From Treponema sp. (lineage in GTDB: Bacteria; Spirochaetota; Spirochaetia; Treponematales; Breznakiellaceae): a DNA stretch of 64,000 bases. The stretch spans positions 1 to 64,000 of the forward strand of contig JAISAQ010000070.1 in assembly GCA_031266775.1 (NCBI GenBank), read 5' to 3'. This document shows positions 1-64,000 of the stretch, in pieces. The notes under the pieces were generated by a model. That model did not search any database. It had not been told where the DNA came from and saw only the letters and a program-made list of their open reading frames with translations. Made by a program: the position numbers and the translations under genes. Numbering within the stretch: the stretch's first letter is position 1; each line of letters opens with the position of its first letter.

Positions 1-515
1 TAGATTTCACGCGGGACACCCCGGAAAAAACCGTAAAAAAGGTATACCGACAAGGGAAGACTAAAGGCGGTAATTACAAGAACAAGACCGATGCGCGTGT
101 TCATTATATGCATGTCATACATCAACTTGTACAGGGGGACCAGAAGAACCTGGCCGGAAACGACCTGACAGCCGATACAAAAGGAAAGAAACACATACTG
201 CCCTCTATACCGGAGGTGCGATGTTGAGAAGGAAGCCATACCTGAAAGAAATAAATTCAGGACAACAACCCCGCCGGTAACAATAAGGCTATTGGCAACC
301 GCGGCAGAAAATTTACCCTGGACCCAGGCAGTCTTGAAAATATCCACATTCCATTTCAGCGGCAAATTCAGGGGGCGCCGGAAAATCTCACTGTTGTTTT
401 TAAATGAATTGAGAAACATCCAGACAATTGGGTAAAATGAAACAAACAAAACGATTATCATAACCAGGGTCAATAAAATCTGAAAAAAGAACACAAACGG
501 ATTTATCGTTTTCAT
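1..515 (-). CDS. Carbohydrate ABC transporter permease, MalG type (partial)
   Basis: Inner-membrane subunit of a sugar importer. The 171 residues in the window read MKTINPFVFF at the start, then a first membrane helix, the segment YPIVWMFLNSFKN typical of MalG-family permeases, a second helix with NSLIVTGGVVVLNL, and a helix after PLYKLMYDM. The frame is open to base 1. The window edge cuts it after FFRGVPREI, just before the expected EAA loop that contacts the ATPase. An AAGGGG ribosome site lies 8 nt before the ATG. No binding protein, second permease or ATPase is visible here, so the substrate is unknown. The sugar operon starting at 1050 on the other strand is a plausible partner by position only. 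Confidence 0.85.
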   Translation of the reverse strand, partial: MKTINPFVFFFQILLTLVMIIVLFVSFYPIVWMFLNSFKNNSEIFRRPLNLPLKWNVDIFKTAWVQGKFSAAVANSLIVTGGVVVLNLFLSGMASFSTSHLRYRGQYVFLSFCIGCQVVSGQVLLVPLYKLMYDMHIMNTRIGLVLVITAFSLPLSVYLFYGFFRGVPREI

Positions 516-520
516 TCACG

Positions 521-574
521 TTACCCCTTAACGGCGCCCGCCGTGATCCCTCGGCAGAAAAACGTTTCGCTCAT
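521..574 (-). pseudogene. C-terminal remnant of a second MalG-type permease
   Basis: In this frame the last residues before a TAA stop read SETFFCRGITAGAVKG. That resembles the usual C-terminus of MalG-type sugar permeases (a ..FF..GITAGAVKG tail). The stop lies 5 nt before the start of the intact permease at 515. Upstream the frame closes within about ten codons, so only the tail survives. It looks like the scar of a deletion that removed an upstream permease and joined its tail to the next gene. The tail is short, so this rests on motif recognition only. Confidence 0.5.
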
Positions 575-575
575 T

Positions 576-605
576 ATAATATCACGGGCTATTTCAAACT
601 GTCAA
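576..605 (-). promoter_or_regulatory. Promoter candidate for the ABC permease
   Basis: On the minus strand TTGACA (600-605) is followed after 18 nt by TATTAT (576-581). A start near 569 gives a leader of about 50 nt before the permease ATG at 515 and overlaps the permease-tail remnant. Confidence 0.4.
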
Positions 606-809
606 CATTTTTTTTATATTTTGAGCCAATTTCAAAGCTCCGCCGGTTCTGGCTTCGGGTATTCGGGAAGAGTCACAACAATATTCAGGAAAAAATTGGC
701 TTTATTGCCGGTTTTCATGCTGTTTCTTCTTCAAAGATCCTGGAAAATCAACATACCGGCAGTTATCCCTATGGTCAGATTTTGCCTGGCGCGATTTTTC
801 CATGTTAAG

Positions 810-948
810 GCTGTTTCAAAACTTCAGTTTTTGGAACAGCTTCTTACCCCGGAGAAAATTGCATGGGAGGCAAATGCTTGTCTTATAAAGAATTGGCAAT
901 TTTCTCCAGGAGCTTGTTTCAAAACCAGCCGGGTTTTGGGACAAGCTC
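810..948. repeat. Three consecutive inverted repeats upstream of the sugar operon
   Basis: Stem 1 pairs 810-823 with 827-840 (GCTGTTTCAAAACT against its near complement). Stem 2 pairs 851-862 with 896-907 (GGAGAAAATTGC, perfect, long loop). Stem 3 pairs 910-926 with 932-948 (GAGCTTGTTTCAAAACC, two mismatches, 5-nt loop). Stems 1 and 3 share the core TGTTTCAAAAC. Stem 3 ends 2 nt before the -35 box of the promoter at 951, so it could be a regulator site. A REP- or MITE-like repeat or a transcription barrier between the divergent units is equally possible. Confidence 0.6.
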
Positions 949-950
949 AT

Positions 951-980
951 TTGACAAAACTTTTCCATCCATGCTATTTT
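951..980 (+). promoter_or_regulatory. Promoter of the sugar operon
   Basis: TTGACA (951-956) is followed after 18 nt by TATTTT (975-980), with a TG extension just before it. This leaves a leader of about 60 nt before the AAGGAG ribosome site (1037-1042) and the ATG at 1050. Confidence 0.5.
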
Positions 981-1049
981 ATTAAACGGATATGAAAAAA
1001 CGTTTTTCCCGTTTTTGTATTTCAACACGGTATTTTAAGGAGTTATACG

Positions 1050-2264
1050 ATGTCCAACCGGTCGCTTATAGAAAAAACCTTTGAGGAAGGCCGCGGGATC
1101 TTCCGGTTGAATCCTGTTTTTGTCCCCCGGCCCTTCGGCAAGGCGGGGCGGAGGCTCAAGCTGCACCCGGATGATTATTACGCGCTGGGGCTTGAGCGCG
1201 GTTCAATCAAGGAGAGGTGGTTTTCTTCCACCATTACGGCCCAGAACGGCCCGCTGGCGGCGGCGGATGAGGGGATGAGTTATGTAGCCGCCGGTTACGA
1301 AAACGACGAAAAATTCACCCTCAAGGAGGCTATTGACCTTCTGGGCGCCGGTATTGTCGGGGAAGAACTGATGAAAAAATACGGCGGATGGCCCATGTAT
1401 TCAAAATTTTTCGACTATGGCAATCCCCTTTTTCACCATGTGCACCTCATGTTTGAGGACGCCAGGCGGGTCGGCAAGCTCGGCAAGCCGGAGTCGTACT
1501 ATTTTCCGGAGCAGCTGAACAACCACTCAGGCGAGTTTAACGCCACCTACTTTGGATTCGACCCCGGTACCAAACCGGAACAGGTTAAACAGCGCCTCCG
1601 CGATTACAACAGGGGGGATACCCGCATCACGGAACTTTCGCGGGCGTACCGCATTGAGCTGGGAACGGGCTGGTACACACCCGCGGGGGTTATCCACGCC
1701 CCGGCTTCGGTGCTTACCTATGAGCCGCAGTGGAATTCCGATGTAAACTCGGTTCAGGAAAATGTCGTTTCGGGTGAAATTTACCCCAGGGAATTTCTTG
1801 TGGCCGAATGTCCTCCCGAAAAAAAAGAGGATATTGACTACATTTTCGGCCTTCTTGACTGGGAAAAAAACACCGATCCCAACTACAAAAAACACTATTT
1901 CAGGCCGCCTGTAACCATTGTTTCCGATTCCGCCCATACGGAAAAATGGGTCTCCTACGCCAATGAATATTTCGGCGCGAAGGAACTGACCGTTGAACCG
2001 GGGAGGAGCGTTACGGTCAGGGACGGGGCGGCGTACGGCCTCATCTGCATCCAGGGCCGGGGAAAGCTCGACAAATTCATCATCGAAGCCCCTACCCTGC
2101 TCCGCTTCGGCCGGCAGAGTACGGACGAATTTTTTGTCAGTGAACACACGGCAAAAGACGGCGTGACTCTGGCCAACGAAAGTCCTGTTGAACCGCTTGT
2201 CATTCTGAAGCACTTCGGGCCCAATCACCCGGATATGCCCGGCGTGGTTCCTCCGGAGGCGTAA
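1050..2264 (+). CDS. Cupin-type sugar isomerase-like protein (phosphomannose isomerase-like)
   Basis: A 404-residue cytoplasmic protein. It shows a cupin metal-site pattern: H130 and H132 in FHHVHLMFED, E154 in YYFPEQ and H216 in GWYTPAGVIHAP. This arrangement, together with its sugar-kinase neighbours, is that of phosphomannose-isomerase-type cupins. A second half (about 300-400) looks like another, degenerate beta-barrel. An AAGGAG site 7 nt before the ATG supports the start. It is the first gene of a three-gene operon with an L-xylulose-type kinase 3 nt downstream and an UlaE-type epimerase after that. I infer that it makes the ketose used by the kinase, for example from an aldopentose. 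The true substrate cannot be read from the sequence. Confidence 0.7.
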   Translation: MSNRSLIEKTFEEGRGIFRLNPVFVPRPFGKAGRRLKLHPDDYYALGLERGSIKERWFSSTITAQNGPLAAADEGMSYVAAGYENDEKFTLKEAIDLLGAGIVGEELMKKYGGWPMYSKFFDYGNPLFHHVHLMFEDARRVGKLGKPESYYFPEQLNNHSGEFNATYFGFDPGTKPEQVKQRLRDYNRGDTRITELSRAYRIELGTGWYTPAGVIHAPASVLTYEPQWNSDVNSVQENVVSGEIYPREFLVAECPPEKKEDIDYIFGLLDWEKNTDPNYKKHYFRPPVTIVSDSAHTEKWVSYANEYFGAKELTVEPGRSVTVRDGAAYGLICIQGRGKLDKFIIEAPTLLRFGRQSTDEFFVSEHTAKDGVTLANESPVEPLVILKHFGPNHPDMPGVVPPEA

Positions 2265-2267
2265 CGT

Positions 2268-3779
2268 ATGGAACCCTGTGTCCTTGGCATAGACAACGGC
2301 GGAACAGTCATCAAGGCGGCGCTTTTTTCGGCGGAAGGAAAGGAACTTGCGGTCTCTTCCCGCCAAACCGCTGTGCTTACCCCCCGGCCCGGCTATACCG
2401 AACGGGACATGGAGGGGCTGTGGGAGCAAAACTGCGCCTGTATCCGGGAAGCAATTGCCGGATCGGGAATAGATCCCAAAAGTATTGCCGGCGTGGGGGT
2501 ATGCGGCCACGGAAAGGGCCTTTACCTCTGGGGAAAAAACGGGAAGCCCGCGTACAACGGCATTATTTCAACCGACAACCGCGCCTGGCAGTACCCTGAA
2601 AAATGGAAAAAGGACGGAACCTTCGAAAAGCTCTACCCGCGCCTCTGCCAGCAAATCATGGCGTGCCAGCCGGTTTCCCTGCTTGCCTGGTTCAGGGATC
2701 ACGACAGGGCGGTCTACGATTCCATCCGCCATGTTTTCTCCGTTACGGACTACATACGGTTCCGGCTTTCCGGGGAAGCCTGGAGCGAAGCGACCAACAG
2801 TTCAGGCTCGGCCCTGATGAATATCCGGGACGCCCGCTTCGACAGGGACATGCTTGACGCGCTGGGCATAGCCGAGGTTTTTGACATGCTGCCCCCCGTA
2901 CGCTACTCAGGCGAAACCTGCGGTTCTGTCACCGGTGAAACCGCCGCCCTTACCGGCCTTGTTCAGGGGACACCTGTTGCGGGGGGCATGTTCGACATTG
3001 ACGCGTGCGCCGTCGCCATGTCCATTACAAAGCCCGAACAGTTCTGTACCATTACCGGCACCTGGAGCATCAACGAGTTTATCGCTGCCGCCCCCGTCAC
3101 GGGCACGCCTGTCGCCATGAATTCCCTTTACGCCATTCCCGGCTGGTACCTTCTGGAGGAATCAAGCGCGACCGGGGCGGGCAATCTGGAATGGGTAATA
3201 CGGAACTGTTTTGGGAACGAAAGCATTCCCGAAGGAAAAAAATTCTACGCCTGGCTTGACGAAGAGGCGGCCGCCATAGCGCCGGAAGATTCCGACGTGT
3301 ATTTCCTTCCCTTTCTTTACGGTTCAAACCGCCACCCCCTGGCAAAGGGATCTTTTGTGGGCCTCACAAGTTTTCACAACCGTTTTCACATGCTCCGCGC
3401 CGTATACGAAGGCGCGGCCTTTTCGGCCAAAAGCCACATAGACAAGCTGCTTTCGGTGCGGAAAAGGCCGCGCGCAATACGTCTTGCCGGGGGAGCGGCC
3501 AATTCACCGCTGTGGGTCAGGATATACGCCGACGTGCTGGAACTGCCTGTGGAAACCGTTACCGGCGTAAGGGAACTGGGCGCGCTGGGCGCGGGAATGG
3601 CCGCGGCGGTCGCGTCGGGAATGTACCCCGGTTACGCGGAAGCGGCGGAAGACATGGTGCGGATTTCCCCGCCCGTTATGCCCGGCGGCGGGAACTTCCC
3701 CGTGTACCGGCAAAAGTACGAAAAGTACCTTGCCGTCTGCGGGGCGCTTGATACCGTCTGGAACCGTTTTGAGGTATAA
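2268..3779 (+). CDS. lyxK: FGGY-family carbohydrate kinase, L-xylulose kinase type
   Basis: Phosphorylates a ketopentose with ATP; the closest match I know is E. coli L-xylulose kinase LyxK. At 503 residues it has the normal family length. The N-terminal phosphate loop reads GIDNGGTVIKAALF (residues 7-20), followed by the family segments GYTERDMEGLW and GVCGHGKGLYLWGKNGKP. The substrate/catalytic Asp lies in GGMFDIDAC (about 240-247), and the C-terminal ATP site in RLAGGAANSPLW. It starts 3 nt after the cupin gene and is followed at once by the UlaE-type epimerase, which acts on L-xylulose 5-phosphate. That context favours L-xylulose over glycerol or xylulose as substrate. Confidence 0.85.
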   Translation: MEPCVLGIDNGGTVIKAALFSAEGKELAVSSRQTAVLTPRPGYTERDMEGLWEQNCACIREAIAGSGIDPKSIAGVGVCGHGKGLYLWGKNGKPAYNGIISTDNRAWQYPEKWKKDGTFEKLYPRLCQQIMACQPVSLLAWFRDHDRAVYDSIRHVFSVTDYIRFRLSGEAWSEATNSSGSALMNIRDARFDRDMLDALGIAEVFDMLPPVRYSGETCGSVTGETAALTGLVQGTPVAGGMFDIDACAVAMSITKPEQFCTITGTWSINEFIAAAPVTGTPVAMNSLYAIPGWYLLEESSATGAGNLEWVIRNCFGNESIPEGKKFYAWLDEEAAAIAPEDSDVYFLPFLYGSNRHPLAKGSFVGLTSFHNRFHMLRAVYEGAAFSAKSHIDKLLSVRKRPRAIRLAGGAANSPLWVRIYADVLELPVETVTGVRELGALGAGMAAAVASGMYPGYAEAAEDMVRISPPVMPGGGNFPVYRQKYEKYLAVCGALDTVWNRFEV

Positions 3780-3782
3780 GCC

Positions 3783-4676
3783 GTGACGAACCAAAACGCG
3801 CATGGCTACAAACTGGGCCTTTATGAAAAGAGCATGCCCGGAAGCCTCAGTATCGCCGGAAAACTGGAAGAGGCGGGAAAGGCGGGATTTGATTATCTTG
3901 AATTGTCCATTGACGAATCCGGTGAAAAGCTCGGCCGTCTTGAGTGGAAAGGGGAAACGGCCGCCCTGCGCCATGACATGGAAAAAACGGGCGTCCCCAT
4001 TCTTTCCATCTGCCTTTCGGGACACCGGCGTTTTCCACTGGGAGATCCCGACCCTGCCGTCTCCGGGCGGAGCCTTGAAATCATGGAAGGCGCGGTTTCC
4101 CTTGCGTCCCGCCTTGGGGTACGGATCATACAGATAGCGGGTTACGATGTGTATTACAAAGAGTCATCGGAAGACACCCGGCGGATCTTCGCCGTAAATC
4201 TTGAACGTTCCGTTGAAATGGCGGCGCGCGAGGGGATCATGCTTGCCTTTGAAACCATGGAAACTCCCTTTATCGATACGGTTGAAAAAGCAATGTACTG
4301 GATCAGGCGTTTCCCGTCCCCGTACCTCCAGGCGTATCCTGACACCGGCAACATTACCAACGCGGCGCTCATCTACGGCAGCAGGGCGGAGGAAGACCTG
4401 GCAAAAGGCGCGGGGCATCTTGCCGCCCTTCACCTTAAGGAATCAAAACCGGGAATATACCGGGAAGTTCCCTATGGAGAAGGCCATGTCGATTTTGCCG
4501 CCCTGGCAAAGACGGCCCTTCGGCTTGGGGTAAGGCTCTTTACCGGCGAGTTCTGGTACAACGAAGGCGGCGACTGGCGGAAGGTCCTCCGGAAAAACAG
4601 CAAATTTTTAAGGGGCGTCCTTGACGCCGCGGCGGAAACCCTGAAACCCGGCCTTGATATGACGGGGCCGCCGTAA
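3783..4676 (+). CDS. ulaE: L-ribulose/L-xylulose-5-phosphate 3-epimerase (UlaE/SgbU type)
   Basis: Interconverts L-xylulose 5-phosphate and L-ribulose 5-phosphate. The 297-residue TIM barrel is close to E. coli UlaE along its length: LGLYEKSMPG near the start, CLSGHRRFPLG, GYDVYYKES and PYGEGHVDF. The metal-binding set is present as E157 (AFETME), D187 (YPDTGN), H217 (ALHLKE) and E256 (TGEFWYNE). The start is a GTG 3 nt after the kinase stop, so translation is probably coupled. With the two preceding genes this gives ketose to ketose 5-P to L-ribulose 5-P. The last step to D-xylulose 5-P (AraD/UlaF-type 4-epimerase) is not in the window. Confidence 0.9.
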   Translation: MTNQNAHGYKLGLYEKSMPGSLSIAGKLEEAGKAGFDYLELSIDESGEKLGRLEWKGETAALRHDMEKTGVPILSICLSGHRRFPLGDPDPAVSGRSLEIMEGAVSLASRLGVRIIQIAGYDVYYKESSEDTRRIFAVNLERSVEMAAREGIMLAFETMETPFIDTVEKAMYWIRRFPSPYLQAYPDTGNITNAALIYGSRAEEDLAKGAGHLAALHLKESKPGIYREVPYGEGHVDFAALAKTALRLGVRLFTGEFWYNEGGDWRKVLRKNSKFLRGVLDAAAETLKPGLDMTGPP

Positions 4677-4692
4677 AAAATGAAGCCTTGAC

Positions 4693-5148
4693 TTAAGCAT
4701 TAAGATGTGCCTTTATGATATCTGCAGCCGGCTGTCTGACATAGCAATTCTCAAACCTGAAAGAATCGCCAAGTTCGTCAAGATCTTTATAAGAAAGATC
4801 GGCAAATTTCCTGCCTAATTCATCACAAAAAAAACACTTAAAATACCTCCCCCACATATTCCCTTTCAAAAACACAATGTGATTCTTGTCAACTTCTCTG
4901 ATAGCCCTGGTTGCACTTTTATAGACCTCATTAAGCATTTTTTCTTCTTCTTCGCCTTCGGCTACAGGTTCATTCATAAGATCATAACCGGCAATATATT
5001 CCTCATTGCGATAATGATCTGCTATATATTTCCAGAGTGAGAAAAACCTCTGCTGATAGCCGCCCGTCTGCAAATAAGCAGGATCACTGCTATCCGCAAT
5101 AATTTTCTTTCCTCTTTCATAAAACCTCCTGAAGTGACCGGCGGCCAA
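4693..5148 (-). pseudogene. Fragment of a GH5-type glycoside hydrolase
   Basis: The 151-residue frame contains a piece of a family 5 glycosidase: FFSLWKYIADHY, then GYDLMNEPVAEG, where NEP carries the acid/base glutamate, then DKNHIVFLKGNMWGRYF. The N-terminal beta strands, the second catalytic glutamate and the C-terminal half of the barrel are missing. After GRYF the sequence no longer resembles the family. The fragment has no convincing start or ribosome site. It lies in an AT-rich island between the sugar operon and an XRE regulator, as expected for an acquired and decayed gene. An expressed short protein cannot be excluded. Confidence 0.6.
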
Positions 5149-5212
5149 AGAAAAAATTTATAAAAACAGAAACATGCGTTTCCGCTTTATACCCGTAAAA
5201 TTCCGGTATCTT

Positions 5213-5398
5213 TTACCTTTCTTTTTCTATCCTCATAGTTATATTAACAGGGCCGTTTTCCTCCAAAAAACCCGGAACTATCATATTTTGCGCAAGGACA
5301 AGAAATTTTGTCATTTCTACAACGTTTTTCCTGTTTGTTTCATTCAAAACAGGAAAATCTTGCTGTAAGACTTTCGTCATCTCTTTGTCCATTTCCAT
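5213..5398 (-). CDS. Small protein, divergent partner of the XRE regulator (copy 1)
   Basis: A 61-residue protein of unknown function. The ATG is preceded by AAAGGAGA at 8 nt, a strong ribosome site that makes the gene credible despite its size. The core FPVLNETNRKNVVEMTKFLV followed by LAQN matches the pattern at the C-terminus of the adjacent XRE protein (FNQLN, then LLKLQN) and the second small protein at 43865-44065 (FMLLNQEGKEYIEDVSRQLL followed by YIQ). It is transcribed away from the XRE gene and its start overlaps the XRE reading frame. I infer a dimerisation partner or antagonist of the regulator. No toxin or antitoxin family is recognised. Confidence 0.6.
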   Translation of the reverse strand: MEMDKEMTKVLQQDFPVLNETNRKNVVEMTKFLVLAQNMIVPGFLEENGPVNITMRIEKER

Positions 5399-5777
5399 GA
5401 AACCAATCTCCTTTGAATACTTTTATAGAGCAATATACTCTATTAACGATAGGCTGAAAAAGGCCCGTCTCGCCCTCAACCTTTCCCAAAGAGCTTTTTC
5501 CAAAGGGATTTTCCTTAAAAGTGGGGGCTATTACGGCGACATTGAAACTCATCGGAATGAAGTTAATGAACGTATTATAGAGTTGGTTTCGAGTATCTAT
5601 GGAGTAAATAAGGTATGGTTAAGAACAGGTAAAGGGCGGATGTTTGATAAAAAAATAGACAGCCAGCTTGAGGAAATGACCGTTTTATTCAATCAACTAA
5701 ACAGCCATTTTAAGGGGTATGTGCTGGCCCAGATAAAACAGCTGCTAAAGCTCCAAAATATCAAGGAAAAGGAATAA
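5385..5777 (+). CDS. XRE-type helix-turn-helix regulator (copy 1)
   Basis: A DNA-binding protein of up to 130 residues. The helix-turn-helix covers about RLKKARLALNLSQRAFS to DRNEV-like positions (residues 23-65), followed by NERIIELVSSIYGVNKVWLR and GKGRMFD, and then a C-terminal helix VLFNQLNSHFKGYVLAQIKQ ending LLKLQN. It is a clear paralogue of the protein at 44250. The start is uncertain: no plus-strand ribosome site precedes 5385 or the ATG at 5397, and by comparison with the paralogue the protein should begin near residue 15-20. A 6-bp inverted repeat (ATAGAG, 5425-5430, with 5438-5443) lies at that point and could be its own operator. Confidence 0.75.
   Translation: MSISMKPISFEYFYRAIYSINDRLKKARLALNLSQRAFSKGIFLKSGGYYGDIETHRNEVNERIIELVSSIYGVNKVWLRTGKGRMFDKKIDSQLEEMTVLFNQLNSHFKGYVLAQIKQLLKLQNIKEKE
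5425..5443. promoter_or_regulatory. Palindrome, possible XRE operator (copy 1)
   Basis: ATAGAG-N7-CTCTAT is a perfect 6-bp inverted repeat between the divergent small gene and the XRE coding core. A TATACT box (5434-5439) preceded by TTGAAT lies across it on the plus strand, so a bound protein would block transcription. Confidence 0.35.
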
Positions 5778-5905
5778 CTTCAAAAAACAGTTTACCCATA
5801 AACCATACTCTATCTCTAAAAATATATAAATATTATAGATATAATATGATATATTTGGGGCAAAAATGCAAACCGGACGGCGGTACTCCAAACCTGAAAA
5901 ATTTA

Positions 5906-5934
5906 TTGCCCGCCCCGCGAATAGATGATACACT
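5906..5934 (+). promoter_or_regulatory. Promoter giving a near-leaderless mRNA for the PLP enzyme
   Basis: TTGCCC (5906-5911), 17 nt, TACACT (5929-5934). The predicted start near 5941 is 2 nt before the ATG at 5943, which has no ribosome site. Confidence 0.4.
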
Positions 5935-5942
5935 AACGGCTT

Positions 5943-6959
5943 ATGGAAACGTTAACCGGCGCGCTCGGGCGCCTGCCCCGGCTGCGCCTTGGCTGTTACC
6001 CCACGCCCCTGCACCGCCTTGGGGGCCTTGAGACGGCCCTGAATTACAGGGGGATCTATATCAAGCGGGACGATCTTTCCGGGCTGGGGCCGGGCGGGAG
6101 CAAGCTGCGCAGCCTTGAATACCTTCTGGGCGAAGCCCTTGACGGCGGAAAAAAACAGGTGATTGTTTCAGGGCCCGGACAGTCCAATCTCTGTACACTG
6201 ACGGCCGCGGCCTCTGCGAAGGTTTCCCTTCCCTGCCTCCTGATACACAACTGCGCCGAACCCGGGCGCCGCACCGGGAACCTTCTCCTTAATTACATCA
6301 TGGGGGCCGAGTCAATTTTTCTGGGGGATATATCCGCCCGCGAACGGCGGGCGTTTGAGGAAAAACTGGCGGCCGATCTGGAGGAAAAAGGCGGAAAGCC
6401 CTTTGTCATCCGCAACGGCGGCACAACAGGAACAGGCGCCATGGGCTACGCGGAAATCGCGGCCGAAATACGCCGCCAGTGCGGGGAACAGGGTTTTGAT
6501 ATCGGGACCGTCTTTGTCCCCGGCGGAAACGGCGGAGTGGCGGCGGGGTTCATCTACGGCAACGCCGTCATGGGACGGCCTTTCCGCGTCTGTGTCATCA
6601 GCGTAGAGGACAGCAGGGAAGAACTTGCCGGACACATAAGGGGCGTCATCGCGGAGGCGGAACGGCTTGCGGGCATCCCCTTCCCCGGTGACATTGAAGA
6701 CGGCTGCGATATTGAAGACGCCTACCGGGGAGAAGGCTGGGGCATAAACACGGCGGAAAGCGAAGAGGCTGTAAGAGATTTTCCCCGCACGGAAGGGATC
6801 TTCATTGAACATGTGTACACCGCCAAGGTTATCGCCGGTATGGAAGATTGCATACGCAGGGGAAAAACAAAGGGGGGCCTCTGTTATCTTCACACCGGAG
6901 GCTTCGGTTCGCTTTTCAGCCAGTTTGAGTCCGTAAGCGGGGTAACAGGGCCGCTGTAA
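5943..6959 (+). CDS. dcyD: PLP-dependent D-cysteine desulfhydrase / ACC deaminase family enzyme
   Basis: Cytoplasmic PLP enzyme of 338 residues, the usual length. The cofactor lysine is K54 in GGSKLRSLEYLL, followed by the carboxylate-binding QSN motif at 80-82 (PGQSNL) and the phosphate-binding glycines in VPGGNGGVAAG (192-201). D-cysteine desulfhydrases and 1-aminocyclopropane-1-carboxylate deaminases share this architecture and cannot be separated from motifs alone. A role in releasing ammonia, pyruvate and sulfide from a D-amino acid is the most common one in bacteria. It is 41 nt upstream of an NhaC-type transporter on the same strand. No ribosome site precedes the ATG; see the promoter at 5906-5934. 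Confidence 0.75.
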   Translation: METLTGALGRLPRLRLGCYPTPLHRLGGLETALNYRGIYIKRDDLSGLGPGGSKLRSLEYLLGEALDGGKKQVIVSGPGQSNLCTLTAAASAKVSLPCLLIHNCAEPGRRTGNLLLNYIMGAESIFLGDISARERRAFEEKLAADLEEKGGKPFVIRNGGTTGTGAMGYAEIAAEIRRQCGEQGFDIGTVFVPGGNGGVAAGFIYGNAVMGRPFRVCVISVEDSREELAGHIRGVIAEAERLAGIPFPGDIEDGCDIEDAYRGEGWGINTAESEEAVRDFPRTEGIFIEHVYTAKVIAGMEDCIRRGKTKGGLCYLHTGGFGSLFSQFESVSGVTGPL

Positions 6960-7000
6960 AACGCGGTTTTGGAAGATACAAATTCAAAGAGGAGTGAAAC

Positions 7001-8431
7001 ATGGAATACGGAATCCTTTCTGTCGTTCCGCCTGTATTGGCGCTTTTTATCGCCATCAAATGGCGGAAGATCTCGCTGGCATTGCTGGCGGGTACTTTTC
7101 TCTGTCATTTTATCATAAACAAATGGCACCCTTTTGCCGCGGTTAATGTAACTCTTAACGGTATTCTCGGCGTATGGTCCGACGCGGACAATCTCAAAAT
7201 ATTCCTCTTTACCTCCCTCATGGGGGCCTTTGTTCTACTGGTGCGGGTATCCGGCGGCGTGAACGGGTTCGTCAATTTCCTTACCGAAAAAAACAAAACC
7301 ATAAAAAGCAAACGGGCCGCCATGCTGCTTGCCTACATCATAGGGCTCATCATCTTTGTCGACGGCCTTTTAAGCATCATGTTCACGGGGGTTGTTACCC
7401 GTTCCATTTCCGACAAGCTCAAGGTTTCCCGGGAAAAACTTTCCTACATCTGCGACTCGACTTCCGCGCCGGTAAACGCGATCATCCCCCTTAATTCCTG
7501 GGGCGCCATGCTGATGGGACTCATAGGCGCGTCCATAGGCGCCGGGGTTATTTCAGGAGAACCCGTAACGCTCCTCATTGCAAGCCTTCCCTTTCAGTTT
7601 TACTGCATCGTAACGCTGATCTTCGTGCTGGTTATTATTATCACGGGAAAGGATTTCGGCGCCATGAAAAAAGCAGAGGCGCGCGTTGAAAGCACGGGCA
7701 AGCTGTACGACGACGGTGTCGTTCCCCTCTTGAACGATGAAGACGGCGCCGATATACGGGCCGTCAAGGGAAAAGAGAAAAAGGGCAACATGGCCATTCC
7801 CCTTGCCATCCTTATCGCGGGGACTTTCGCCGGGCTTCTTGTTTCAGGCGGGGGAAACATCACAAAGGGAGACGGCACAACGTCCATTCTCTACGCCGTC
7901 ATCATTACCCTGATCTTCATGCTGATCCAATACCGGGCGCAGAAACTGATGACCGTCAGGGAATTCGGCGGCTATGTCCTCAAGGGGATAAGCAGCATGC
8001 TTTCCCTCGTGATTCTCCTGTCGCTGGCCTTTGCCATAGGCCGCGGGGTTTCCGCGCTGGGAACGGGCAAATTCCTCGCAAGTCTTGTGGAAGGACGGGT
8101 AAGCGGCGCGTTCGGGCCGGCGATTGTTTTTATCCTGGGAGCCGTTATGTCGTTCTGTACCGGGACCAGCTGGGGCACCTTTTCCATCATGATGCCCATC
8201 GCCCTCCAGATGGCGGCCTCCATGAACGCGGACATACCGCTCACCATTGGCGCCGTAATATCGGGGGGCATCTTCGGCGATCACTGTTCCCCTCTGTCGG
8301 ACACAACGATCCTCTCTTCCATGTCCGCGGGCACGGACCTGTATTCCCATGTCCGCACCCAGCTGCCCTACGCGCTCGTCTGCGCGGCCGCGGCCGCGGC
8401 GCTTTTTGTCATTTTCGGCCTTCTGATATAA
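7001..8431 (+). CDS. nhaC: NhaC-family Na+/H+ antiporter-like transporter
   Basis: Inner-membrane secondary transporter, 476 residues, about eleven hydrophobic segments. It starts at an ATG 5 nt after a GAGGAG ribosome site. Family hallmarks include IIFVDGLLSIMFTG with a buried Asp, CDSTSAPVNAIIPLNSWG in the middle, and GGIFGDHCSPLSDTTILSS near the C-terminus. A charged cytoplasmic loop lies at about 215-260. NhaC-family members exchange Na+ for H+, but some carry organic or amino acids in exchange. Its place behind a PLP amino-acid enzyme makes a substrate link worth considering. That link is inference only. Confidence 0.85.
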   Translation: MEYGILSVVPPVLALFIAIKWRKISLALLAGTFLCHFIINKWHPFAAVNVTLNGILGVWSDADNLKIFLFTSLMGAFVLLVRVSGGVNGFVNFLTEKNKTIKSKRAAMLLAYIIGLIIFVDGLLSIMFTGVVTRSISDKLKVSREKLSYICDSTSAPVNAIIPLNSWGAMLMGLIGASIGAGVISGEPVTLLIASLPFQFYCIVTLIFVLVIIITGKDFGAMKKAEARVESTGKLYDDGVVPLLNDEDGADIRAVKGKEKKGNMAIPLAILIAGTFAGLLVSGGGNITKGDGTTSILYAVIITLIFMLIQYRAQKLMTVREFGGYVLKGISSMLSLVILLSLAFAIGRGVSALGTGKFLASLVEGRVSGAFGPAIVFILGAVMSFCTGTSWGTFSIMMPIALQMAASMNADIPLTIGAVISGGIFGDHCSPLSDTTILSSMSAGTDLYSHVRTQLPYALVCAAAAAALFVIFGLLI

Positions 8432-8482
8432 AGCGGAAGAGGGGCGCAAAAGAGCGCAGATTCGCGCCTGCCGCGCGGAAGC

Positions 8483-8914
8483 TCATTTTTCCGCCCTTTT
8501 TCCGCCTGAAATATCGTCGAGGGTTTTGGTTTCTTCGGCAAGCATCTTTTTCCGGTTTTCCTTTTGCTGTTTTTCCTTGAGCTTGTCAAGAACCTTGCGG
8601 TCGCGGGAGGCGTCAAGGTACAGGGCGCGTTTTTCCTCCACAACCAGTTCGGCCTGGGCGGCGTCCTGCAACAGACGTTCGGTTTCCTGCTCAAGGCGCA
8701 AAATGTAATTGTCGTAACTTGTTATTTCAGGCCCGCCGTGATCCCGCGAAAAACGCGCCCCGGCGGCGTCCTGCCTGTCCCGGGCAGTCGCACTGATCCT
8801 GTTTTCAAGGGCGGTAAGGGCCCCTGTCGCCCGGCCAAGTTCCAGTTTCGCTTCCTGTTCCCGGTACTCCCTGAGGCGGAGGACCTTTTCAAGCGAATAA
8901 TGGAAACGTTTCAC
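8483..8914 (-). CDS. fliJ: Flagellar export chaperone FliJ
   Basis: A 143-residue, almost entirely alpha-helical charged protein with the coiled-coil pattern of FliJ (MKRFHYSLEKVLRLREYREQ at the start). FliJ sits in the centre of the FliI ATPase ring and helps load export substrates. It is the last gene of the flagellar operon. Its ATG overlaps the fliI stop by 4 nt, so translation is probably coupled. The stop faces the nhaC stop about 50 nt away. Confidence 0.85.
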   Translation of the reverse strand: MKRFHYSLEKVLRLREYREQEAKLELGRATGALTALENRISATARDRQDAAGARFSRDHGGPEITSYDNYILRLEQETERLLQDAAQAELVVEEKRALYLDASRDRKVLDKLKEKQQKENRKKMLAEETKTLDDISGGKRAEK

Positions 8915-10407
8915 GGCGTAAAGACGGGGACCTGACCCGCGTCAATTCCGGGAAACCCCGCCATGTTCGCGGGAAATCCGGCGGGAGGGGGGCTTTCTCC
9001 GGGAAGGCGCCCTTCTTCCGCCCGCTCTTTTTCCGGAAGCATTCCGCCGGCCGCACCGGGCAGCGGAAGGCCCGCTACGTCATCTTCGGTTATGGGAACG
9101 CCCGCTATTCTGCCAAGTCCGGCAAGGGTTTCGGGAAGAGGAGCCTTTTCATCCGCCGCCTGTACAAGAAAATCCTCAATGACCCCATGCAGCGCGACAG
9201 CGTCATCAATCGCGGGATTGGAACCGGCGCGGTACGCGCCCACATTGACAAGATCCTCCGCCTCGGCGTAAGCGGCCATATGTTTCCTTATGATCCCGGC
9301 GGCGCTGTTTACCGCGGGGCTCGAAACCGCCCGGGCAAGCCGTGAAATGCTTCCCAGCACATCAATGGCCGGATAATGGTAGCGCTGGGCAAGGCTCCGG
9401 GAAAGGACAATGTGGCCGTCGAGTATGCCGCGCACCGTATCGGAGACAGGTTCGTCCATATCGTCGCCGTCAACAAGTATCGTGTAAAAACCGGTGATGC
9501 TTCCCCTGTCCGAAGCGCCCGACCGTACAAGCTGCTTGGGCTTGGAATCGAACATGCTGGGCGGATACCCCCTTGTCGCGGGGGGCTCACCCGAGGCAAG
9601 CCCTATCTCGCGCTGGGCACGCGCGAAACGGGTCACCGAATCAAAGAGGAGCATAACGTCCAGCCCCTCGTCGCGGAAAAATTCCGCCACCGCCGTCGCG
9701 ACATAGGCGCCGCGGAGCCTCATGAGGGGCGGTGAATTGGAGGGAGTCGCCACAATGACGGAACGGGCCAGGCCTTCTTTTCCAAGATCGTTTTCAATGA
9801 AGTCGTTGACTTCCCTGCCCCGCTCGCCGATAAGGGCGACTACGTTGACATCGGCCGCGGTATTCCGCGCAATCATCCCCAGGAGGGTCGATTTTCCGAC
9901 GCCGGAACCGGCGAATATGCCGAGCCGCTGCCCCTTGCCCACGGCAAGAAGGCCGTCTATGGCGCGCACGCCCGTTGTAATACGCTGCGTAATACGCTTT
10001 CGTTTAAGGGGATCGGGGGGACTGGCCATGGCCGGATAAAGGACGGGAGACTCTATTTCGCCCTTGTTGTCAACGGGATTTCCCAGCGCGTCAAGCACGC
10101 GGCCAAGGAGCTTCCGCGAGACGGGGACCTCAAGCCGGGCGCCGGACGCGATGACGCGGTTTCCTACCTCAATGCCGTCCGTTTCCTCATAGGCCATAAG
10201 CTGAACCGTCTCGTCGCGGAGCCCCACCACTTCGCAGCGTATGAGCCCGCGCCCTCTGGGCGCTTCGATGCGGCATATTTCACCCACGACGGCCTGGGGC
10301 CCCCTGCTTTCAATTAAAAGACCCTGGACACGGAAAACCCGGCCCACGGTTTTTATGGGATCTACCCGCCCCGCGGTTTCAAGGTATTTGTCAAACAGAG
10401 CGCTCAC
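8911..10407 (-). CDS. fliI: Flagellum-specific ATPase FliI
   Basis: Hydrolyses ATP to drive flagellar type III export at the inner membrane. The Walker A loop reads AGSGVGKST (166-174), with ALIGERGREVNDFIE and LLFDSVTRFARAQRE downstream, and the export-ATPase signature SITGFYTILVDGDDMDEPV. The start is the GTG at 10407, 1 nt after the fliH stop, with GAGGGG upstream. A longer frame would run into fliH. At 498 residues it is longer than usual (about 440-460). The extra part is a Pro/Gly-rich tail after about residue 440 that ends over the fliJ start. Confidence 0.95.
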   Translation of the reverse strand: MSALFDKYLETAGRVDPIKTVGRVFRVQGLLIESRGPQAVVGEICRIEAPRGRGLIRCEVVGLRDETVQLMAYEETDGIEVGNRVIASGARLEVPVSRKLLGRVLDALGNPVDNKGEIESPVLYPAMASPPDPLKRKRITQRITTGVRAIDGLLAVGKGQRLGIFAGSGVGKSTLLGMIARNTAADVNVVALIGERGREVNDFIENDLGKEGLARSVIVATPSNSPPLMRLRGAYVATAVAEFFRDEGLDVMLLFDSVTRFARAQREIGLASGEPPATRGYPPSMFDSKPKQLVRSGASDRGSITGFYTILVDGDDMDEPVSDTVRGILDGHIVLSRSLAQRYHYPAIDVLGSISRLARAVSSPAVNSAAGIIRKHMAAYAEAEDLVNVGAYRAGSNPAIDDAVALHGVIEDFLVQAADEKAPLPETLAGLGRIAGVPITEDDVAGLPLPGAAGGMLPEKERAEEGRLPGESPPPAGFPANMAGFPGIDAGQVPVFTP

Positions 10408-10408
10408 A

Positions 10409-11365
10409 TTAGGCCCCCTCTGTAATGGAGGTTGTCTTTGCCTTTGATTTGATGGGTGAAATTTCAAGGATCTTCGTCTCAAGCTCCCCAAGCTGGCTGG
10501 CTATCCTCGCGTCTATTTCGCCGAAGTCTGTCTCTATGATGCAGCCGCCGGGGTCCACCGTGGAGTCTTCCACTATCTGCAGCGTCTTCGAGCCTTCAAC
10601 GAGCCGGGTAAAATCCTTCATGTGCTCGGTGGTAAGCTTGAGGTCTATCATGTTTACGCGGACGGTAATGTTTCCCCGGCCCTTAACCTTGCGCAGAGCC
10701 TGCACCACATTGGAGATCACCACGTTACGCTGGTTTTCCGAAATAACCTTGATAACCTTGCGCGAAATAAGCAGCACAAGGTCGATGATCTCCTGTTCCG
10801 TTTCGGCGAGGATCTCGGCCCGTTTGTCCTGCGCGCGCTCCAGCACGGTCTGGGTCCGCTGTATGAGGCGCTCCACTTCCGCCTTGCCTTCGGCAAAACC
10901 GGTTTCCCGGCCCGCGACGCGGCCGCGATCCTCGGCGTCCTTCCGCTCGGCCTCAAAGGCGGCCCTGGAAGCGTCTTCCACTTCCTGGGCCTTTTTCTTC
11001 GCCTCCGCGATGATGCCCTCGGCCTCGTCCTGCGCCTGTCTTTTAAAGGACTGCGCCTCGTCGGTCTTGCGTTTCACTTCCCGGAAGGCGGCTTCCTCCG
11101 CCTCCTTGACGATGCCGTCGGCCTCCGCCCTGGCGGAGCGTATCATCGCCTCGCGTTCCTGTTCCCACTGGAGCCTATAGGCCTCCGCCTCGCGCCTGAG
11201 ATCGTCGGCGGTGGGGCCCTCGTATTCCTCGGCCGCCTCCAGCACTTCGTCCGCCTCCTCAACGGGGGCAAGGTGGGCAAGATCGGGAAAGGCGGTGGGA
11301 GGTTCTATTATTACCCTGCCGCCGCCCAAGGCGATTTCGCCGGGCCTGAATACCGCTTTGGCCAT
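10409..11365 (-). CDS. fliH: Flagellar assembly protein FliH
   Basis: Cytoplasmic regulator of the FliI ATPase. The 318-residue protein has an acidic N-terminus, a very long Ala/Glu/Lys/Arg-rich helical region (about 50-200) predicted to be coiled coil, and a C-terminal domain (LLISRKVIKVISENQRNVVI, then ILEISPIK) typical of the FliH/HrpE family. It lies between fliG and fliI with gaps of 8 and 1 nt. Identification rests on position plus architecture, since FliH sequences diverge strongly. Confidence 0.85.
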   Translation of the reverse strand: MAKAVFRPGEIALGGGRVIIEPPTAFPDLAHLAPVEEADEVLEAAEEYEGPTADDLRREAEAYRLQWEQEREAMIRSARAEADGIVKEAEEAAFREVKRKTDEAQSFKRQAQDEAEGIIAEAKKKAQEVEDASRAAFEAERKDAEDRGRVAGRETGFAEGKAEVERLIQRTQTVLERAQDKRAEILAETEQEIIDLVLLISRKVIKVISENQRNVVISNVVQALRKVKGRGNITVRVNMIDLKLTTEHMKDFTRLVEGSKTLQIVEDSTVDPGGCIIETDFGEIDARIASQLGELETKILEISPIKSKAKTTSITEGA

Positions 11366-11373
11366 GCCCTCTC

Positions 11374-12438
11374 CTATACGACCAGTTCGTCCTCACCGGA
11401 ACGGGCAACAACGATTTCGCCGGTGTCTTCCAGATGACGTATAATGGAAACTATCTTCTGCTGCGCCTCTTCGACATCTTTAAGCCGCACCGGTCCCATA
11501 TACTCCATGTCTTCCTTGAGCATGCTCGCCGCGCGCTTGCTCATGTTGCGGAAGATCTTGTCCTGCACTTCGGTATCCACCGACTTTAAGGCCTTGGCAA
11601 GTTCCTGCGAATCCACTTCGCGCATGACCTTCTGTATGGCCCTGTCGTCCAGCATGACAATGTCCTCGAAGACGAACATCCGCTTCTTGATCTCCTCGGC
11701 CAGTTCCGGGTCCTCGTCTTCCAGCGCCTCGATGATCTGCTTTTCCGACGCCCGGTCAACAAGGTTGAGGATCTCGACAATGCTTTCAACGCCGCCGGCG
11801 GTGGTGTAGTCTTCACTGGAAAGGGTGGAAAGTTTCTTTTCAAGAACCCGCTCGACTTCCCTGAGCACTTCGGGGCTCGTCCTGTCCATGGTGGCTATGC
11901 GCCGGGCGACGTCGCTCTGCACCTCGTGGGGAAGGTTCTGCAGTATGATGGACGCCTTGTTCGGCTCAAGATAGGCCAGAATCAGCGCGATGGTCTGGGG
12001 GTGTTCCTGCTGTATGAAGTTGAGGAGGTGCGCCGGGTCGGTACGGCGTATGAAATCAAACGGCCGCACCTGAAGGCTTGAAGTAAGCCTGTTGATGATG
12101 TCTATGGCCTTCTGGCTTCCCAGTGATTTTTCCAGAAGTTCCCGCGCGTAATCTATGCCGCCTGTGGAAATAAACTGATTGGCCATCATCAGTTCCTGGA
12201 ATTCCTGCAGCACCGCGTCTTTCTGTTCGGGCTCTATGGTTTCAAGCCGCGCTATCTCGAAGGTAAGGGTCTCTATTTCGTCTTCCCTCAAGTACTTGAA
12301 GATCTCCGCCGAAATTTCCGAGCCTATGGTAACAAGGAAAATGGCCGCCTTTTGCCTCCCGGTAAATTCCTTTCCGGCCTTTTTCTTGGAAGAACCGGTG
12401 ACCGCGCCGGGGGACGCTACCGCGCCTGTTTTTGCCAT
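11374..12438 (-). CDS. fliG: Flagellar motor switch protein FliG
   Basis: Rotor protein that contacts the stator and FliF. The 354 residues show the EHPQ motif (145-148, in FIQQEHPQTIALILAYL), the second armadillo region with EEIKKRMFVFEDIVMLDDRA, and the C-terminal charged-helix domain with KALKSVDTEVQDKIFRNMSK that carries torque. It lies 3 nt after fliF in the operon. Treponemes often carry two fliG genes; only this one is in the window. Confidence 0.95.
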   Translation of the reverse strand: MAKTGAVASPGAVTGSSKKKAGKEFTGRQKAAIFLVTIGSEISAEIFKYLREDEIETLTFEIARLETIEPEQKDAVLQEFQELMMANQFISTGGIDYARELLEKSLGSQKAIDIINRLTSSLQVRPFDFIRRTDPAHLLNFIQQEHPQTIALILAYLEPNKASIILQNLPHEVQSDVARRIATMDRTSPEVLREVERVLEKKLSTLSSEDYTTAGGVESIVEILNLVDRASEKQIIEALEDEDPELAEEIKKRMFVFEDIVMLDDRAIQKVMREVDSQELAKALKSVDTEVQDKIFRNMSKRAASMLKEDMEYMGPVRLKDVEEAQQKIVSIIRHLEDTGEIVVARSGEDELVV

Positions 12439-12441
12439 GTT

Positions 12442-14148
12442 CTATTCCTCCAGCAGCCAGGTCCGTATCAGCTGCGCGCAGTCTTCCGGATGTTCCTTGG
12501 CCATGTTGGCCACCGCTTCCTGAAGCTCCATACGGGTTCTTTCTTCCACGGAAATGGACACGTCCACTCCGCCCTCTTCCGCCTGTTCAATGGCGCTTTC
12601 CCGTATCGCCTGTTCGCGGCGGGAACGTTCGTCCTCGGCAAGCCGTCTGCGCCTTTCCAGTTCCCTGGAAATGGTCCTGAACAGGATAAAGGAAACAAGC
12701 AGGAGGGCAAGTCCCGACAGGAATACCACGATGGTGGTTTGTATCTGCTTCTTCCTGAAATACGCGGCGTCCTCGTCAACGAACTGCGCCGTCCTGTCGT
12801 AGGGAATGTTCTGCACCGTTACCGAGTCTCCCCGTCCGGCGCTGTAGCCCACCGCGTTCTGGACCAGCACCTGGGCGGCCCGCAGCTGCTCGGAGGGAAC
12901 GGGAGTGTATTCCCGCTCTATGGTTCCGTCGGGGAGCACTACCGGGGCTCCCTTTTCATCATACTTCCATTTCCACGTTCCATCAATGTTTACCGCGACG
13001 GTGATACGGTCTATCTGGGGGCTCCGCTCCTCCTGTGTCGTTTTCTTGTTGATGGCCTCGTTATGGACGTTGGTATTCTGGGTCATTCTTCCGTAGAGGT
13101 TGCTCATGTCCTTGAAGGCCGGGGGGGTCTGCCCCTCAACGCCCGAGGGGCCTTCGGGATTAAAACCCGTTCCCTCCCAGACGGTACTGGAGGTGCTCTG
13201 CGAAAGGGTAACGGAAGGAAGCATTTGTGAATCGTCATAGGGAAGCCCCGGCGTCCTGGGTTGCATGGTTATGGGGAAAAACTCGTCTGTCGCCACGGCC
13301 TTTTTGGACATGTCCATGTCTATCTTGACGTTAATGTCCCTTACGCGATCCGCCGTAAAGGTCTTCTGCAGGCCGGCAAGGACAAGGGCCTTGTATTTGG
13401 CCTCCTGCGTCTGGATGAGCTTCATCTCCTTTTCGATAAGACTGAGCCGGTCAAAATCGGCCATGCCTTCAAAGTCGTTGAGCACAAGCCCGCCCTGGTC
13501 GGTAATGACGATGTTTTCGTCCTTAAGGCCTTCTATGGCGAATTTGAGGATCTTCTGAATGCCTTCGACTTGTCTGCGGTTTTCGGTAATACCGCTTCCC
13601 GGTTTGGGGGTAATGATGACGCTTGCGGTAACGGGATTCTGATCCTCGCGGAACAGTTCCCTCGCCGGCATGACGATGGTTACGTTGGCGTCGTCCACGT
13701 CGTCTATGGCCCTGATATGATCGGTGATCATCTGCCTTATGGCCCGCTGCAGGTTTACGTTGCGCTCAAAATCGGTGATGGTCCACCTTTCCCTGTCGAA
13801 GATGGCCCAGGGATCTGTTCCCGCCGGGATAAGATCTTCACGTATGAGGATGGCCCTCATGCGCCGGGCGGAACGTTCGTCGGGCACCTGTATGATGTCC
13901 GCCGAATTGATCTGGGTCTTTATTCCTTCCTGGTTGATCCTCAGGACTATGCGGTCCCGCGCCGCCTCGTCCCGTATGGGCGCGTCAATGACAGGCACCA
14001 TGGTGGGCGCGCCTGAAACCGAAAACAGGGCGATGATTCCCCCAATGGCGGCGACGGCTATTCCAACAAGAATAGCGCGCTGCGCCATGGACCATCTGCC
14101 CCACAGATCGGCTATTCGTCCGATCAATTTTTTTAACCACTCGTTCAT
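12442..14148 (-). CDS. fliF: Flagellar MS-ring protein FliF
   Basis: Forms the membrane ring of the basal body. The 568-residue protein has one membrane helix near the N-terminus (about 24-45) and one near 440-465, bracketing a large periplasmic region with the ring-building motifs ANVTIVMPARELF and PVTASVIITPK. The cytoplasmic tail is the part that binds FliG and ends in IRTWLLEE. The gap to fliE upstream is 56 nt and to fliG downstream 3 nt. Confidence 0.95.
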   Translation of the reverse strand: MNEWLKKLIGRIADLWGRWSMAQRAILVGIAVAAIGGIIALFSVSGAPTMVPVIDAPIRDEAARDRIVLRINQEGIKTQINSADIIQVPDERSARRMRAILIREDLIPAGTDPWAIFDRERWTITDFERNVNLQRAIRQMITDHIRAIDDVDDANVTIVMPARELFREDQNPVTASVIITPKPGSGITENRRQVEGIQKILKFAIEGLKDENIVITDQGGLVLNDFEGMADFDRLSLIEKEMKLIQTQEAKYKALVLAGLQKTFTADRVRDINVKIDMDMSKKAVATDEFFPITMQPRTPGLPYDDSQMLPSVTLSQSTSSTVWEGTGFNPEGPSGVEGQTPPAFKDMSNLYGRMTQNTNVHNEAINKKTTQEERSPQIDRITVAVNIDGTWKWKYDEKGAPVVLPDGTIEREYTPVPSEQLRAAQVLVQNAVGYSAGRGDSVTVQNIPYDRTAQFVDEDAAYFRKKQIQTTIVVFLSGLALLLVSFILFRTISRELERRRRLAEDERSRREQAIRESAIEQAEEGGVDVSISVEERTRMELQEAVANMAKEHPEDCAQLIRTWLLEE

Positions 14149-14204
14149 ATCCCCTCCCCATTATACAGGGCGGCATTGTTCCCCGCCGCCCGTCACGTTT
14201 CCTT

Positions 14205-14582
14205 TTATCTGATGTTGATTAGATCCCTCCAGCCCTGAACGATGCGGTTAAGCACGTTCCGGGTCATGTCAAGCGAAAGACGCGCCATGGCCTGGGCGGT
14301 TGTTATGTCGTGGGGATCTACCGACCCCGGATCGATGATCGCCTGCTGTTCAAGGCTCGAGGCGAACTGCTGGTACCCTGAAACCTGATCCAGCGCCTGG
14401 AGCATGGCCTTTTCAAAGGTCCCCGAACGGGTCACCGAATCCGCTCCGGTAACCTTCGCCAGATCGTTTGCCGCATGCCCGATGCGGGTAAAATCCACGG
14501 CATCGGAAGTCATGTGCCTGGGATCGCTTACCGCCATGATCACATTCACGCCTCCCGCGGCGTCAACGTTATGTACGCTCAT
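14205..14582 (-). CDS. fliE: Flagellar hook-basal body protein FliE
   Basis: Links the MS ring to the rod and is an early export substrate. The 125 residues include the family core FEKAMLQALDQVSGYQQ and the C-terminal VDPHDITTAQAMARLSLDMT followed by RNVLNRIVQGWRDLINI. It follows flgC by 43 nt in the operon. Confidence 0.9.
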   Translation of the reverse strand: MSVHNVDAAGGVNVIMAVSDPRHMTSDAVDFTRIGHAANDLAKVTGADSVTRSGTFEKAMLQALDQVSGYQQFASSLEQQAIIDPGSVDPHDITTAQAMARLSLDMTRNVLNRIVQGWRDLINIR

Positions 14583-14625
14583 TTTCCCTCCCCGTAACCG
14601 GGACGTACCCCGGCGTTACTGTTTT

Positions 14626-15087
14626 TTACCGCGCGGCGCCTATATCAAGGGCCCGCTGAAACATGGACTTTGCCCCTTCGATAACCGAAGCGTTCGCTTC
14701 GTAGGCCCGCTGTACCTCAAGCATGTCCACCATTTCGGTGACAATGTTAACATTCGGCAGTTCCACATACCCCGCCCTGGGGCCCGACTTGATGGCGTCA
14801 GGATGGGTTGGCTCGTAACGCAGGGGATTCGGCGAATCGTCCCTTTGCACTTCAACAACCCGCACGCCCCGGCCTGTCCCGTTGTCAAGCGATTCGGGAA
14901 GAAAGGGAGAACGCCAATAGGGGCCTTCCACGCGCGGCCGCAGGACCACCCGGCCCCTTTTGTAGGGCCCGCCTTCCTGGGTGCGGGTGGTGTTGGCGTT
15001 CGCCAGGTTGTCGGCGATCACGTCGTTGCGGAGCCGCTGGGCGCTTAACCCCGTGGCCGCTATGCTTATCGCGTTGAAAATTCCCAT
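14626..15087 (-). CDS. flgC: Flagellar proximal rod protein FlgC
   Basis: Rod component exported by the flagellar apparatus. The 153 residues begin MGIFNAISIAATGLSAQRLR, with the rod-protein motif NDVIADNLANANTTRT and a C-terminal helix VNIVTEMVDMLEVQRAYEAN shared by rod and hook proteins. It sits between flgB and fliE, which is the normal order. Confidence 0.95.
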   Translation of the reverse strand: MGIFNAISIAATGLSAQRLRNDVIADNLANANTTRTQEGGPYKRGRVVLRPRVEGPYWRSPFLPESLDNGTGRGVRVVEVQRDDSPNPLRYEPTHPDAIKSGPRAGYVELPNVNIVTEMVDMLEVQRAYEANASVIEGAKSMFQRALDIGAAR

Positions 15088-15133
15088 TCATCCTCTCCTT
15101 TCAAATCAAAATCCGCCCGCGGGCCCGGGATCA

Positions 15134-15553
15134 TTAACCCCGCAGCACAAGGCTCATCTGGCTGAATTCAAAGGCCTGCGCCTGCGCAAGCAGGGTATAG
15201 GTCATCTGCGTCCGCAGCTGTTCGGCCATTTCCTGTTCGGGGTCAACGTTGTTGCCGTTGTTGTTGTAGGTGCTGGTATAATCAAGCACCCGCCGTATCG
15301 ACACTTCCCGGTAATCCCGTTCTTTCCAGTTGGGAATATGCCGGGGATCGGCAAGGGTAAGCTCAAGAACGGGCCGCTTTTCCCCTGTTTCAAGGGCCCG
15401 CTTGAGTTCGCTTTCATAATTTACCACCTGCCGCTTGAAATTGGGCGTACCGGCGTTGGAGATATTATGGGCGATCACGTTGTAGCGGACCTGGTTGGCG
15501 TCCATGGCCCGGTGAAGCAGATCGACAGTTTTTGAAAACGTATTCGGTATCAT
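15134..15553 (-). CDS. flgB: Flagellar proximal rod protein FlgB
   Basis: First gene of the flagellar basal-body operon. From the ATG at 15553 the protein has 139 residues: MIPNTFSKTVDLLHRAMDA, the rod motif RYNVIAHNISNAGTPNFKR, and a C-terminal helix rich in Gln and Ala. A GGGAGG site lies 4 nt before this ATG; a GTG four codons upstream is a weaker choice. The gap to hslU is about 100 nt and contains a sigma-28-like site. Confidence 0.93.
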   Translation of the reverse strand: MIPNTFSKTVDLLHRAMDANQVRYNVIAHNISNAGTPNFKRQVVNYESELKRALETGEKRPVLELTLADPRHIPNWKERDYREVSIRRVLDYTSTYNNNGNNVDPEQEMAEQLRTQMTYTLLAQAQAFEFSQMSLVLRG

Positions 15554-15569
15554 AGAGCCTCCCACTCTA

Positions 15570-15597
15570 TTTTCGGCATATATGAGGCGGGGAATTA
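15570..15597 (-). promoter_or_regulatory. Sigma-28-like site before flgB
   Basis: On the minus strand GCCGAAAA (15570-15577) is one base from the sigma-28 -10 consensus GCCGATAA. A weak TAAT half lies about 12 nt upstream (15594-15597). This is the only sizeable gap between hslU and the flagellar genes, so a promoter is expected here, but the upstream half fits poorly. Confidence 0.3.
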
Positions 15598-15654
15598 GGG
15601 CCGCGCCGGTTAACGTGACGCTGGCCGGCGCCGCCTCTTTTTTCCCCCCTCGGC

Positions 15655-17226
15655 CTACAAAATGTACCTCCCCAGATCCTGGTCGGTAACAATGCCGGAA
15701 AGTTTTTCGTTCACATAGTCCACCGTAACGGAAACACTGGCGGGGGCAATGTCGGGCGCCTCGAAGGAAAGCTCCTCCAGCAGGGCTTCCATGATGGTAT
15801 GAAGGCGCCTTGCGCCTATGTTTTCGAGCCGCGAATTGACATCGGCGGCAAGTACGGCGAGCCGCTCCACCGCGCCGGGGGTAAACGCTATTTCGACATT
15901 CTCGGTGGCAAGGAGCCCTGTGTACTGCTTGATAAGGGCGTTTTTGGGCTCCGTAAGGATACGGAGAAACTCGTCCTTTCCAAGGGAATCCAGTTCCACG
16001 CGGAGGGGAAAACGGCCCTGCAACTCCGGAATAAGATCCGAAGGCTTGCTGACATTAAAGGCGCCGGCGGCGATAAAAAGAACGTGATCGGTGTTCACGG
16101 GCCCCCATTTGGTGTTCACCGTCGCCCCTTCGACTATGGGCAGAATGTCCCGCTGAACTCCTTCCCTTGAAACATCGGGGCCGCCTCCCCTGTCGCCCCG
16201 GACGGCGATTTTGTCAATTTCGTCAATGAAGATGATCCCCTTCTGCTCAACCCGCTGGCGGGCCTCGTCGCTTACCAGGTCCCTGTCTATGAGTTTTTCC
16301 GCCTCCTCCGCCCTGAGGATCTCCCTGGCCCTGGCTACGGAGACTACTTTCTTTTTCTTGTTCCCGCCAAAGAAACCGGCTATGCCCGAAAGGCTCGACT
16401 CTATTTCCTCCATGCCTCCGCCGAGCATTTCAAAGGAAGGGAACTGGGGACTCTGGTTTACCACAAGTTCCACGGTTTTATCCTCAAGCTTTCCCTCACG
16501 GAGCATGGCCCTGATTTTCTCCCTTGTCGCCGATTTTTCACCCGCCGCGTTTCCCCCGCCGGCCGTTTCCCCGGCTTCCCCGGTTCCCCCGGCTTGATCC
16601 GCCTCCTCCCCGGCGCCGGGCGGGGAGTCCGGGGCGGACTTGAAAAAGGCCGGTATCCCCACCTGAATGGCCGTTCCTATAAGCCCCGCACCGCCCTCGC
16701 CGGAATCGGGATTAATGGAAAAGGTCCCCATGGGCCTTACGACGGGCTTTCCTGTCCTGGCTTCCTTGCGCTTTTTTCCCGGCCCGGGAAGCAGCAGATC
16801 CAGCAGGGCTTCCTCCGCCCTTTTTTCCGCCTCGGAAGTAACCGTTTCCTGCATCTCCTGCTTTACCATCTGGATGCCGGCGGCCATAAGATCGCGGACC
16901 ATGGATTCAACGTCGCGCCCCACATAGCCTACTTCGGTGTACTTGGTAGCCTCGACTTTGATGAAAGGGGAATTTGCCAGCCTGGCAAGCCGCCGGGCTA
17001 TTTCGGTCTTTCCAACGCCTGTAGGCCCTATCATGAGTATGTTCTTTGGGGCTATGTCTTCCCGTATCTCCGGGTCCAGCTTGAGCCGCCGCGTCCGGTT
17101 GCGAAGGGCGACGGCGACCGCCCGTTTCGCCTTTTTCTGGCCCACGATGTACTTGTCCAGTTCGGCCACAATCTCCCGCGGCGTAAGGCGGTCAAGATTT
17201 TTATCGTTATCTTTTGCTTCACTCAT
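15655..17226 (-). CDS. hslU: HslUV protease ATPase subunit HslU
   Basis: AAA+ unfoldase that feeds proteins to HslV. Walker A is GPTGVGKT (67-74), Walker B lies in [12 protein letters not shown], and the C-terminal sensor region ends in DQDLGRYIL, the usual tail that docks into HslV. At 523 residues it is about 80 longer than E. coli HslU. The extra length is in the intermediate (I) domain, where a Gly/Ala/Glu-rich low-complexity stretch (about 195-225) is inserted. Its ATG overlaps the hslV stop by 4 nt. Confidence 0.95.
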
Positions 17227-17789
17227 CTATTCTGTTCCTCTGAAGAACCAAGTTCTTCCACGGTGATATGCCCGTTGGTATAAATACAGATGTTTCCGGC
17301 GATTCTAAGGCTCTTTTCGGCTATTTCCGCGGCGGAAAAATCGCTTCCTTCCAGATAGGCCAGGGCCGCGGCGTAGGCGTAATTTCCCCCCGAACCGATT
17401 GCAAGGGCGTCTCCTTCGGGTTCTATGACATCCCCGGTTCCCGAAATGAGCAGGGTCTTGCCCGAATCCGCGACAAGAAGCAGGGCCTCAAGCCGGCGCA
17501 GGACACGGTCGGTACGCCAGTCTTTGGAAAGCTCCACCGACGCCCGGAGAAGATCCCCCGAATATTCCTTGAGTTTTCCCTCGAAACGGTCAAAAAGGGT
17601 GAAAGCGTCCGCCGTTGCCCCGGCGAAACCGCAGAGCACTTTTCCTTCCATGAGGCGGCGTACTTTGCGGGCGTTGTTCTTCATTTTCGCCTCTCCCATA
17701 GTCACCTGCCCGTCTCCGGCCATGGCCACCTTTCCGCCCCTTCTTACCGCCAGTACGGTCGTCGAGCGAATTATCACACTGTCCTTCAC
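17223..17789 (-). CDS. hslV: HslUV protease catalytic subunit HslV
   Basis: Threonine protease of the proteasome beta type. The catalytic Thr is T10 in [12 protein letters not shown], so the first nine residues form a propeptide removed by self-processing. The conserved [11 protein letters not shown] follows. The start is a GTG with AGGAGGAAAGC just upstream. It lies 9 nt after the recombinase gene, the same order I know from other treponemes. Confidence 0.95.
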
Positions 17790-17798
17790 GCTTTCCTC

Positions 17799-18698
17799 CT
17801 ACCTGATGCCATGGGCTTTTTTATACACCTTTTTGAGATGTTCAATGTTCACATGGGTGTACCGCTGTGTCGTCGAAAGGCTCGAATGTCCCAAAAGTTC
17901 CTGTATCACCCGCACGTCGCAGCCCGAATTGATAAGGTGCGTCGCAAACGTGTGCCTGAGACTGTGGGGATGTATGTTCTTTCCCAGAGCGGAACGCTCG
18001 GCGTAACGCGCGATAATCCAGCGCACACCGGGAACCGATATGCCCCCTCCCCTGCGGTTAATAAAGAGCATGTCTGTCGGGCCCGCGCTTCCCCCGGCCT
18101 TTACGCGCGCGGCGCGGGCGGGGAGGTAACAGGCAAGGGCTTCCCTGCATTCGTCCGAAAAAAACACGCGGCGTTCCTTGTCCCCTTTTCCGATGACACA
18201 GGCGCCGCCCAGATCCCCGTCGACTTTTTTAAGTGAAAGGGACACAAGCTCCGATATGCGCAGCCCCGCCGAGTACATGGTGAGGATCATCGCCTTGTCC
18301 CGCACAGGCCAGAGTATGCCCGCCGTATCGGGAAGCTCCGCGAAGGCGGCCATTTCCCCTTCACCCAGAAAGGCCGGAAGGTTCCGCTGTATTTTAAGGT
18401 TGCGGAGGTTTCCCGAAGGGTCGTCCTTCCGGCGGCCGAAACGGACCAGCCAGCGGTAAAACCCCCGGATGGAAGAAAGCGCCCGGTTCACGCTGACCGA
18501 GGCTGTCCCCCCGGCGCCCAGGACCGCGATAAAGCGGCGCACGTCGTGGGCGCCGGCGTCCTCGGGGGAAAGGGAAAGGCCGGAACAGTAAGCGGCGAAA
18601 CGGGAAAGATCCTTCCCGTAGGCGTCGAGGGTCCTTGGGGACACTCCCCGCACCGAGCGGAGATAACTGAGGTATTCTTCCATGGCCTCATTCCTCAT
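17799..18698 (-). CDS. xerC: XerC-like tyrosine recombinase
   Basis: Site-specific recombinase of the chromosome-dimer resolution type, about 299 residues. The active-site set is present: Arg in SAGLRISELVSL, Lys in GKGDKERRV, HxxR in HSLRHTFATHL, and His and the nucleophile Tyr in LGHSSLSTTQRYTHV. The N-terminal SAM-like domain starts at EEYLSYLRSVRGVSPRTLDA. I place the start at the ATG at 18698 (AAGGA 8 nt upstream, inside topA). An ATG at 18683 is also well spaced from a GAGGA. The frame is open much further upstream, but that part is out-of-frame topA sequence. A XerD-like partner is at 22652. Confidence 0.9.
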   Translation of the reverse strand: MRNEAMEEYLSYLRSVRGVSPRTLDAYGKDLSRFAAYCSGLSLSPEDAGAHDVRRFIAVLGAGGTASVSVNRALSSIRGFYRWLVRFGRRKDDPSGNLRNLKIQRNLPAFLGEGEMAAFAELPDTAGILWPVRDKAMILTMYSAGLRISELVSLSLKKVDGDLGGACVIGKGDKERRVFFSDECREALACYLPARAARVKAGGSAGPTDMLFINRRGGGISVPGVRWIIARYAERSALGKNIHPHSLRHTFATHLINSGCDVRVIQELLGHSSLSTTQRYTHVNIEHLKKVYKKAHGIR

Positions 18699-20886
18699 CG
18701 CCGCCGTCCTTTGCCACAGCCTGGTCTTCACCGGCGCTGTGCAGATAATCGCAGTCCGCGTTGATGCAGGCCTTGTGGACGCCGTTCTTCCTGTCGTATT
18801 TTTCCACCATAAAACAGCCGCATTTGGGACAGTTCTGGTTGACGGGTTTGTAGTGGCTGATAAAATCGCATTCGGGATAATTGGTACAGCCGTAAAATTC
18901 CTTGCCCCGGCCCCTGGTCTTCCGCGCCACAATGTCGCCGCCGCATTTAGGACATACGGCAAGGGGAATGGATCTGGTGTTGCGGCAGTCCGGAAACCCC
19001 GAACAGGCAAGGAAGAAGCCGAAGCGGCCCAGTTTCTTTACCATGGGCTTGCCGCATTTTTCGCATACATAATCGGTGGGTTCATCGAGTGTTCCCTTGA
19101 ACGACTCAAGGGTCTTTCCCACTTCATCAACCCTGTCCTTAAAAGGCGTCCAGAATTCCCGTATCATGTCGGGCCAGCGGATCTGGTTTTCCTCAACCTC
19201 GTCAAGCTTGTTTTCCATGGAGGCGGTAAAGGCCGAGTCCACTACATGGGGAAAAGAATCCACAAGCAGATCGTTTATCATTCTTCCCAGCAGGGTAGGG
19301 GCAAGCTGCTTGTTTGAACGCGTCACGTAGTAACGGTCAAGCAGCACCGAAATAATGGGAGCGTAGGTTGAAGGCCTGCCTATGCCCTTTTCCTCAAGGA
19401 TCTTGACGATGGAAGCGTCCGTGTACCGGGGAAGCCCCTGGGTAAAATGCTGTTCGGGGTGGAACATGTCTATCTTCACCTTGTCGCCCGTCTTGAGCGG
19501 GGGATAGGCGGTTCCCTTTTCCTCGCGGGAAGCAAGGAGCTTTATCACCCTGTAAAAGCCCTTTTCGACGATCTTCGTTCCGGAGACGCGGAAGATTCCC
19601 CCGCCTTCAGGATCGTCCTTTCCCGCGGTAATGTCTATGCTTTCGGTTCTGGTCTTCGCGCCGTTCATCTGGCTCGCGGTAAAACGCTCCCAGATGATCG
19701 TGTAGAGCCGCAGCTGATCGCGGGTAAGATACTCCTTGACGGAATCGGGGGTATAGCTTATGTAGGTAGGCCGTATCGCCTCGTGGGCGTCCTGGGCCTT
19801 TTTTCCAACGGTGTACTCGACGGGCTTTTCGGGCAGATCTTTGGGGAACTGTTTCCCTATCCACGCGCGCGCCTCTTCCAGGGCGGTCTGGGAAATACGG
19901 ACCGAGTCGGTGCGCATGTAGGTAATAAGACCGACGCGGGAACTGCCGGTGTTTACCCCTTCGTAAAGCTGCTGGGCCACCTGCATGGTTTTTCTTGAGG
20001 TAAAGGAAAGCCGGTTCGCCGCAGTCTGCTGAAGCTGCGACGTGGTAAAGGGAGGCCGGGGCTTTACGGTTTTGTCGGTTATCCTTACGTCGGAAACAAC
20101 ACAGTCGGCATCCCTTATTTTTTCGATGATCGCCTTTACTTCGTCTTCATGCCCAAGTTCAGGCTTGCTTCCCCGCCAGTTCACAAGCTGCGCGGTAAAG
20201 GAATGCCCGCCCACCTTGAAGTCGGCGTCAAGCGTCCAGTATTCAACGGGAATAAAGGATTCCACTTCTTTTTCCCGCTCACAGATGAGCCGCAGCGCCA
20301 CCGACTGAACCCGCCCGGCCGAAAGGCCGTTCTTTACCTTTTTCCATAAAAGGGGCGAAAGATTGTAGCCGACAAGGCGGTCCAGTACGCGGCGGGCCTT
20401 CTGGGCGTTTACTTTCGCCTCATCTATGCCGCCGGGATTGTCCACGGCTTCCTTTATCGCCTGCGGCGTTATTTCGTTAAAGCTGATGCGCTGTATGGGG
20501 ACTTTGCCGTTTTTCGCGCTGATGGCGTTTCTGAGGTGCCAGGCAATGGCTTCCCCTTCCCTGTCGTTATCGCTCGCCAGAAGCACCGTGTCGGCTTTCC
20601 TGGCGTCGCCCCGCAGTTCCTTAAGGAGCTTGGCCCGCCCCCGTACCGTGATATATTCGGGCTCAAAATTGTGTTCGGTATCAATGGCAAGCCGCGACTT
20701 GGGAAGATCGATAAGATGACCCATGGACGCCTTGACACTGTAACCGGGCCCCAGATATTTTTCTATGGTTTTCGCCTTGGCCGGTGATTCCACTATGACA
20801 AGGACACGCATGGGCCTGTCTTTTTTGGGATTTTTGGTTTTCACGGCCTTTTTGGCCGGAGTTTTTTTTTCCTTTACCGCTGCCAT
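18688..20886 (-). CDS. topA: DNA topoisomerase I
   Basis: Relaxes negative supercoils. The 732-residue protein has a Lys-rich N-terminal extension (1-25), the Toprim domain starting LVIVESPAKAKTIEKYLG with the metal triad in SDNDREGEA (D106, D108, E110), the active-site Tyr323 in GLITYMRTDS, and three C-terminal zinc ribbons with CxxC pairs (CEKCG, CPKCGGD, CPKCGCF). The stop overlaps the xerC start. The start lies 3 nt after dprA. Confidence 0.97.
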   Translation of the reverse strand: MAAVKEKKTPAKKAVKTKNPKKDRPMRVLVIVESPAKAKTIEKYLGPGYSVKASMGHLIDLPKSRLAIDTEHNFEPEYITVRGRAKLLKELRGDARKADTVLLASDNDREGEAIAWHLRNAISAKNGKVPIQRISFNEITPQAIKEAVDNPGGIDEAKVNAQKARRVLDRLVGYNLSPLLWKKVKNGLSAGRVQSVALRLICEREKEVESFIPVEYWTLDADFKVGGHSFTAQLVNWRGSKPELGHEDEVKAIIEKIRDADCVVSDVRITDKTVKPRPPFTTSQLQQTAANRLSFTSRKTMQVAQQLYEGVNTGSSRVGLITYMRTDSVRISQTALEEARAWIGKQFPKDLPEKPVEYTVGKKAQDAHEAIRPTYISYTPDSVKEYLTRDQLRLYTIIWERFTASQMNGAKTRTESIDITAGKDDPEGGGIFRVSGTKIVEKGFYRVIKLLASREEKGTAYPPLKTGDKVKIDMFHPEQHFTQGLPRYTDASIVKILEEKGIGRPSTYAPIISVLLDRYYVTRSNKQLAPTLLGRMINDLLVDSFPHVVDSAFTASMENKLDEVEENQIRWPDMIREFWTPFKDRVDEVGKTLESFKGTLDEPTDYVCEKCGKPMVKKLGRFGFFLACSGFPDCRNTRSIPLAVCPKCGGDIVARKTRGRGKEFYGCTNYPECDFISHYKPVNQNCPKCGCFMVEKYDRKNGVHKACINADCDYLHSAGEDQAVAKDGGDEE

Positions 20887-20889
20887 ACC

Positions 20890-21888
20890 TTATGTTCCTT
20901 CAATTTCAATATCAAGCGCCCGGGCCAGGGAAAAGGCAAGATCCTTCCCGCCCGGAAATTCCCGCCGCGGGATGTCCGCCCCATCCGGATGCACCGCCGT
21001 ATCGCCGCCGTCTTCCGCGCCGCCGTCCATGTTCCATTCGCGAAGTATGGAACAGGCGGAATGCAGAACCCCCGCCCCGTCGGCGGCCAGCTTCGCCGTG
21101 CCGGCCGAATCCAGCCCGGCGGCCGCCACCCACAGATCGCGCCCCTGCTCCAGGGCAAACGCGGCGGTAAGAAGGGCCCCGGATTTTTCCGGCGCCTGGA
21201 CTATTACCGTTCCGCGGGCCAGCGCGGAGATGATCCGGTTCCTCGCCGGAAAGCGCCAGGGTCTCGGCGGGGTTCCCGGCGGATACTCGCTTATAAGGGC
21301 GCCTCCCGCTTCCAGAATACGCCGGGCCAGGGGCCGGTTTGAGGCGGGGTAGATCTCGTCAACCCCGGAACCGAGGACCGCGGCGCCGGGGACGCCCCCC
21401 TCAAGATTTCCCCGGTGGGCCATGGCGTCTATTCCCAGCGCGAGCCCGGAAACAACAGGTATGCCCCGCCTTCCAAGATAACGCGCCATGTCGAAAGCCG
21501 CGGCCGCCGCGCCGGGAGAAGGACGCCGGGTTCCCACAACCGCGACGGCGGGCCGCCCGGGATCCGGGAGTTTTCCCCGGTAAAAAAGCACCGCGGGGGG
21601 ATCGTAGATCTCCCGCACAAGGGGCGGATAGCCGGGGGAAACACAGGACACCCACGTCATGCCCCGCATACGGGCCGCCGCGGCGTCCTTTTCGGCCTCC
21701 CTGCGGACGGCGTCCATGGTCCAGGGACGGCGCGAGACGGGCCGGCCCAGTATTTTTTCTATGTCTTCCCTAAAAAGTATGGCTATTTCATCCTCTTTTT
21801 CAAATTTTGTACAAAGCGTCACCCGTTCCCGCACGGAAAGACCGGGAATACGGCAGATTATCAGATCCAGAAGCCCCCGGCTAGTCAT
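20890..21888 (-). CDS. dprA: DNA processing protein DprA
   Basis: Binds single-stranded DNA and loads RecA in natural transformation, and is widespread in non-competent bacteria too. From the ATG at 21888, which overlaps the preceding stop by 8 nt, it has 332 residues. The Rossmann-like core shows VVGTRRPSPGAA, SGLALGIDAMAHRGNLEGG, VLGSGVDEIYPASN and FPARNRIISAL. A C-terminal winged-helix-like part follows. No other competence genes are in the window. Confidence 0.93.
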   Translation of the reverse strand: MTSRGLLDLIICRIPGLSVRERVTLCTKFEKEDEIAILFREDIEKILGRPVSRRPWTMDAVRREAEKDAAAARMRGMTWVSCVSPGYPPLVREIYDPPAVLFYRGKLPDPGRPAVAVVGTRRPSPGAAAAAFDMARYLGRRGIPVVSGLALGIDAMAHRGNLEGGVPGAAVLGSGVDEIYPASNRPLARRILEAGGALISEYPPGTPPRPWRFPARNRIISALARGTVIVQAPEKSGALLTAAFALEQGRDLWVAAAGLDSAGTAKLAADGAGVLHSACSILREWNMDGGAEDGGDTAVHPDGADIPRREFPGGKDLAFSLARALDIEIEGT

Positions 21889-22636
21889 AGACGCTTCCCA
21901 AAACAATTTCCCTGTTTTTCCGAGCTTCTTCTTTTACGGATTCGTCCTTCGTTACGGAGATGATACGGTCGTACAGTTCCGCCGCCATGGTGCTCCTGCC
22001 TGTTACATAAAAGGCCCGCGCCAGGGCAAACATGGCGCTTACATCGCTGCTCATAAGCTGGAGATAGCGCTCAAGATGCGGTATGGCCTCGGCCGGCCTT
22101 TCAAGCTCAAAAACATAGAGGACGCCCAGGCCGTAACGGGGCCGCGCGTAGCTTTCGTCAAGGGTTATGGCCCTCCGGTAGGCGTCCTCGGCAAGGGCGA
22201 AGTAGCGGGCCCTGGACTCTTCCCCCCCGCCTGAACCGGGAAAATCAAGCGAGGACTTGGCCGTGATTGCCGCCGACACGCCGGTAAGGTAATAAAGCGC
22301 CGGATCTTCGGCGTTATAACGTATCGCCTGTTCCAATGCGTACAGCGCGTCGCGGTGCATGCCCCGGTCCGCGTAACGGGTGGCAAGTATCTTCCAGTAC
22401 ACCCCGGTTTGGCCTGCCTCTTTGATGTTAAGCTCAATCTGGGCCTCGTAGGCGGCAATGGCCGACTTGAGCCCTTCAATGGTTTCAGGCGGCCCGCCCC
22501 GCGGGCTTATTTCGGCGATACGCCGCGCCAGATCGCCGTGGGACTTCGACTTTTCATAACGGTAAAAGCCGTAAATGCCAAGAGCGATAAAGGTAACGGC
22601 AATAATTCCCGTTACAACGTCTTTTTTAATTTTCAT
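21881..22636 (-). CDS. Membrane-anchored TPR protein
   Basis: A 251-residue protein with a single N-terminal membrane helix (GIIAVTFIALGIYGFY, 10-25) and then tetratricopeptide-like helices over about 55-235 (for example YWKILATRYADRGMHRDALY and AMFALARAFYVTGRSTMAAE). It is probably a periplasmic scaffold. Its position between xerD and dprA, inside the division/DNA block, suggests a cell-envelope or division role, but nothing in it is specific. Confidence 0.8.
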   Translation of the reverse strand: MKIKKDVVTGIIAVTFIALGIYGFYRYEKSKSHGDLARRIAEISPRGGPPETIEGLKSAIAAYEAQIELNIKEAGQTGVYWKILATRYADRGMHRDALYALEQAIRYNAEDPALYYLTGVSAAITAKSSLDFPGSGGGEESRARYFALAEDAYRRAITLDESYARPRYGLGVLYVFELERPAEAIPHLERYLQLMSSDVSAMFALARAFYVTGRSTMAAELYDRIISVTKDESVKEEARKNREIVLGSVYD

Positions 22637-22651
22637 GGTTCCTTCCTGCCG

Positions 22652-23581
22652 TTATTCCTTTCCGTCTTTCTTTGCCGTCCGGGAAAGGGCCAGTTTCGGC
22701 ATGAAACGCCGGTGGCTTTCCCTTAAAAACGAAGCGTTCACATGGGTGTAGATCTGGGTGGTGGCCAGATTCGAATGCCCCAGAAGCTCCTGAACGGAAC
22801 GGAGATCGGCCCCGCCCTCAAGAAGTTCCGTGGCAAACGTATGCCGCAGCGCGTGCAGCCGGGAAGGGGCCCCCGCCATTCCCGCGAGGGGAACATAGTT
22901 TTTCCACATTCCCTTGCGGGAAAGCCGCTTTCCCGATTTTGAGATAAAAAGGGCCGCCGTATTTTTGCGGCCGGCCAGGCGGGGGCGGCTTTCCGCCAGA
23001 TAATGCTTGAGCCACTGTGCGGCGAGGGGGCCGAAGATCACAAGACGCTCTTTTCCGCCCTTGCCCCGCACCCGCGCGGAACCGCCTTCGCCGGACAATT
23101 CCAGATCGCGCACGTTAAGGCCCGCCGCCTCGGAAACCCGCAGCCCCGCCTGATAGATAAGGGCGTAAAGAGCCCTGTCGCGTATTCCCAGCGGCGTAGA
23201 GGTGTCGACGGCGTCAAGGATACGGGCCGCCTGCCCGCTTTCAATGGCCCCCGGAAGGCGCCCTTTCCGCCGGGGCGGTTCCAGAATCATGGCGGGATTA
23301 TCTTCCCTCACTCCTTCCTCGGAAAGAAAACGGAAAAAGGAACGGAGGGAAGATACCGCCTTGGCGGCGGATGCGGAACCTATGCCGTCTTTACTGCGCC
23401 GCCTTTCAAGGTACTCCGTCAAGTCCGCGGTCCCGGCGGAAGCGGCCGCAAGCCCCTTTTCACCAAGGAACTCAAGGAAACGGCGAATTTCAAAACGGTA
23501 GGTCCCGGCGGTAAGCAAAGACCGCCTTTCCAGCGCGACCAGGCGCGCGTGGAACCGTTCCAGGAGATCGTCACCGCTCAT
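22652..23581 (-). CDS. xerD: XerD-like tyrosine recombinase
   Basis: Second Xer-type recombinase of the cluster, 309 residues. The catalytic residues are in QAGLRVSEAAGL (Arg), GKGGKERLV (Lys), HALRHTFATEL (His, Arg) and LGHSNLATTQIYTHV (His, nucleophile Tyr). The N-terminal core-binding domain covers about 1-105. The start overlaps the ftsZ stop by 11 nt. With the XerC-like protein at 17799 it could form the XerC/XerD pair acting at dif. Which of the two is the true XerD cannot be settled from motifs. Confidence 0.88.
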   Translation of the reverse strand: MSGDDLLERFHARLVALERRSLLTAGTYRFEIRRFLEFLGEKGLAAASAGTADLTEYLERRRSKDGIGSASAAKAVSSLRSFFRFLSEEGVREDNPAMILEPPRRKGRLPGAIESGQAARILDAVDTSTPLGIRDRALYALIYQAGLRVSEAAGLNVRDLELSGEGGSARVRGKGGKERLVIFGPLAAQWLKHYLAESRPRLAGRKNTAALFISKSGKRLSRKGMWKNYVPLAGMAGAPSRLHALRHTFATELLEGGADLRSVQELLGHSNLATTQIYTHVNASFLRESHRRFMPKLALSRTAKKDGKE

Positions 23582-24929
23582 GAGACTGAAACTTCTCTTC
23601 CGGTTTTTCCTCCGGCGTTTCGCGGGCGTACTGCTTCCTGTCCCGGATTATCGTGGGAACATCTATGTCCCCGTCGCAGGCGTTCCTGTGGGCAAGGAAG
23701 GTCTTTTCGTACATCGTACTCCACTCCTCGCTGGAGATAAACTCGCCCTTCTTCTCGGTCCTCGCCGCCTCGGGGGAATCGGCGCGGGAATTGCCGTCTG
23801 TGGTCTTGAAGCCGGTGGCGACAACCGTCACCTTGATCCTGTCTCCCATTTCGGGATCGATGCGTACGCCGTGGGTAATGCGGACATTGTCGTCCGCGGT
23901 GCTCTTGAGGCGGTCCATGATCTCCTTGACTTCCAGCATGGAAAGATCCTCGCCGCCTATGACGTTAACCAGAAGGTTTTTCGCCCCTACCATAGACACG
24001 CCTTCGAGCAGGGGGTTGTTAACGGCGGCCGCGGCGGCGGCAGTACCCCTGCCTTTACCCTGGCCGTAGCCTATGCCCATGAGGGCGTCTTTCTGATCCT
24101 TCATGACGGCCAGAACGTCGGCGAAATCAATGTTGATAACCCCAACCTTGGTGATCATCTCGGAAATGCCCTCGATGCCCTGGCGGAGCACCTCGTCAAC
24201 CTTGAGGAGTGTTTCTTTGAGGGGGGTGTCCGATTCCACCTGGCAGATAACTTTTTCGTTGGGAATGATGATGAGGGCGTCGACGGCGTCCCGCAGTTCC
24301 TTGATTCCCTCTTCGGCAAGGGACATCTTGTAGCGGCCCTCGTAGGTAAAGGGTTTGGTAACCACACCGACGGTCAGGGCCCCCGCGTCCCTCGCCGTCT
24401 GGGCGATAACAGGCGCCGAACCCGTACCGGTGCCGCCCCCCATGCCGGCCGTTATAAAGACCATGTGGGCGCCGCTGACGGCTTCCTGTATCCCTCCCCT
24501 GTCTTCTTCGGCGGCCTTTTTTCCTCTGGCCGGATCTCCCCCCGCGCCGCGGCCGCCTGTCAGGCTTACCCCGATCTGCAGTTTGTTTTCGGCCTTGTTT
24601 TTGTTAAGATCCTGCACATCGGTGTTGACCGCTATGAAAGTAACCCCCCCAAGGCCGCTTTCTATCATACGGTCCACGGCGTTTGAACCGCCGCCTCCGG
24701 TGCCAATCACCTTGATGATGACCGGAATCGAATCACAGGATTCCCGCGGCGCGGCGTTCCCGGACGAATCCGCTTCCGGGGAGGAAGATCCCCCGGCATA
24801 CGAAGGCGCCTTTAACGGAGACCTCTCCGGCTCTCCCTGAAACAGGGACTGCGCGGCGCCCGTCTTTACAGGCCATCCTCCCCCGGACCAGAATTCCACT
24901 TCTTCTTCACGCACGTCAAAAATGTTCAT
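23571..24929 (-). CDS. ftsZ: Cell division protein FtsZ
   Basis: Tubulin-like GTPase that forms the division ring. From the ATG at 24929 (GGGAGG 4 nt upstream) it has 452 residues. The GTP-binding loop is IGTGGGGSNAV (75-85), the tubulin signature GGGTGTG (164-170), and the synergy loop NIDFADV. The C-terminal peptide that binds FtsA is recognisable as DVPTIIRDRK and is followed by about 20 more residues. About 68 Ser/Gly/Pro/Glu-rich residues precede the GTPase fold, far more than the dozen or so usual in FtsZ. An upstream in-frame ATG would make the extension longer still. Confidence 0.95.
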   Translation of the reverse strand: MNIFDVREEEVEFWSGGGWPVKTGAAQSLFQGEPERSPLKAPSYAGGSSSPEADSSGNAAPRESCDSIPVIIKVIGTGGGGSNAVDRMIESGLGGVTFIAVNTDVQDLNKNKAENKLQIGVSLTGGRGAGGDPARGKKAAEEDRGGIQEAVSGAHMVFITAGMGGGTGTGSAPVIAQTARDAGALTVGVVTKPFTYEGRYKMSLAEEGIKELRDAVDALIIIPNEKVICQVESDTPLKETLLKVDEVLRQGIEGISEMITKVGVINIDFADVLAVMKDQKDALMGIGYGQGKGRGTAAAAAAVNNPLLEGVSMVGAKNLLVNVIGGEDLSMLEVKEIMDRLKSTADDNVRITHGVRIDPEMGDRIKVTVVATGFKTTDGNSRADSPEAARTEKKGEFISSEEWSTMYEKTFLAHRNACDGDIDVPTIIRDRKQYARETPEEKPEEKFQSHER

Positions 24930-24966
24930 GTTTCCTCCCAAATCTTTTTTCCCCGCAAAAAACACG

Positions 24967-26226
24967 CTAGAAAAATTCTTTCGCAAGCCATTCCTTGAGT
25001 TTTCCGAACAGATCGGCCTGTCCCTTGTCCCCCCGGGACCGCGCCTCTCCCCGTTCGGCGCCCCTCAATTCCCGGTCGCCGCCTTCAAGAACAAGCCCTA
25101 TCGCCGCGGCATAGACAGGACTGGCAAATTCTCCGGAAAGCCCCTCTACCCCCAGGGGAAATCCCGTCCGTACCGGAAGGGAAAAAATCTCCTGGGCAAG
25201 TTCCGCCGTTCCCGGCAGCAGGGCGCCCCCGCCTGTCAGCACCACCCCGCCTCCCAGCGGCCGGGGCAGGGCCAGGGCGTCAAGACGCTCCTTAACCATC
25301 TTGAAGATCTCCTCCACGCGGGGCTTTATGACGGCAAGGATGTGGGACCTGGGTATGGCCTGGGGCGGACGGCTTCCCACGCCCGGCACGATAACATCGG
25401 AATCTTCCTCAAGCAGCCCTTCCCAGCAGCACCCCGCCTCGCGTTTTATTTTTTCCGCGTTCTCAAAAGAGATGTGGTTAAGTATGGAAATGTCGCTTGT
25501 TACCTGCGTTCCGCCCGCCGGCACGGTGGCGGTGGAATAGGGGGCCCCTTCGCAGTAGACAAGGAGATCGGTGGTTCCCCCGCCAAAATCGATAAGGGCA
25601 ACCCCCATGTCCCTTTCTTCCTCGGTAAGCACGGCCCTGCCTGAGGCAAGAGACTGAAGAATCAGATCGTTTACCATGAACCCGGCGCGATTAACGCATT
25701 TAATAAGGTTGCCGGCGCTCGTCGCCGAACAGGTAATAATGTGCACCTCGGATTCAAGGCGCATCCCTATCATGTCCAGGGGGTCCCGTATTCCCTTCTG
25801 GTTGTCAACAATGTAGCTCTGGGGTATCACGGTAAGGATCTGGCGGTCCAGGGGAATCACCACCCCCCGCGCCACTTCCAGGACCCGGTTAATGTCGTCT
25901 TCTCCTATCTCCCTTGTTTCATCCCTGTTCCTCCCCGCCACGGTAACCACACCCCGGGAATGGATGCCTTCGATGTGGCTGCCGCCTATCCCCGTCCAGC
26001 AGGCGCGCACCTCGCGGCCGCTGCGCATCTCGGCGGCCTCTATGGCCTGGGACACGGAACGGAGCGTGGCCTCTATATTCACCACGACTCCCTTGCGCAG
26101 CCCCGTGGAAACCGAATGGCCCACTCCGGTAATTTCGAGATTTCCGTTTTCACTGCGCTCGCCTATGACGGCGCACACCTTGGTCGTGCCGACATCAAGC
26201 CCCACGACTAAATCGTCATTCGCCAG
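24967..26226 (-). CDS. ftsA: Cell division protein FtsA (probable CTG start)
   Basis: Actin-like ATPase that anchors FtsZ to the membrane. Fold motifs are VGLDVGTTKVCAVIGE at the N-terminus and ALIDFGGGTTDLLVY in the middle, with the amphipathic membrane helix KLKEWLAKEFF at the C-terminus. The only start with a ribosome site is a CTG at 26226, 6 nt after a perfect AAGGAGG, giving (M)ANDDLVVGLDVGTTKVC, 419 residues. The nearest standard start, the GTG at 26205, has no ribosome site and would remove the normal N-terminal residues. The reading frame overlaps the ftsQ stop. Confidence 0.93.
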   Translation of the reverse strand: MANDDLVVGLDVGTTKVCAVIGERSENGNLEITGVGHSVSTGLRKGVVVNIEATLRSVSQAIEAAEMRSGREVRACWTGIGGSHIEGIHSRGVVTVAGRNRDETREIGEDDINRVLEVARGVVIPLDRQILTVIPQSYIVDNQKGIRDPLDMIGMRLESEVHIITCSATSAGNLIKCVNRAGFMVNDLILQSLASGRAVLTEEERDMGVALIDFGGGTTDLLVYCEGAPYSTATVPAGGTQVTSDISILNHISFENAEKIKREAGCCWEGLLEEDSDVIVPGVGSRPPQAIPRSHILAVIKPRVEEIFKMVKERLDALALPRPLGGGVVLTGGGALLPGTAELAQEIFSLPVRTGFPLGVEGLSGEFASPVYAAAIGLVLEGGDRELRGAERGEARSRGDKGQADLFGKLKEWLAKEFF

Positions 26227-27037
26227 GGGAGGCCTCCTTCATTATATACGACGCGGTCGCGGCCCTGAAATCAATTTCCTCCAGTTCCGCGCGCCTTGAC
26301 CTGAACACGTCTATCATAAGCAGCACATAGCGGAGGGTATCCTCGTTTATGCCGCTTTCAAGACGAACCCTTACCGGATTATGTACCGGATAAAGAATAA
26401 GATCAAAGCCGTCAAAAGGCTTCCTGTTTATGTGTATCTCGGATATGGCTTCCAGCAGTTCAGGCGCTCCGGCGCTTATTTTTTCGATGTTTTCAAGAAG
26501 CGGGCTGAATACGGCGGGAAGCCGCATACCCGGAACGGGGACCCTGTCCATGACCATCCCCGACAGAATGGGAAGAGGGGGAGAAGCCTCCATGGCCCCG
26601 ACGCCGATGATGACGCCGCTCCGGTCAAAATAAACGGGAACGGTCCTTCCGCCGCCTGAAAGAAGGGCCATGGCGGCCGGAACACGGGGACTAAGGAAGA
26701 TCTTTACCCTGTCGGGGAAACGCTTCAACACTCTGGCCGTTTCAACCATGTAGTGTTTCTCCAGTTCCCGTTCCGCGCGGGAAGCGTCTACGGTAAACCA
26801 GGAAGACCTGCCGCCTATACCGGCAAGGGAAAGAACCGTCTCCTTTTCCATGCCGGGAAAAGCGTTTACTTCGACTTCTTCAAGGGGCATGCAGGGGCTC
26901 ACGGCAAAAAGCCACACCAGTTCCGCGGCAATGACAAGGGCGGCGGCCATTATGAGCCGTTTAAGCCCTTTTCCGGCGCGTACCGGGGAAGTCTTTACGG
27001 AAACGACATCCTCGGAATAAATAAAATCACCCTGCAT
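26216..27037 (-). CDS. ftsQ: Cell division protein FtsQ/DivIB
   Basis: Bitopic divisome protein, 273 residues from the ATG at 27037 (GGAGG 7 nt upstream, overlapping ftsW by 11 nt). A short cytoplasmic part is followed by one membrane helix (LIMAAALVIAAELVWLFAV) and a POTRA-like start (LEEVEVNAFPGMEKETVLSL, then FPDRVKIFLSPRVPAAM), then the beta domain. FtsQ sequences diverge widely. Position between ftsW and ftsA supports the call. Confidence 0.88.
   Translation of the reverse strand: MQGDFIYSEDVVSVKTSPVRAGKGLKRLIMAAALVIAAELVWLFAVSPCMPLEEVEVNAFPGMEKETVLSLAGIGGRSSWFTVDASRAERELEKHYMVETARVLKRFPDRVKIFLSPRVPAAMALLSGGGRTVPVYFDRSGVIIGVGAMEASPPLPILSGMVMDRVPVPGMRLPAVFSPLLENIEKISAGAPELLEAISEIHINRKPFDGFDLILYPVHNPVRVRLESGINEDTLRYVLLMIDVFRSRRAELEEIDFRAATASYIMKEASPGE
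26233..26239 (-). promoter_or_regulatory. Ribosome binding site deciding the ftsA CTG start
   Basis: AAGGAGG on the minus strand lies 6 nt before CTG (26226-26224) and 27 nt before the nearest GTG. The spacing fits only the CTG. Confidence 0.6.
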
Positions 27038-28196
27038 TCCAGGCCTCCCCCCGCGCGTCCGCCCCCGCGCGCCTGCGGTTCCGCCGCGCCACGTTGACGA
27101 TGAGCCCTGAAACCAGGAGCGTCGTGGCAAGGGAAGATCCGCCGGCCGAAAAGAACGGAAGGGGTATCCCTGTCGCCGGCAGCACCCCCGCGGCCACCGC
27201 CACGTTGAGCAGGGCCTGCGAAAGGATGGTGGTTACAAGACCCGAAACCAGAAGCCGCGTAAAAACGGATTCGGATCTTTCCGCCGCGCGGTACCCCAGA
27301 ACGGCGAAAATTCCAAAAATGACGAAAAAGAAAAGCACCCCCAAAAAACCCGATTCCTCGGCAAACGATGAAAAAATAAAATCCGAATGTACCTCGGGAA
27401 CGCTGGCTATTTTCCGCGTTCCCTGGCCTATGCCCTTGCCCCAGAAGCCGCCTGAACCTATGGTAAGAAGGGAAGAACGGACCTGAAAACCCGCGCCCTG
27501 CGGTTCCCACCCCGGCCAGAGGAAACTGATGAGCCGCCTCAACCTGTGCTCCCTCGTAAGGATAAGGAGGCTCGACAGGGGAAGCAGCATGACGACTGCG
27601 GCGAAAAAATACCTGAGTTTTACTCCCGCAAGGAAAAACATGACAAGGGCGTTCGCCGCTATGAAGACCGCGGTAGAAAAATTGTTCTGTAAATAGATCA
27701 GCACAAAAAAGAGGGCCGTTACCAGCACCGGGGGAAGTACGCTCGCCGTAAAAGATTCCATCTCGTTCTGTTTCCTGTCGAAGATATGGGCCAGGTACAG
27801 GGGAAGAATCAGTTTGACCAGTTCGGAAGGCTGATAGGTCCAGCCTCCCAGGTGTATCCACCGGCTTGCCCCGTTCCTCGTTATCCCGATGCCGGGAACA
27901 AAGGTAAGGACGCAGAGCACGATCCCGCCGAAGAGGAGGGGCCGTACAAGAGCCCGCACCCGCTCAAGACGCACACGGGAAGCAATGAAGAAAAAAAGAA
28001 GGCCCGCCGCCCCAAGCAGGGCCTGGCGCGAAAAGAAGTAGAGCCCGTCTGAAAAGAAACGTTCGGCGAAGGCGTAGGAAGAAGAATACAGTGTCAGGAG
28101 GCCTATCCCCGCAAGCAGAAGAACACTGGCGGCAAGAATGTGATCTTCATGCACACGGGACGTGTTTACCGTTTTTTCCGCGTCTATTCCGTACAT
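27027..28196 (-). CDS. ftsW: Cell division glycan polymerase FtsW
   Basis: SEDS-family membrane protein that polymerises septal peptidoglycan. The 389 residues have about ten hydrophobic segments and the family motifs LTLYSSSYAFAERF, GASRWIHLGGWTYQPSELVK, and HSDFIFSSFAEESGFLG, where HSDFIF..AEE is diagnostic. It lies 7 nt after mraY. Its usual partner, the transpeptidase FtsI, is not in this cluster. Confidence 0.95.
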   Translation of the reverse strand: MYGIDAEKTVNTSRVHEDHILAASVLLLAGIGLLTLYSSSYAFAERFFSDGLYFFSRQALLGAAGLLFFFIASRVRLERVRALVRPLLFGGIVLCVLTFVPGIGITRNGASRWIHLGGWTYQPSELVKLILPLYLAHIFDRKQNEMESFTASVLPPVLVTALFFVLIYLQNNFSTAVFIAANALVMFFLAGVKLRYFFAAVVMLLPLSSLLILTREHRLRRLISFLWPGWEPQGAGFQVRSSLLTIGSGGFWGKGIGQGTRKIASVPEVHSDFIFSSFAEESGFLGVLFFFVIFGIFAVLGYRAAERSESVFTRLLVSGLVTTILSQALLNVAVAAGVLPATGIPLPFFSAGGSSLATTLLVSGLIVNVARRNRRRAGADARGEAWNAG

Positions 28197-28203
28197 TTTT
28201 TAC

Positions 28204-29283
28204 CTACTGAATTTTCAGCGTCGAAAGGGCTATGATGGCAAAAAGCCCCCCGAGTATCCAGAACCGGATCACGACTTTCGTTTCCGCCCAGCCCGACAGT
28301 TCAAAATGATGATGAATGGGGGCCATTCTGAACACCCGTTTCTTCCGCAGCCTGAAGAAAAGCACCTGTATGATAACCGAGGCAATCTCCAATACGAAGA
28401 CGCCCCCTATGATCAGGCAGAGCGCCTCTTTTTTTATGACAAGGGAAATGACCGCAACCACACCCCCCAGCGAAAGGCTTCCGACATCGCCCATGAAAAC
28501 TTCGGCGGGATGCGCGTTAAACCAGAGAAAGCCCACGCAGGCCCCGACCGCCGCCAGGCAGAACACGGTTAACTCCCCGGCTTCCGGTATGTAGGGGATG
28601 CCCAAATACGAGGAGTAGTCGACCCGCCCCGAAATATACGTAAGAATCGCCAGGGTCACGAACACCAGAATGAGCAGTCCCGCCAGAAGCCCGTCAAGCC
28701 CGTCGGAGAAATTCACCGCGTTTGACTCGCCTACAATGAGGAGCATCCCAAAAGGCACCCACAGGAAACCGAGATCCACGACGGCGTTTTTGAAGAAGGG
28801 AATGTACAATAAAGTAATATGCTCTTCGCCTGAAAAATAGAGTATCAGCATCACCGCGGCGGCCACGGCAAACTGGCCCGCGAGTTTCCCCCGGGCCGGA
28901 AGCCCCGCGGAATTATGCCGGATGATCTTGAGGTAATCGTCGGCAAAGCCGATTACCGAAAGGGAAACAAAGGCCCCCAGCACAAGCCACACCTTCCAGC
29001 TTCCCAAATCCATCCACAGCAGCATGGAGATAAGCACCGAAAAGATGATAAAGACCCCGCCCATCGTGGGAGTCCCCGACTTGCGCAGGTGCGTTTCAGG
29101 GCCGTCCGGCCGCACCGACTGGCCGACTTTAAGGCTCCGCAGCATCTCGATGACGCGGGGGCCCAGCATGAAACAGATCAGCAGGGTGGTAAGGGCGGCG
29201 TAAGCGCCCCGGAACGTCAGATACATAAAGACGTTAAACGGGGTAAAGAACTTTACCAGCGGATAAATGAATTCCAGAAACAC
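28204..29283 (-). CDS. mraY: Phospho-N-acetylmuramoyl-pentapeptide transferase MraY
   Basis: Makes lipid I from UDP-MurNAc-pentapeptide and undecaprenyl phosphate at the inner membrane. The start is a GTG that shares a base with the murF stop, giving 359 residues. Active-site motifs are GFADDYLK (112-119), NFSDGLDGL, FMGDVGSLSLGG and APIHHHFE, with about ten membrane segments between them. Confidence 0.96.
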   Translation of the reverse strand: MFLEFIYPLVKFFTPFNVFMYLTFRGAYAALTTLLICFMLGPRVIEMLRSLKVGQSVRPDGPETHLRKSGTPTMGGVFIIFSVLISMLLWMDLGSWKVWLVLGAFVSLSVIGFADDYLKIIRHNSAGLPARGKLAGQFAVAAAVMLILYFSGEEHITLLYIPFFKNAVVDLGFLWVPFGMLLIVGESNAVNFSDGLDGLLAGLLILVFVTLAILTYISGRVDYSSYLGIPYIPEAGELTVFCLAAVGACVGFLWFNAHPAEVFMGDVGSLSLGGVVAVISLVIKKEALCLIIGGVFVLEIASVIIQVLFFRLRKKRVFRMAPIHHHFELSGWAETKVVIRFWILGGLFAIIALSTLKIQ

Positions 29284-30686
29284 TACGCCGCCCCTCCCGA
29301 AAGCACAAGGGAAAGCCGCTCCAGTGCGCAACCCCGGGACCCCTTCAACAACACCAAATCCCCGGGGCGGACATAATCCTCAAGGGCACGGGACAGCTTC
29401 CCAAAATCGTTGGTATGAAACCATGAAACGCCGGCGCCATCTTCAAGGACCGCCGCCGCCGTTTCGGTTTCAACCCCAAAAAGAAACACCATGTCGGCGC
29501 CGGAAGCGGCAAGGAGGCGGCCCAGCGCGCCGTGCGCTTCCTCCGATGCGTTTCCCAGTTCCAGCATGGAACCTATGACATACACGCGGCGGCCCTTCCA
29601 GAGGAGCCCGTCGCAAAAGGCCAGTACCTGGGCCACCGATTCGGGATTCGCGTTATAGCAGTCCCGTACCACGGTGACAGATCCCTGAAAAATCTCCCCT
29701 CTGCCGAAGAGGGGCCTTACCAGGGCGAGCCCCTCCCGTACCGCCCGGCCGCTTACAGGCGCCTCTTTCGCTATGGCAAGGGCCCCAAAAACGTTCCGCA
29801 CGTTATACGGGCCGGGAAGGGCAAAACGCACCGCCTCCCCTTCCCAGGTTATTTCGGCGCCCTCAAGCCCGAGATCGCGCACGGCCCCAAGTTCCGCAAA
29901 GGAATCCCGGCCGTAAAAAATCACCTTTCCCCGCACGTCACGGGCAAGAACGTCACGGTAATCGTCGTCGGCCGGGATCAGTGCCCGTTCGTCTCCGCCG
30001 AATTGTGAAAAAATATTTTTTTTCTCTTCAGCTATGGCGTCCTTGCTGCCGAGAATTCCGATATGGGCAGTCCCGACGCCGGTAACAAGGGCGATATGAG
30101 GACGGAGAACACGGGCAAGTTCCTCAATTTCCCCGCGGCGGTTCATCCCCATTTCAAAGATCCCCGCCTCATGACACTCCCTGACCGCGAAAACCGAAAG
30201 GGGAAGCCCCGTTTCGGAATTGAGGTTCCCCTCGTTCATCACCACCTTTTTTTCCCGCGAGAGGATCTTCGCGGCAATTTCCTTGACGGTGGTCTTTCCC
30301 GACGAACCGGTGATCCCTATCCTGAGAAGGCCGGGGAACGTATCAAGGTAGGCGCGGGCGGCGTTCTGCAGGCCGCAAAGGGTGTTTTCCACAACTACAA
30401 GTTCCCGTCCCGCCTTTCCGGCCAGCCCCGCAAGATCAAGGTTTCTGTCCTCAAGGGCGGCCTCCTCGACCAGCGCCCCGGCGGCGCCCCTGCCGAAGGC
30501 GGCTTCCACAAAACGGTGGCCGTCGTCCGACCGGCCCCTGAGGGCGACAAAGAGGCTGCCCGGCCCCGCCTTCCTTGAATCCGTACAGACCGACGAAAAA
30601 CCGCCGTCGCGGCCGGCAAAGGAAAAACGCCGCGCCCCAAGAGACCGGGCCAGTTCGGCAAAACCCATGAGACGGCTTTCCGTCAT
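29283..30686 (-). CDS. murF: UDP-MurNAc-tripeptide:D-Ala-D-Ala ligase MurF
   Basis: ATP-dependent ligase that completes the peptidoglycan pentapeptide. The 467 residues show the three-domain Mur layout: UDP-binding part (about 1-105), ATP loop GITGSSGKTT (124-133) and the C-terminal domain with RDCYNANPESV and VIGSMLELG. The start overlaps the ftsL-like stop by 4 nt. murE, normally next to murF, is absent from this cluster. Confidence 0.95.
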   Translation of the reverse strand: MTESRLMGFAELARSLGARRFSFAGRDGGFSSVCTDSRKAGPGSLFVALRGRSDDGHRFVEAAFGRGAAGALVEEAALEDRNLDLAGLAGKAGRELVVVENTLCGLQNAARAYLDTFPGLLRIGITGSSGKTTVKEIAAKILSREKKVVMNEGNLNSETGLPLSVFAVRECHEAGIFEMGMNRRGEIEELARVLRPHIALVTGVGTAHIGILGSKDAIAEEKKNIFSQFGGDERALIPADDDYRDVLARDVRGKVIFYGRDSFAELGAVRDLGLEGAEITWEGEAVRFALPGPYNVRNVFGALAIAKEAPVSGRAVREGLALVRPLFGRGEIFQGSVTVVRDCYNANPESVAQVLAFCDGLLWKGRRVYVIGSMLELGNASEEAHGALGRLLAASGADMVFLFGVETETAAAVLEDGAGVSWFHTNDFGKLSRALEDYVRPGDLVLLKGSRGCALERLSLVLSGGAA

Positions 30687-30985
30687 GGAATTTCCCGTTC
30701 CGGCGCGCTCGCGCCGGTAATTTTTATTTGAAGCACCGCTTCGGGGGCTATCTTTTCCAGTTCCAAATCATGCAGGGCGATATTTTCCACACGTTCCGAT
30801 GAGGAAAGCACCGCTATTCCCGCGATGAGCCGCTTGTTGCTTTCGATCCATTGCTCCTGGGCATCCTCAAAACGCATGGTTTCCCGCTCCAGGGCCGTAT
30901 AACGGACCGCCTGCCACGCATTAAGGCCAAAGAGGACCGGTATGCTTAACACCGTAAAGTAAAGAAGTAAGGTCCGCCCCATCAT
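30683..30985 (-). CDS. ftsL: FtsL-like small membrane protein
   Basis: A 100-residue protein with a cytoplasmic tip of four residues, a membrane helix (LLLYFTVLSIPVLFGLNAW) and a periplasmic helix with coiled-coil character (RYTALERETMRFEDAQEQW). This size, topology and place (between rsmH and murF, where ftsL usually stands) fit the divisome protein FtsL. Sequence similarity in the family is very low, so the call rests on position and topology. Its ATG overlaps the rsmH stop by 4 nt. Confidence 0.7.
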   Translation of the reverse strand: MMGRTLLLYFTVLSIPVLFGLNAWQAVRYTALERETMRFEDAQEQWIESNKRLIAGIAVLSSSERVENIALHDLELEKIAPEAVLQIKITGASAPEREIP

Positions 30986-31932
30986 TGCCCGTCCTCATCC
31001 AGCACTTTTTCCGCCGCCCGGAGCCGGGCGCTTCGTGAAGGCGGATTTTTTTCAATCTCCGCTCCGGCCGGGGTAATTCCCTTGCGGGTCAGCACATTAA
31101 CGGCCCGCCGCCCTTCACACCTACATATCGGCGCTTCCGGGGGGCATATACAGTCCCTGTTTTTCTCGCGGAAGAAATTTTTGACGATGCGGTCTTCCAG
31201 CGAATGGAAGGTAATGATCCCAAGCCTCCCGCCGGGTTCAAGGATGCGCAGGGCCCCTTCCAGAAGACCCGGCAGACGGGAAAGTTCCCCGTTGACCGCG
31301 ATACGCAGGGCCTGAAAGGTCTTTGTCGCCGGATGCAGGGGCCCGTAACGGCGGGAAGACGGCACGGCGCGGGCCACCAGGGCGGCAAGGGCCCCTGTCG
31401 TCGTAACGGGCGAATCTTTGCGCTGTTCCACAATGGCGCGGGCTATGCGCCGCGACTGGCGTTCCCCGGCGTTGTTGTACAGCAGATCGGCCAGCTCCGC
31501 CTCGCCGAGCCGGGCAAGCAGATCCGCTGCGGTGGCGCCGCCTGAGACATCAATACGCATATCAAGCGGTTCGTCTTTTCTGAAACTAAAGCCCCGGTTT
31601 CCCTTTTCATAGTGATAAAGGCTTACCCCCAGATCCATGAGGATGATATCGGGCCTTTTAAGCTCCGCCGGGTACTCGGCGAAAAAATCCTGGGACCAGC
31701 CGGAATAAAAATGGACCCTTTCCCCAAATCCGGCAAGACGCTCCCTGGCTGCCTGGAGAACGGCAGGATCGGCGTCCACCCCTATTACGCGGAGATCCGG
31801 AAAACGGGAAAGAAACGCAAAACTGTGCCCGGCTTCCCCAATGGTGGCGTCAACCATGAGTTCGCCGTTTCTCCTTGGAGCGAGGATCTGCATTGTTTCT
31901 TCCGGCAAGACCGGCGTATGAACAATTTCCAT
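30982..31932 (-). CDS. rsmH: 16S rRNA (cytosine-1402-N4)-methyltransferase RsmH
   Basis: Methylates C1402 in 16S rRNA (formerly MraW). The 316 residues include HTPVLPEETMQIL at the N-terminus, the SAM site DATIGEAGHS, IILMDLGVSLYHYEK, and the C-terminal LGIITFHSLEDRIVKNFFR. It is the second gene of the division cluster, 25 nt after mraZ. Confidence 0.96.
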   Translation of the reverse strand: MEIVHTPVLPEETMQILAPRRNGELMVDATIGEAGHSFAFLSRFPDLRVIGVDADPAVLQAARERLAGFGERVHFYSGWSQDFFAEYPAELKRPDIILMDLGVSLYHYEKGNRGFSFRKDEPLDMRIDVSGGATAADLLARLGEAELADLLYNNAGERQSRRIARAIVEQRKDSPVTTTGALAALVARAVPSSRRYGPLHPATKTFQALRIAVNGELSRLPGLLEGALRILEPGGRLGIITFHSLEDRIVKNFFREKNRDCICPPEAPICRCEGRRAVNVLTRKGITPAGAEIEKNPPSRSARLRAAEKVLDEDGQ

Positions 31933-31957
31933 CGGTACCGCGGGTCCTTTTCCGCTT

Positions 31958-32413
31958 CTACGAAAAAAGCCTGATGGAACCCATTTTCCTCCAGGCTTCC
32001 TGAATAACCGGCCTGTTTTCGTTCAGGTAGGCGTTATGAAAATCCGAATCCCAAATTTCAAGGCGGTTTTCCGCACTCAAAATCAGGCAGTCCCTGTTCA
32101 ACCCGGCGTATCTGCGTATCGCCTGGGGTACGGGAATACGGCCCGACTTGTCAAGTTCGACGATCTGGGCGGGAAGAATGTGGAAGTACTCTATCAGCGA
32201 GTATTCTTCCTCGGTAAGCACGGTGGAATTCCGCAGCTTGCCGGATACCTGCTCCCAGACTTCGGGGGTCATGACCCAGGCACTGGGCTGTCTTCCCTGC
32301 GTGATCACCAGTTCGTTTACCTTGAAGATCTCTCGCAGGCGTATGGGTATGGAAACTCTTCCCTTGTCGTCCAGTGTGCTTTCAAATTTCCCCGTTCCAA
32401 GAATCGCCGCCAT
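31958..32413 (-). CDS. mraZ: Transcriptional regulator MraZ
   Basis: DNA-binding protein of the AbrB-like fold that represses the division cluster in E. coli. The 151 residues contain two SpoVT/AbrB-type repeats, each with the DxxGR signature: FESTLDDKGRVSIPIRLRE and VELDKSGRIPVPQAIRRYAG. It heads the 24-gene minus-strand block. The boxes at 32439-32453 next to its promoter are the expected sites for autoregulation. Confidence 0.95.
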   Translation of the reverse strand: MAAILGTGKFESTLDDKGRVSIPIRLREIFKVNELVITQGRQPSAWVMTPEVWEQVSGKLRNSTVLTEEEYSLIEYFHILPAQIVELDKSGRIPVPQAIRRYAGLNRDCLILSAENRLEIWDSDFHNAYLNENRPVIQEAWRKMGSIRLFS

Positions 32414-32438
32414 ATCATCCTATCTTATGCTAAATTTT

Positions 32439-32453
32439 GACACTAATACCCAC
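32439..32453 (-). promoter_or_regulatory. MraZ operator boxes
   Basis: On the minus strand TTAGTGGGTA is followed directly by TTAGTGTCAA, giving GTGGG (32449-32453) and GTGTC (32439-32443) with 10-bp periodicity. Known MraZ sites are GTG-type repeats at that spacing. They lie just downstream of the -10 box, where a bound repressor would block initiation. Confidence 0.65.
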
Positions 32454-32458
32454 TAATA

Positions 32459-32487
32459 ATTATTGCCAGAGCGGCAAATTCCGTCAA
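32459..32487 (-). promoter_or_regulatory. Promoter of mraZ and the division cluster
   Basis: TTGACG (32482-32487), 17-nt spacer, AATAAT (32459-32464) on the minus strand. The predicted start falls next to the MraZ boxes, about 40 nt before the mraZ ATG. Confidence 0.55.
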
Positions 32488-32607
32488 CAGAAAAAACGGA
32501 AAAAAACCATAATTAGTTAAAAAATTATGGGAATGTCCTACACGCTTGTATAGCATATGCAGGAAAACAGTAAAGGATGCGGAAAAAACACCGCGAAAAC
32601 AGGTGTC

Positions 32608-32637
32608 TTGTATTCGTTCCGCGGGCGGCGTTATGAT
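32608..32637 (+). promoter_or_regulatory. Promoter giving a leaderless mRNA for the 83-residue protein
   Basis: TTGTAT (32608-32613), 18 nt, TATGAT (32632-32637), then 6 nt to the ATG at 32644, which lacks a ribosome site. Confidence 0.4.
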
Positions 32638-32643
32638 CATGTT

Positions 32644-32895
32644 ATGTACATGGACGAATATTTTATCGTTTTTCCCGAAGGAGATGTCCAGGAGATCCCC
32701 GGACGGCTTCCCATAAACGATATTGTGGACATCAACGGCAGCCATCTTCCCCTGCCCCTCCCCACCAGCCGGATGATCGCCTTCCGGGTGGCCCGGATCA
32801 AGGTCAACGAAACAAAGGGAAGGAGCGAAACCCTGCATTACCTGGAACTGCTGAGCGCCGGCGAACTTGTTCCCCTTTCGGGCGGCGGGGAGTGA
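32644..32895 (+). CDS. Conserved-looking small protein of unknown function, coupled to the next gene
   Basis: An 83-residue soluble protein, MYMDEYFIVFPEGDVQEIPG at the start, mostly beta-strand in character, with no recognised domain. The frame is open from 32557, but the first 29 residues look non-coding. A -10-like TATGAT lies 6 nt before the ATG at 32644, so I prefer this start and a leaderless mRNA. The stop overlaps the next GTG by 4 nt (GTGA), so the two proteins are probably made together. Confidence 0.65.
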   Translation: MYMDEYFIVFPEGDVQEIPGRLPINDIVDINGSHLPLPLPTSRMIAFRVARIKVNETKGRSETLHYLELLSAGELVPLSGGGE

Positions 32896-33641
32896 ACCGG
32901 GTAAAAGGCTCCGCCCGCCGCGCGGGGACTTCCATTGGAACCGAAAAGGAAAGCGCCCTGCACCGGGCGCTGAAATTCCGCTATACGGGCGCAGGCGGAA
33001 CAACCGAAAGTTCCCTTGAAGGCTATGTCTGCGACGGGATCAGGGACAATGGGGAGATCATAGAGGTACAAACGGGGAGTTTTGGCCCGCTCAGAAAGAA
33101 AATTCCCGTCCTTTCGACGCGGGGAAAGGTCCGCGTCGTACATCCGGTGGCGGTCGTCAAGTATATTGAACTGTCCGACGAAACGGGGAAACCCCTGCGC
33201 AGGAGGAAAAGCCCCCGGCGCGGAACGGAATGGGACCTTTTTTACCATCTGCTGCACGCCCCGGAACTTCCCCTTGTCCCCGGCCTGGTTATTGAGCTTG
33301 CCATGGTGGACGTGCTTGAGAAGAGAACAGGCGACGGGCGGGGCTCCTGGCGGAGAAGGGGGGCAAGCATAACCGGCAGGGAACTTGCCGCCTGGCACGA
33401 AACCATTCCCCTTGAAAAGCCCGCCGACTATCTGCGCTTTGTCCCCTTTGGCGGGGATGACGAATTCACCGTAAAGGATCTGGCCGTAAAGGCGGGAATA
33501 AACGTTCCCCTTGCCCAAAAAACCCTCTACGTTCTCCTTAAAATGGGCGTCGTGGAAAGGACGGGAAAAAAAGGAAACGCGTTTTTATACCGCGCGGCGC
33601 GCGAAAAAACGCCGCACGCTCATTTATCCGCGTCACAATAA
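32892..33641 (+). CDS. Protein with nuclease-like core and winged-helix-like tail
   Basis: A 249-residue protein not firmly recognised; it resembles a family I recall as DUF8091. The N-terminal half has the order expected of a PD-(D/E)XK nuclease fold: Glu in the first helix (EKESALHRALKFRY), Asp in GYVCDGIRD, then ExQ in EIIEVQTGSFGPL, with Gln where Lys is usual. A second conserved-looking block reads VRVVHPVAVVKYIEL. The C-terminal part (FTVKDLAVKAGINVPLAQKT, then MGVVERTGKKG) looks like a winged helix. The GTG start overlaps the upstream stop. A DNA-binding or DNA-cleaving role is inference. Confidence 0.6.
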   Translation: MNRVKGSARRAGTSIGTEKESALHRALKFRYTGAGGTTESSLEGYVCDGIRDNGEIIEVQTGSFGPLRKKIPVLSTRGKVRVVHPVAVVKYIELSDETGKPLRRRKSPRRGTEWDLFYHLLHAPELPLVPGLVIELAMVDVLEKRTGDGRGSWRRRGASITGRELAAWHETIPLEKPADYLRFVPFGGDDEFTVKDLAVKAGINVPLAQKTLYVLLKMGVVERTGKKGNAFLYRAAREKTPHAHLSASQ

Positions 33642-33660
33642 TATAAATGCCCTTTCCCGG

Positions 33661-33680
33661 ACCGGGGACCGGGGACCGGG
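33661..33680. repeat. 7-bp tandem repeat between convergent genes
   Basis: ACCGGGG occurs almost three times in a row (33661-33667, 33668-33674, 33675-33680) in the 52-nt gap between the nuclease-like gene and flaA. It could vary in copy number. I see no terminator-like hairpin with a T run here. Confidence 0.6.
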
Positions 33681-33693
33681 ACAGCGGCCGGAA

Positions 33694-34419
33694 TTACCAG
33701 GCGTCGGCAATATCGTCGGCGTCCCGGTTATCCTCCGCGAAGAGGTCCGTTACCGCCCGGAGATCGTCAAGGTAAATGTAGTAGGTTCCGTATGCTTCCA
33801 TAGGATCACAGTCGACACGAAAACCGATGATCTGCAGGCCCAGCTGGTTATTGTAGTGGTAATTACGCTGAACAATGCCGTTAAAGCCGTCTTCCGCCTG
33901 CGGGGGAACCGCCACGGTAAGCCGCTTCCAGCCCTGGAAGTTGAGCCTTCCGACATAGAGTTCATAGTACCGGCCGAAAAAATCCTGCAAAAGCAGTTTA
34001 AGTTCGTGATTGTAGTTTCTTCCCACCACCCACACCGAAACGGTCTTGGTAATTCCCTCAATGGGAATGGGCCGTATGGGGTACATGGTAAAACTGGTAT
34101 ACCCGCGGTGAATAAATTCGACCTTTGTGCCCAGCACATAGCGGTCGGGGATGTTCATCCCCTCTTCTTCGGGAAGGGGCGTTTTCCCCGCGGGGCTGCC
34201 GCTGAAAAGCCTCGTGGTGATATGGCCGTCGTCCGGAGACATGCTGGAACGCCAATAGCCGTCATGTTCAAATTTATCCACCGAAACTTCTTTTAAAAGC
34301 TGCTGGGCGGAATCTATGCCTATGCGTTCGGCGTTGGGGGTGCCGACCTCCGCCCCCTGCTGGGCGAAAAGCAAGGCGGCGCCTGTCAGAAGCAGGGAAA
34401 TTAGTATAAACCGTTTCAT
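33694..34419 (-). CDS. flaA: Flagellar filament outer layer protein, FlaA family
   Basis: Sheath protein of the periplasmic flagella of spirochaetes. The 241 residues begin with a signal peptide (MKRFILISLLLTGAALLFAQ) and include the FlaA-type segments TKTVSVWVVGRNYNHELKLL, YVGRLNFQGWKRLTV and GTYYIYLDDLRAVTDLF. A TAGGAG site precedes the ATG. It is the second of two flaA genes read in the same direction and shares the strand-loop pattern of the upstream copy. Its length matches the short FlaA2-type proteins of treponemes rather than the 350-residue FlaA1. Confidence 0.88.
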   Translation of the reverse strand: MKRFILISLLLTGAALLFAQQGAEVGTPNAERIGIDSAQQLLKEVSVDKFEHDGYWRSSMSPDDGHITTRLFSGSPAGKTPLPEEEGMNIPDRYVLGTKVEFIHRGYTSFTMYPIRPIPIEGITKTVSVWVVGRNYNHELKLLLQDFFGRYYELYVGRLNFQGWKRLTVAVPPQAEDGFNGIVQRNYHYNNQLGLQIIGFRVDCDPMEAYGTYYIYLDDLRAVTDLFAEDNRDADDIADAW

Positions 34420-34436
34420 TGCTGTCTCCTATATTG

Positions 34437-34487
34437 GGCGGCGGAAAGGCCGCCGTTCAATCGGCGTTAACGCAAAGTGTTAGCGCC
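34437..34487. other. Two hairpins between the flaA genes
   Basis: GGCGGC (34437-34442) pairs with 34449-34454 and GGCGTTAAC (34463-34471) pairs with 34479-34487. They fill the 74-nt gap between the tandem flaA genes. Neither has a T run, so mRNA processing or unequal expression of the two genes is more likely than termination. Confidence 0.5.
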
Positions 34488-34493
34488 GTCTCC

Positions 34494-35264
34494 TTAATTA
34501 CTTGAGGCCCACAGTTCCTGGACCCGTTCGGGATCGCTCAATTCGTCACCGTCAAAAAGGGATTCAAACGTATCGGTAAGCACCTTGAACTGATCAAAAT
34601 AGATATAGAAGTCGTTGACCGGTTCGGTAGGCTGGGTCCAGATACGGAATTTTACAAAGGTAAGGCCCGCCAGCCGGGGAAGCACCCGCTTTGACTGTAC
34701 AATGTTGCCGGGAATTCTGGCCCTGATATTTTTCCACCCCGTATAACCTATGTTGCCGAAACGGATGTTGTGAACCACGCCCTGAAAATCCCTGACGTAC
34801 GCCTCAATGTAATAGTCAAGATTTGATCCCCATACCCACATGTCCAGGTAGGAAACCCTGCCCGGAATGGGTATTTCAAAAGGCTCGTCCCCCCCGGGGG
34901 CGACAGGGTACAGATCTATCCAGTTATAACCCCTGCGGTCAAAGCGGCCCCAGATGCCCAGGCTTTTCAGTTCCTTGCCTTCCCGGTTCAGGCCGAACAG
35001 GGCCATTGGCCAGGCGGGCACGTAGGTCAGCCGGGGATAAGAGGCGTCATCCGATTTGGTGGCGAATTTACTGGCGTCCAGTTTCCAATCAAAATCGTAA
35101 CTGTAGCTCCTTCCCGAGACAGTCCATTCGTGAGCCGTAACACCGTCAAAATTATCAAGCACAATGGCCTCATAATCGACGGTATTTTCATCGCCAAACG
35201 CTGCCGACGCGGCCGTTACTGCCATAACAATGAGGCAGACAGCCCTGAAACTGCCGTGTTTCAT
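34494..35264 (-). CDS. flaA: Flagellar filament outer layer protein, FlaA family
   Basis: 256-residue FlaA-type sheath protein with a signal peptide ending near AASAAFG. From the ATG at 35264 (AAAGGAG 6 nt upstream) the mature part shows GRVSYLDMWVWGSNLDYYIE, FGNIGYTGWKNIRARIP and NDFYIYFDQFKVLTDTF, the same order as in the flaA gene downstream. A consensus promoter (35318-35346) precedes it. From memory, T. pallidum has a comparable flaA pair beside a class II aldolase gene, and an aldolase gene is also nearby here (36350). Confidence 0.88.
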   Translation of the reverse strand: MKHGSFRAVCLIVMAVTAASAAFGDENTVDYEAIVLDNFDGVTAHEWTVSGRSYSYDFDWKLDASKFATKSDDASYPRLTYVPAWPMALFGLNREGKELKSLGIWGRFDRRGYNWIDLYPVAPGGDEPFEIPIPGRVSYLDMWVWGSNLDYYIEAYVRDFQGVVHNIRFGNIGYTGWKNIRARIPGNIVQSKRVLPRLAGLTFVKFRIWTQPTEPVNDFYIYFDQFKVLTDTFESLFDGDELSDPERVQELWASSN

Positions 35265-35317
35265 CCGATACTCCTTTCCATATATCATATCCTGAGCCTT
35301 TAACAGATTACAGTTGG

Positions 35318-35346
35318 ATTATATTTCTTTACGAAAGATTTGTCAA
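35318..35346 (-). promoter_or_regulatory. Consensus sigma-70 promoter of flaA
   Basis: TTGACA (35341-35346), 17-nt spacer, TATAAT (35318-35323) on the minus strand: both hexamers match the consensus perfectly. The leader to the flaA ATG is about 47 nt. It marks very strong, probably constitutive expression of the sheath proteins. Confidence 0.8.
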
Positions 35347-35367
35347 ACCTTCACGGCATTTCCCGCG

Positions 35368-36258
35368 TTATTTTCGGTAAAATCGGGGAACCTCCCGCAG
35401 CCGTTCCAGAATTTCCCCGCCGGCCGTTCTGCCCCAGGGGAGGATCATGCGGGAGGGAACGGAAGCGGCCTTTCCCCGCACGGTCATTTTGACAGCTTCA
35501 AAGGCCTGTGCCCAGGGAGAATCGTCAAAAATAACCTTTGTTTCCCTGGTTGTAAGGGCCGGATCAAGCCAGGAAAAGAGGATAACGGGAATATCCGGCG
35601 CATTGTCCGTAAAAGGCTGGGAATGCCTGCCAAGAATGACGCAGGAAACCCCGTCGAAATTTTCAAATTCCGCGCCGGGGCCCAAAAGGCGGAGCTCCGC
35701 CCCGCCGTCAAGCCCCTCTTCCAGGGCGGGGCGGAAGGCGGAAGGATCCCCGTTATGATAGACAAGGACCGTTCCCCCCCCGCCCAGGATCGCGGCGCAG
35801 CGGCCCGCCCGGTACATGTCGTCTTCCCGGCCGGCGCTGAAAAACAGGGGAGAGCCTTCCCCGTTTTCACGGGACAATTCCGGGGCCTCCGCCCCCAAAA
35901 CCCCCACCGGCGTTTCCGGGAATTCGCGCGCATAACGCCGGGCCCCGTCGGCGTAGCGGTACGGGACAAGGACGCAGTACGGATTGGCGGCGGCTGTCTC
36001 CAGGGCAAAAACCACCATGTCGGGCCCCGCGTTTTCACCAACACGGACGGGCTTTACCCGCCTGAAAAAAGCGAGAGAAAGCCTCCCCGCGGCCGCTCCG
36101 GCCCGTTTTTCCCCGTAGATCCGGTCAAAGGCGGCGTCGGTAAGGATCAGTACCGGAGGACGGAGAAAAAAAACCAGCGCCAGAAGGACAACAACAACGG
36201 CGGCAAGAGCGGCGGCAGTATGGCGGCGCACATTCTTTCCCTGAGTTACCGCACGCAT
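35368..36258 (-). CDS. Membrane-anchored periplasmic-binding-like protein
   Basis: A 296-residue protein with one N-terminal membrane helix (AAALAAVVVVLLALVFFLR) and an extracytoplasmic alpha/beta part (PVLILTDAAFDRIYGEKR, VGVLGAEAPEL, GGGTVLVYHNGDPSAF, VILFSWLDPAL) that resembles the two-lobed fold of sugar- or BMP-type binding proteins. There is no lipobox and no transporter beside it, so a sensory or structural role is as likely as transport. Function unknown. A GTG ten codons in, with AGGGA upstream, is an alternative start. Confidence 0.65.
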   Translation of the reverse strand: MRAVTQGKNVRRHTAAALAAVVVVLLALVFFLRPPVLILTDAAFDRIYGEKRAGAAAGRLSLAFFRRVKPVRVGENAGPDMVVFALETAAANPYCVLVPYRYADGARRYAREFPETPVGVLGAEAPELSRENGEGSPLFFSAGREDDMYRAGRCAAILGGGGTVLVYHNGDPSAFRPALEEGLDGGAELRLLGPGAEFENFDGVSCVILGRHSQPFTDNAPDIPVILFSWLDPALTTRETKVIFDDSPWAQAFEAVKMTVRGKAASVPSRMILPWGRTAGGEILERLREVPRFYRK

Positions 36259-36349
36259 TGACCAAGCCCCCGCTATACCATAAAATTATGTAATAGGCGC
36301 GCGGCATGTTGACGCGCGGCTTCGCATATTTTACCAGTAAGGAGCGTAT

Positions 36350-37348
36350 ATGACCAGTTACAGGGAATTGGGCCTTGTCAATACCAAGGAACTCTTTAAG
36401 AAAGCGGTAAGCGGGGGCTACGCCATTCCGGCGTATAATTTCAACAATATGGAACAGATGCAGGCGATCATCCAGGCCTGCGTGGAAACCAAATCACCTG
36501 TCATACTCCAGGTTTCCTCGGGGGCAAGGAAATACGCCAACCAGAATCTTCTTAAAAACATGGCCAAGGGGGCGGTGGAATACGCCCATGAGCTGGGGTA
36601 CGACATTCCCATTGTGCTGCATCTGGATCACGGCGACAGCTTCGAGTTGTGCAAGGACTGTGTGGAAACCGGTTTTTCTTCCGTTATGATAGACGGCTCG
36701 CATCTTCCCTACGATGAAAACGCCGCCCTTACCGCAAAGGTCTGCGAATTCGCCCATTCACAACAGGACTATGTAACCGTAGAGGGGGAACTGGGAGTCC
36801 TCGCGGGTGTGGAAGACGACGTTTCCGCCGAGCACAGCCATTACACGCAGCCTTCGGAAGTCATCGATTTTGTCAACAAGACCAAGGTCGATTCCCTGGC
36901 CATTTCCATAGGGACAAGCCACGGCCGGGCCAAATTCAAGCCGGAACAGTGCACGCGGGACGCCAACGGCATCCTTATTCCCCCTCCGTTGCGCTTCGAT
37001 ATATTGGAAGAAATCGAAAAGAAGATCCCCGGCTTCCCCATTGTCCTGCACGGTTCTTCATCGGTACCCATAGAATATGTGAAGATGATAGAAAAGTACG
37101 GCGGCCGGCTCCCCGACTCGGTGGGCATTCCCGAAGAACAGCTCCGCAGGGCGGCAAAGAGCGCGGTCTGCAAGATCAACATAGATTCGGACGGGCGCCT
37201 TGCCATGACCGCCCTTATCCGCAAGGTGTTCGCCGAAAAACCGGATGAATTCGATCCCCGCAAGTACCTGGGGCCGGCCCGCGACGAACTCAAGAAGCTG
37301 TACGCCCATAAAAACGTCAACGTGCTGGGCTCGGCCGGCCAGGCGTAA
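36350..37348 (+). CDS. fbaA: Class II fructose-bisphosphate aldolase
   Basis: Zinc-dependent glycolytic aldolase, 332 residues. Zinc ligands and active-site motifs are IVLHLDHGDSFE, VTVEGELGVLAGVEDDVSAE and FPIVLHGSSSVP, with the phosphate loop in SLAISIGTSHG and KINIDSDGRLAMT. An AAGGAG site precedes the ATG. Starts about 90 nt from the divergent binding-like gene. An 8-bp direct repeat CGCGCGGC occurs twice in that gap. Confidence 0.96.
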   Translation: MTSYRELGLVNTKELFKKAVSGGYAIPAYNFNNMEQMQAIIQACVETKSPVILQVSSGARKYANQNLLKNMAKGAVEYAHELGYDIPIVLHLDHGDSFELCKDCVETGFSSVMIDGSHLPYDENAALTAKVCEFAHSQQDYVTVEGELGVLAGVEDDVSAEHSHYTQPSEVIDFVNKTKVDSLAISIGTSHGRAKFKPEQCTRDANGILIPPPLRFDILEEIEKKIPGFPIVLHGSSSVPIEYVKMIEKYGGRLPDSVGIPEEQLRRAAKSAVCKINIDSDGRLAMTALIRKVFAEKPDEFDPRKYLGPARDELKKLYAHKNVNVLGSAGQA

Positions 37349-37387
37349 AGAGCCCGGATAAAAAAGACGCCGGTACACTGATTTTCC

Positions 37388-39154
37388 ATGAACCATACCA
37401 CTGCAAGCGGGGCCCGCCATGACGCCCTTGCGCTTCTGGGAGACGAGGCGGTCGCGCTGGCCGCGCTTCACGCGGGGATAAGCGCCGCTTACGGCTATCC
37501 CGGCACCCCCTCAACTGAAATTCTCGAACGGATCATCGCCGAATGCGAAAAAGGCGGCGAAGAGGGCGCGGACGCGCGGAACCGCCCCAGGGCGGCCTGG
37601 TGCGCCAACGAAAAGACGGCGCTTGAGGCGGCGCTGGGGACCTCCTTTGCCGGCCGCAGGGTCATTGTTACGATGAAGCATGTGGGCCTTAATGTGGCCG
37701 CCGATCCTTTTATCAACGGCGCGCTCCTTGGGATAGGCGGCGGCCTTGTAATCGCCGCGGCCGACGATCCGGGGATGCACAGTTCCCAGAACGAGCAGGA
37801 TTCGCGCTTCTACGCCGCCTTTGCCATGATCCCCTGCCTTGAACCCCGCGGCCAGCAGGAAGCCTACGACATGACGCGGGAAGCGTTCGACGTGTCGGAG
37901 CGTTTCCATGTTCCGGTGATGCTGCGCCTTGCGACGCGGCTTTCCCACGCCCGTTCTGCGGTTATTCCTTCTCCGCCGCGCGGAGGGAACGCGCTTTCAA
38001 AATCAGGCGACAAAACGCGGTGGATGCTGCTTCCCGTTTATGCGCGGAAAAATTACGCCGCCCTTGTAGAAAAACAGAAAGATATTGAGGCGTGGTCGGC
38101 GGCCCATCCGGCAAACAAAACGGAAGGGCACGGCGGAGAGGAGGCCGGAACCGGCGCGCATGATCTCGCGGTAATCACGTCGGGCCTCGGCGGCAACTAC
38201 TACGACGAAAATCTTCCGGATTTCGCGGCCCTGCGCGGCGGGGCCCCTCCGCGCCTCCACATAGGCGTCTATCCCCTTCCCTCCGAAAAAATACGGGGCT
38301 TCTGTAAAGGAAGGAAACGGGTCCTTGTCATTGAAGAGGGCCAGCCTTTCCTGGAGGAACGGCTGCGGGGCATACTGCCCCACGGGGTAACGGTAGAAGG
38401 AAGGCTTGACGGAGGGGCGGTTCCCCGGACCGGGGAACTTGACCCCGACAATATACGGGCGGCGCTGGGGCTTTTACCCCGCCCCGCCATGGCGGAAAAA
38501 ATATCCGGCCTTCCGAATCTGCCCGGGCGGCCGCCCCAGCTCTGCCAGGGTTGTCCCCACGCCGACAGTTACGAGACGATCAAAAAGGCGCTGGCGGCAC
38601 TGGACGGGGCCGGCCGCTTGTCCGCGGTTACTTCGGACATAGGCTGCTATTCGCTGGGAGCCCTGCCGCCTTATTCCGTTCCCGAATCCATCGTCTGCAT
38701 GGGGGCGTCCATAGGCATGGCCAGGGGGGCGGCGGAAGCCGGGCTTCCCTATTCCGTCGCGGTTATCGGGGACTCGACCTTTATCCATTCGGGAATCCCG
38801 GGCCTCCTCGACGCGGCAAACGCCGGCGTTCCCATGACGGCCGTGATCCTCGACAACTCCACCGTCGCCATGACAGGGTGCCAGGAAACGGCCGTTCCGC
38901 GGGCGGGGCTGCGGGATCTTGTACTCGCTCTGGGGGTACATCCTGGGCATCTTCTGGAACTCGAGGCGAAGAGGCAGCTGATTGACGAAAACGCGGCCCG
39001 CCTTAAGGCCGAAATCGAATACCGGGGGCTTTCCGTCGTGATCTTCAAAAGGGAATGCCTGGAAGCCGCCCGGAGGCGGAAGAAGGCCGGCCGGAAAACC
39101 GGAGAGGCCCCGGAAGAACGTCCTTGTGAAAGGGCGGAAAAAACATTACAGTAA
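37388..39154 (+). CDS. iorA: Indolepyruvate ferredoxin oxidoreductase, alpha subunit (no ferredoxin domain)
   Basis: TPP-dependent enzyme that oxidises indole-, phenyl- or hydroxyphenylpyruvate to the aryl-acetyl-CoA. N-terminal pyrimidine-binding part: GISAAYGYPGTPSTEILERI and HVGLNVAADPFINGALLG. TPP-binding part: LCQGCPHADSYETI, AVIGDSTFIHSGI and AVILDNSTVAMTGCQ. The usual C-terminal pair of [4Fe-4S] motifs is missing: after VVIFKRECLEAARRRKKA the 588-residue protein ends in a charged tail without a cysteine cluster. The start has no ribosome site; a TACACT box lies 8 nt before the ATG. Six nt separate it from iorB. Confidence 0.9.
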   Translation: MNHTTASGARHDALALLGDEAVALAALHAGISAAYGYPGTPSTEILERIIAECEKGGEEGADARNRPRAAWCANEKTALEAALGTSFAGRRVIVTMKHVGLNVAADPFINGALLGIGGGLVIAAADDPGMHSSQNEQDSRFYAAFAMIPCLEPRGQQEAYDMTREAFDVSERFHVPVMLRLATRLSHARSAVIPSPPRGGNALSKSGDKTRWMLLPVYARKNYAALVEKQKDIEAWSAAHPANKTEGHGGEEAGTGAHDLAVITSGLGGNYYDENLPDFAALRGGAPPRLHIGVYPLPSEKIRGFCKGRKRVLVIEEGQPFLEERLRGILPHGVTVEGRLDGGAVPRTGELDPDNIRAALGLLPRPAMAEKISGLPNLPGRPPQLCQGCPHADSYETIKKALAALDGAGRLSAVTSDIGCYSLGALPPYSVPESIVCMGASIGMARGAAEAGLPYSVAVIGDSTFIHSGIPGLLDAANAGVPMTAVILDNSTVAMTGCQETAVPRAGLRDLVLALGVHPGHLLELEAKRQLIDENAARLKAEIEYRGLSVVIFKRECLEAARRRKKAGRKTGEAPEERPCERAEKTLQ

Positions 39155-39160
39155 CCGTGC

Positions 39161-39745
39161 ATGAAATATGATGTTATACTTGCCGGCGTGGGCGGACAGG
39201 GGGTCCTTTCCGTAGCCGCCATCATCGCCGCTTCCGCGGTAACGGAGGGGCTTGCCGTCCGCCAGAGCGAAGTTCACGGGATGGCCCAGCGGGGCGGGGC
39301 GGTACTGGCCCATCTCAGGCTTTCAAACGGCGTTATCGCCGGTGACCTTGTGCCCAGGGGCGGGGCGGATCTTGTCGTCTCAATGGAACCCCTGGAAAGC
39401 CTCCGCTACGCACAGTGGCTTTCACCGGAAGGCGTTCTTGTAAGCGCCGCGGAACCTTTCATCAATATTCCCGATTATCCTGAAATTGGGGAAGTCATCC
39501 GCGCCATACGGGCCTTTCCCGTATCCCGCATCGTCCGGGCCGCCAGCCTTGCGCGGGAAGCGGGCCTTGCGAAGGCGGTTAACATGGTAATGGTGGGGGC
39601 CGCGTCCGCCTTTCTTCCCCTTAAAAGCGAAACGCTGCAAGACGCCATAGAGGCGGCCTTTGCCTCCAAAAAGGACGCGGCCGAAGCGAACATCAGGGCC
39701 TTTAAAAGCGGGCGGAACGCGGCGGACGAACAGGGGCGGGAATAA
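39161..39745 (+). CDS. iorB: Indolepyruvate ferredoxin oxidoreductase, beta subunit
   Basis: Gamma-type subunit of the 2-oxoacid oxidoreductase, 194 residues. Family motifs are ILAGVGGQGVLSVAAIIA, SEVHGMAQRGGAVLAHLRL and ADLVVSMEPLESLRY. It follows iorA directly and its stop shares a base with the paaK start (TAATG), so the three genes form one transcript. Confidence 0.95.
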   Translation: MKYDVILAGVGGQGVLSVAAIIAASAVTEGLAVRQSEVHGMAQRGGAVLAHLRLSNGVIAGDLVPRGGADLVVSMEPLESLRYAQWLSPEGVLVSAAEPFINIPDYPEIGEVIRAIRAFPVSRIVRAASLAREAGLAKAVNMVMVGAASAFLPLKSETLQDAIEAAFASKKDAAEANIRAFKSGRNAADEQGRE

Positions 39746-41058
39746 TGGACTACCAGTACTGGAACCCCGGCATCGAAAAAATGCCCCGCGCGGACCTTGA
39801 GGCGCTGCAGCTTGAGAAACTCAAGGCGGCGGCGGAACGCGCCCTGTGCAGCCCCTTTTACAGGAAGCGTTTTGCCGAGGCGGGGATAAAAAGCGCGGAC
39901 GGCATCAAAAGCCTCGAAGATCTGAAACGCGTTCCCTTTACCACCAAACAGGATCTAAGGGAAGGATTTCCCTGGGGTTTCCTTGGCATAGCGAGGGAAG
40001 AGGTGGTGCGCCTCCACGCGTCAAGCGGCACCACGGGCATTCCCACCACCATTTACTTTAACCGCGGGGACCTTGAGCGCTGGGCGTCCTATGTGGCCCG
40101 CTGTATTTACGGCACGGGCTGTACCAAAAGGGACGTGTTTCAGAACATGATCAGCTACGGCCTTTTTACAGGCGGCCTTGGTTTTCACGCCGGGGCCGAG
40201 GAAGTGGGGATGATGGTGATCCCGTCGGGATCGGGGAACACCGCCCGCCAGTTCCGCCTTATGCGGGACTTCGGCACCACCGTACTGCACGCGACGCCGA
40301 GTTTCCTTCTTCATGTTGAATCACGGATGAGGGAAGAAGGCTACAGGCTGGAAGACCTCGCGCTGAAAAGGGCCTTTGCCGGGGCGGAACCTTATTCGGA
40401 AGACACCAGAAAGCGCATAGAGGATCTGCTGCATATAGACGTGTTTAATTCCTACGGCCTTTCGGAAATGAACGGGCCGGGGGTTGCCTTTGAATGCCAG
40501 GAGAAAAACGGACTGCACCTCTGGGAAGACGGCTACATCGCCGAGATCATCAACCCCGAAACCCTGGAAAGCGCGGGCGAGGGAGAGGCGGGCGAGCTTG
40601 TCCTTACCATACTGTGCAGGGAAGCCACCCCCCTCTTCCGCTACCGCACAAGGGATCTTACCGGCTTTTACACGGAACCCTGCCCCTGCGGAAGAACACA
40701 CCGCCGCCTCAGGCGCATCACAGGCCGCAGCGACGACATGCTTATCATCAACGGCGTCAACGTCTTCCCCAGCCAGATTGAAGAAGTGATCATGGCGATG
40801 AGGGAAGTGGGCAACAACTACCTTATCGTCGTGGAAAAAGACGGTGTCCTTGACAGGATAACCGTCAAAACCGAAGTGGGGCCGGACATCTTCATGGACG
40901 ACTCGCGGCCCCTTAACGCCCTGCGGGAAAAAATACGCAAAACCATACAGGCGTCAATCACGATAAACCCCAGGGTAGAACTCCACGAACACGGAAGCCT
41001 CCCCGTAAGCGAAGGAAAAGCCGTCCGCGTCAAGGACACGCGGCCCAAAGACGTGTAG
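39745..41058 (+). CDS. paaK: Phenylacetate-CoA ligase
   Basis: Adenylate-forming enzyme that activates phenylacetate or related aryl acids with CoA and ATP. The 437 residues include the ATP loop SSGTTGIPTTIYFNRGD, YGLSEMNGPGVAFECQ, YRTRDLTGFY and GRSDDMLIINGVNVFPSQIE. Coupled to iorAB, it can act in reverse to conserve energy as ATP from aryl-acetyl-CoA, as proposed for anaerobes that ferment aromatic amino acids. That direction is inference. Confidence 0.93.
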   Translation: MDYQYWNPGIEKMPRADLEALQLEKLKAAAERALCSPFYRKRFAEAGIKSADGIKSLEDLKRVPFTTKQDLREGFPWGFLGIAREEVVRLHASSGTTGIPTTIYFNRGDLERWASYVARCIYGTGCTKRDVFQNMISYGLFTGGLGFHAGAEEVGMMVIPSGSGNTARQFRLMRDFGTTVLHATPSFLLHVESRMREEGYRLEDLALKRAFAGAEPYSEDTRKRIEDLLHIDVFNSYGLSEMNGPGVAFECQEKNGLHLWEDGYIAEIINPETLESAGEGEAGELVLTILCREATPLFRYRTRDLTGFYTEPCPCGRTHRRLRRITGRSDDMLIINGVNVFPSQIEEVIMAMREVGNNYLIVVEKDGVLDRITVKTEVGPDIFMDDSRPLNALREKIRKTIQASITINPRVELHEHGSLPVSEGKAVRVKDTRPKDV

Positions 41059-41121
41059 AAAAACGCGGCGTTACCATTCACGGACCTTTGTTTACTTTTG
41101 ATACATTCCGCGACGGAATAC

Positions 41122-41151
41122 TTGACCGCGCGTCTCTGTGTGCGGTAGTAT
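41122..41151 (+). promoter_or_regulatory. Promoter for a leaderless small membrane protein
   Basis: TTGACC (41122-41127), 18 nt, TAGTAT (41146-41151), then 5 nt to the ATG at 41157, which has no ribosome site. Confidence 0.35.
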
Positions 41152-41156
41152 TATAC

Positions 41157-41300
41157 ATGGCAGGGAAAAAACAGCCCCCGGAACTGAAAAAGGACAAAAA
41201 AGAAGGCGCCGCTACATGGATTGTGGCAGTTTCCGGCCTGATCGCCGCCCTTGCCGCGCTGATTTCCGCTATCGCCACCCTGATAATGGCGATGAAGTGA
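41157..41300 (+). CDS. Small single-pass membrane protein
   Basis: 47 residues: a Lys-rich cytoplasmic tip (MAGKKQPPELKKDKKEG) and one long Ala/Ile-rich membrane helix (WIVAVSGLIAALAALISAIA) reaching the C-terminus. The frame is open from 41088, but the promoter at 41122-41151 lies inside that extension, so the ATG at 41157 is preferred. Function unknown. A second tiny membrane protein follows after 8 nt. Confidence 0.5.
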   Translation: MAGKKQPPELKKDKKEGAATWIVAVSGLIAALAALISAIATLIMAMK

Positions 41301-41308
41301 GGTAGGTC

Positions 41309-41401
41309 ATGACTTTTTCCAGAAACACGCTTATGAATTTTGCCTTGGGGTGTTTTATTCTTTCCACCCTGATATTCGCGATTCTGTTTATTCTGAAATA
41401 A
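41309..41401 (+). CDS. Tiny membrane protein (30 residues)
   Basis: Reads MTFSRNTLMNFALGCFILST then a further hydrophobic stretch ending in LFILK. A GAGGT sits 5 nt before the ATG, directly after the stop of the preceding small gene. One membrane helix, no recognised family. It is below usual gene-calling limits but has a ribosome site and a pairing with its neighbour. Confidence 0.4.
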   Translation: MTFSRNTLMNFALGCFILSTLIFAILFILK

Positions 41402-41410
41402 CAGCCCCGG

Positions 41411-41701
41411 CTACTTCCCGCTCTTTTTATGCTCTACCGGCATAAGGCCCATAAAGGCGCGGGATATGTAATTCGTCATGAAATAATCCGGCGTAAATGT
41501 TTTCTGTACTTCCTGCATGTACGGCCCTTTCGTTACCTCGTACAAGCCCGGAAGCCAGCCGCCGTCCCGGAGAATGACGGTCGCCCCTATGCCGTGTTTC
41601 CTATAGACGGCGTTACCATCTTGATGAATAATCGCCACCTTAAGAAACCGGCAGCTTTTCCTTCTGGAGTTAAACGAAATAAACCAAAAACCCCCGGACA
41701 T
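41411..41701 (-). CDS. Doubtful hypothetical ORF
   Basis: A 96-codon frame. The first ~20 residues lie across the terminator at 41683-41709, so a real start would be further in, for example the GTG before AIIHQDG. The later part (GIGATVILRDGGWLPGLYEV, then FTPDYFMTNYISRAFMGL) has protein-like composition, but I know no family, and there is no ribosome site. It may be the tail of a decayed gene. Confidence 0.3.
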   Translation of the reverse strand: MSGGFWFISFNSRRKSCRFLKVAIIHQDGNAVYRKHGIGATVILRDGGWLPGLYEVTKGPYMQEVQKTFTPDYFMTNYISRAFMGLMPVEHKKSGK

Positions 41702-41709
41702 TTCCGGGG
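41683..41709 (-). terminator. Rho-independent terminator of the accessory two-gene cassette
   Basis: On the minus strand CCCCGGA (41703-41709) pairs with TCCGGGG (41692-41698) across a 4-nt loop, followed by TTTTTGGTTT. It lies 24 nt after the stop of the 241-residue gene. Confidence 0.75.
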
Positions 41710-41732
41710 ATCGAAAAATTGTTTTGTAAAAG

Positions 41733-42458
41733 CTACTTGCTGGTATCGCTATATATTCCTTTTATCCAGCCCGGTAGAAAAAATTCCAGAGAAGATCTGG
41801 ATAAATTTCTAAAGTGCAACTGGTTCAGAAATTCGTCAATAAAGAACTTCCAGTGTTCATGCAGTTTCATTTCCGCGGACCACGGATGAAGCGCAACATT
41901 TATTAGCGAATATGCAAAATACTCATTAAAATACGCTATTATGCGCCCTTCAGGAACAGGCCCCGCACTTTTCTTAAAATCAAGATGAAAAGGCTTTAAA
42001 ACCGAGAACCAGTATAAAAGGACAGCTGCCTCTCGGTGGATATAAGGGTTGGTCGAAGGAATTAAAAACCCAAAATCACCGCTCTCTAAAATAATACTCT
42101 CTATCTCCTCCTTAAGATTTGCGGTTTTTCCCACTACATTCTCCAGATTCTCCAGCTTGGCTTTTATCCGGCGGAAACCATAAACATCACGAGAATAACG
42201 GGAGACTACCGCAAGCAGAGCAGAATAATCGACAATTGGCTCACACCGATCAAATGAGGTGTTTCCAGATGTCATCTCGGCATATACTGCCTTTGCCATC
42301 TCCGCAATTTTCATAATGACGGCGGTCTTGTCTCTCCGCTTGAATTGGCCTCTTTGAAATACATAATTCACATCAGCATCATGTTCAAAGACAGCATCCT
42401 GAAACAGAGCAAAATAACAGTTCATCGGGTTGGGAAACAGAGTATCCAATGTACTCAT
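41733..42458 (-). CDS. Protein of unknown function in an accessory cassette
   Basis: A 241-residue soluble protein, AT-rich gene, rich in aromatic residues. Segments such as LFQDAVFEHDADVNYVFQRG, LLAVVSRYSRDVYGFRRIKA and FFIDEFLNQLHFRNLSRSSL look helical; no membrane part, no known motif. Its ATG overlaps the stop of the preceding small gene (TAATG), and a clear terminator follows, so the two form a self-contained unit next to an IS3 remnant. Function not known. Confidence 0.65.
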   Translation of the reverse strand: MSTLDTLFPNPMNCYFALFQDAVFEHDADVNYVFQRGQFKRRDKTAVIMKIAEMAKAVYAEMTSGNTSFDRCEPIVDYSALLAVVSRYSRDVYGFRRIKAKLENLENVVGKTANLKEEIESIILESGDFGFLIPSTNPYIHREAAVLLYWFSVLKPFHLDFKKSAGPVPEGRIIAYFNEYFAYSLINVALHPWSAEMKLHEHWKFFIDEFLNQLHFRNLSRSSLEFFLPGWIKGIYSDTSK

Positions 42459-42655
42459 TAAGGCTCTCCTATATTACCCAACCCGGAAACCAGTTTGCCG
42501 AGAAACCGCCTTGCATATCCGTCAAGCGATTCATTACAGGGCTGGCAAAATTCTGAAATGGCCACGTTGGGATTTTCCTTTGTTCGTTCGTAAACTAATG
42601 GGGGAAAATCTTTCGGATCGTTTAGATCAACATTCAAATCATTGAAAGTTGGCAT
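42458..42655 (-). CDS. Small protein heading the accessory cassette
   Basis: 65 residues, MPTFNDLNVDLNDPKDFPPL at the start, two Cys four apart in FCQPC, acidic N-terminus and a basic segment YARRFLGKLV. AGGAGG lies 9 nt before the ATG. It overlaps the downstream 241-residue gene by one base, so they are translationally coupled. No known family. Confidence 0.6.
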   Translation of the reverse strand: MPTFNDLNVDLNDPKDFPPLVYERTKENPNVAISEFCQPCNESLDGYARRFLGKLVSGLGNIGEP

Positions 42656-42795
42656 TCTTCAAGTCCTCCTGATAAAATCCATTTTCGGCTTACCTTATAT
42701 CATAATATATAAAAATTGGGAAGCTTTTTATCAAAAATTTTTATTAAAAATACCTGTTTTACTGTTTTTCAACCCTTTTACGCCCCAAATCCACC

Positions 42796-43004
42796 ATGAG
42801 AAAAAAAGGGGAGAAATGGGTGTCCGGCATCACCTGTCTGCGTACCCGGGGCGGCTGTTGGAAACGCTGGACGGCAAGCATTCTCCAGCGGAAGTCAGAC
42901 AATCGGTGTTCATGTACATCGAAGCGTACTACAACCGGGTTCGTCTTCATTCGGCGCCTGGCTATGTGGCGACTGATGTGTTTAACTCGGGGCACGTTGC
43001 TTAA
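42796..43004 (+). pseudogene. Internally deleted IS3-family transposase (OrfB)
   Basis: In one frame KKGEKWVSGITCLRTRGG matches the start of the IS3 integrase core (normally W.sDITYIrT..G). In another frame LLETLDGKHSPAEVRQSVFM, then YIEAYYNRVRLHSAPGY and a stop, match the C-terminal end. The two pieces meet near 42850, with the catalytic core between them deleted and the frame changed. It cannot encode an active transposase. Confidence 0.75.
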
Positions 43005-43032
43005 TCGTGTCTACCTTACGGGGTAAAGTCCA
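42796..43032 (+). mobile_element. IS3-family insertion sequence remnant
   Basis: Only the end of the transposase gene and a right-end-like sequence (GTGTCTACCTTACGGGGTAA, about 43007-43026) remain. The left end and most of the transposase are gone. It marks past mobile activity beside the two-gene cassette at 41733-42655. Confidence 0.65.
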
Positions 43033-43220
43033 TGTGTCCGTCTGGCCGCATTTCGCGGGCAGTTGGCAAAAAAAAGGAAAAGCGGCGGAGGATTCCGTAC
43101 CAAAGAAAAAAATCCGCGGGAGGCCCCGGGCCCGCCCGCGGACAGGTTCATGAACAAAAAGTACACGCAAACCGCGCATCCCGGCCGGTGGTTAACAGGG
43201 AATGCCGCAGGTTTTGTTAC

Positions 43221-43667
43221 TTACTCTACACTCCGTACCCAAGTCCCGTTCAGACTCGCAAAGGGGCCGGATAAACCGGCTATGGTTATGGTGTTACGCC
43301 ACTGGTCCTGCACGTAGATACTGAATGGGCCCACTTGTGACTGAGAGGCAAAACCGGTACCATTCCAGACATCTCCGGTTACCACTATGTTCCTTGCCGA
43401 AGCGACGAATGTAAGAGTCCCAGGATTAATCCATCCCGTCTGGCTGGCCTGGAATTGCTCCTCGGCGCTCGCAAAGGGCGCCGGGACGACAGTCATACTG
43501 CCGTCAAGCCCCAAGGTCAGGGTCGCATCCCCATCGCCGCTGTATGACCCGTTCGGATAAATAAGATCGGCAAAACTGGGAGTGTTGCCGTTATCGCAGC
43601 CGGCAAGAACCAATCCGCACACCAGCACTACGCCGATTATCACCGCCGTAAAAACTTTGTTTTTCAT
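43221..43667 (-). CDS. Small lipoprotein of unknown function
   Basis: 148 residues with a signal peptide and lipobox LVLAGC (Cys24), followed by a Gly/Thr/Ser-rich, beta-strand-like body (YSGDGDATLTLGLDGSMTVV; ITIAGLSGPFASLNGTW). An AGGAGA site precedes the ATG. The pattern is that of small spirochaetal surface lipoproteins in which a wanted structural effect is a short beta-barrel or sandwich. No named family. Confidence 0.7.
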   Translation of the reverse strand: MKNKVFTAVIIGVVLVCGLVLAGCDNGNTPSFADLIYPNGSYSGDGDATLTLGLDGSMTVVPAPFASAEEQFQASQTGWINPGTLTFVASARNIVVTGDVWNGTGFASQSQVGPFSIYVQDQWRNTITIAGLSGPFASLNGTWVRSVE

Positions 43668-43822
43668 ACCGTCATCTCCTCATTAGTTTATCCCACAAAG
43701 CAGGAATACCGCCCGGCGCGGTTTATCCACCGGAAGCCGCGGAAAGACAATCTTCCTTTTTTATGGTTCAGGGGGGATTCCCCGCCCTGTTGTAACCGGC
43801 CGCACACGGCGGCCCGTACTGG

Positions 43823-43850
43823 TTTCCGGCTCTTTAACGCGCGCCGGAAA
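43823..43850. other. Perfect inverted repeat downstream of the small gene
   Basis: TTTCCGGC (43823-43830) pairs with GCCGGAAA (43843-43850), 12-nt loop, 15 nt beyond the stop of the minus-strand small gene. No T run follows, so it is at most a weak terminator or an mRNA-stabilising hairpin. Confidence 0.4.
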
Positions 43851-43864
43851 GGGACATGTACCTG

Positions 43865-44065
43865 TTATCCCTCCCTTTTTCCCGGATTTTTGGGTTTAAG
43901 CCGTTTTTGAACCGGGGAAGGCCGCATAACGGGGCACTGAATATACAAAAGCTGCCGGGAGACATCTTCTATGTATTCCTTTCCTTCCTGATTCAACAGC
44001 ATGAAATTCCTGGACAGGTAATCCAGTTTTTCCTGCTCGGCCGGAATAACCACATTCACCCCCAA
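43865..44065 (-). CDS. Small protein, divergent partner of the XRE regulator (copy 2)
   Basis: About 62-66 residues. The core FMLLNQEGKEYIEDVSRQLL followed by YIQ matches the small protein of copy 1 (5213-5398) and the C-terminal segment of the XRE proteins. The tail is basic and Pro-rich (PSPVQKRLKPKNPGKREG). The start is uncertain: TTG at 44065 or GTG at 44059 or 44053. The promoter at 44074-44102 would put the 5' end within a few bases of these codons. Confidence 0.5.
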   Translation of the reverse strand: MGVNVVIPAEQEKLDYLSRNFMLLNQEGKEYIEDVSRQLLYIQCPVMRPSPVQKRLKPKNPGKREG

Positions 44066-44073
44066 TGTGGGTA

Positions 44074-44102
44074 ATAATATAGTACAAAGAGGGTTTTGTC
44101 AA
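44074..44102 (-). promoter_or_regulatory. Promoter of small gene copy 2 with repeat element
   Basis: TTGACA (44097-44102), 17 nt, TATTAT (44074-44079) on the minus strand. A direct repeat GTTTTGT-CAACT-GTTTTGT on the plus strand spans the -35 box and could be the site of the divergent XRE protein. Confidence 0.55.
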
Positions 44103-44249
44103 CTGTTTTGTGAAAAAATCGTTAAAGACGGGCCTTGTACACTTGCACTATAGTTAAAATATGAGACGAATTTTTACATACGGAAGCTCTTCCCGCTTGC
44201 TTTGTAAGCGCAGCGTGTTGTATCATAATTACAATGTAAGGATCATGGC

Positions 44250-44603
44250 ATGACCGGTGATACGGCGGTAAACAGGCGGGTCATTGAGGCGCGGCACGCC
44301 CTGGATCTGTCCCAGGCAAAATTCGCCGAAACGATACGAATTTCAAAAGGATATATGGCGTCCATAGAAATGGGCATACGCCGGGTCAACGACAGAATCA
44401 TAAAGATTATCTCCATGACATACGGGGTCAATGAAACATGGCTTAAATCGGGCCGGGGAAAGATGTTTGACGGCGCGGACGATTTCAAACTGAACCAGGT
44501 TGTCTCGATCTTCAAAAAACTCGATCCGCTGTTTCAGGACTATGTCATAAAGCAGCTTGCCCTGCTGCTTGAACTGCAGGGAATAAAAAACGGCGAAAAA
44601 TAA
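44250..44603 (+). CDS. XRE-type helix-turn-helix regulator (copy 2)
   Basis: 117 residues. Helix-turn-helix in RRVIEARHALDLSQAKFAET and GYMASIEMGIRRVNDRII, then a shared segment YGVNETWLKSGRGKMFDG and C-terminal helix SIFKKLDPLFQDYVIKQLAL ending LLELQG. Clearly homologous to the XRE protein at 5385. AAGGA lies 7 nt before the ATG. It is divergent from the small gene at 43865, the same arrangement as copy 1. Likely a repressor of that divergent promoter. The target range is unknown. Confidence 0.85.
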   Translation: MTGDTAVNRRVIEARHALDLSQAKFAETIRISKGYMASIEMGIRRVNDRIIKIISMTYGVNETWLKSGRGKMFDGADDFKLNQVVSIFKKLDPLFQDYVIKQLALLLELQGIKNGEK

Positions 44604-44641
44604 TAGCCGCGGCCGCCCGGCGCAACAGGCACGCAGGGCCG

Positions 44642-44671
44642 TTGACAGAGGAAGGGGTTTCCCGTTACCAT
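44642..44671 (+). promoter_or_regulatory. Promoter of infA
   Basis: TTGACA (44642-44647), 18 nt, TACCAT (44666-44671), then an AAGGAG ribosome site and the GTG start at 44693. Confidence 0.5.
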
Positions 44672-44692
44672 TTTTAACGCCAAGGAGTGTGT

Positions 44693-44917
44693 GTGGCAAA
44701 AGAAGAAGCTATAGAAGTCGAAGGGGTCGTCCGGGAAGCCCTTCCCAATACCATGTTCAGGGTGGAGCTTGACAACCAGAACGGACACCTTATCCTTGCC
44801 CATTTGTCGGGCAAGATGCGTAAACACTATATCCGTATTGTACCGGGAGACAGGGTCCGCATCGCCCTTTCCCCCTACGATTTAAGCAGGGGGCGCATCA
44901 TCTACCGGGAGAGGTGA
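44693..44917 (+). CDS. infA: Translation initiation factor IF-1
   Basis: Blocks the ribosomal A site during initiation. 74 residues, a single S1/OB-fold: [20 protein letters not shown], then [20 protein letters not shown] and [15 protein letters not shown]. The start is the GTG at 44693, 5 nt after AAGGAG. A GTG two codons upstream overlaps the ribosome site. Its end overlaps the convergent smr gene by 20 nt. Confidence 0.97.
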
Positions 44918-45302
44918 GCTTCAGCAAAACCCACGTCGCCCCGCTTCCTCCCCCCGCCGCGTCCGCGTAGCCGCTTTCACCGGCGAAGGGGCAGCGTTCG
45001 ATAAAATCCTTTGTGATTATTTTCAGCACCGCGTCCCCGGCGGAGTGGTTTCCCTTTCCGTGTACGACAAGGATCTTTTCGCATCCGCTTCTCCGCGCGT
45101 CCTCAAAGAAGAACCGGAGTGTCACGGCGGCTTCGTCCCGGGTCATGCCGTGTATGTCGACAACGCCGTCGGGCCTTTTTGCCCGCAGCCGCTTCCGCCG
45201 CATGGCGGACGTTTCCCGGCTCTTCTCCTCCCCGGCTTCCGCGTCCTTGTCGTGTATGCCGTGACTGCTTTCCCATTGCGAAAGGATATCCCCAAAATTC
45301 AT
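44898..45302 (-). CDS. Smr-domain protein
   Basis: 134 residues: a charged N-terminal part (about 1-42) and a Smr domain with [20 protein letters not shown] and the second motif [11 protein letters not shown]. Smr domains bind or cut branched nucleic acid or RNA, and stand-alone forms have been linked to ribosome rescue and mRNA cleavage. The stop lies inside the end of infA on the opposite strand. It starts 39 nt after the last Bat gene and may share that transcript. Confidence 0.88.
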
Positions 45303-45341
45303 GCCGCGCTCCCCTAGTTAAACCGCGGCGGAAAGCGAAAG

Positions 45342-46070
45342 TTACCGCCTCCTTTTCCTTACCGGGACGCGGAGGGCGGGAACGGTGAACTCCCTTTTCC
45401 CGGCGGAAAGGCGGAAAGCGGGAAGGAAGAAGACAGGCCCTTCAAGGGGAATGACCCTTACACAGAGGATAGCGCCGCCTTCCCGGGAGGCCCCGCCGGG
45501 AAGGAACCTTTCCACTACCGCCCCCCGGGGAAGGGGGCCTCTTAGAAACGCCGCCCCGTCAACGCCGTCCAAAAGGCGGCTTTGGGAACGGAGGATAAAA
45601 AGGGCCTCTTCCCCGGCGGCAAGTTCCCCGGGCCCTTCCCAGAGGAGGATCTCCTCTTCTTCCTCTTCCCCGTCCGCGCCTGCCACATCGAGGGCAACAG
45701 GCGGCGTTTTCCCGGTTTTTCCGCCCGAGTTCACCGTAAAGGAGCCCAGGATCACAGGCCCCCGGCCCCGGACGGCAAAACGGTACTGTATCTCGGTCCA
45801 GGGCCGCGCCCGGCTTCCCGCGCCTTCCGGGCGGACATAGCGGAGGGAAATTCTCACGGTTTCGGGGGAAAATCCGGGCGGGAAAACGGGAGGCCGCACC
45901 GTAACCTCGTCCGGCCGGGGATGATCGGCCAGAATGGTAAAGGTCCAAAGCGATCCGCTTGCGGGCGTTTCGGGAAAAGATTCGGTTATCAGCGCCAGCG
46001 CTTCCCCTTTCGCAAAGGAAGGAAGAAGCAAAAAGAAAAACGGAAGAAAAAGGCGCGCAAAGACGGGCAT
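45342..46070 (-). CDS. batD: BatD-like exported protein
   Basis: 242 residues with a signal peptide (MPVFARLFLPFFFLLLPSFA) and a beta-rich exported body (WTFTILADHPRPDEVTVRPP, GRGPVILGSFTVNSGGKTGK) of the immunoglobulin-like kind found in BatD. It lacks the C-terminal membrane helix of long BatD proteins and ends in a basic tail. The ATG at 46070 is 5 nt after the BatB/C stop without a clear ribosome site; an in-frame ATG upstream lies inside the preceding gene. Confidence 0.65.
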   Translation of the reverse strand: MPVFARLFLPFFFLLLPSFAKGEALALITESFPETPASGSLWTFTILADHPRPDEVTVRPPVFPPGFSPETVRISLRYVRPEGAGSRARPWTEIQYRFAVRGRGPVILGSFTVNSGGKTGKTPPVALDVAGADGEEEEEEILLWEGPGELAAGEEALFILRSQSRLLDGVDGAAFLRGPLPRGAVVERFLPGGASREGGAILCVRVIPLEGPVFFLPAFRLSAGKREFTVPALRVPVRKRRR

Positions 46071-46075
46071 ATGTG

Positions 46076-47650
46076 TCAATAACCGGGTGTTGAAGGATCT
46101 TCTTCCGGCCATTCCCGGCTTTCCCATTGGATCTTCTCCCTGCCGCGCAGATAATCAAAGAGGGAGGCCGGATCAGATTCCGGCGTTTCCCCGCCCTTTT
46201 CCGGCGCGCTTTTTTCTTTGTTGTCTTCCCGCATGGAAAGAAGGCTCAGTTCCAGATTGCGCTTTGCCGCGACGCGGCCGCCGTCCGTCTTTAGCGCGTC
46301 CCTGAACGCGGCGGCGGCGGCGGCGTAATCCCCCTTTCCAAAAAGCGCCAGTCCGCTGTTGTACTTTAACCTGTAGGAAAGTTCGCGGTTTTCGGGGAGC
46401 TTTTCAAGGGCCGCCGCGGCGGCGGCAAAATGCTCAAGCGCCGCGTCTTTTTCATCACGGGCAATACAGGCCGCCCCAAGGCCGTATTCGGCGTAGGGAA
46501 GGGCGTCTTCGTACACAAGGGCGCGGGTATAGGCGGCCTCCGCTTCGGCGTATCTTCCCCCGCGGCTGTACATGTTCCCCTCCAGGACAAGGAGTTTTCC
46601 GGGAACACGGGAACATGAAGGAAAAAGGAAAACGGAAACGAGAAGGCCCCAGGCTAGCAGAACCGAAAGGTTTCCCCGGCGGCAAAGGACGCACGCCTTT
46701 GAAGCTCCCAGAAAAACAAGGGCAAGCACGGCGAAAAGATCTTCGCGGGATCTTGTTTCCCGGCGCCTTCCCCCGGAAGACGATACGCCCCCATTTGATA
46801 AAAGATAACCTGAAAGAAGGGCCGCCGCGTCCCGGCGGTTCCCGTCCACAAAGATCCCGCCTGTACGGAGGGCGGCATGGCGCATCACATCGTCCCGCCG
46901 GCGGCTGTACACCGCCCCGCCTTCCCCGTCCATAAGGTCAGGCACAGGCCCGCCTTCGGCGGTTCCGGCGGCAAGGGCGGCGATGGCTATGTCCTTCGCC
47001 GCGGCCCTGTCAAGCGCCCCGGACAGGGAACCTGAAAGGGCCTCCCCGTCGGAGACAAGCACGATGATCCGCCTGCCGGGAAAACCGCTTTCAAACGCGC
47101 CTGACGCGGCGTCGACGAGCGCTTCCAGATTCGTACCCCTGCCGGACATGGGTGAAGAGAGGAGCCCTTCAAGAAAGGCCCGTATCACGTCCCCGTCCCA
47201 GGTCAAAGGCACGGCAAGTATCCCGCCGCCCCGGCCCAGGGCCGCGGCGAAACGGACGCCCGTACACGCCGCCGCGGTTTCAAGCGCCGCGGCCGCGCCG
47301 CTTTCGAGCCGGGAAACGCGCCTCCCGCCGCCGTCCGCGTCCCTTACTTCCATGCTCCGCGACACGTCAAAGGCCAGGACCACATCCAGTCCGCGCCTGT
47401 AATCCTCCACATACCGCACGCCCCAGCGGGGACCGGCCAGCGCGATGACGGAACAGGCGGCGAAGATCCAGAAAAAAAGACCGGAAAGAAAAAAACGGAA
47501 GGAGGAAAACGGGGGAAAAGAGGCGGCGCGCAGTTTTCGTTCCCGGAAGATCCACGCGGCGCACAGGGGAACAAGGAGGAGGAGAAAGGCAAGGACAAAG
47601 GGACGGGCAAAAAGCTCCCGCGCGATATTCCCCGGCGTTCCGGCGTTCAT
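46076..47650 (-). CDS. batB: BatB-BatC fusion: von Willebrand A domain plus TPR
   Basis: 524 residues in one frame: two N-terminal membrane helices (about 17-36 and 53-73), a vWA domain with the metal-site motif DVSRSM (95-100) and VLVSDGEALSGS, a third membrane helix (about 330-345), then tetratricopeptide repeats (about 350-480; for example YSRGGRYAEAEAAYTRALVY and YNSGLALFGKGDYAAAAAAF). In many Bat operons these are two genes. The vWA domain would project into the periplasm with the TPR scaffold. The start overlaps batA by 4 nt. Confidence 0.85.
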   Translation of the reverse strand: MNAGTPGNIARELFARPFVLAFLLLLVPLCAAWIFRERKLRAASFPPFSSFRFFLSGLFFWIFAACSVIALAGPRWGVRYVEDYRRGLDVVLAFDVSRSMEVRDADGGGRRVSRLESGAAAALETAAACTGVRFAAALGRGGGILAVPLTWDGDVIRAFLEGLLSSPMSGRGTNLEALVDAASGAFESGFPGRRIIVLVSDGEALSGSLSGALDRAAAKDIAIAALAAGTAEGGPVPDLMDGEGGAVYSRRRDDVMRHAALRTGGIFVDGNRRDAAALLSGYLLSNGGVSSSGGRRRETRSREDLFAVLALVFLGASKACVLCRRGNLSVLLAWGLLVSVFLFPSCSRVPGKLLVLEGNMYSRGGRYAEAEAAYTRALVYEDALPYAEYGLGAACIARDEKDAALEHFAAAAAALEKLPENRELSYRLKYNSGLALFGKGDYAAAAAAFRDALKTDGGRVAAKRNLELSLLSMREDNKEKSAPEKGGETPESDPASLFDYLRGREKIQWESREWPEEDPSTPGY

Positions 47651-48648
47651 GAACGGCCTCCCAGAATGCCGGTGCGTACAAGGCGCGCAAGGAAGATCAG
47701 TATAAAAGCAACAGCAATAAAGGGAACCCGCAGCGATTTTGTTTCCGTTACGGTTCCCTGCCGGCGCACCAGCATTTCTTTTTCATCAACCAGCGAAAAG
47801 GCGTCCGCGAAGGACTGCGCCGAAGGCGCGCGTATAAAAGTTCCCCCGCCCGCCCTGCTTACAGACAGGAGGCTTTCAGGATTAAAGTGCGAAAGGAAGA
47901 TCCCGCTCCGGCGCACTCTTGTGCGGGGATCCACATAATCAACAGGCACTTCCCCGCCGCGGCCTATTCCTATGATCCAAAGGGAGATCCCCATCTCGGG
48001 CAGCATGGCCGCGGCGGTTTCAGGATGCACCGCTCCCGCGTTGTTTTCCCCGTCCGTGACAAGGATAACCGCCCGGCGCGGGGCGGCGGAATTCCGCAGA
48101 TGAAAAGCCGCGGTGGCAAGCCCCATGCCAAGAGCGGTTCCGTCGCCCATTTCCCCCACGCGGAGGCTTTCGAGCCGTGAAAAAAGGGCCCGCCTGTCCG
48201 TTGTGGGGGGCACCAAAAGGGCGGCGTCGTTCCCCGCCGCCGCGAGCCCTATGGCGTCCGAAGGCCTCTTTTCCGCAAAGAAACGGATCAGATCCCTCGC
48301 GGTGTCAAAACGGCTCTGCCCTTCCATGTCCAGCGCCGCCATGCTGGGGCTGATGTCCATTACGGCGATAATATCCGCCCCCCTTGAAAGCCAGACCTTG
48401 CCGCTTGTCCTCGCAAGAGGGCCCGCGGCGGCAAGCAGAAGCAGAAAAGCGCCCGCGCATTCGGCGGCGCGAAGCGCGCGTATGAGCCACTCGATGCCAA
48501 AGGGAGGCTTAAAGGGAACGCCCCCCGGCGGCCCCAGGGGAAGAACAAGCGAAAGAGGGCCGCGGAAACGGCGGAGGATGAAGATCCCAAAGGGAACAAG
48601 GATGATCCCGGCGATAAAGAGGCCCGGCTGTTCCAGGGCCAGTCTCAT
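47647..48648 (-). CDS. batA: BatA-type von Willebrand A protein
   Basis: 333 residues, membrane helices at about 10-26 and 62-78 and at the C-terminus (FIAVAFILIFLARLVRTGIL), flanking a vWA domain with the metal-site motif DISPSM (98-103) and AVILVTDGENNAGAV. BatA partners MoxR-type ATPases in envelope assembly or stress tolerance in several phyla. Overlaps both neighbours by 4 nt. Confidence 0.9.
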   Translation of the reverse strand: MRLALEQPGLFIAGIILVPFGIFILRRFRGPLSLVLPLGPPGGVPFKPPFGIEWLIRALRAAECAGAFLLLLAAAGPLARTSGKVWLSRGADIIAVMDISPSMAALDMEGQSRFDTARDLIRFFAEKRPSDAIGLAAAGNDAALLVPPTTDRRALFSRLESLRVGEMGDGTALGMGLATAAFHLRNSAAPRRAVILVTDGENNAGAVHPETAAAMLPEMGISLWIIGIGRGGEVPVDYVDPRTRVRRSGIFLSHFNPESLLSVSRAGGGTFIRAPSAQSFADAFSLVDEKEMLVRRQGTVTETKSLRVPFIAVAFILIFLARLVRTGILGGRS

Positions 48649-49604
48649 GCCTTTTCCCCCGCGCCTGAGGCAGGGACATCCGCGCCCTCCGCGCCGCCTT
48701 TTCTTCCGGCGCTTCCGCCGGGCGCTTTCCGCCGCCTCACGCGTTCGGCCTTTTCAAGGGTGCCGGTAAAAGAAACGGCGTCCCCCAGCATGTCAAGCAG
48801 TTCGTCCCGTTCCGGGCCGGCGCCGCCGTAACGGGCTTCGTCCCAGCGCCTTACAAAGCCTGGGGAGCCGGCCGCCTCCCCTTCGGCAAGGAGCGGCATA
48901 AGGGCCAGTTCCCCCGCCGTCATGGCCCTGCATTCAAGGCCTGTGTAACGGGCCAAAAAGGATCTGAATTCCGCCGAAAGGAAATCGAGCAGCACGAGGC
49001 GCTCGCCGGGAGCGGGATTTTTGAGGATCTCCCGCCTGAGACGCCGCATAAGGGAAAGCGCCGAGACAATAAGGCGCCGCCTCTTCCAGGATTCAAGAAC
49101 GATCCTGAAATGCCTTCGGAACCAGTATGCCCCGCCGGCAAGGAAAAAGAGCGCCGCAAGAAGAGATGCCGCCGTTCCGTAAACAAGAAAGCCCGTCCCC
49201 GGAGCGGCAAGCGGCGGAGCGGGATCGGAAAGCACCCGCCCCTCGTTTCCCTTTTCAAGAACGGAGGCAATTTCCACGCGGAGCCCGGCAAGAAAACCCG
49301 AAGGAACCCCGACCGGGGGAAGGGCAAGAACGCCCGCGGCGTACGCGGTAAATTCGATGAGCGCATGAGCCTCGCCGCCGCGGTTTTCAACGCGCATGCG
49401 GTGAAACACAAGGTCCGCGGTATCAGGCGGCGGGGAAAGTTCGGCGTCTTCCGAAGGGCCCCCAAGGGGGATCACCAGGACGGCCCTGTCCCCCACAAAA
49501 ACGGTCTGAGGGACAAGATAGACGCGGGAGGCCCCTTCTTCCGCCTCCGGCGCGGCGGAAAAAAACAAAAGGAAGGCGGCGGCAAGAAGCGTTCTGTACT
49601 TCAC
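48645..49604 (-). CDS. Bat-operon membrane protein
   Basis: 319 residues: signal peptide (LLAAAFLLFFSAAPEAEEGA), a beta-rich periplasmic part, a membrane helix (LVYGTAASLLAALFFLAGGA) and a cytoplasmic helical tail ending in Arg/Lys-rich sequence. Proteins of this plan (DUF4381-like) stand between DUF58 and batA in Bat-type operons. I do not recognise it more precisely. Confidence 0.7.
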   Translation of the reverse strand: MKYRTLLAAAFLLFFSAAPEAEEGASRVYLVPQTVFVGDRAVLVIPLGGPSEDAELSPPPDTADLVFHRMRVENRGGEAHALIEFTAYAAGVLALPPVGVPSGFLAGLRVEIASVLEKGNEGRVLSDPAPPLAAPGTGFLVYGTAASLLAALFFLAGGAYWFRRHFRIVLESWKRRRLIVSALSLMRRLRREILKNPAPGERLVLLDFLSAEFRSFLARYTGLECRAMTAGELALMPLLAEGEAAGSPGFVRRWDEARYGGAGPERDELLDMLGDAVSFTGTLEKAERVRRRKAPGGSAGRKGGAEGADVPASGAGEKA

Positions 49605-50509
49605 GCGCCGCTCCCTGCCCGCCGGGAAACGGGGTGAAACGCCGCGCCCCGGCGGCCCCCGAAGAAACGGAAGAGGCTTTCGGCCGCGTCAGCCGCCGTG
49701 GACAATTCCAGAGAGGCCGCACCCGACTTCCGGCACAGGGCTTCCCAGAGATCCGCCCTGTCCTGGTGCCACTGGGCCCAGGCGGAGCGAAAGGATTCAA
49801 AAAGGGAAGGCGCGTGTATCCTCGCGGCCGTTTCCGGATCTTCAAGGGGAATGAGCCCCGCGGCGGGAAGTTCCGCGTCCAGAGGATCGCTCAGCCTTAT
49901 GGCTATTACATCGTGCCGGCGGGCAAGCTCCTCGAGCTCGCGCTCCCAGTTGACGGCAAGAAAATCGGAGACGATCACGGCAAGGCTGCGCCGCTTAAGG
50001 AGCCTTCCCGCACCCAGAATGGCTCTGCCCAGGCCGCTTCCCCGCCCCGCCGGGCTGTAATCCAGGGCGCTCTGCAGTATGGTCATGATGTGGCGGCGGC
50101 CCTTTCCCGGCGGAAAGATACGGGTAATTTCCCGGTCGTAAAACAGGGCGCCGGTCTGCTGCCCGGCATGTTCGGCGGAAAAGGCGATAAGGGCCGCCGC
50201 CATAAGCCCCTGTTCAAAGCGGGTAAGGCCGCTTCCTGTGAACATGGAAGCGGAACAGTCAAGAACAATAAAAACCGAAAGTTCCCGTTCTTCCCGGTAT
50301 GTCTTTACATAGGGCCGCCCGAAACGGGCGCTGGCGTTCCAGTCTATGGTTCTGATGTCGTCCCCGCGCTCGTAATGGCGGACCCCGTCAAATTCTATTC
50401 CCTGCCCCCGGAAAACGGAACGGTAATTTCCGGCAAGAAGATCCTCGGCAAGCCCCGCGGCAATGATGGGAAAAGTAACAATACGCCCCAGGAGTTCACG
50501 CCTGTCCAT
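49601..50509 (-). CDS. DUF58-family protein
   Basis: 302 residues from the ATG at 50509, 1 nt after the moxR stop; the longer frame runs into moxR. The DUF58 core is RHYERGDDIRTIDWNASARF followed by RPYVKTYREERE and a vWA-like Asp-Ser pattern, FIVLDCSASMF. Usually the direct partner of MoxR ATPases. Cytoplasmic by lack of membrane helices. Confidence 0.88.
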   Translation of the reverse strand: MDRRELLGRIVTFPIIAAGLAEDLLAGNYRSVFRGQGIEFDGVRHYERGDDIRTIDWNASARFGRPYVKTYREERELSVFIVLDCSASMFTGSGLTRFEQGLMAAALIAFSAEHAGQQTGALFYDREITRIFPPGKGRRHIMTILQSALDYSPAGRGSGLGRAILGAGRLLKRRSLAVIVSDFLAVNWERELEELARRHDVIAIRLSDPLDAELPAAGLIPLEDPETAARIHAPSLFESFRSAWAQWHQDRADLWEALCRKSGAASLELSTAADAAESLFRFFGGRRGAAFHPVSRRAGSGA

Positions 50510-50510
50510 A

Positions 50511-51545
50511 TCAGGGAATGGGCACCAGGGCAAGAATGCGGGAAATAACCGCGTCCGTATCAAGGCCGTCCGCCTCGGCCTCATAGGAAAGGACGATGCG
50601 GTGGCGGAGAACGGGAAAAGCGGCAGCCTTGACATCTTCGGGGGTAACAAAGGAGCGGCCTTCCATGAGGGCGAAAATACGGGAAAGCCGGTGCAGGGCA
50701 ATGGACGCCCTTGGGGAAGCGCCGTAGGAGATATAGCGGTAAAACCCCTCTTTGGGAAGACGCGCCGGGGCGGCCCCCCCGCTTCCCCCGGCCCCCGAAA
50801 GACCGGCCCGCGTGGAAAGGGGCCGCGTGGAGGAGACAAGAGAGACAATGTACCTGGCTATTTTTTCATCGGAACGGACCGCGTTCGCCGCCTCGCGGAG
50901 GCCAAGGAGAGAGGCGGCGTCCAGCACCGCCTCGAGGGCGGGCCCGGCGGCAGCGCCCATGCGGGCGTTTCTTCCCAGAATGTCGATCTCCTCTTCCGGG
51001 GAAGGATACGGCACCAGGAGCTTGACAAGAAAACGGTCCAGTTCCGCCTCGGGAAGGGCGTAGGTTCCTTCCTGCTCTATGGGGTTCTGGGTAGCAAGCA
51101 CAAAGAAAGGGTCCGGCAGGGGGCAGCTTGTTTCGCCTATGGTAACCTGCCTTTCCTCCATAGCCTCAAGAAGCGCCGACTGAACCTTGGCCGGCGCCCT
51201 GTTTATCTCGTCGGCAAGAATCACGTTGGCAAAGACCGGGCCGCGGCGTATCGAAAAATCCCCCCTGCCCTGTTCCCAGATGAGGGTACCGGTAAGATCG
51301 GCCGGAAGCAGATCCGGGGTAAACTGCACGCGCTTAAAGGCAAGCCCCGTTATTTCCGCGAGGCTCTTTACGGCAAGGGTCTTGGCAAGGCCGGGAACGC
51401 CTTCAAGCAGGACATGCCCGCCCGCCGTAAGCGCGGCAAGGAGCCCGTCCACCATTTCCTTCTGGCCGGCGACACGTTTCGCAAGTTCCCGCCGGCACAG
51501 AGAAAACAGTTCCGCCGCGGAAAAAGGATCTTTGGGACGCTCCAT
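50511..51545 (-). CDS. moxR: MoxR-family AAA+ ATPase
   Basis: Chaperone-like ATPase, 344 residues. Walker A is EGVPGLAKT (48-56), Walker B VILADEINRAP, sensor 1 in FVLATQNPIEQEGTYALPEA, and the lid domain with YISYGASPRASIALHRLSR. It starts 1 nt after the stop of the RlpA-like gene and is followed by DUF58 and the Bat genes. MoxR proteins act with vWA partners in maturation of protein complexes. Confidence 0.95.
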   Translation of the reverse strand: MERPKDPFSAAELFSLCRRELAKRVAGQKEMVDGLLAALTAGGHVLLEGVPGLAKTLAVKSLAEITGLAFKRVQFTPDLLPADLTGTLIWEQGRGDFSIRRGPVFANVILADEINRAPAKVQSALLEAMEERQVTIGETSCPLPDPFFVLATQNPIEQEGTYALPEAELDRFLVKLLVPYPSPEEEIDILGRNARMGAAAGPALEAVLDAASLLGLREAANAVRSDEKIARYIVSLVSSTRPLSTRAGLSGAGGSGGAAPARLPKEGFYRYISYGASPRASIALHRLSRIFALMEGRSFVTPEDVKAAAFPVLRHRIVLSYEAEADGLDTDAVISRILALVPIP

Positions 51546-51546
51546 G

Positions 51547-52284
51547 TTACCGGCGGTGTTTTTTGGCGTACAACAGATGGCGGCGGTACCACACCGGATA
51601 ATGCCAGGGCCAGAGGAAAAGACGCCGCAGGAAGAGGATCAGTATTACCAGAAGAAGAATAATCACCACAATCAAAAGGGCCAGTACCACGATCAAAAGG
51701 GGCGAATTACAGCAGTTTCCGCCGGGAACCTGAACATACTGCACATCGGTAATAGACTGAACAGGCAGTATTTGCGGCGCGGGCACGGGCGCGGCCGGGG
51801 AACTTTGTTCCCGCGCGGAAGACGAGCTTTCCCCCTGGGAGGAAACCTGCGGAACGGGGGAAACAGGGGAAGAAGGAGCCGTTTCCGGCGGCCGGGGGCT
51901 TCCCTCCGCCGCGGAGGCGTTTCCGGCGGGGATCACGGCCGCCCCCCCGGAAGGCACAGAAGCCCCAGGAACATCGTGGGGCGGCAGCACCTCGAGCTCC
52001 ACCAGCGTCAGGCCGCTTCCCATTCCCAGAGCGGTTCCCGCGTCACGGGAAATATCGGCGATCCGCTCTCCGTCTATGGGGATTCTCCCGTTCACCACAG
52101 CTTCTACCGATCTGTTGTTCCGCAGATTGGTAACCTTGACGCGGGTATTAAAGGACAGGCTGGAGTGGCTTATGGCAAACCCCGTCTTCGACGAGTTAAA
52201 CGAGGCGTTTCCCGTCTGGATTTGGGCGAAACATCCCAAAGACACGAAAAAACCCAAGCAAAGGACAACGCTTAACCGTTTCAT
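51547..52284 (-). CDS. RlpA-like domain protein with C-terminal membrane helix
   Basis: 245 residues: signal peptide (MKRLSVVLCLGFFVSLGCFA), then a double-psi beta-barrel of the RlpA type (FNSSKTGFAISHSSLSFNTR, KVTNLRNNRSVEAVVNGRIP, DISRDAGTALGM), a Pro/Ser-rich linker (about 105-170), a membrane helix (about 192-217) and a basic aromatic tail. The domain is truncated relative to RlpA, lacks its N-terminal A-S-W/Y-Y-G part and may have lost lytic transglycosylase activity. A C-terminal anchor is unusual. It stands directly before moxR. Confidence 0.7.
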   Translation of the reverse strand: MKRLSVVLCLGFFVSLGCFAQIQTGNASFNSSKTGFAISHSSLSFNTRVKVTNLRNNRSVEAVVNGRIPIDGERIADISRDAGTALGMGSGLTLVELEVLPPHDVPGASVPSGGAAVIPAGNASAAEGSPRPPETAPSSPVSPVPQVSSQGESSSSAREQSSPAAPVPAPQILPVQSITDVQYVQVPGGNCCNSPLLIVVLALLIVVIILLLVILILFLRRLFLWPWHYPVWYRRHLLYAKKHRR

Positions 52285-52293
52285 GACATTCTC

Positions 52294-53475
52294 CTAGAAT
52301 AACTCTCCAAAAAACGTTTCTATTTTCTTTCCGTCAAGAAATCCGAATTCATAGCCCAAGTACAGGGAGACGGCGTGCCGCCTGAAGCTTATGCCCCGGT
52401 AACCTGTAATACTAACAGTACCAAAGTCTCCGGCATAACGGATACCCCCGAAGATCCTCCCCGGCCCGTACTGTACGGCCCCTTCAAGCCCGGCGGTGAA
52501 CCCCATGGGAACGGAAAAAGACCAAGACCGGGAACTGTTCTCCCCGCCGGGGCTGTAGCTGTAACGGGCCTGCCCCAGGGGAGCCGTAAAATAGAACCCC
52601 GCCAGGGGCGAAAGCCGGACGGGGCCGGTCCACACGTTCACCTTGCAAAGGAAGGGGAACGTAAGGGAAACATTGGTGAATTTTTCATTTGCCAGCACAT
52701 ACTGCCTTCCAATGAGATCCAGGCCCCGGTACACCACGGTGTCGCCTGTCATGATAATTTCAACCTGGGCGGAAAAAAGGGAATTGATGCGCACCGCGCC
52801 CGATACCCCTCCTTCAAGGTTCAGCGCGGAAGCGCCGGGGGATACTTCTCCGGGAACGACATACCAGCGGGGGACAGGCCCGAACCTGACGCCCAGGGTA
52901 AAGAGGGGGTCCGGTTTGGCGGCGGTTCCGGTCTCCGTAACGACAACTTCGCGGATATGGGAAAAGAGCCATTCCACAAGGCCCGGAAGGCTTTCCATTG
53001 CCCCTTCAATGTCGTCGTACACCAGATCGTCGGTGTAGATCATGGTGGAACCCGCCATGTCCCAGAGCCAGAGCTGCAGGTAGTGTTCCCCCGGCCTGTT
53101 TCCCGCATACACGCCCCCGGTAAGGGCGTAACGGGCCCCGCTTGCAAGGCTCCTTACGGGGGGCATATCGGTGGGTATTTCCACCTCGGCCATGACAACG
53201 GCGGAAAGATTGACTTCACGGGGAGTGTATTTTTGAAGAGCCGCGACGGCCTCCATGGTCCCGTTCCAAAAGCGCCGTATCATCTCCGTTTCATCCCCCG
53301 CCAGGGGAAGGACCGCCACAATGGCCTTTCCCTCATAATCAAGGCCCCAGCCTTCTTCCGCCGCAACAGCCCGCGCCTGTGCACAAAGCGGGATGGACAC
53401 AATCAGGCCCGGAACGCCGAAGAGGGCGTAGATGAAGGCGGCCCTTAAAGGGAAGGACCCGTGTTTCTTTTTCAT
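52294..53475 (-). CDS. Outer-membrane beta-barrel protein with N-terminal extra domain
   Basis: 393 residues: signal peptide, then an alpha/beta domain (about 48-180; KAIVAVLPLAGDETEMIRRF and ARYALTGGVYAGNRPGEHYL) of the kind seen at the front of TolB/CsgG-like proteins, and a barrel domain of alternating hydrophobic strands (about 190-393; RLSPLAGFYFTAPLG, AVSLYLGYEFGF). The barrel half resembles the gene just upstream. Overlaps that gene by 4 nt. Probably an outer-membrane protein; substrate or partner unknown. Confidence 0.65.
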   Translation of the reverse strand: MKKKHGSFPLRAAFIYALFGVPGLIVSIPLCAQARAVAAEEGWGLDYEGKAIVAVLPLAGDETEMIRRFWNGTMEAVAALQKYTPREVNLSAVVMAEVEIPTDMPPVRSLASGARYALTGGVYAGNRPGEHYLQLWLWDMAGSTMIYTDDLVYDDIEGAMESLPGLVEWLFSHIREVVVTETGTAAKPDPLFTLGVRFGPVPRWYVVPGEVSPGASALNLEGGVSGAVRINSLFSAQVEIIMTGDTVVYRGLDLIGRQYVLANEKFTNVSLTFPFLCKVNVWTGPVRLSPLAGFYFTAPLGQARYSYSPGGENSSRSWSFSVPMGFTAGLEGAVQYGPGRIFGGIRYAGDFGTVSITGYRGISFRRHAVSLYLGYEFGFLDGKKIETFFGELF

Positions 53476-54254
53476 GGTCTTTCCCCCTTCCGTCTGGTAA
53501 AGAAACCCAGCTCATAACCCACCGTAAGGGAAACCGCGCCCCGCCTGAATTCCTGCATTGTTCCGTTCTTTGCCTTTAGGGCGCCAAGATCCGCGGCGTA
53601 CCTGAGATCGGCGATAACGGCGCCGGGCCCCACTTTCCTTGACCCGCTTACGCCCGCCAGAAAACCCAAGGGCGGCGAAAGGCTCCAGGAAAGGGAACTT
53701 TTTCCGCCGCCAAGGGAACTGGAGGATTTAAGCCTTCCGAGGGGCGCCAGAAGATAAGCGCCCAGAAAGGGGGAAATTTTGAACGCGCCGGGGTAAAGAT
53801 CGAGCTTTACCAAGAGGGGGAACTGGAGGGAAAAGGCGGTGTAGTCGTTGGTATAACGGTCGGCTTCGTTATTGGTCCCCAGCCTGTAGGCCCACAGGGA
53901 CGCGTTATCCCAGGTGAACACCATTTCCGCCTGGACGCTCAAAAAGGGAAGGACCCGGAGGTTCGCCTGAAGAGAGAGATCCATGGAGACAGACTGGGTG
54001 TCGCCCCCGGTATAGGGGGTGTCGCTGGAGGGGGTGTAAAAACGGAAGGAAGGCCCCGCCCTCAGACCCACACGGAGCCATTTACCGTTAATGTCTTCCT
54101 CCGCGACAGTCCCGGAATCCTCCGGCTCCTCCGCGCCGAAACGGCCCGTATCAACCACTTCCTCCGTCCGCGTCTGGCCTGAAACCGGAAGCGGGAACAG
54201 GCAGAGCAGCAAAAGGGCGGCCGGCAGCGCCTTCCGCCCGGTGTATTTTTTCAT
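53472..54254 (-). CDS. Outer-membrane beta-barrel protein
   Basis: 260 residues from the ATG at 54254 (GGAGG 7 nt upstream). Signal peptide (ALPAALLLLCLFPLPVSGQT), a short acidic linker, then a barrel of alternating strands (RVGLRAGPSFRFYTP, ISPFLGAYLLAPLGRLK, AVSLTVGYELGFF). Matches the second half of the next gene in strand order and in the closing strand, so the two are paralogues, one with an added N-terminal domain. Confidence 0.7.
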   Translation of the reverse strand: MKKYTGRKALPAALLLLCLFPLPVSGQTRTEEVVDTGRFGAEEPEDSGTVAEEDINGKWLRVGLRAGPSFRFYTPSSDTPYTGGDTQSVSMDLSLQANLRVLPFLSVQAEMVFTWDNASLWAYRLGTNNEADRYTNDYTAFSLQFPLLVKLDLYPGAFKISPFLGAYLLAPLGRLKSSSSLGGGKSSLSWSLSPPLGFLAGVSGSRKVGPGAVIADLRYAADLGALKAKNGTMQEFRRGAVSLTVGYELGFFTRRKGERP

Positions 54255-54299
54255 GGGCCCGCCTCCTTTTTCCCAAACAGCGCGGAACGTCATCTTTTC

Positions 54300-57200
54300 T
54301 TATGGCCGCGTCTGCAACTTTCCGAAAGCACCATTAACCACAATTCTATAGTTATTTTCCAAATTGGAAAGCGACGGAGATCCCGTAAAGGTATTAAGGG
54401 GAAGGCGGGTCTTTGCCGGATCGCTCTGTACCGGGTCCGCCGCCGAAGAACCGGCGATGAGATTTTTCAAGGCGCCGTTATTCCCGGAAATTACCGTATG
54501 ACCGTACCAGTCGTTAATGGGAGCGTGAAGCAGCCCGCCTATCAGTCTGCTTTCCAGATCGATGGTGCACACAGGGCCATCCAACGGATAGGTATCCGCA
54601 ATCGTTACGAAGCTTTTATCAATATCCGAATAGGCAAGAACCAGTCCTGAAACCTGGGCGCTTTCCGCCAGGGTAAAACTCTGGGGCGGGTCTTCGCCGT
54701 AATCCCAGATATACACCTTGTCGGCGCGGGCATTACCCGTCATTTCCGCCGTGCCCCGGTTGCAGATTGCCTTGGAACTCCCGACACCGTCATTGCCGGT
54801 TATCGAGGAATTGCCCGAGGCGGTGAACCGGGCGGCCCCCCAGTGGATAAAGACCCCGCCACCCTGGCGGGTCGCGTTATTACCGGTAACGGAACCGTTC
54901 TCCATATCAAACGCCCCGTGGGCCACGTAGACCCCGCCCCCGCCGTGGGGGTAGGTGGTGCTTGTGGTCGTGTTGGCGGAAATGGTTCCCCCGGTCATGA
55001 GGAGGCCGTATTCGAGGCCGTCCACCGTACCGTTTACGAGGACCCCGCCCCCGGCGCCTTTGGAGGTATTGTTGGAAACAGTCCCGCTCGCAAGCCAGAA
55101 GGTGGCCTTGCCGTTAACATAGACCCCGCCTCCGCCGCCCATTTTGGAAGATGACACCGGATTGGCTTCCCAGCCCGTGCCGTTATCCGCAACGGCCCCG
55201 GTGGCGGTGTTGCCGCTTATGGTTCCGCTCATAAAGGTAAATTCGCTGAAATCAGTTGCGCCGGCGCCCGCTTCCACATACACGCCGCCGCCGTTGCGGG
55301 CCGTGTTCCCGGTGACGCTGCCACCGGAAAACTTGACCTTGCTGTTCCCGGTAACATAGATCCCGCCGCCGTCTTTGGTTGTTCCGGCATTGCCTCCGGT
55401 AACGGAAATATTCTCGAAGACCAGATTCGCCGCGTCTTTGATCGCAAGAACCCGCTTCGTGCCGTCGCCCCGGATAACCGCGCCCGTGGTACTGGTGATG
55501 GTTATCGGATTGGCCGGGGGAGTTCCTCCAAAATCAAGTACAAAGGAGCTTTCGAGATCGGCCGGGTCGTTGCCTCCGGCCGCGGCGGTAAGATCGCCCA
55601 TTAAAAATATCTTGCTTATCCCGTCCTCCTTGGCTTTCTGTACCGCGTACGCCAAGGTCTTGAAGGGGTGGGATTCGGTGCCGCCATTGTAATAATCGGG
55701 CCAGTCATCGTCTCCGTTCGTTCCGTCCACGTAGTAATACTGGGGCCCTTCGCTTACCACCACGACGTATTGCTGGATTGCCGCATCCCCTTGGGATTTT
55801 ACGGTATACACCGCTTCCTGATGACTAAATTCGTCGGCGCCAAAGTTAATTGGACCTGAGGGAGGATCTATGGTGCTGGTTGAACTGCTCAGGGTAATGG
55901 CCGCCATCATGTGGTATTCATCGGTCCCGTTGGGCACCTGGATCACGATGGGGATCTTCCCGTCCTGCCGGGGCTTCTGCCCTATGACCACTTTCGCGGC
56001 GGGAACGTTGGTAACCTTGAAGTCGAAGATCCCCGTGTTTCTGTCCGGGGGATCGTTGGTAATAATAACCCTGTAGGGTCTGGCGGTACCGGATTCGGAA
56101 GTTACCGTGTAAAACGCCGGGGCCCCGAAATTCCTCGGCGTCCCCGAAGCGGGCTCAAGGCTCTTTCCCTTATATTGAACAAGCGGGGTAAGATTTTTAA
56201 GAGATACGCCGTAGGGCAGGCGCAGGGTAATTTCGTCGGATAAGTCATCCGGGTTTATCCCGATAGTACCAAACCCTGTAACATCATTAGTGGAACCGGT
56301 AACAACACGGCCGGGGTAGCCGTCAATGGCAAAGCGGGTAATTTCCGCCTCCGTATTCGCCGCCCTCGTTACCGTAAGCGTGTATTTTTTGGGGGAAGAA
56401 TCTCCGGTCTCGGTGGCATACACCCGCAAATATCCCGTAACCGACTGCCCTCCCCCCGAAGGCAACGTAAACGTGATACCGGGAGGCACCATATCACCAG
56501 TGTTGGGAGAAGCGATTCCGTTAAAACTCGCCACCTTCTTCCCAATGATAGAAATAACGGGGGTAATGGGGGAAGTGAGGGCGGTATACGGTAAGGTTAC
56601 ATCGATTGCGCCGTCACCCCCGCCCGTGTCCTGATTAATAATTCCCGGAAAACCGGCGTAACCGTCAAAAAAGAGATACGTTATACTTTTATCCAGATTA
56701 ACAGGTTTCGCCGACACCACCACGGTATACTTTTGAACCGCGCCGTTTTTAGCCTGGGCGGTCCAGACCATGGGATTGGTAAAATCCATTGCCTCATACG
56801 TAACGGGATTTGGAAGACCCAAGGGCGTGCCTTGAGGGGGCGCGGGAGACGTGGTAAAGGAACCTTCCGCGCACGTTACAACGGGGCGAAGATCGGTAAG
56901 GCCCGTTCCCGGCAGCACCATGATCATGATCATCCGGGTGCCGTCGACGCCGGGCTCCGATCCTATTACCGTGGTGGCGTTGGGGGTTTGGGTAAAGGTA
57001 AAGCCCGTAATAAAACTGGCCCCCGAATCGGGGCTGGTGTTGGAAATATAGAGGTCCCCCGCGCCGTAGAAGAAGGGGGCGGGGGTGCTAAGGTTGGAGT
57101 AGATATGGGCAAGATCCGTGCGCTCCACCGACGCGGCCCCCTCGGCCATGGTAACGATCATGGTAACAAGGTACTCTCCGGGGGAAAGCGGCAGGTCGCC

Positions 57201-57875
57201 CGTCAGGCTGACCAGGGCCGTGTTTTTCTGCAAAAGCAGGATGGTCCCCGGATCGGAGCCTGGGGTAAAATCCGAAGGAATGCTGTCGTGCGGGATTGGC
57301 TCAGGCGGCTCGATCAAGTCTCCGTTAATTTCGGCGAACTTTTCTATTTTAAGTTCGGCCCGGTACGGCATATAGGCAAGGCCGTCCCAGCTCAGGGAAA
57401 AGCTCAGCATACCGCTTTCCGGGTTAGCGGGGTCATCGTCCATATAGGGTTTGAGGGTAAACGACACATCGGCGATACCGGGAGATATTATGACGCCTGT
57501 CTTCGTCTCGCTTTTAGAGACAACTTTGTCCCCCGCGTAGCCCAGCACGGTAAGGGTATAGCTTCCCGTGGGCAGGGTTATCTGAAACGCGCTGTTGTAG
57601 AAAGAAACGGCGCCCGAACTGGGGCCTGAATATTCCAGATCGTACCTGGTAAACACGGGGTTAAGGGGGAGCATGGTGCGGGAAGGGCCCACGTTGACAC
57701 CGGCCAGGGAAACCTTGAGGAGACCCCCGCCGCCGCCTGAGGGGGCGGCAGGAACCGGGAAAATCATCGCCGCCGGATCTTCCAGATACATGGCGGAACA
57801 GCCTGTCATGAAAAGAAGGCCCGTTATGATACAGGCGAAAAGCGCCGGAAAAAATCTGTTATGTGTTTTTTTCAT
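54300..57875 (-). CDS. Large surface lipoprotein: DUF5018-like repeats plus Pmp-like beta-helix
   Basis: 1191 residues. Lipobox LFMTGC gives a lipidated N-terminus, followed by a PEGA-like segment (about 50-150), four DUF5018-like repeats (about 330-740), each ending in a KYTVVV-type strand, and a parallel beta-helix (about 750-1080) with repeated GGGVYV, GGSVTGN and GTISGNT motifs as in chlamydial polymorphic membrane proteins. This is a surface-exposed adhesin-like design. Likely exported by the standard lipoprotein route. The reading frame is intact and 9 nt after the upstream paralogue. Confidence 0.8.
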   Translation of the reverse strand: MKKTHNRFFPALFACIITGLLFMTGCSAMYLEDPAAMIFPVPAAPSGGGGGLLKVSLAGVNVGPSRTMLPLNPVFTRYDLEYSGPSSGAVSFYNSAFQITLPTGSYTLTVLGYAGDKVVSKSETKTGVIISPGIADVSFTLKPYMDDDPANPESGMLSFSLSWDGLAYMPYRAELKIEKFAEINGDLIEPPEPIPHDSIPSDFTPGSDPGTILLLQKNTALVSLTGDLPLSPGEYLVTMIVTMAEGAASVERTDLAHIYSNLSTPAPFFYGAGDLYISNTSPDSGASFITGFTFTQTPNATTVIGSEPGVDGTRMIMIMVLPGTGLTDLRPVVTCAEGSFTTSPAPPQGTPLGLPNPVTYEAMDFTNPMVWTAQAKNGAVQKYTVVVSAKPVNLDKSITYLFFDGYAGFPGIINQDTGGGDGAIDVTLPYTALTSPITPVISIIGKKVASFNGIASPNTGDMVPPGITFTLPSGGGQSVTGYLRVYATETGDSSPKKYTLTVTRAANTEAEITRFAIDGYPGRVVTGSTNDVTGFGTIGINPDDLSDEITLRLPYGVSLKNLTPLVQYKGKSLEPASGTPRNFGAPAFYTVTSESGTARPYRVIITNDPPDRNTGIFDFKVTNVPAAKVVIGQKPRQDGKIPIVIQVPNGTDEYHMMAAITLSSSTSTIDPPSGPINFGADEFSHQEAVYTVKSQGDAAIQQYVVVVSEGPQYYYVDGTNGDDDWPDYYNGGTESHPFKTLAYAVQKAKEDGISKIFLMGDLTAAAGGNDPADLESSFVLDFGGTPPANPITITSTTGAVIRGDGTKRVLAIKDAANLVFENISVTGGNAGTTKDGGGIYVTGNSKVKFSGGSVTGNTARNGGGVYVEAGAGATDFSEFTFMSGTISGNTATGAVADNGTGWEANPVSSSKMGGGGGVYVNGKATFWLASGTVSNNTSKGAGGGVLVNGTVDGLEYGLLMTGGTISANTTTSTTYPHGGGGVYVAHGAFDMENGSVTGNNATRQGGGVFIHWGAARFTASGNSSITGNDGVGSSKAICNRGTAEMTGNARADKVYIWDYGEDPPQSFTLAESAQVSGLVLAYSDIDKSFVTIADTYPLDGPVCTIDLESRLIGGLLHAPINDWYGHTVISGNNGALKNLIAGSSAADPVQSDPAKTRLPLNTFTGSPSLSNLENNYRIVVNGAFGKLQTRP

Positions 57876-57884
57876 TTTTTCCCC

Positions 57885-60800
57885 TTATTCCGCCGCCGAG
57901 AAAAAGAGCTTGTTGGTGTAGTGTTTGCCGTCTTCCGTTCTCGTCGCCATTACCACCACCTCATGCTGTCCCGGCTGGAAATCCGTGACCCTGAGGGACA
58001 GGGAAGTCTGCGTTGAAGAAACAGGCTGCAAAACGTTGTCAACGCGCCATTGGTAAGGCGCGTTGTAATTGTACGCGCCGGCCGGCGTTCTGTTGCCTTT
58101 GAGCGGAATTATCTCTATCGTTAATACGCCGGTACTCTGATCAAAACGTTCGGTGATAAACTTTTCATCCTGAACAGGCTCGTATGTTATGGTGATCCGG
58201 GGGATTTTGGTCAGCTTTAGCGTATATTCGGCGGTGGTATCGTCCCCCGCCTTAACTGTGTAATAGTAACAGTCGGGGAAGACGGTGAACGTTTTTGGAT
58301 CATCCGTGTACACAGCGCCGCTTTGCCCTTGGGGCGCGTCATTCCAGACCGAAGGGAGTACCCCGGAAACTATCCCGGCATACCCGGCCGATTGCCCCAG
58401 ATACGAGATTACGGGCGCAAGGGTCCCGGTTATATTGGCGTCTGCGGGAAGCGCGGCCTCTATGGTATGGGCATCTTGATCTATCTGGGCCACTATTTTG
58501 ACCGTTTCTCCGCCTGAAAGCGGAACCGATTCAAACACAAATCCGGTAATGACCTTTATGCCGCTCCCGGCAACGTGCACCGAAACCGCGTAATTTTTAA
58601 CGCTGCCGTCTTCCGCCGTAACCGTGTAGATCTGGGGAACGCCGAAATTCCGGGGGCTGTCCGTGTACGGATTGGCGGTCTGCGCGGTTCCCCCCTGCGG
58701 GGTAATGGAAACGCCGGTATGGGTTATCACGGGCCGGAGGGCCGTAATGCTGGTGAGGGAAGACACGGTTACCGAAATAGGCGTATACCCGCCGGGATCG
58801 GGGGCCGCGCCTATCACCGTCTCTATGGCCCCCGGAACGGTAAAGGAAGTTATGTCCTTTGTGCCCGCCGGTTTGAGAATTACCCGCACCGTGTAGGGCT
58901 GGATCGTGCCGTTCCGGGCGGTAACGGTGTAAACCACCGGGGAACTGAAATTCCGCGCCGCGCCTGACGCCGGGCTCAGGGAGACCCCCTTGTAGGCCAC
59001 GGTGGGGGCAAGAGCGGCAAGGCCGGTCCCGGAGGGAACCGTTACGGTAATGGTTTTGGCGCCCTCGTCAATGACCCCCACCGCCGCGGGGGCGGTAAAA
59101 TAAAACCCGGTGATCTGTTTTACATTGTTGTCATCCGTGCGGACGGTAACCTTGTACCGGCTGCTCTGGCCGTTTGCCGCCGTTACCGTGTAGTCCCGGG
59201 GACTGGTAAAGTCTACGACAGAGACTCCCACTATGCCTTTCATTTCCGGGTCGGTAGGGTGGTCCTCAGGGGGATCGAAAGTCTCCCCCGCGCTGCCGCT
59301 AATCGAAACACCTTTATAAAGGATTACGGGCTTAAGGTCCGGGTTAGAGTCCGTGAGGTCGGTATTTTCAGGGACTATTACTTCAACAGGGTAATTCCCG
59401 GAAGAGTCCTGCACGGTAGATACGGCGGTGGTAATATCTACGTCGTCAATCCCAAAAAATGAAAAGAAGCTTATTTCCCTGACGCCGCTGAGCGGAGGCG
59501 CGGGGGCAACATTTACGGTTACCGTATAGGTTTCGCAATAAATTGGATTTCGACTCAAAGGCGTTACCGTGTACCGGACAGGAACGGTAAAATCAGTAGT
59601 GGTACTGTGAGTAAAATCGGCGGGGATGCCGGCGGGAGAACTCATGGCCGGTTTGAATACCTCTATCCCGCCAATCATACTGGAAGTCGGCGGAGTGGTA
59701 GTATCAGCGGTTGATCCCTCGACAACAATATTCCCCGTAAAGTAGATGGCGGGGACCAGATTGGTCAAAACCGTACCGTAGGGAACCGTAACGGTGATGG
59801 TTCCGGCGTTTTGATTTATTGTCCCGGCGGCCGGGGGGCTGGTAAAATAAAAGCCGTCTATACTGGCGTCGTCGCTTAACGCGAGAGGGGCGGGATTCGC
59901 GGCTCTTACTACGGTTACGCTATACTTCTGCGTGGTCCCGTCCTCGGCCGTTACCGTATACTCCGCAGGGGTAGTAAAGTTCGTGTTCGTCGAACCTGTC
60001 ACCGCGCCGGGGCCGGTCCCCGAAACGCCGGGCCCTGAAACCGAAACCCCCGTGAAGGTAAGCTCCGGGGTAAGTTTCGACAGATCCGTTACCTCCCCCG
60101 GCTTGCTATAATAGGGAACCGTTACGCTGATGGGGATCTTCCCGTCCGGCGCCGGGCCGGAACCTATGATCGTGGTTTCGCCGCCCACATTGGCAAAACC
60201 AAAGGCGGTAACCGCCTTGTCGCCCCGTTTCGCCGGATACACCCGCACCGCGTAACGCGCCGAGGTTCCGTCACGGGCCCATACCGTATAGTAAACGGGA
60301 ACCTGCGCCGAATTGGAAAAATCAACCTGTTGCCCGGAAACGGGGCCTACCGATTCCCCGGTATGGTAGACCGCCGGGGCAAGGGTCGTCAAATCCGTCC
60401 CCGGCGGAACGGTAACGGTGATGGTTTTGGCCGCCTCGTCGATGATGCCGGCCGGCGCTCCTGTTCCCTGGGGATTGTTGAGGAAGGGGAAATAAAAACC
60501 TGTAATCGCCTTGCCCGTGTTGAACTCAAGAACCGTTACTTCGTATACCTGCTCGCTCCCGTCTTCCGCCCTTACCGTGTAAGGTTGGACACTGGAAAAA
60601 TCCCGCAAGCCGCTACCCGGCACAGGGACCGCCGCTTCCATGTCCGCGTCTGAAAGCCGGGTATGTGAAATCCCCGCCCCGCTGACCGAAGCGCCCCTGT
60701 AGGTGAGGCTGGGAGTAAGGTGCTTCAGGTCTGTACCTGCCGGAACCATTGCTATAATGGGGATCTTCCCGTCCGCGTCACGATCCGCGCTTATTATCGG

Positions 60801-61583
60801 GGGTTTCATATCCACTCCGTTAAAGGAAAGCGCCGTTATCGCTTTTACGGAAGATTTCTCCCGGACAACCCTGACATTGTAGAGATTGGACCCGCCTTCT
60901 CCCGTTACCGTATAGAGCACCGGGCTGGAAAAATTGCCGGTTAAGGACACGGCGGTTCCCGAGGCGGACCGGCCGCCGCCGCTCACGGACTGGCCTGTCT
61001 GGACAATTTTCGCGGTAAGGTTCGCAAGATTCGTTTCGCTGGGGACATTGAGGATAATTTCCCCCACCCCTCCCTCCGGAGGCTGCTGTACTACCCCTTC
61101 CACCATATTCGGGCCCGCGGCATTCGAAAGATCAAACCGGACAATTTCGGGGGACAGGAGAACTTTTACGGACACCTTGACCTTGTAATCCCGGGTGCTT
61201 CCGTCCCGGGCGGTAACCGTGTAGGTTACGGGATCGCCGAAATCCGCCGGCGTTCCCGAAGCGGGGCTCACGGACTTGCCGTCAATGGTTATGGCCGGAA
61301 CCAGGCTGCCCGTTGGAGTGCCCGCCGGCACCACCACGGTAATGGGGATCTCCTTGCCGATCTCACCCATAAACATGAGCGGTTCGGCCTCTATTACCGC
61401 CGTTTCTCCCAAACCGAAGGAAAAGGTAGTTATCGTTTTGGCGGAATCGGACACAAAGGAAGCGGTACCGGAACCGGAATTAATGACGGTATCTGAGGGC
61501 GTATCTATCCATTTTAAGAGGGGATTGGAACAGGCGGCAACAAACGCCGCGAGCATTGCCGGGAGCAAGAAACGCTTTCTCAT
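57885..61583 (-). CDS. Giant lipoprotein with ten DUF5018-like repeats
   Basis: 1232 residues from the ATG at 61583 (AAGGGA 6 nt upstream; a start six codons earlier lacks one). Lipobox FVAAC (Cys18). The body is ten repeats of about 95-115 residues, each with a TVPxGTDLxxLxP strand, an S..G..V.PASG loop and a YTVTAxDGSxxxYxVxV closing strand. A C-terminal domain ends in HEVVVMATRTEDGKHY. No beta-helix here, unlike its neighbour. Likely a long surface rod; ligand unknown. First gene of the surface/Bat block. Confidence 0.8.
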   Translation of the reverse strand: MRKRFLLPAMLAAFVAACSNPLLKWIDTPSDTVINSGSGTASFVSDSAKTITTFSFGLGETAVIEAEPLMFMGEIGKEIPITVVVPAGTPTGSLVPAITIDGKSVSPASGTPADFGDPVTYTVTARDGSTRDYKVKVSVKVLLSPEIVRFDLSNAAGPNMVEGVVQQPPEGGVGEIILNVPSETNLANLTAKIVQTGQSVSGGGRSASGTAVSLTGNFSSPVLYTVTGEGGSNLYNVRVVREKSSVKAITALSFNGVDMKPPIISADRDADGKIPIIAMVPAGTDLKHLTPSLTYRGASVSGAGISHTRLSDADMEAAVPVPGSGLRDFSSVQPYTVRAEDGSEQVYEVTVLEFNTGKAITGFYFPFLNNPQGTGAPAGIIDEAAKTITVTVPPGTDLTTLAPAVYHTGESVGPVSGQQVDFSNSAQVPVYYTVWARDGTSARYAVRVYPAKRGDKAVTAFGFANVGGETTIIGSGPAPDGKIPISVTVPYYSKPGEVTDLSKLTPELTFTGVSVSGPGVSGTGPGAVTGSTNTNFTTPAEYTVTAEDGTTQKYSVTVVRAANPAPLALSDDASIDGFYFTSPPAAGTINQNAGTITVTVPYGTVLTNLVPAIYFTGNIVVEGSTADTTTPPTSSMIGGIEVFKPAMSSPAGIPADFTHSTTTDFTVPVRYTVTPLSRNPIYCETYTVTVNVAPAPPLSGVREISFFSFFGIDDVDITTAVSTVQDSSGNYPVEVIVPENTDLTDSNPDLKPVILYKGVSISGSAGETFDPPEDHPTDPEMKGIVGVSVVDFTSPRDYTVTAANGQSSRYKVTVRTDDNNVKQITGFYFTAPAAVGVIDEGAKTITVTVPSGTGLAALAPTVAYKGVSLSPASGAARNFSSPVVYTVTARNGTIQPYTVRVILKPAGTKDITSFTVPGAIETVIGAAPDPGGYTPISVTVSSLTSITALRPVITHTGVSITPQGGTAQTANPYTDSPRNFGVPQIYTVTAEDGSVKNYAVSVHVAGSGIKVITGFVFESVPLSGGETVKIVAQIDQDAHTIEAALPADANITGTLAPVISYLGQSAGYAGIVSGVLPSVWNDAPQGQSGAVYTDDPKTFTVFPDCYYYTVKAGDDTTAEYTLKLTKIPRITITYEPVQDEKFITERFDQSTGVLTIEIIPLKGNRTPAGAYNYNAPYQWRVDNVLQPVSSTQTSLSLRVTDFQPGQHEVVVMATRTEDGKHYTNKLFFSAAE

Positions 61584-61601
61584 AACGGTCCCTTTTTTCA
61601 T

Positions 61602-61966
61602 ACTACGGGGGGCGCCGGGGAAAGCTGTTTCCCGGTTATCCCCCGCGTCTGCCTCCGTTTTGCGGACAGGGGCACACGCCGCACATAAAGGAACTGCCCC
61701 AAAGGTTCAGGATTTTCAGGACATTCCCCGCGGCGCCGCCGGCCGGGGAAACCGCGGAACCGCGTTCTTCACGAATACGGCTTCAAACAAAGATTTAGAT
61801 TGAAACCACCCCGTTTTTCTTACAAAGCATATACTACAATCAAAAGAAAGTATACTAATTTCGTTCGAAAATGATATACGCATTGTTTTTTCCTGTCAAG
61901 CGGACGGCAAAACGCCGCGCGCTGCCAATTGACTAAGAGCGGCCTTTTCACGAAACTGTGTGATAC
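61602..61966. other. Gene-free divergent region
   Basis: About 365 bases between the giant lipoprotein gene (-) and the aminotransferase gene (+). It holds the promoter at 61871-61899, a near-repeat AAAGCATATACTA / AAAGTATACTA (about 61814-61856) and a GC-rich part without ribosome sites or credible frames. The lipoprotein mRNA would have a leader of about 280 nt. Confidence 0.6.
61871..61899 (-). promoter_or_regulatory. Promoter of the surface-protein/Bat block
   Basis: TTGACA (61894-61899), 17 nt, TATCAT (61871-61876) on the minus strand. It is the best promoter in the 61584-61966 gap. I saw no other sizeable gap before smr, so it may serve all eleven genes. Confidence 0.55.
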
Positions 61967-63280
61967 ATGAATCATCTGGCTATTGAACTCAATTCCATTC
62001 TTGAGCGGACCGTTGCGGGGCGGCTGCTTTCCAATCTGGGACGCCGTTTTTATTTTCCCAGGGGAATAATCGCCCAGTCCGCGGAGGCGAAAAAGTCCGC
62101 CTATACCGCGGACGCGACCATAGGCATGGCCTGCAGCGGCGGGACCCCCCTTATCTTTTCGGTCATAGCGGAGAACATGCCCGGCCTTTCCCCCAGCGAG
62201 GCTGTCGCCTACGCGCCCACCGCGGGGGTGGAAAAAGCCAGAACCGCCTGGAAAGAATCGATCTTGCAAAAAAACCCGTCCCTCGGCAAAGAAAGCATTT
62301 CCCTTCCCGTCGTTGTTCCGGGGCTTACCGCGGGGCTTTCCTATACGGCGGATCTTTTTGTCAGCAAGGGCGGCAGGGTGCTCGCAAGCGATCCCTGCTG
62401 GGACAATTACGAGCTTATTTTCAGGGTCCGCCGCGGGGCGGAACTTGCGGGCATTCCCTTCTTCGGGGACCCCGCCGGAGGCGGGCCGGGAAGCGGGCTT
62501 GACATGGACGCCATAGGGCGGGCCATGACACAGGCGGCCGCGTCGGGGTCGGTGCGGATCATCTTCAACTTTCCCAACAATCCGTCGGGCTATTCGCCCA
62601 CCAACGCCGAAGCCGGCGCCCTTGCGGATCTTGTCCGCGGAATAGCGGAAGGAGGCGCCGACGTTCTTGTAATCTGCGACGACGCCTACTTCGGCCTTTT
62701 TTACGAGGAAGACGTTATCAGGGAATCCCTCTTTGTCCGTTTCGCCTCTCTCCACGAAAAAGTGCTCGCCGTTAAAATAGACGGTCCCATCAAGGAAGAC
62801 TACACATGGGGCTTAAGGACAGGTTTCCTTACATTCGGGTCAAAGGGGCTTGGCGGCGCCCATTACGACGCCCTTATCAGAAAACTTACGGGGGCCATAC
62901 GCTCGTCGGTATCATCGTCCAACACCCCGGCACAGTTCCTCATGCTCAAGGCAATGGAAGACAGCCGTACCCCGGCCGAAAAAGAGCGTTACCGGAACCT
63001 CATGCAAAGCCGCTACGCCAGGGTAAAGGCGATAGCCGGGGAAAACTCGGGCCACCCTGTGCTTTCTCCCCTGCCCTTCAATTCGGGGTACTTCATGAGT
63101 TTCTTCTGCAAGGGGATAAGCGCCGAAACCCTGCGCCGGAGGCTGCTTTCCGAACACGGCATAGGAACAATAGCGCTGGGCGAACGTTACCTCCGAATCG
63201 CCTTTTCAAGCATAGACGAAGAGAAGATCCCCGGGGTATTCAAAACCATTTACAGCGCCGCCGAAAAACTTTCAAAATAA
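61967..63280 (+). CDS. Class I/II aminotransferase
   Basis: PLP enzyme, 437 residues. Fold motifs: NFPNNPSGYSPT for the cofactor Asn, ICDDAYFGLFYEED for the Asp, the lysine region KIDGPIKEDYTWGLRTGF and the C-terminal Arg in RYLRIAFSSID. The lysine context is unusual and the substrate cannot be named; aromatic or aspartate-type specificity is plausible. No ribosome site precedes the ATG; a weak TTGACT/GAAACT pair (61929-61957) would give an mRNA starting about 3 nt before it. Confidence 0.85.
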   Translation: MNHLAIELNSILERTVAGRLLSNLGRRFYFPRGIIAQSAEAKKSAYTADATIGMACSGGTPLIFSVIAENMPGLSPSEAVAYAPTAGVEKARTAWKESILQKNPSLGKESISLPVVVPGLTAGLSYTADLFVSKGGRVLASDPCWDNYELIFRVRRGAELAGIPFFGDPAGGGPGSGLDMDAIGRAMTQAAASGSVRIIFNFPNNPSGYSPTNAEAGALADLVRGIAEGGADVLVICDDAYFGLFYEEDVIRESLFVRFASLHEKVLAVKIDGPIKEDYTWGLRTGFLTFGSKGLGGAHYDALIRKLTGAIRSSVSSSNTPAQFLMLKAMEDSRTPAEKERYRNLMQSRYARVKAIAGENSGHPVLSPLPFNSGYFMSFFCKGISAETLRRRLLSEHGIGTIALGERYLRIAFSSIDEEKIPGVFKTIYSAAEKLSK

Positions 63281-63300
63281 ACAGGCGTTTTCCTGCTTCG

Positions 63301-63783
63301 TCAGCCGCCGACCAGCTGGCGGCCTATGTCGCCGAGTTCGGGCATCTGCAGGTAGAGGGGCATGTGCCCCTTTGAATCGGTCTTGTCCAGTTCCACAAGG
63401 CCCACGTACAGTTCGTTAACCAGATCGGCAAAGAGCTGAAGGTTGGAGCCGAAGTTGTTCACCGCCATGTCGCGGAGCACCCTGTCGGGCCCGGAATTTC
63501 CCCCGCCGCTCAGGCGGTTCCTCAGCGTGGGGACCAGTTCGCGCCTGGCAAGCGAAACGAAGCGGGCGGCCGCGGCGATCTGGCGGTACAGTTCATCCAG
63601 ATGGAAACCCTGGTAGCGGTACTGCTCCAGTTTTTCCGTGAGTATTTCGATAAGATCAAGGCTCTGTTTTTCCAGGGGAAGCTGAAGCAGGGCGGGACGT
63701 ATGTAGCGGTTGGAGATATTGGTGCGGTAATGTTCGCCTATCCGTTCTATAAGCCTGATTATCCTGGCGTCTCTGACCTGCAT
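63301..63783 (-). CDS. Conserved-looking protein of unknown function, leaderless
   Basis: 160 residues, mostly helical: MQVRDARIIRLIERIGEHYR at the start and AARFVSLARRELVPTLRNRL in the middle. No membrane part. The ATG at 63783 has no ribosome site but sits about 8 nt after a TATTAT box, so the mRNA is probably leaderless. The longer frame upstream is covered by the divergent promoter region. Function unknown. Confidence 0.75.
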   Translation of the reverse strand: MQVRDARIIRLIERIGEHYRTNISNRYIRPALLQLPLEKQSLDLIEILTEKLEQYRYQGFHLDELYRQIAAAARFVSLARRELVPTLRNRLSGGGNSGPDRVLRDMAVNNFGSNLQLFADLVNELYVGLVELDKTDSKGHMPLYLQMPELGDIGRQLVGG

Positions 63784-63790
63784 TGATATA

Positions 63791-63841
63791 ATAATATCCC
63801 TCTTGGCAAGGATTGACAAGCGGAAAAAGGCAAAATACGAT
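63791..63841. promoter_or_regulatory. Overlapping divergent promoters, both leaderless
   Basis: Minus strand: TTGTCA (63814-63819), 17 nt, TATTAT (63791-63796), start at the ATG of 63783. Plus strand: TTGACA (63813-63818), 17 nt, TACGAT (63836-63841), start at the ATG of 63848. The two -35 boxes share five base pairs, so polymerase binding for one gene excludes the other. Confidence 0.6.
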
Positions 63842-63847
63842 CGTACC

Positions 63848-64000
63848 ATGTTCTTCCGCCGTTTTGCCGCCGCGCAGATCTTCTGTGTTTTGTTTGCCGC
63901 ATCTCTGTGCACGCTTTCCTGCTCGCCGGGATGTGAAGTCGCCGTTCTCTGGACCGACAGGCCGGAATTCGCCCTTTATACGGAATACTTCAATTCCGTT
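63848..64000 (+). CDS. Lipoprotein, probable solute-binding protein (partial)
   Basis: Only 51 residues are in the window; the window edge cuts it. A signal peptide with Cys in CTLSC (lipobox) is followed by SPGCEVAVLWTDRPEFALYT, which looks like the start of an extracellular solute-binding protein. No ribosome site precedes the ATG; TACGAT lies 6 nt upstream. The divergent neighbour shares its promoter region. Confidence 0.6.
   Translation, partial: MFFRRFAAAQIFCVLFAASLCTLSCSPGCEVAVLWTDRPEFALYTEYFNSV

Follow-up and report, generated by a model that had tools for sequence, protein, structure and literature searches.

A conserved −35 element shared by two divergent promoters with predicted leaderless messages in Treponema sp. 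and related spirochaetes

Bidirectional promoters, as described in excerpts of two reports (PMC12825309, PMC10268837), share a −10 element, and their divergent start sites lie 7–25 bp apart, most often 18 bp. Promoters of this type, characterised by Warman, Grainger and colleagues in E. coli (PMC12825309) and on Salmonella plasmids (PMC10268837), resemble the locus analysed here in that, according to the same excerpts, symmetry of an element lets the polymerase start divergently. In those promoters, however, it is the −10 that is shared and the starts are mostly 18 bp apart, whereas the present locus shares the −35 and has its predicted starts at two start codons, separated by 65 bp. Divergent overlap of promoters, of which polymerase occupies only one, is also known for Pc and Pr of plasmid pLS20. 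In the portion of that paper available (PMC4207663) each promoter is proposed to have its −10 where the other has its −35, and a regulator together with DNA looping makes the switch; at the present site the sharing is confined to the −35, and no regulator was found. Leaderless genes of Leptospira interrogans (PMC5243855) and those collected by Zheng et al. 2011 (PMC3160421) likewise start at, or within a few nucleotides of, the start codon. In the accessible parts of these sources they are taken singly, while here two of them are placed on one −35 and are conserved together. A conserved pair of promoters with a shared −35 was not recognised in titles and abstracts of the open-access literature, in which the sign “−35” is not searchable as such.

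Layout of the intergenic region and the two genes

The window, i.e. the whole analysed stretch of 64,000 nucleotides, ends with two divergent genes, the start codons of which (ATG 63783 on the minus strand and ATG 63848 on the plus strand) are separated by 64 bases. Direct reading of these bases reveals two sigma-70-like promoters composed of the following features.

63813–63819, both strands: shared palindromic −35 heptamer TTGACAA, read as TTGACA on the plus strand (63813–63818) and as TTGTCA on the minus strand (63819–63814); relatives keep TTGTCAA
63810–63821, plus strand: conserved 12-bp block GGATTGACAAGC enclosing the −35, with a single exact occurrence in the genome
63836–63841, plus strand: −10 box TACGAT of the plus promoter, TAGGAT in most relatives
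63791–63796, minus strand: −10 box TATTAT of the minus promoter
63848, plus strand: predicted transcription start at the A of ATG, deduced from the −10 spacing
63783, minus strand: predicted transcription start at the A of ATG, deduced from its short distance to the −10, at most 10 nt in 54 of the 63 loci scored
63301–63783, minus strand: gene of P1, a 160-aa all-helical protein found order-wide in these spirochaetes (homology and structure model)
63848–64000 and on to contig position 65098, plus strand: gene of the divergent 416-aa lipoprotein (PF01547 and PF13416, both sub-threshold)

The plus promoter reads TTGACA-N17-TACGAT followed by 6 nt and ATG 63848, and the minus promoter TTGTCA-N17-TATTAT followed by 7 nt and ATG 63783. 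Since TTGWCAA is palindromic around its middle base, the two −35 hexamers agree at five of six positions. This overlap, as well as the 17-nt spacers on both sides, had been proposed in an earlier note made from the sequence of the window, and direct reading bears them out. The promoters were called there “face-to-face”, which is the wrong word for their orientation, as they are divergent and stand back-to-back. The note had also held that a Shine-Dalgarno sequence is absent, and indeed direct reading found none at normal spacing before either gene. The motif GAGGG before the minus gene stands some 14 nt from the ATG and precedes the predicted start site, and would therefore stay outside the mRNA.

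Compared with the described bidirectional promoters, the two −10 boxes are separate rather than one symmetrical element, and the distance between the predicted starts is beyond the range of 7–25 bp. The general property of the class, one symmetrical element serving both directions, is consistent with the sequence and with the pattern of partner loss considered below. The site departs from the shared −10 definition by sharing the −35 instead and is, judging by its sequence, a variant of bidirectional promoters.

P1 has no family match in Pfam or NCBIfam. Its structure was modelled confidently as all-helical (pLDDT 88), and Foldseek gave no fold match in PDB at E ≤ 0.001. Such residues of P1 as N22, N114 and D120 are invariant. 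The N-terminus of the 416-aa protein resembles a lipoprotein signal, and the protein shows weak, below-cut-off similarity to the solute-binding families PF01547 and PF13416.

In the 464 kb sampled (20 stretches of the same genome and the window) this is the sole instance of a shared −35 combined with −10 boxes and with start codons at 4–8 nt on both sides. Five block-shuffled controls, scored with no requirement for open reading frames, contained 0, 1, 0, 2 and 0 such sites. With thresholds this loose the sequence, taken singly, is no more than mildly unusual and weak evidence by itself; it is conservation across relatives that excludes chance.

The arrangement among relatives and the constraint on its boxes

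P1 was matched in 55 of the 97 genomes searched, the window's own counted, and the set of P1 loci comprised 95 entries including the named ones, 78 of them distinct. Among the named relatives metagenome genomes of Treponema and Spirochaetaceae predominate, many of which presumably come from termite guts; the set also contains Breznakiella homolactica and Gracilinema caldarium, both belonging to Breznakiellaceae, order Treponematales. The same lipoprotein gene divergently adjoins P1, its aligned part being within 320 nt, at 52 of the 78 distinct loci, and in 37 of these 52 TTGWCAA is flanked on either side by a −10 at 16–18 bp. When both start codons, after correction, were required to lie 4–10 nt from the −10, 27 loci passed, and subtraction of locus L034 left 26 of 52 with a truly shared −35 and both starts 5–10 nt after the −10. 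All starts in these 26 loci are ATG on both sides and the gap between them is 62–67 nt in every case, as expected if promoter geometry alone fixes both distances and there is no leader. On the plus side the distance of 5–8 nt from the −10 to the start is kept in the 27 loci that passed. Starts are not both close in 11 of the 37 loci with the shared element, most of which have a leadered P1 with a TTG start. The arrangement is absent from 15 of the 52 lipoprotein-bearing loci, mostly of other families, where P1 mostly has TATACT a few bases before ATG and no TTG −35.

In the locus set aside, L034, the −35 block is present twice upstream of P1, one copy per promoter, which looks like a duplication of the intergenic region that uncoupled the promoters. 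Judging by this locus, sharing of the −35 is not strictly required. At locus L056 a tRNA-Val gene (1702–1775, plus strand), divergent from P1 on the minus strand, takes the usual place of the lipoprotein gene, with a −10 box TATAGT on its side 18 bp from the same conserved heptamer. Outside the window's family, in other families of the order (L040–L050, L053, L054, L055, L057, L092 and L094), most P1 genes combine TATACT or TATAAT 6–10 nt before ATG with the lack of a TTG −35, so that leaderless initiation of P1 may predate the shared box. One genome of the same genus (L051, G001:C152) contains a further P1 gene, more distant (66% identity), which has the −35 TTGTCA and no lipoprotein neighbour.

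The sequence logo was conditioned on the motif, and this condition was relaxed in the analysis of identity, which covered 42 of the 52 lipoprotein-bearing loci, the 10 without a TTG −35 at threshold being dropped. Mean pairwise identity of the 11-bp core in these 42 loci was 0.89, compared with 0.30 in the spacer on the P1 side, 0.34 in that on the lipoprotein side and 0.37 at fourfold-degenerate sites of P1. The boxes are, by this comparison of sequences, held while their surroundings are saturated.

Loss of the lipoprotein partner gives an indication of which strand holds which base. For this comparison 16 of the 26 loci without the lipoprotein were taken, leaving out L004 (contig edge) and nine without a TTG −35; the −35 of L011 was set by hand to TTGTAT. 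Position 4 of the heptamer is T at 41 of 42 loci with the lipoprotein and at 9 of 16 without it, and beside the lipoprotein this T is kept although the P1 consensus would be A. Position 5 is C in 39 of 42 versus 4 of 16, and T directly follows the heptamer in 41 of 42 versus 5 of 16. Bases needed for P1 persist without the lipoprotein: C before the heptamer in 14 of 16, TTG in 16 of 16 (being the condition of entry for these loci) and the last A in 15 of 16. Bases of the lipoprotein strand drift on partner loss and those of P1 stay, therefore each strand appears to hold its part of the heptamer. Fisher P values, both here and in the comparison of start codons, ignore relatedness. Partner loss corresponds to about five changes on the tree and gain of a leader also to about five, and independent-pairs tests (77 of 78 rows, L059 being too short) gave two and three supported pairs, which is not significant. 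The pattern seen on partner loss is strong, and its replication is limited.

Predicted leaderless initiation

Start codons of P1 were analysed at 63 of the 78 loci; the other 15 had a promoter score above 3, and all their starts were ATG. The distance from the −10 to the start was 10 nt or less at 54 of the 63, with ATG in 53 cases and GTG in one. A Shine-Dalgarno core was flagged in 8 of these 54, and in 6 of the 8 it is 12–13 nt upstream, before the predicted transcript. Where the distance exceeded 10 nt, the start was TTG in 9 of 9 loci and a Shine-Dalgarno sequence was present in 7 of 9. Across the aligned loci the predicted promoter stays put, while the start codon of P1 moves and changes its type.

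Leaderless genes are expected to have the −10 about 6–8 nt upstream of the start codon and a transcript free of Shine-Dalgarno sequences; the two genes of the window, with 6 and 7 nt, agree with both expectations. Among 88 promoter–gene pairs found within 60 nt in the same 464 kb, the distance between −10 and ATG peaks at 6 and 7 nt (14 pairs), other distances being represented on average by about 1.3 pairs each. The pattern TTGACA-(16–18)-TANNAT-(4–8)-ATG occurs 26 times in the whole genome versus 0 for the reversed pattern. Leptospira is a distant spirochaete. About 440 mRNAs with a 5′UTR under 10 nt are reported for L. interrogans in the part of the study available (PMC5243855), and leaderless genes are predicted in 6 of 18 Spirochaetes genomes in that of Zheng et al. 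2011 (PMC3160421). Leaderless initiation is plausible in this genome as well. The earlier suggestion of two leaderless mRNAs from promoters sharing one −35 stands, as a well-supported inference from comparison of loci, with regard both to leaderless initiation and to the dual use of the −35.

Two probable outputs from one −35 and the competing readings

Most probably, the sequences represent a conserved bidirectional promoter of sigma-70 type, centred on one −35 and giving two leaderless mRNAs as a compact two-output unit. Sigma region 4 would dock on either strand of the palindromic TTGWCAA, with a −10 available at 17–18 bp on each side of the heptamer, and each transcript would start at the A of ATG, or 1–2 bases from it, to be translated without a Shine-Dalgarno sequence. 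The lipoprotein side combines a perfect −35 with a weak −10 and the P1 side an imperfect −35 with a better −10. Both promoters are presumed to be active and their polymerases to exclude each other; two holoenzymes cannot occupy one −35 at once. The likely consequence is a compact unit with two modest, roughly balanced outputs, in which competition would have an effect only under strong activation of one side.

The earlier note had gone further, stating that the genes must compete in a mutually exclusive switch. Its steric part, one polymerase at a time, holds, while the switch itself exceeds the evidence. A true switch, in which polymerases compete at the shared −35, probably with the aid of a regulator, and the genes alternate, could draw on the shared −35, on the conserved geometry and on the overlapping divergent promoters of pLS20, which are described as part of a switch in the portion of the paper at hand (PMC4207663). 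It is nevertheless improbable. Neither a regulator nor opposite regulation of the P1 and lipoprotein genes was found, and L034 has separate −35 copies. At five bidirectional promoters of E. coli basal transcription was, according to the abstract of PMC12825309, too low for competition, and one side, once substantially activated, was able to repress the opposite one. As there is no basal competition at these promoters, the simplest reading is a compact two-way promoter and not a bistable switch; a two-state switch is possible. Still less credible, and in our estimation close to negligible, is that one gene starts further upstream, inside the promoter of the other, and the boxes are accidental. 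In this genome both frames can indeed be extended upstream, as far as TTG 63803 and GTG 63912, and the single-sequence statistics are modest. However, an in-frame stop precedes the plus-strand ATG in 23 of the 27 loci with both starts close, the spacers are saturated and the boxes fixed, and homology of P1 begins at its ATG.

The 12-bp block could also be mainly an operator, so that a regulator bound over the −35 controls both genes and sharing follows from it. This we hold to be rather unlikely, though more worthy of attention than the switch. Conservation passes both hexamers (GCTTGTCAATCC), reaching L096 with its 42% identity of P1, the flanking TCC goes with the lipoprotein side in the partner-loss comparison, and other TTGACA promoters of this genome (16 sites) are without these flanks. 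Plain sigma binding does not account for conservation beyond the hexamers, a point against the preferred reading of a two-way promoter. On the other hand, across 58 family genomes the block combined with TAGGAT is matched ten times, in each case, judging by coordinates, at the P1 locus, which gives no regulon; P1 has no significant DNA-binding homologue, and some lineages have kept the gene pair and lost the block. A dedicated regulator of the pair may exist.

Two candidates of this kind were rejected. A regulon of the 12-bp block was dismissed, as the genome has one exact copy of it. A search for near matches in the genome gave 19 hits versus 6 for a reversed-pattern control; of the 18 one-mismatch sites read by eye one (C33:31014) is promoter-like and no promoter was recognised at the others. 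In the 58 family genomes the exact block had 27 hits, 14 of them at the P1 locus by coordinates. P1 as an autoregulator acting through the block found no support: HpaR matches it without significance (E 0.11), no Foldseek match reached E ≤ 0.001, and P1 is still present in loci that have lost the block.

Returning to the two-way promoter, one may tentatively, and with somewhat more doubt than trust, generalise it to a “−35-centred” class of bidirectional promoters. Polymerase would orient on palindromic TTGWCAA, the element would set the ratio of the lipoprotein to the helical protein through deep spirochaete evolution, and, with both messages leaderless, geometry would fix the 64-bp region. 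If true, the conserved shared −35 would show that the other half of a promoter is also readable both ways. The relatives supply natural experiments, namely a lost partner, a partner replaced by a tRNA gene, a duplicated −35 and a start codon moved downstream with a Shine-Dalgarno sequence gained, and therefore make the locus well suited to clean tests of polymerase competition and of transitions between leaderless and leadered states.

Some neighbouring genes were noted in passing. Downstream of the lipoprotein gene, at contig position 65199, a 143-aa protein of unknown function is encoded (L032, 5199–5627, plus strand). In several relatives that lack the lipoprotein, an apparent homologue of this protein, recognised by eye, is encoded divergently next to P1, with a Shine-Dalgarno-like sequence. 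Within the window, positions 57885–61601 of the minus strand contain a predicted lipoprotein-like open reading frame of 1238 aa with many repeats resembling YTVTAEDGS.
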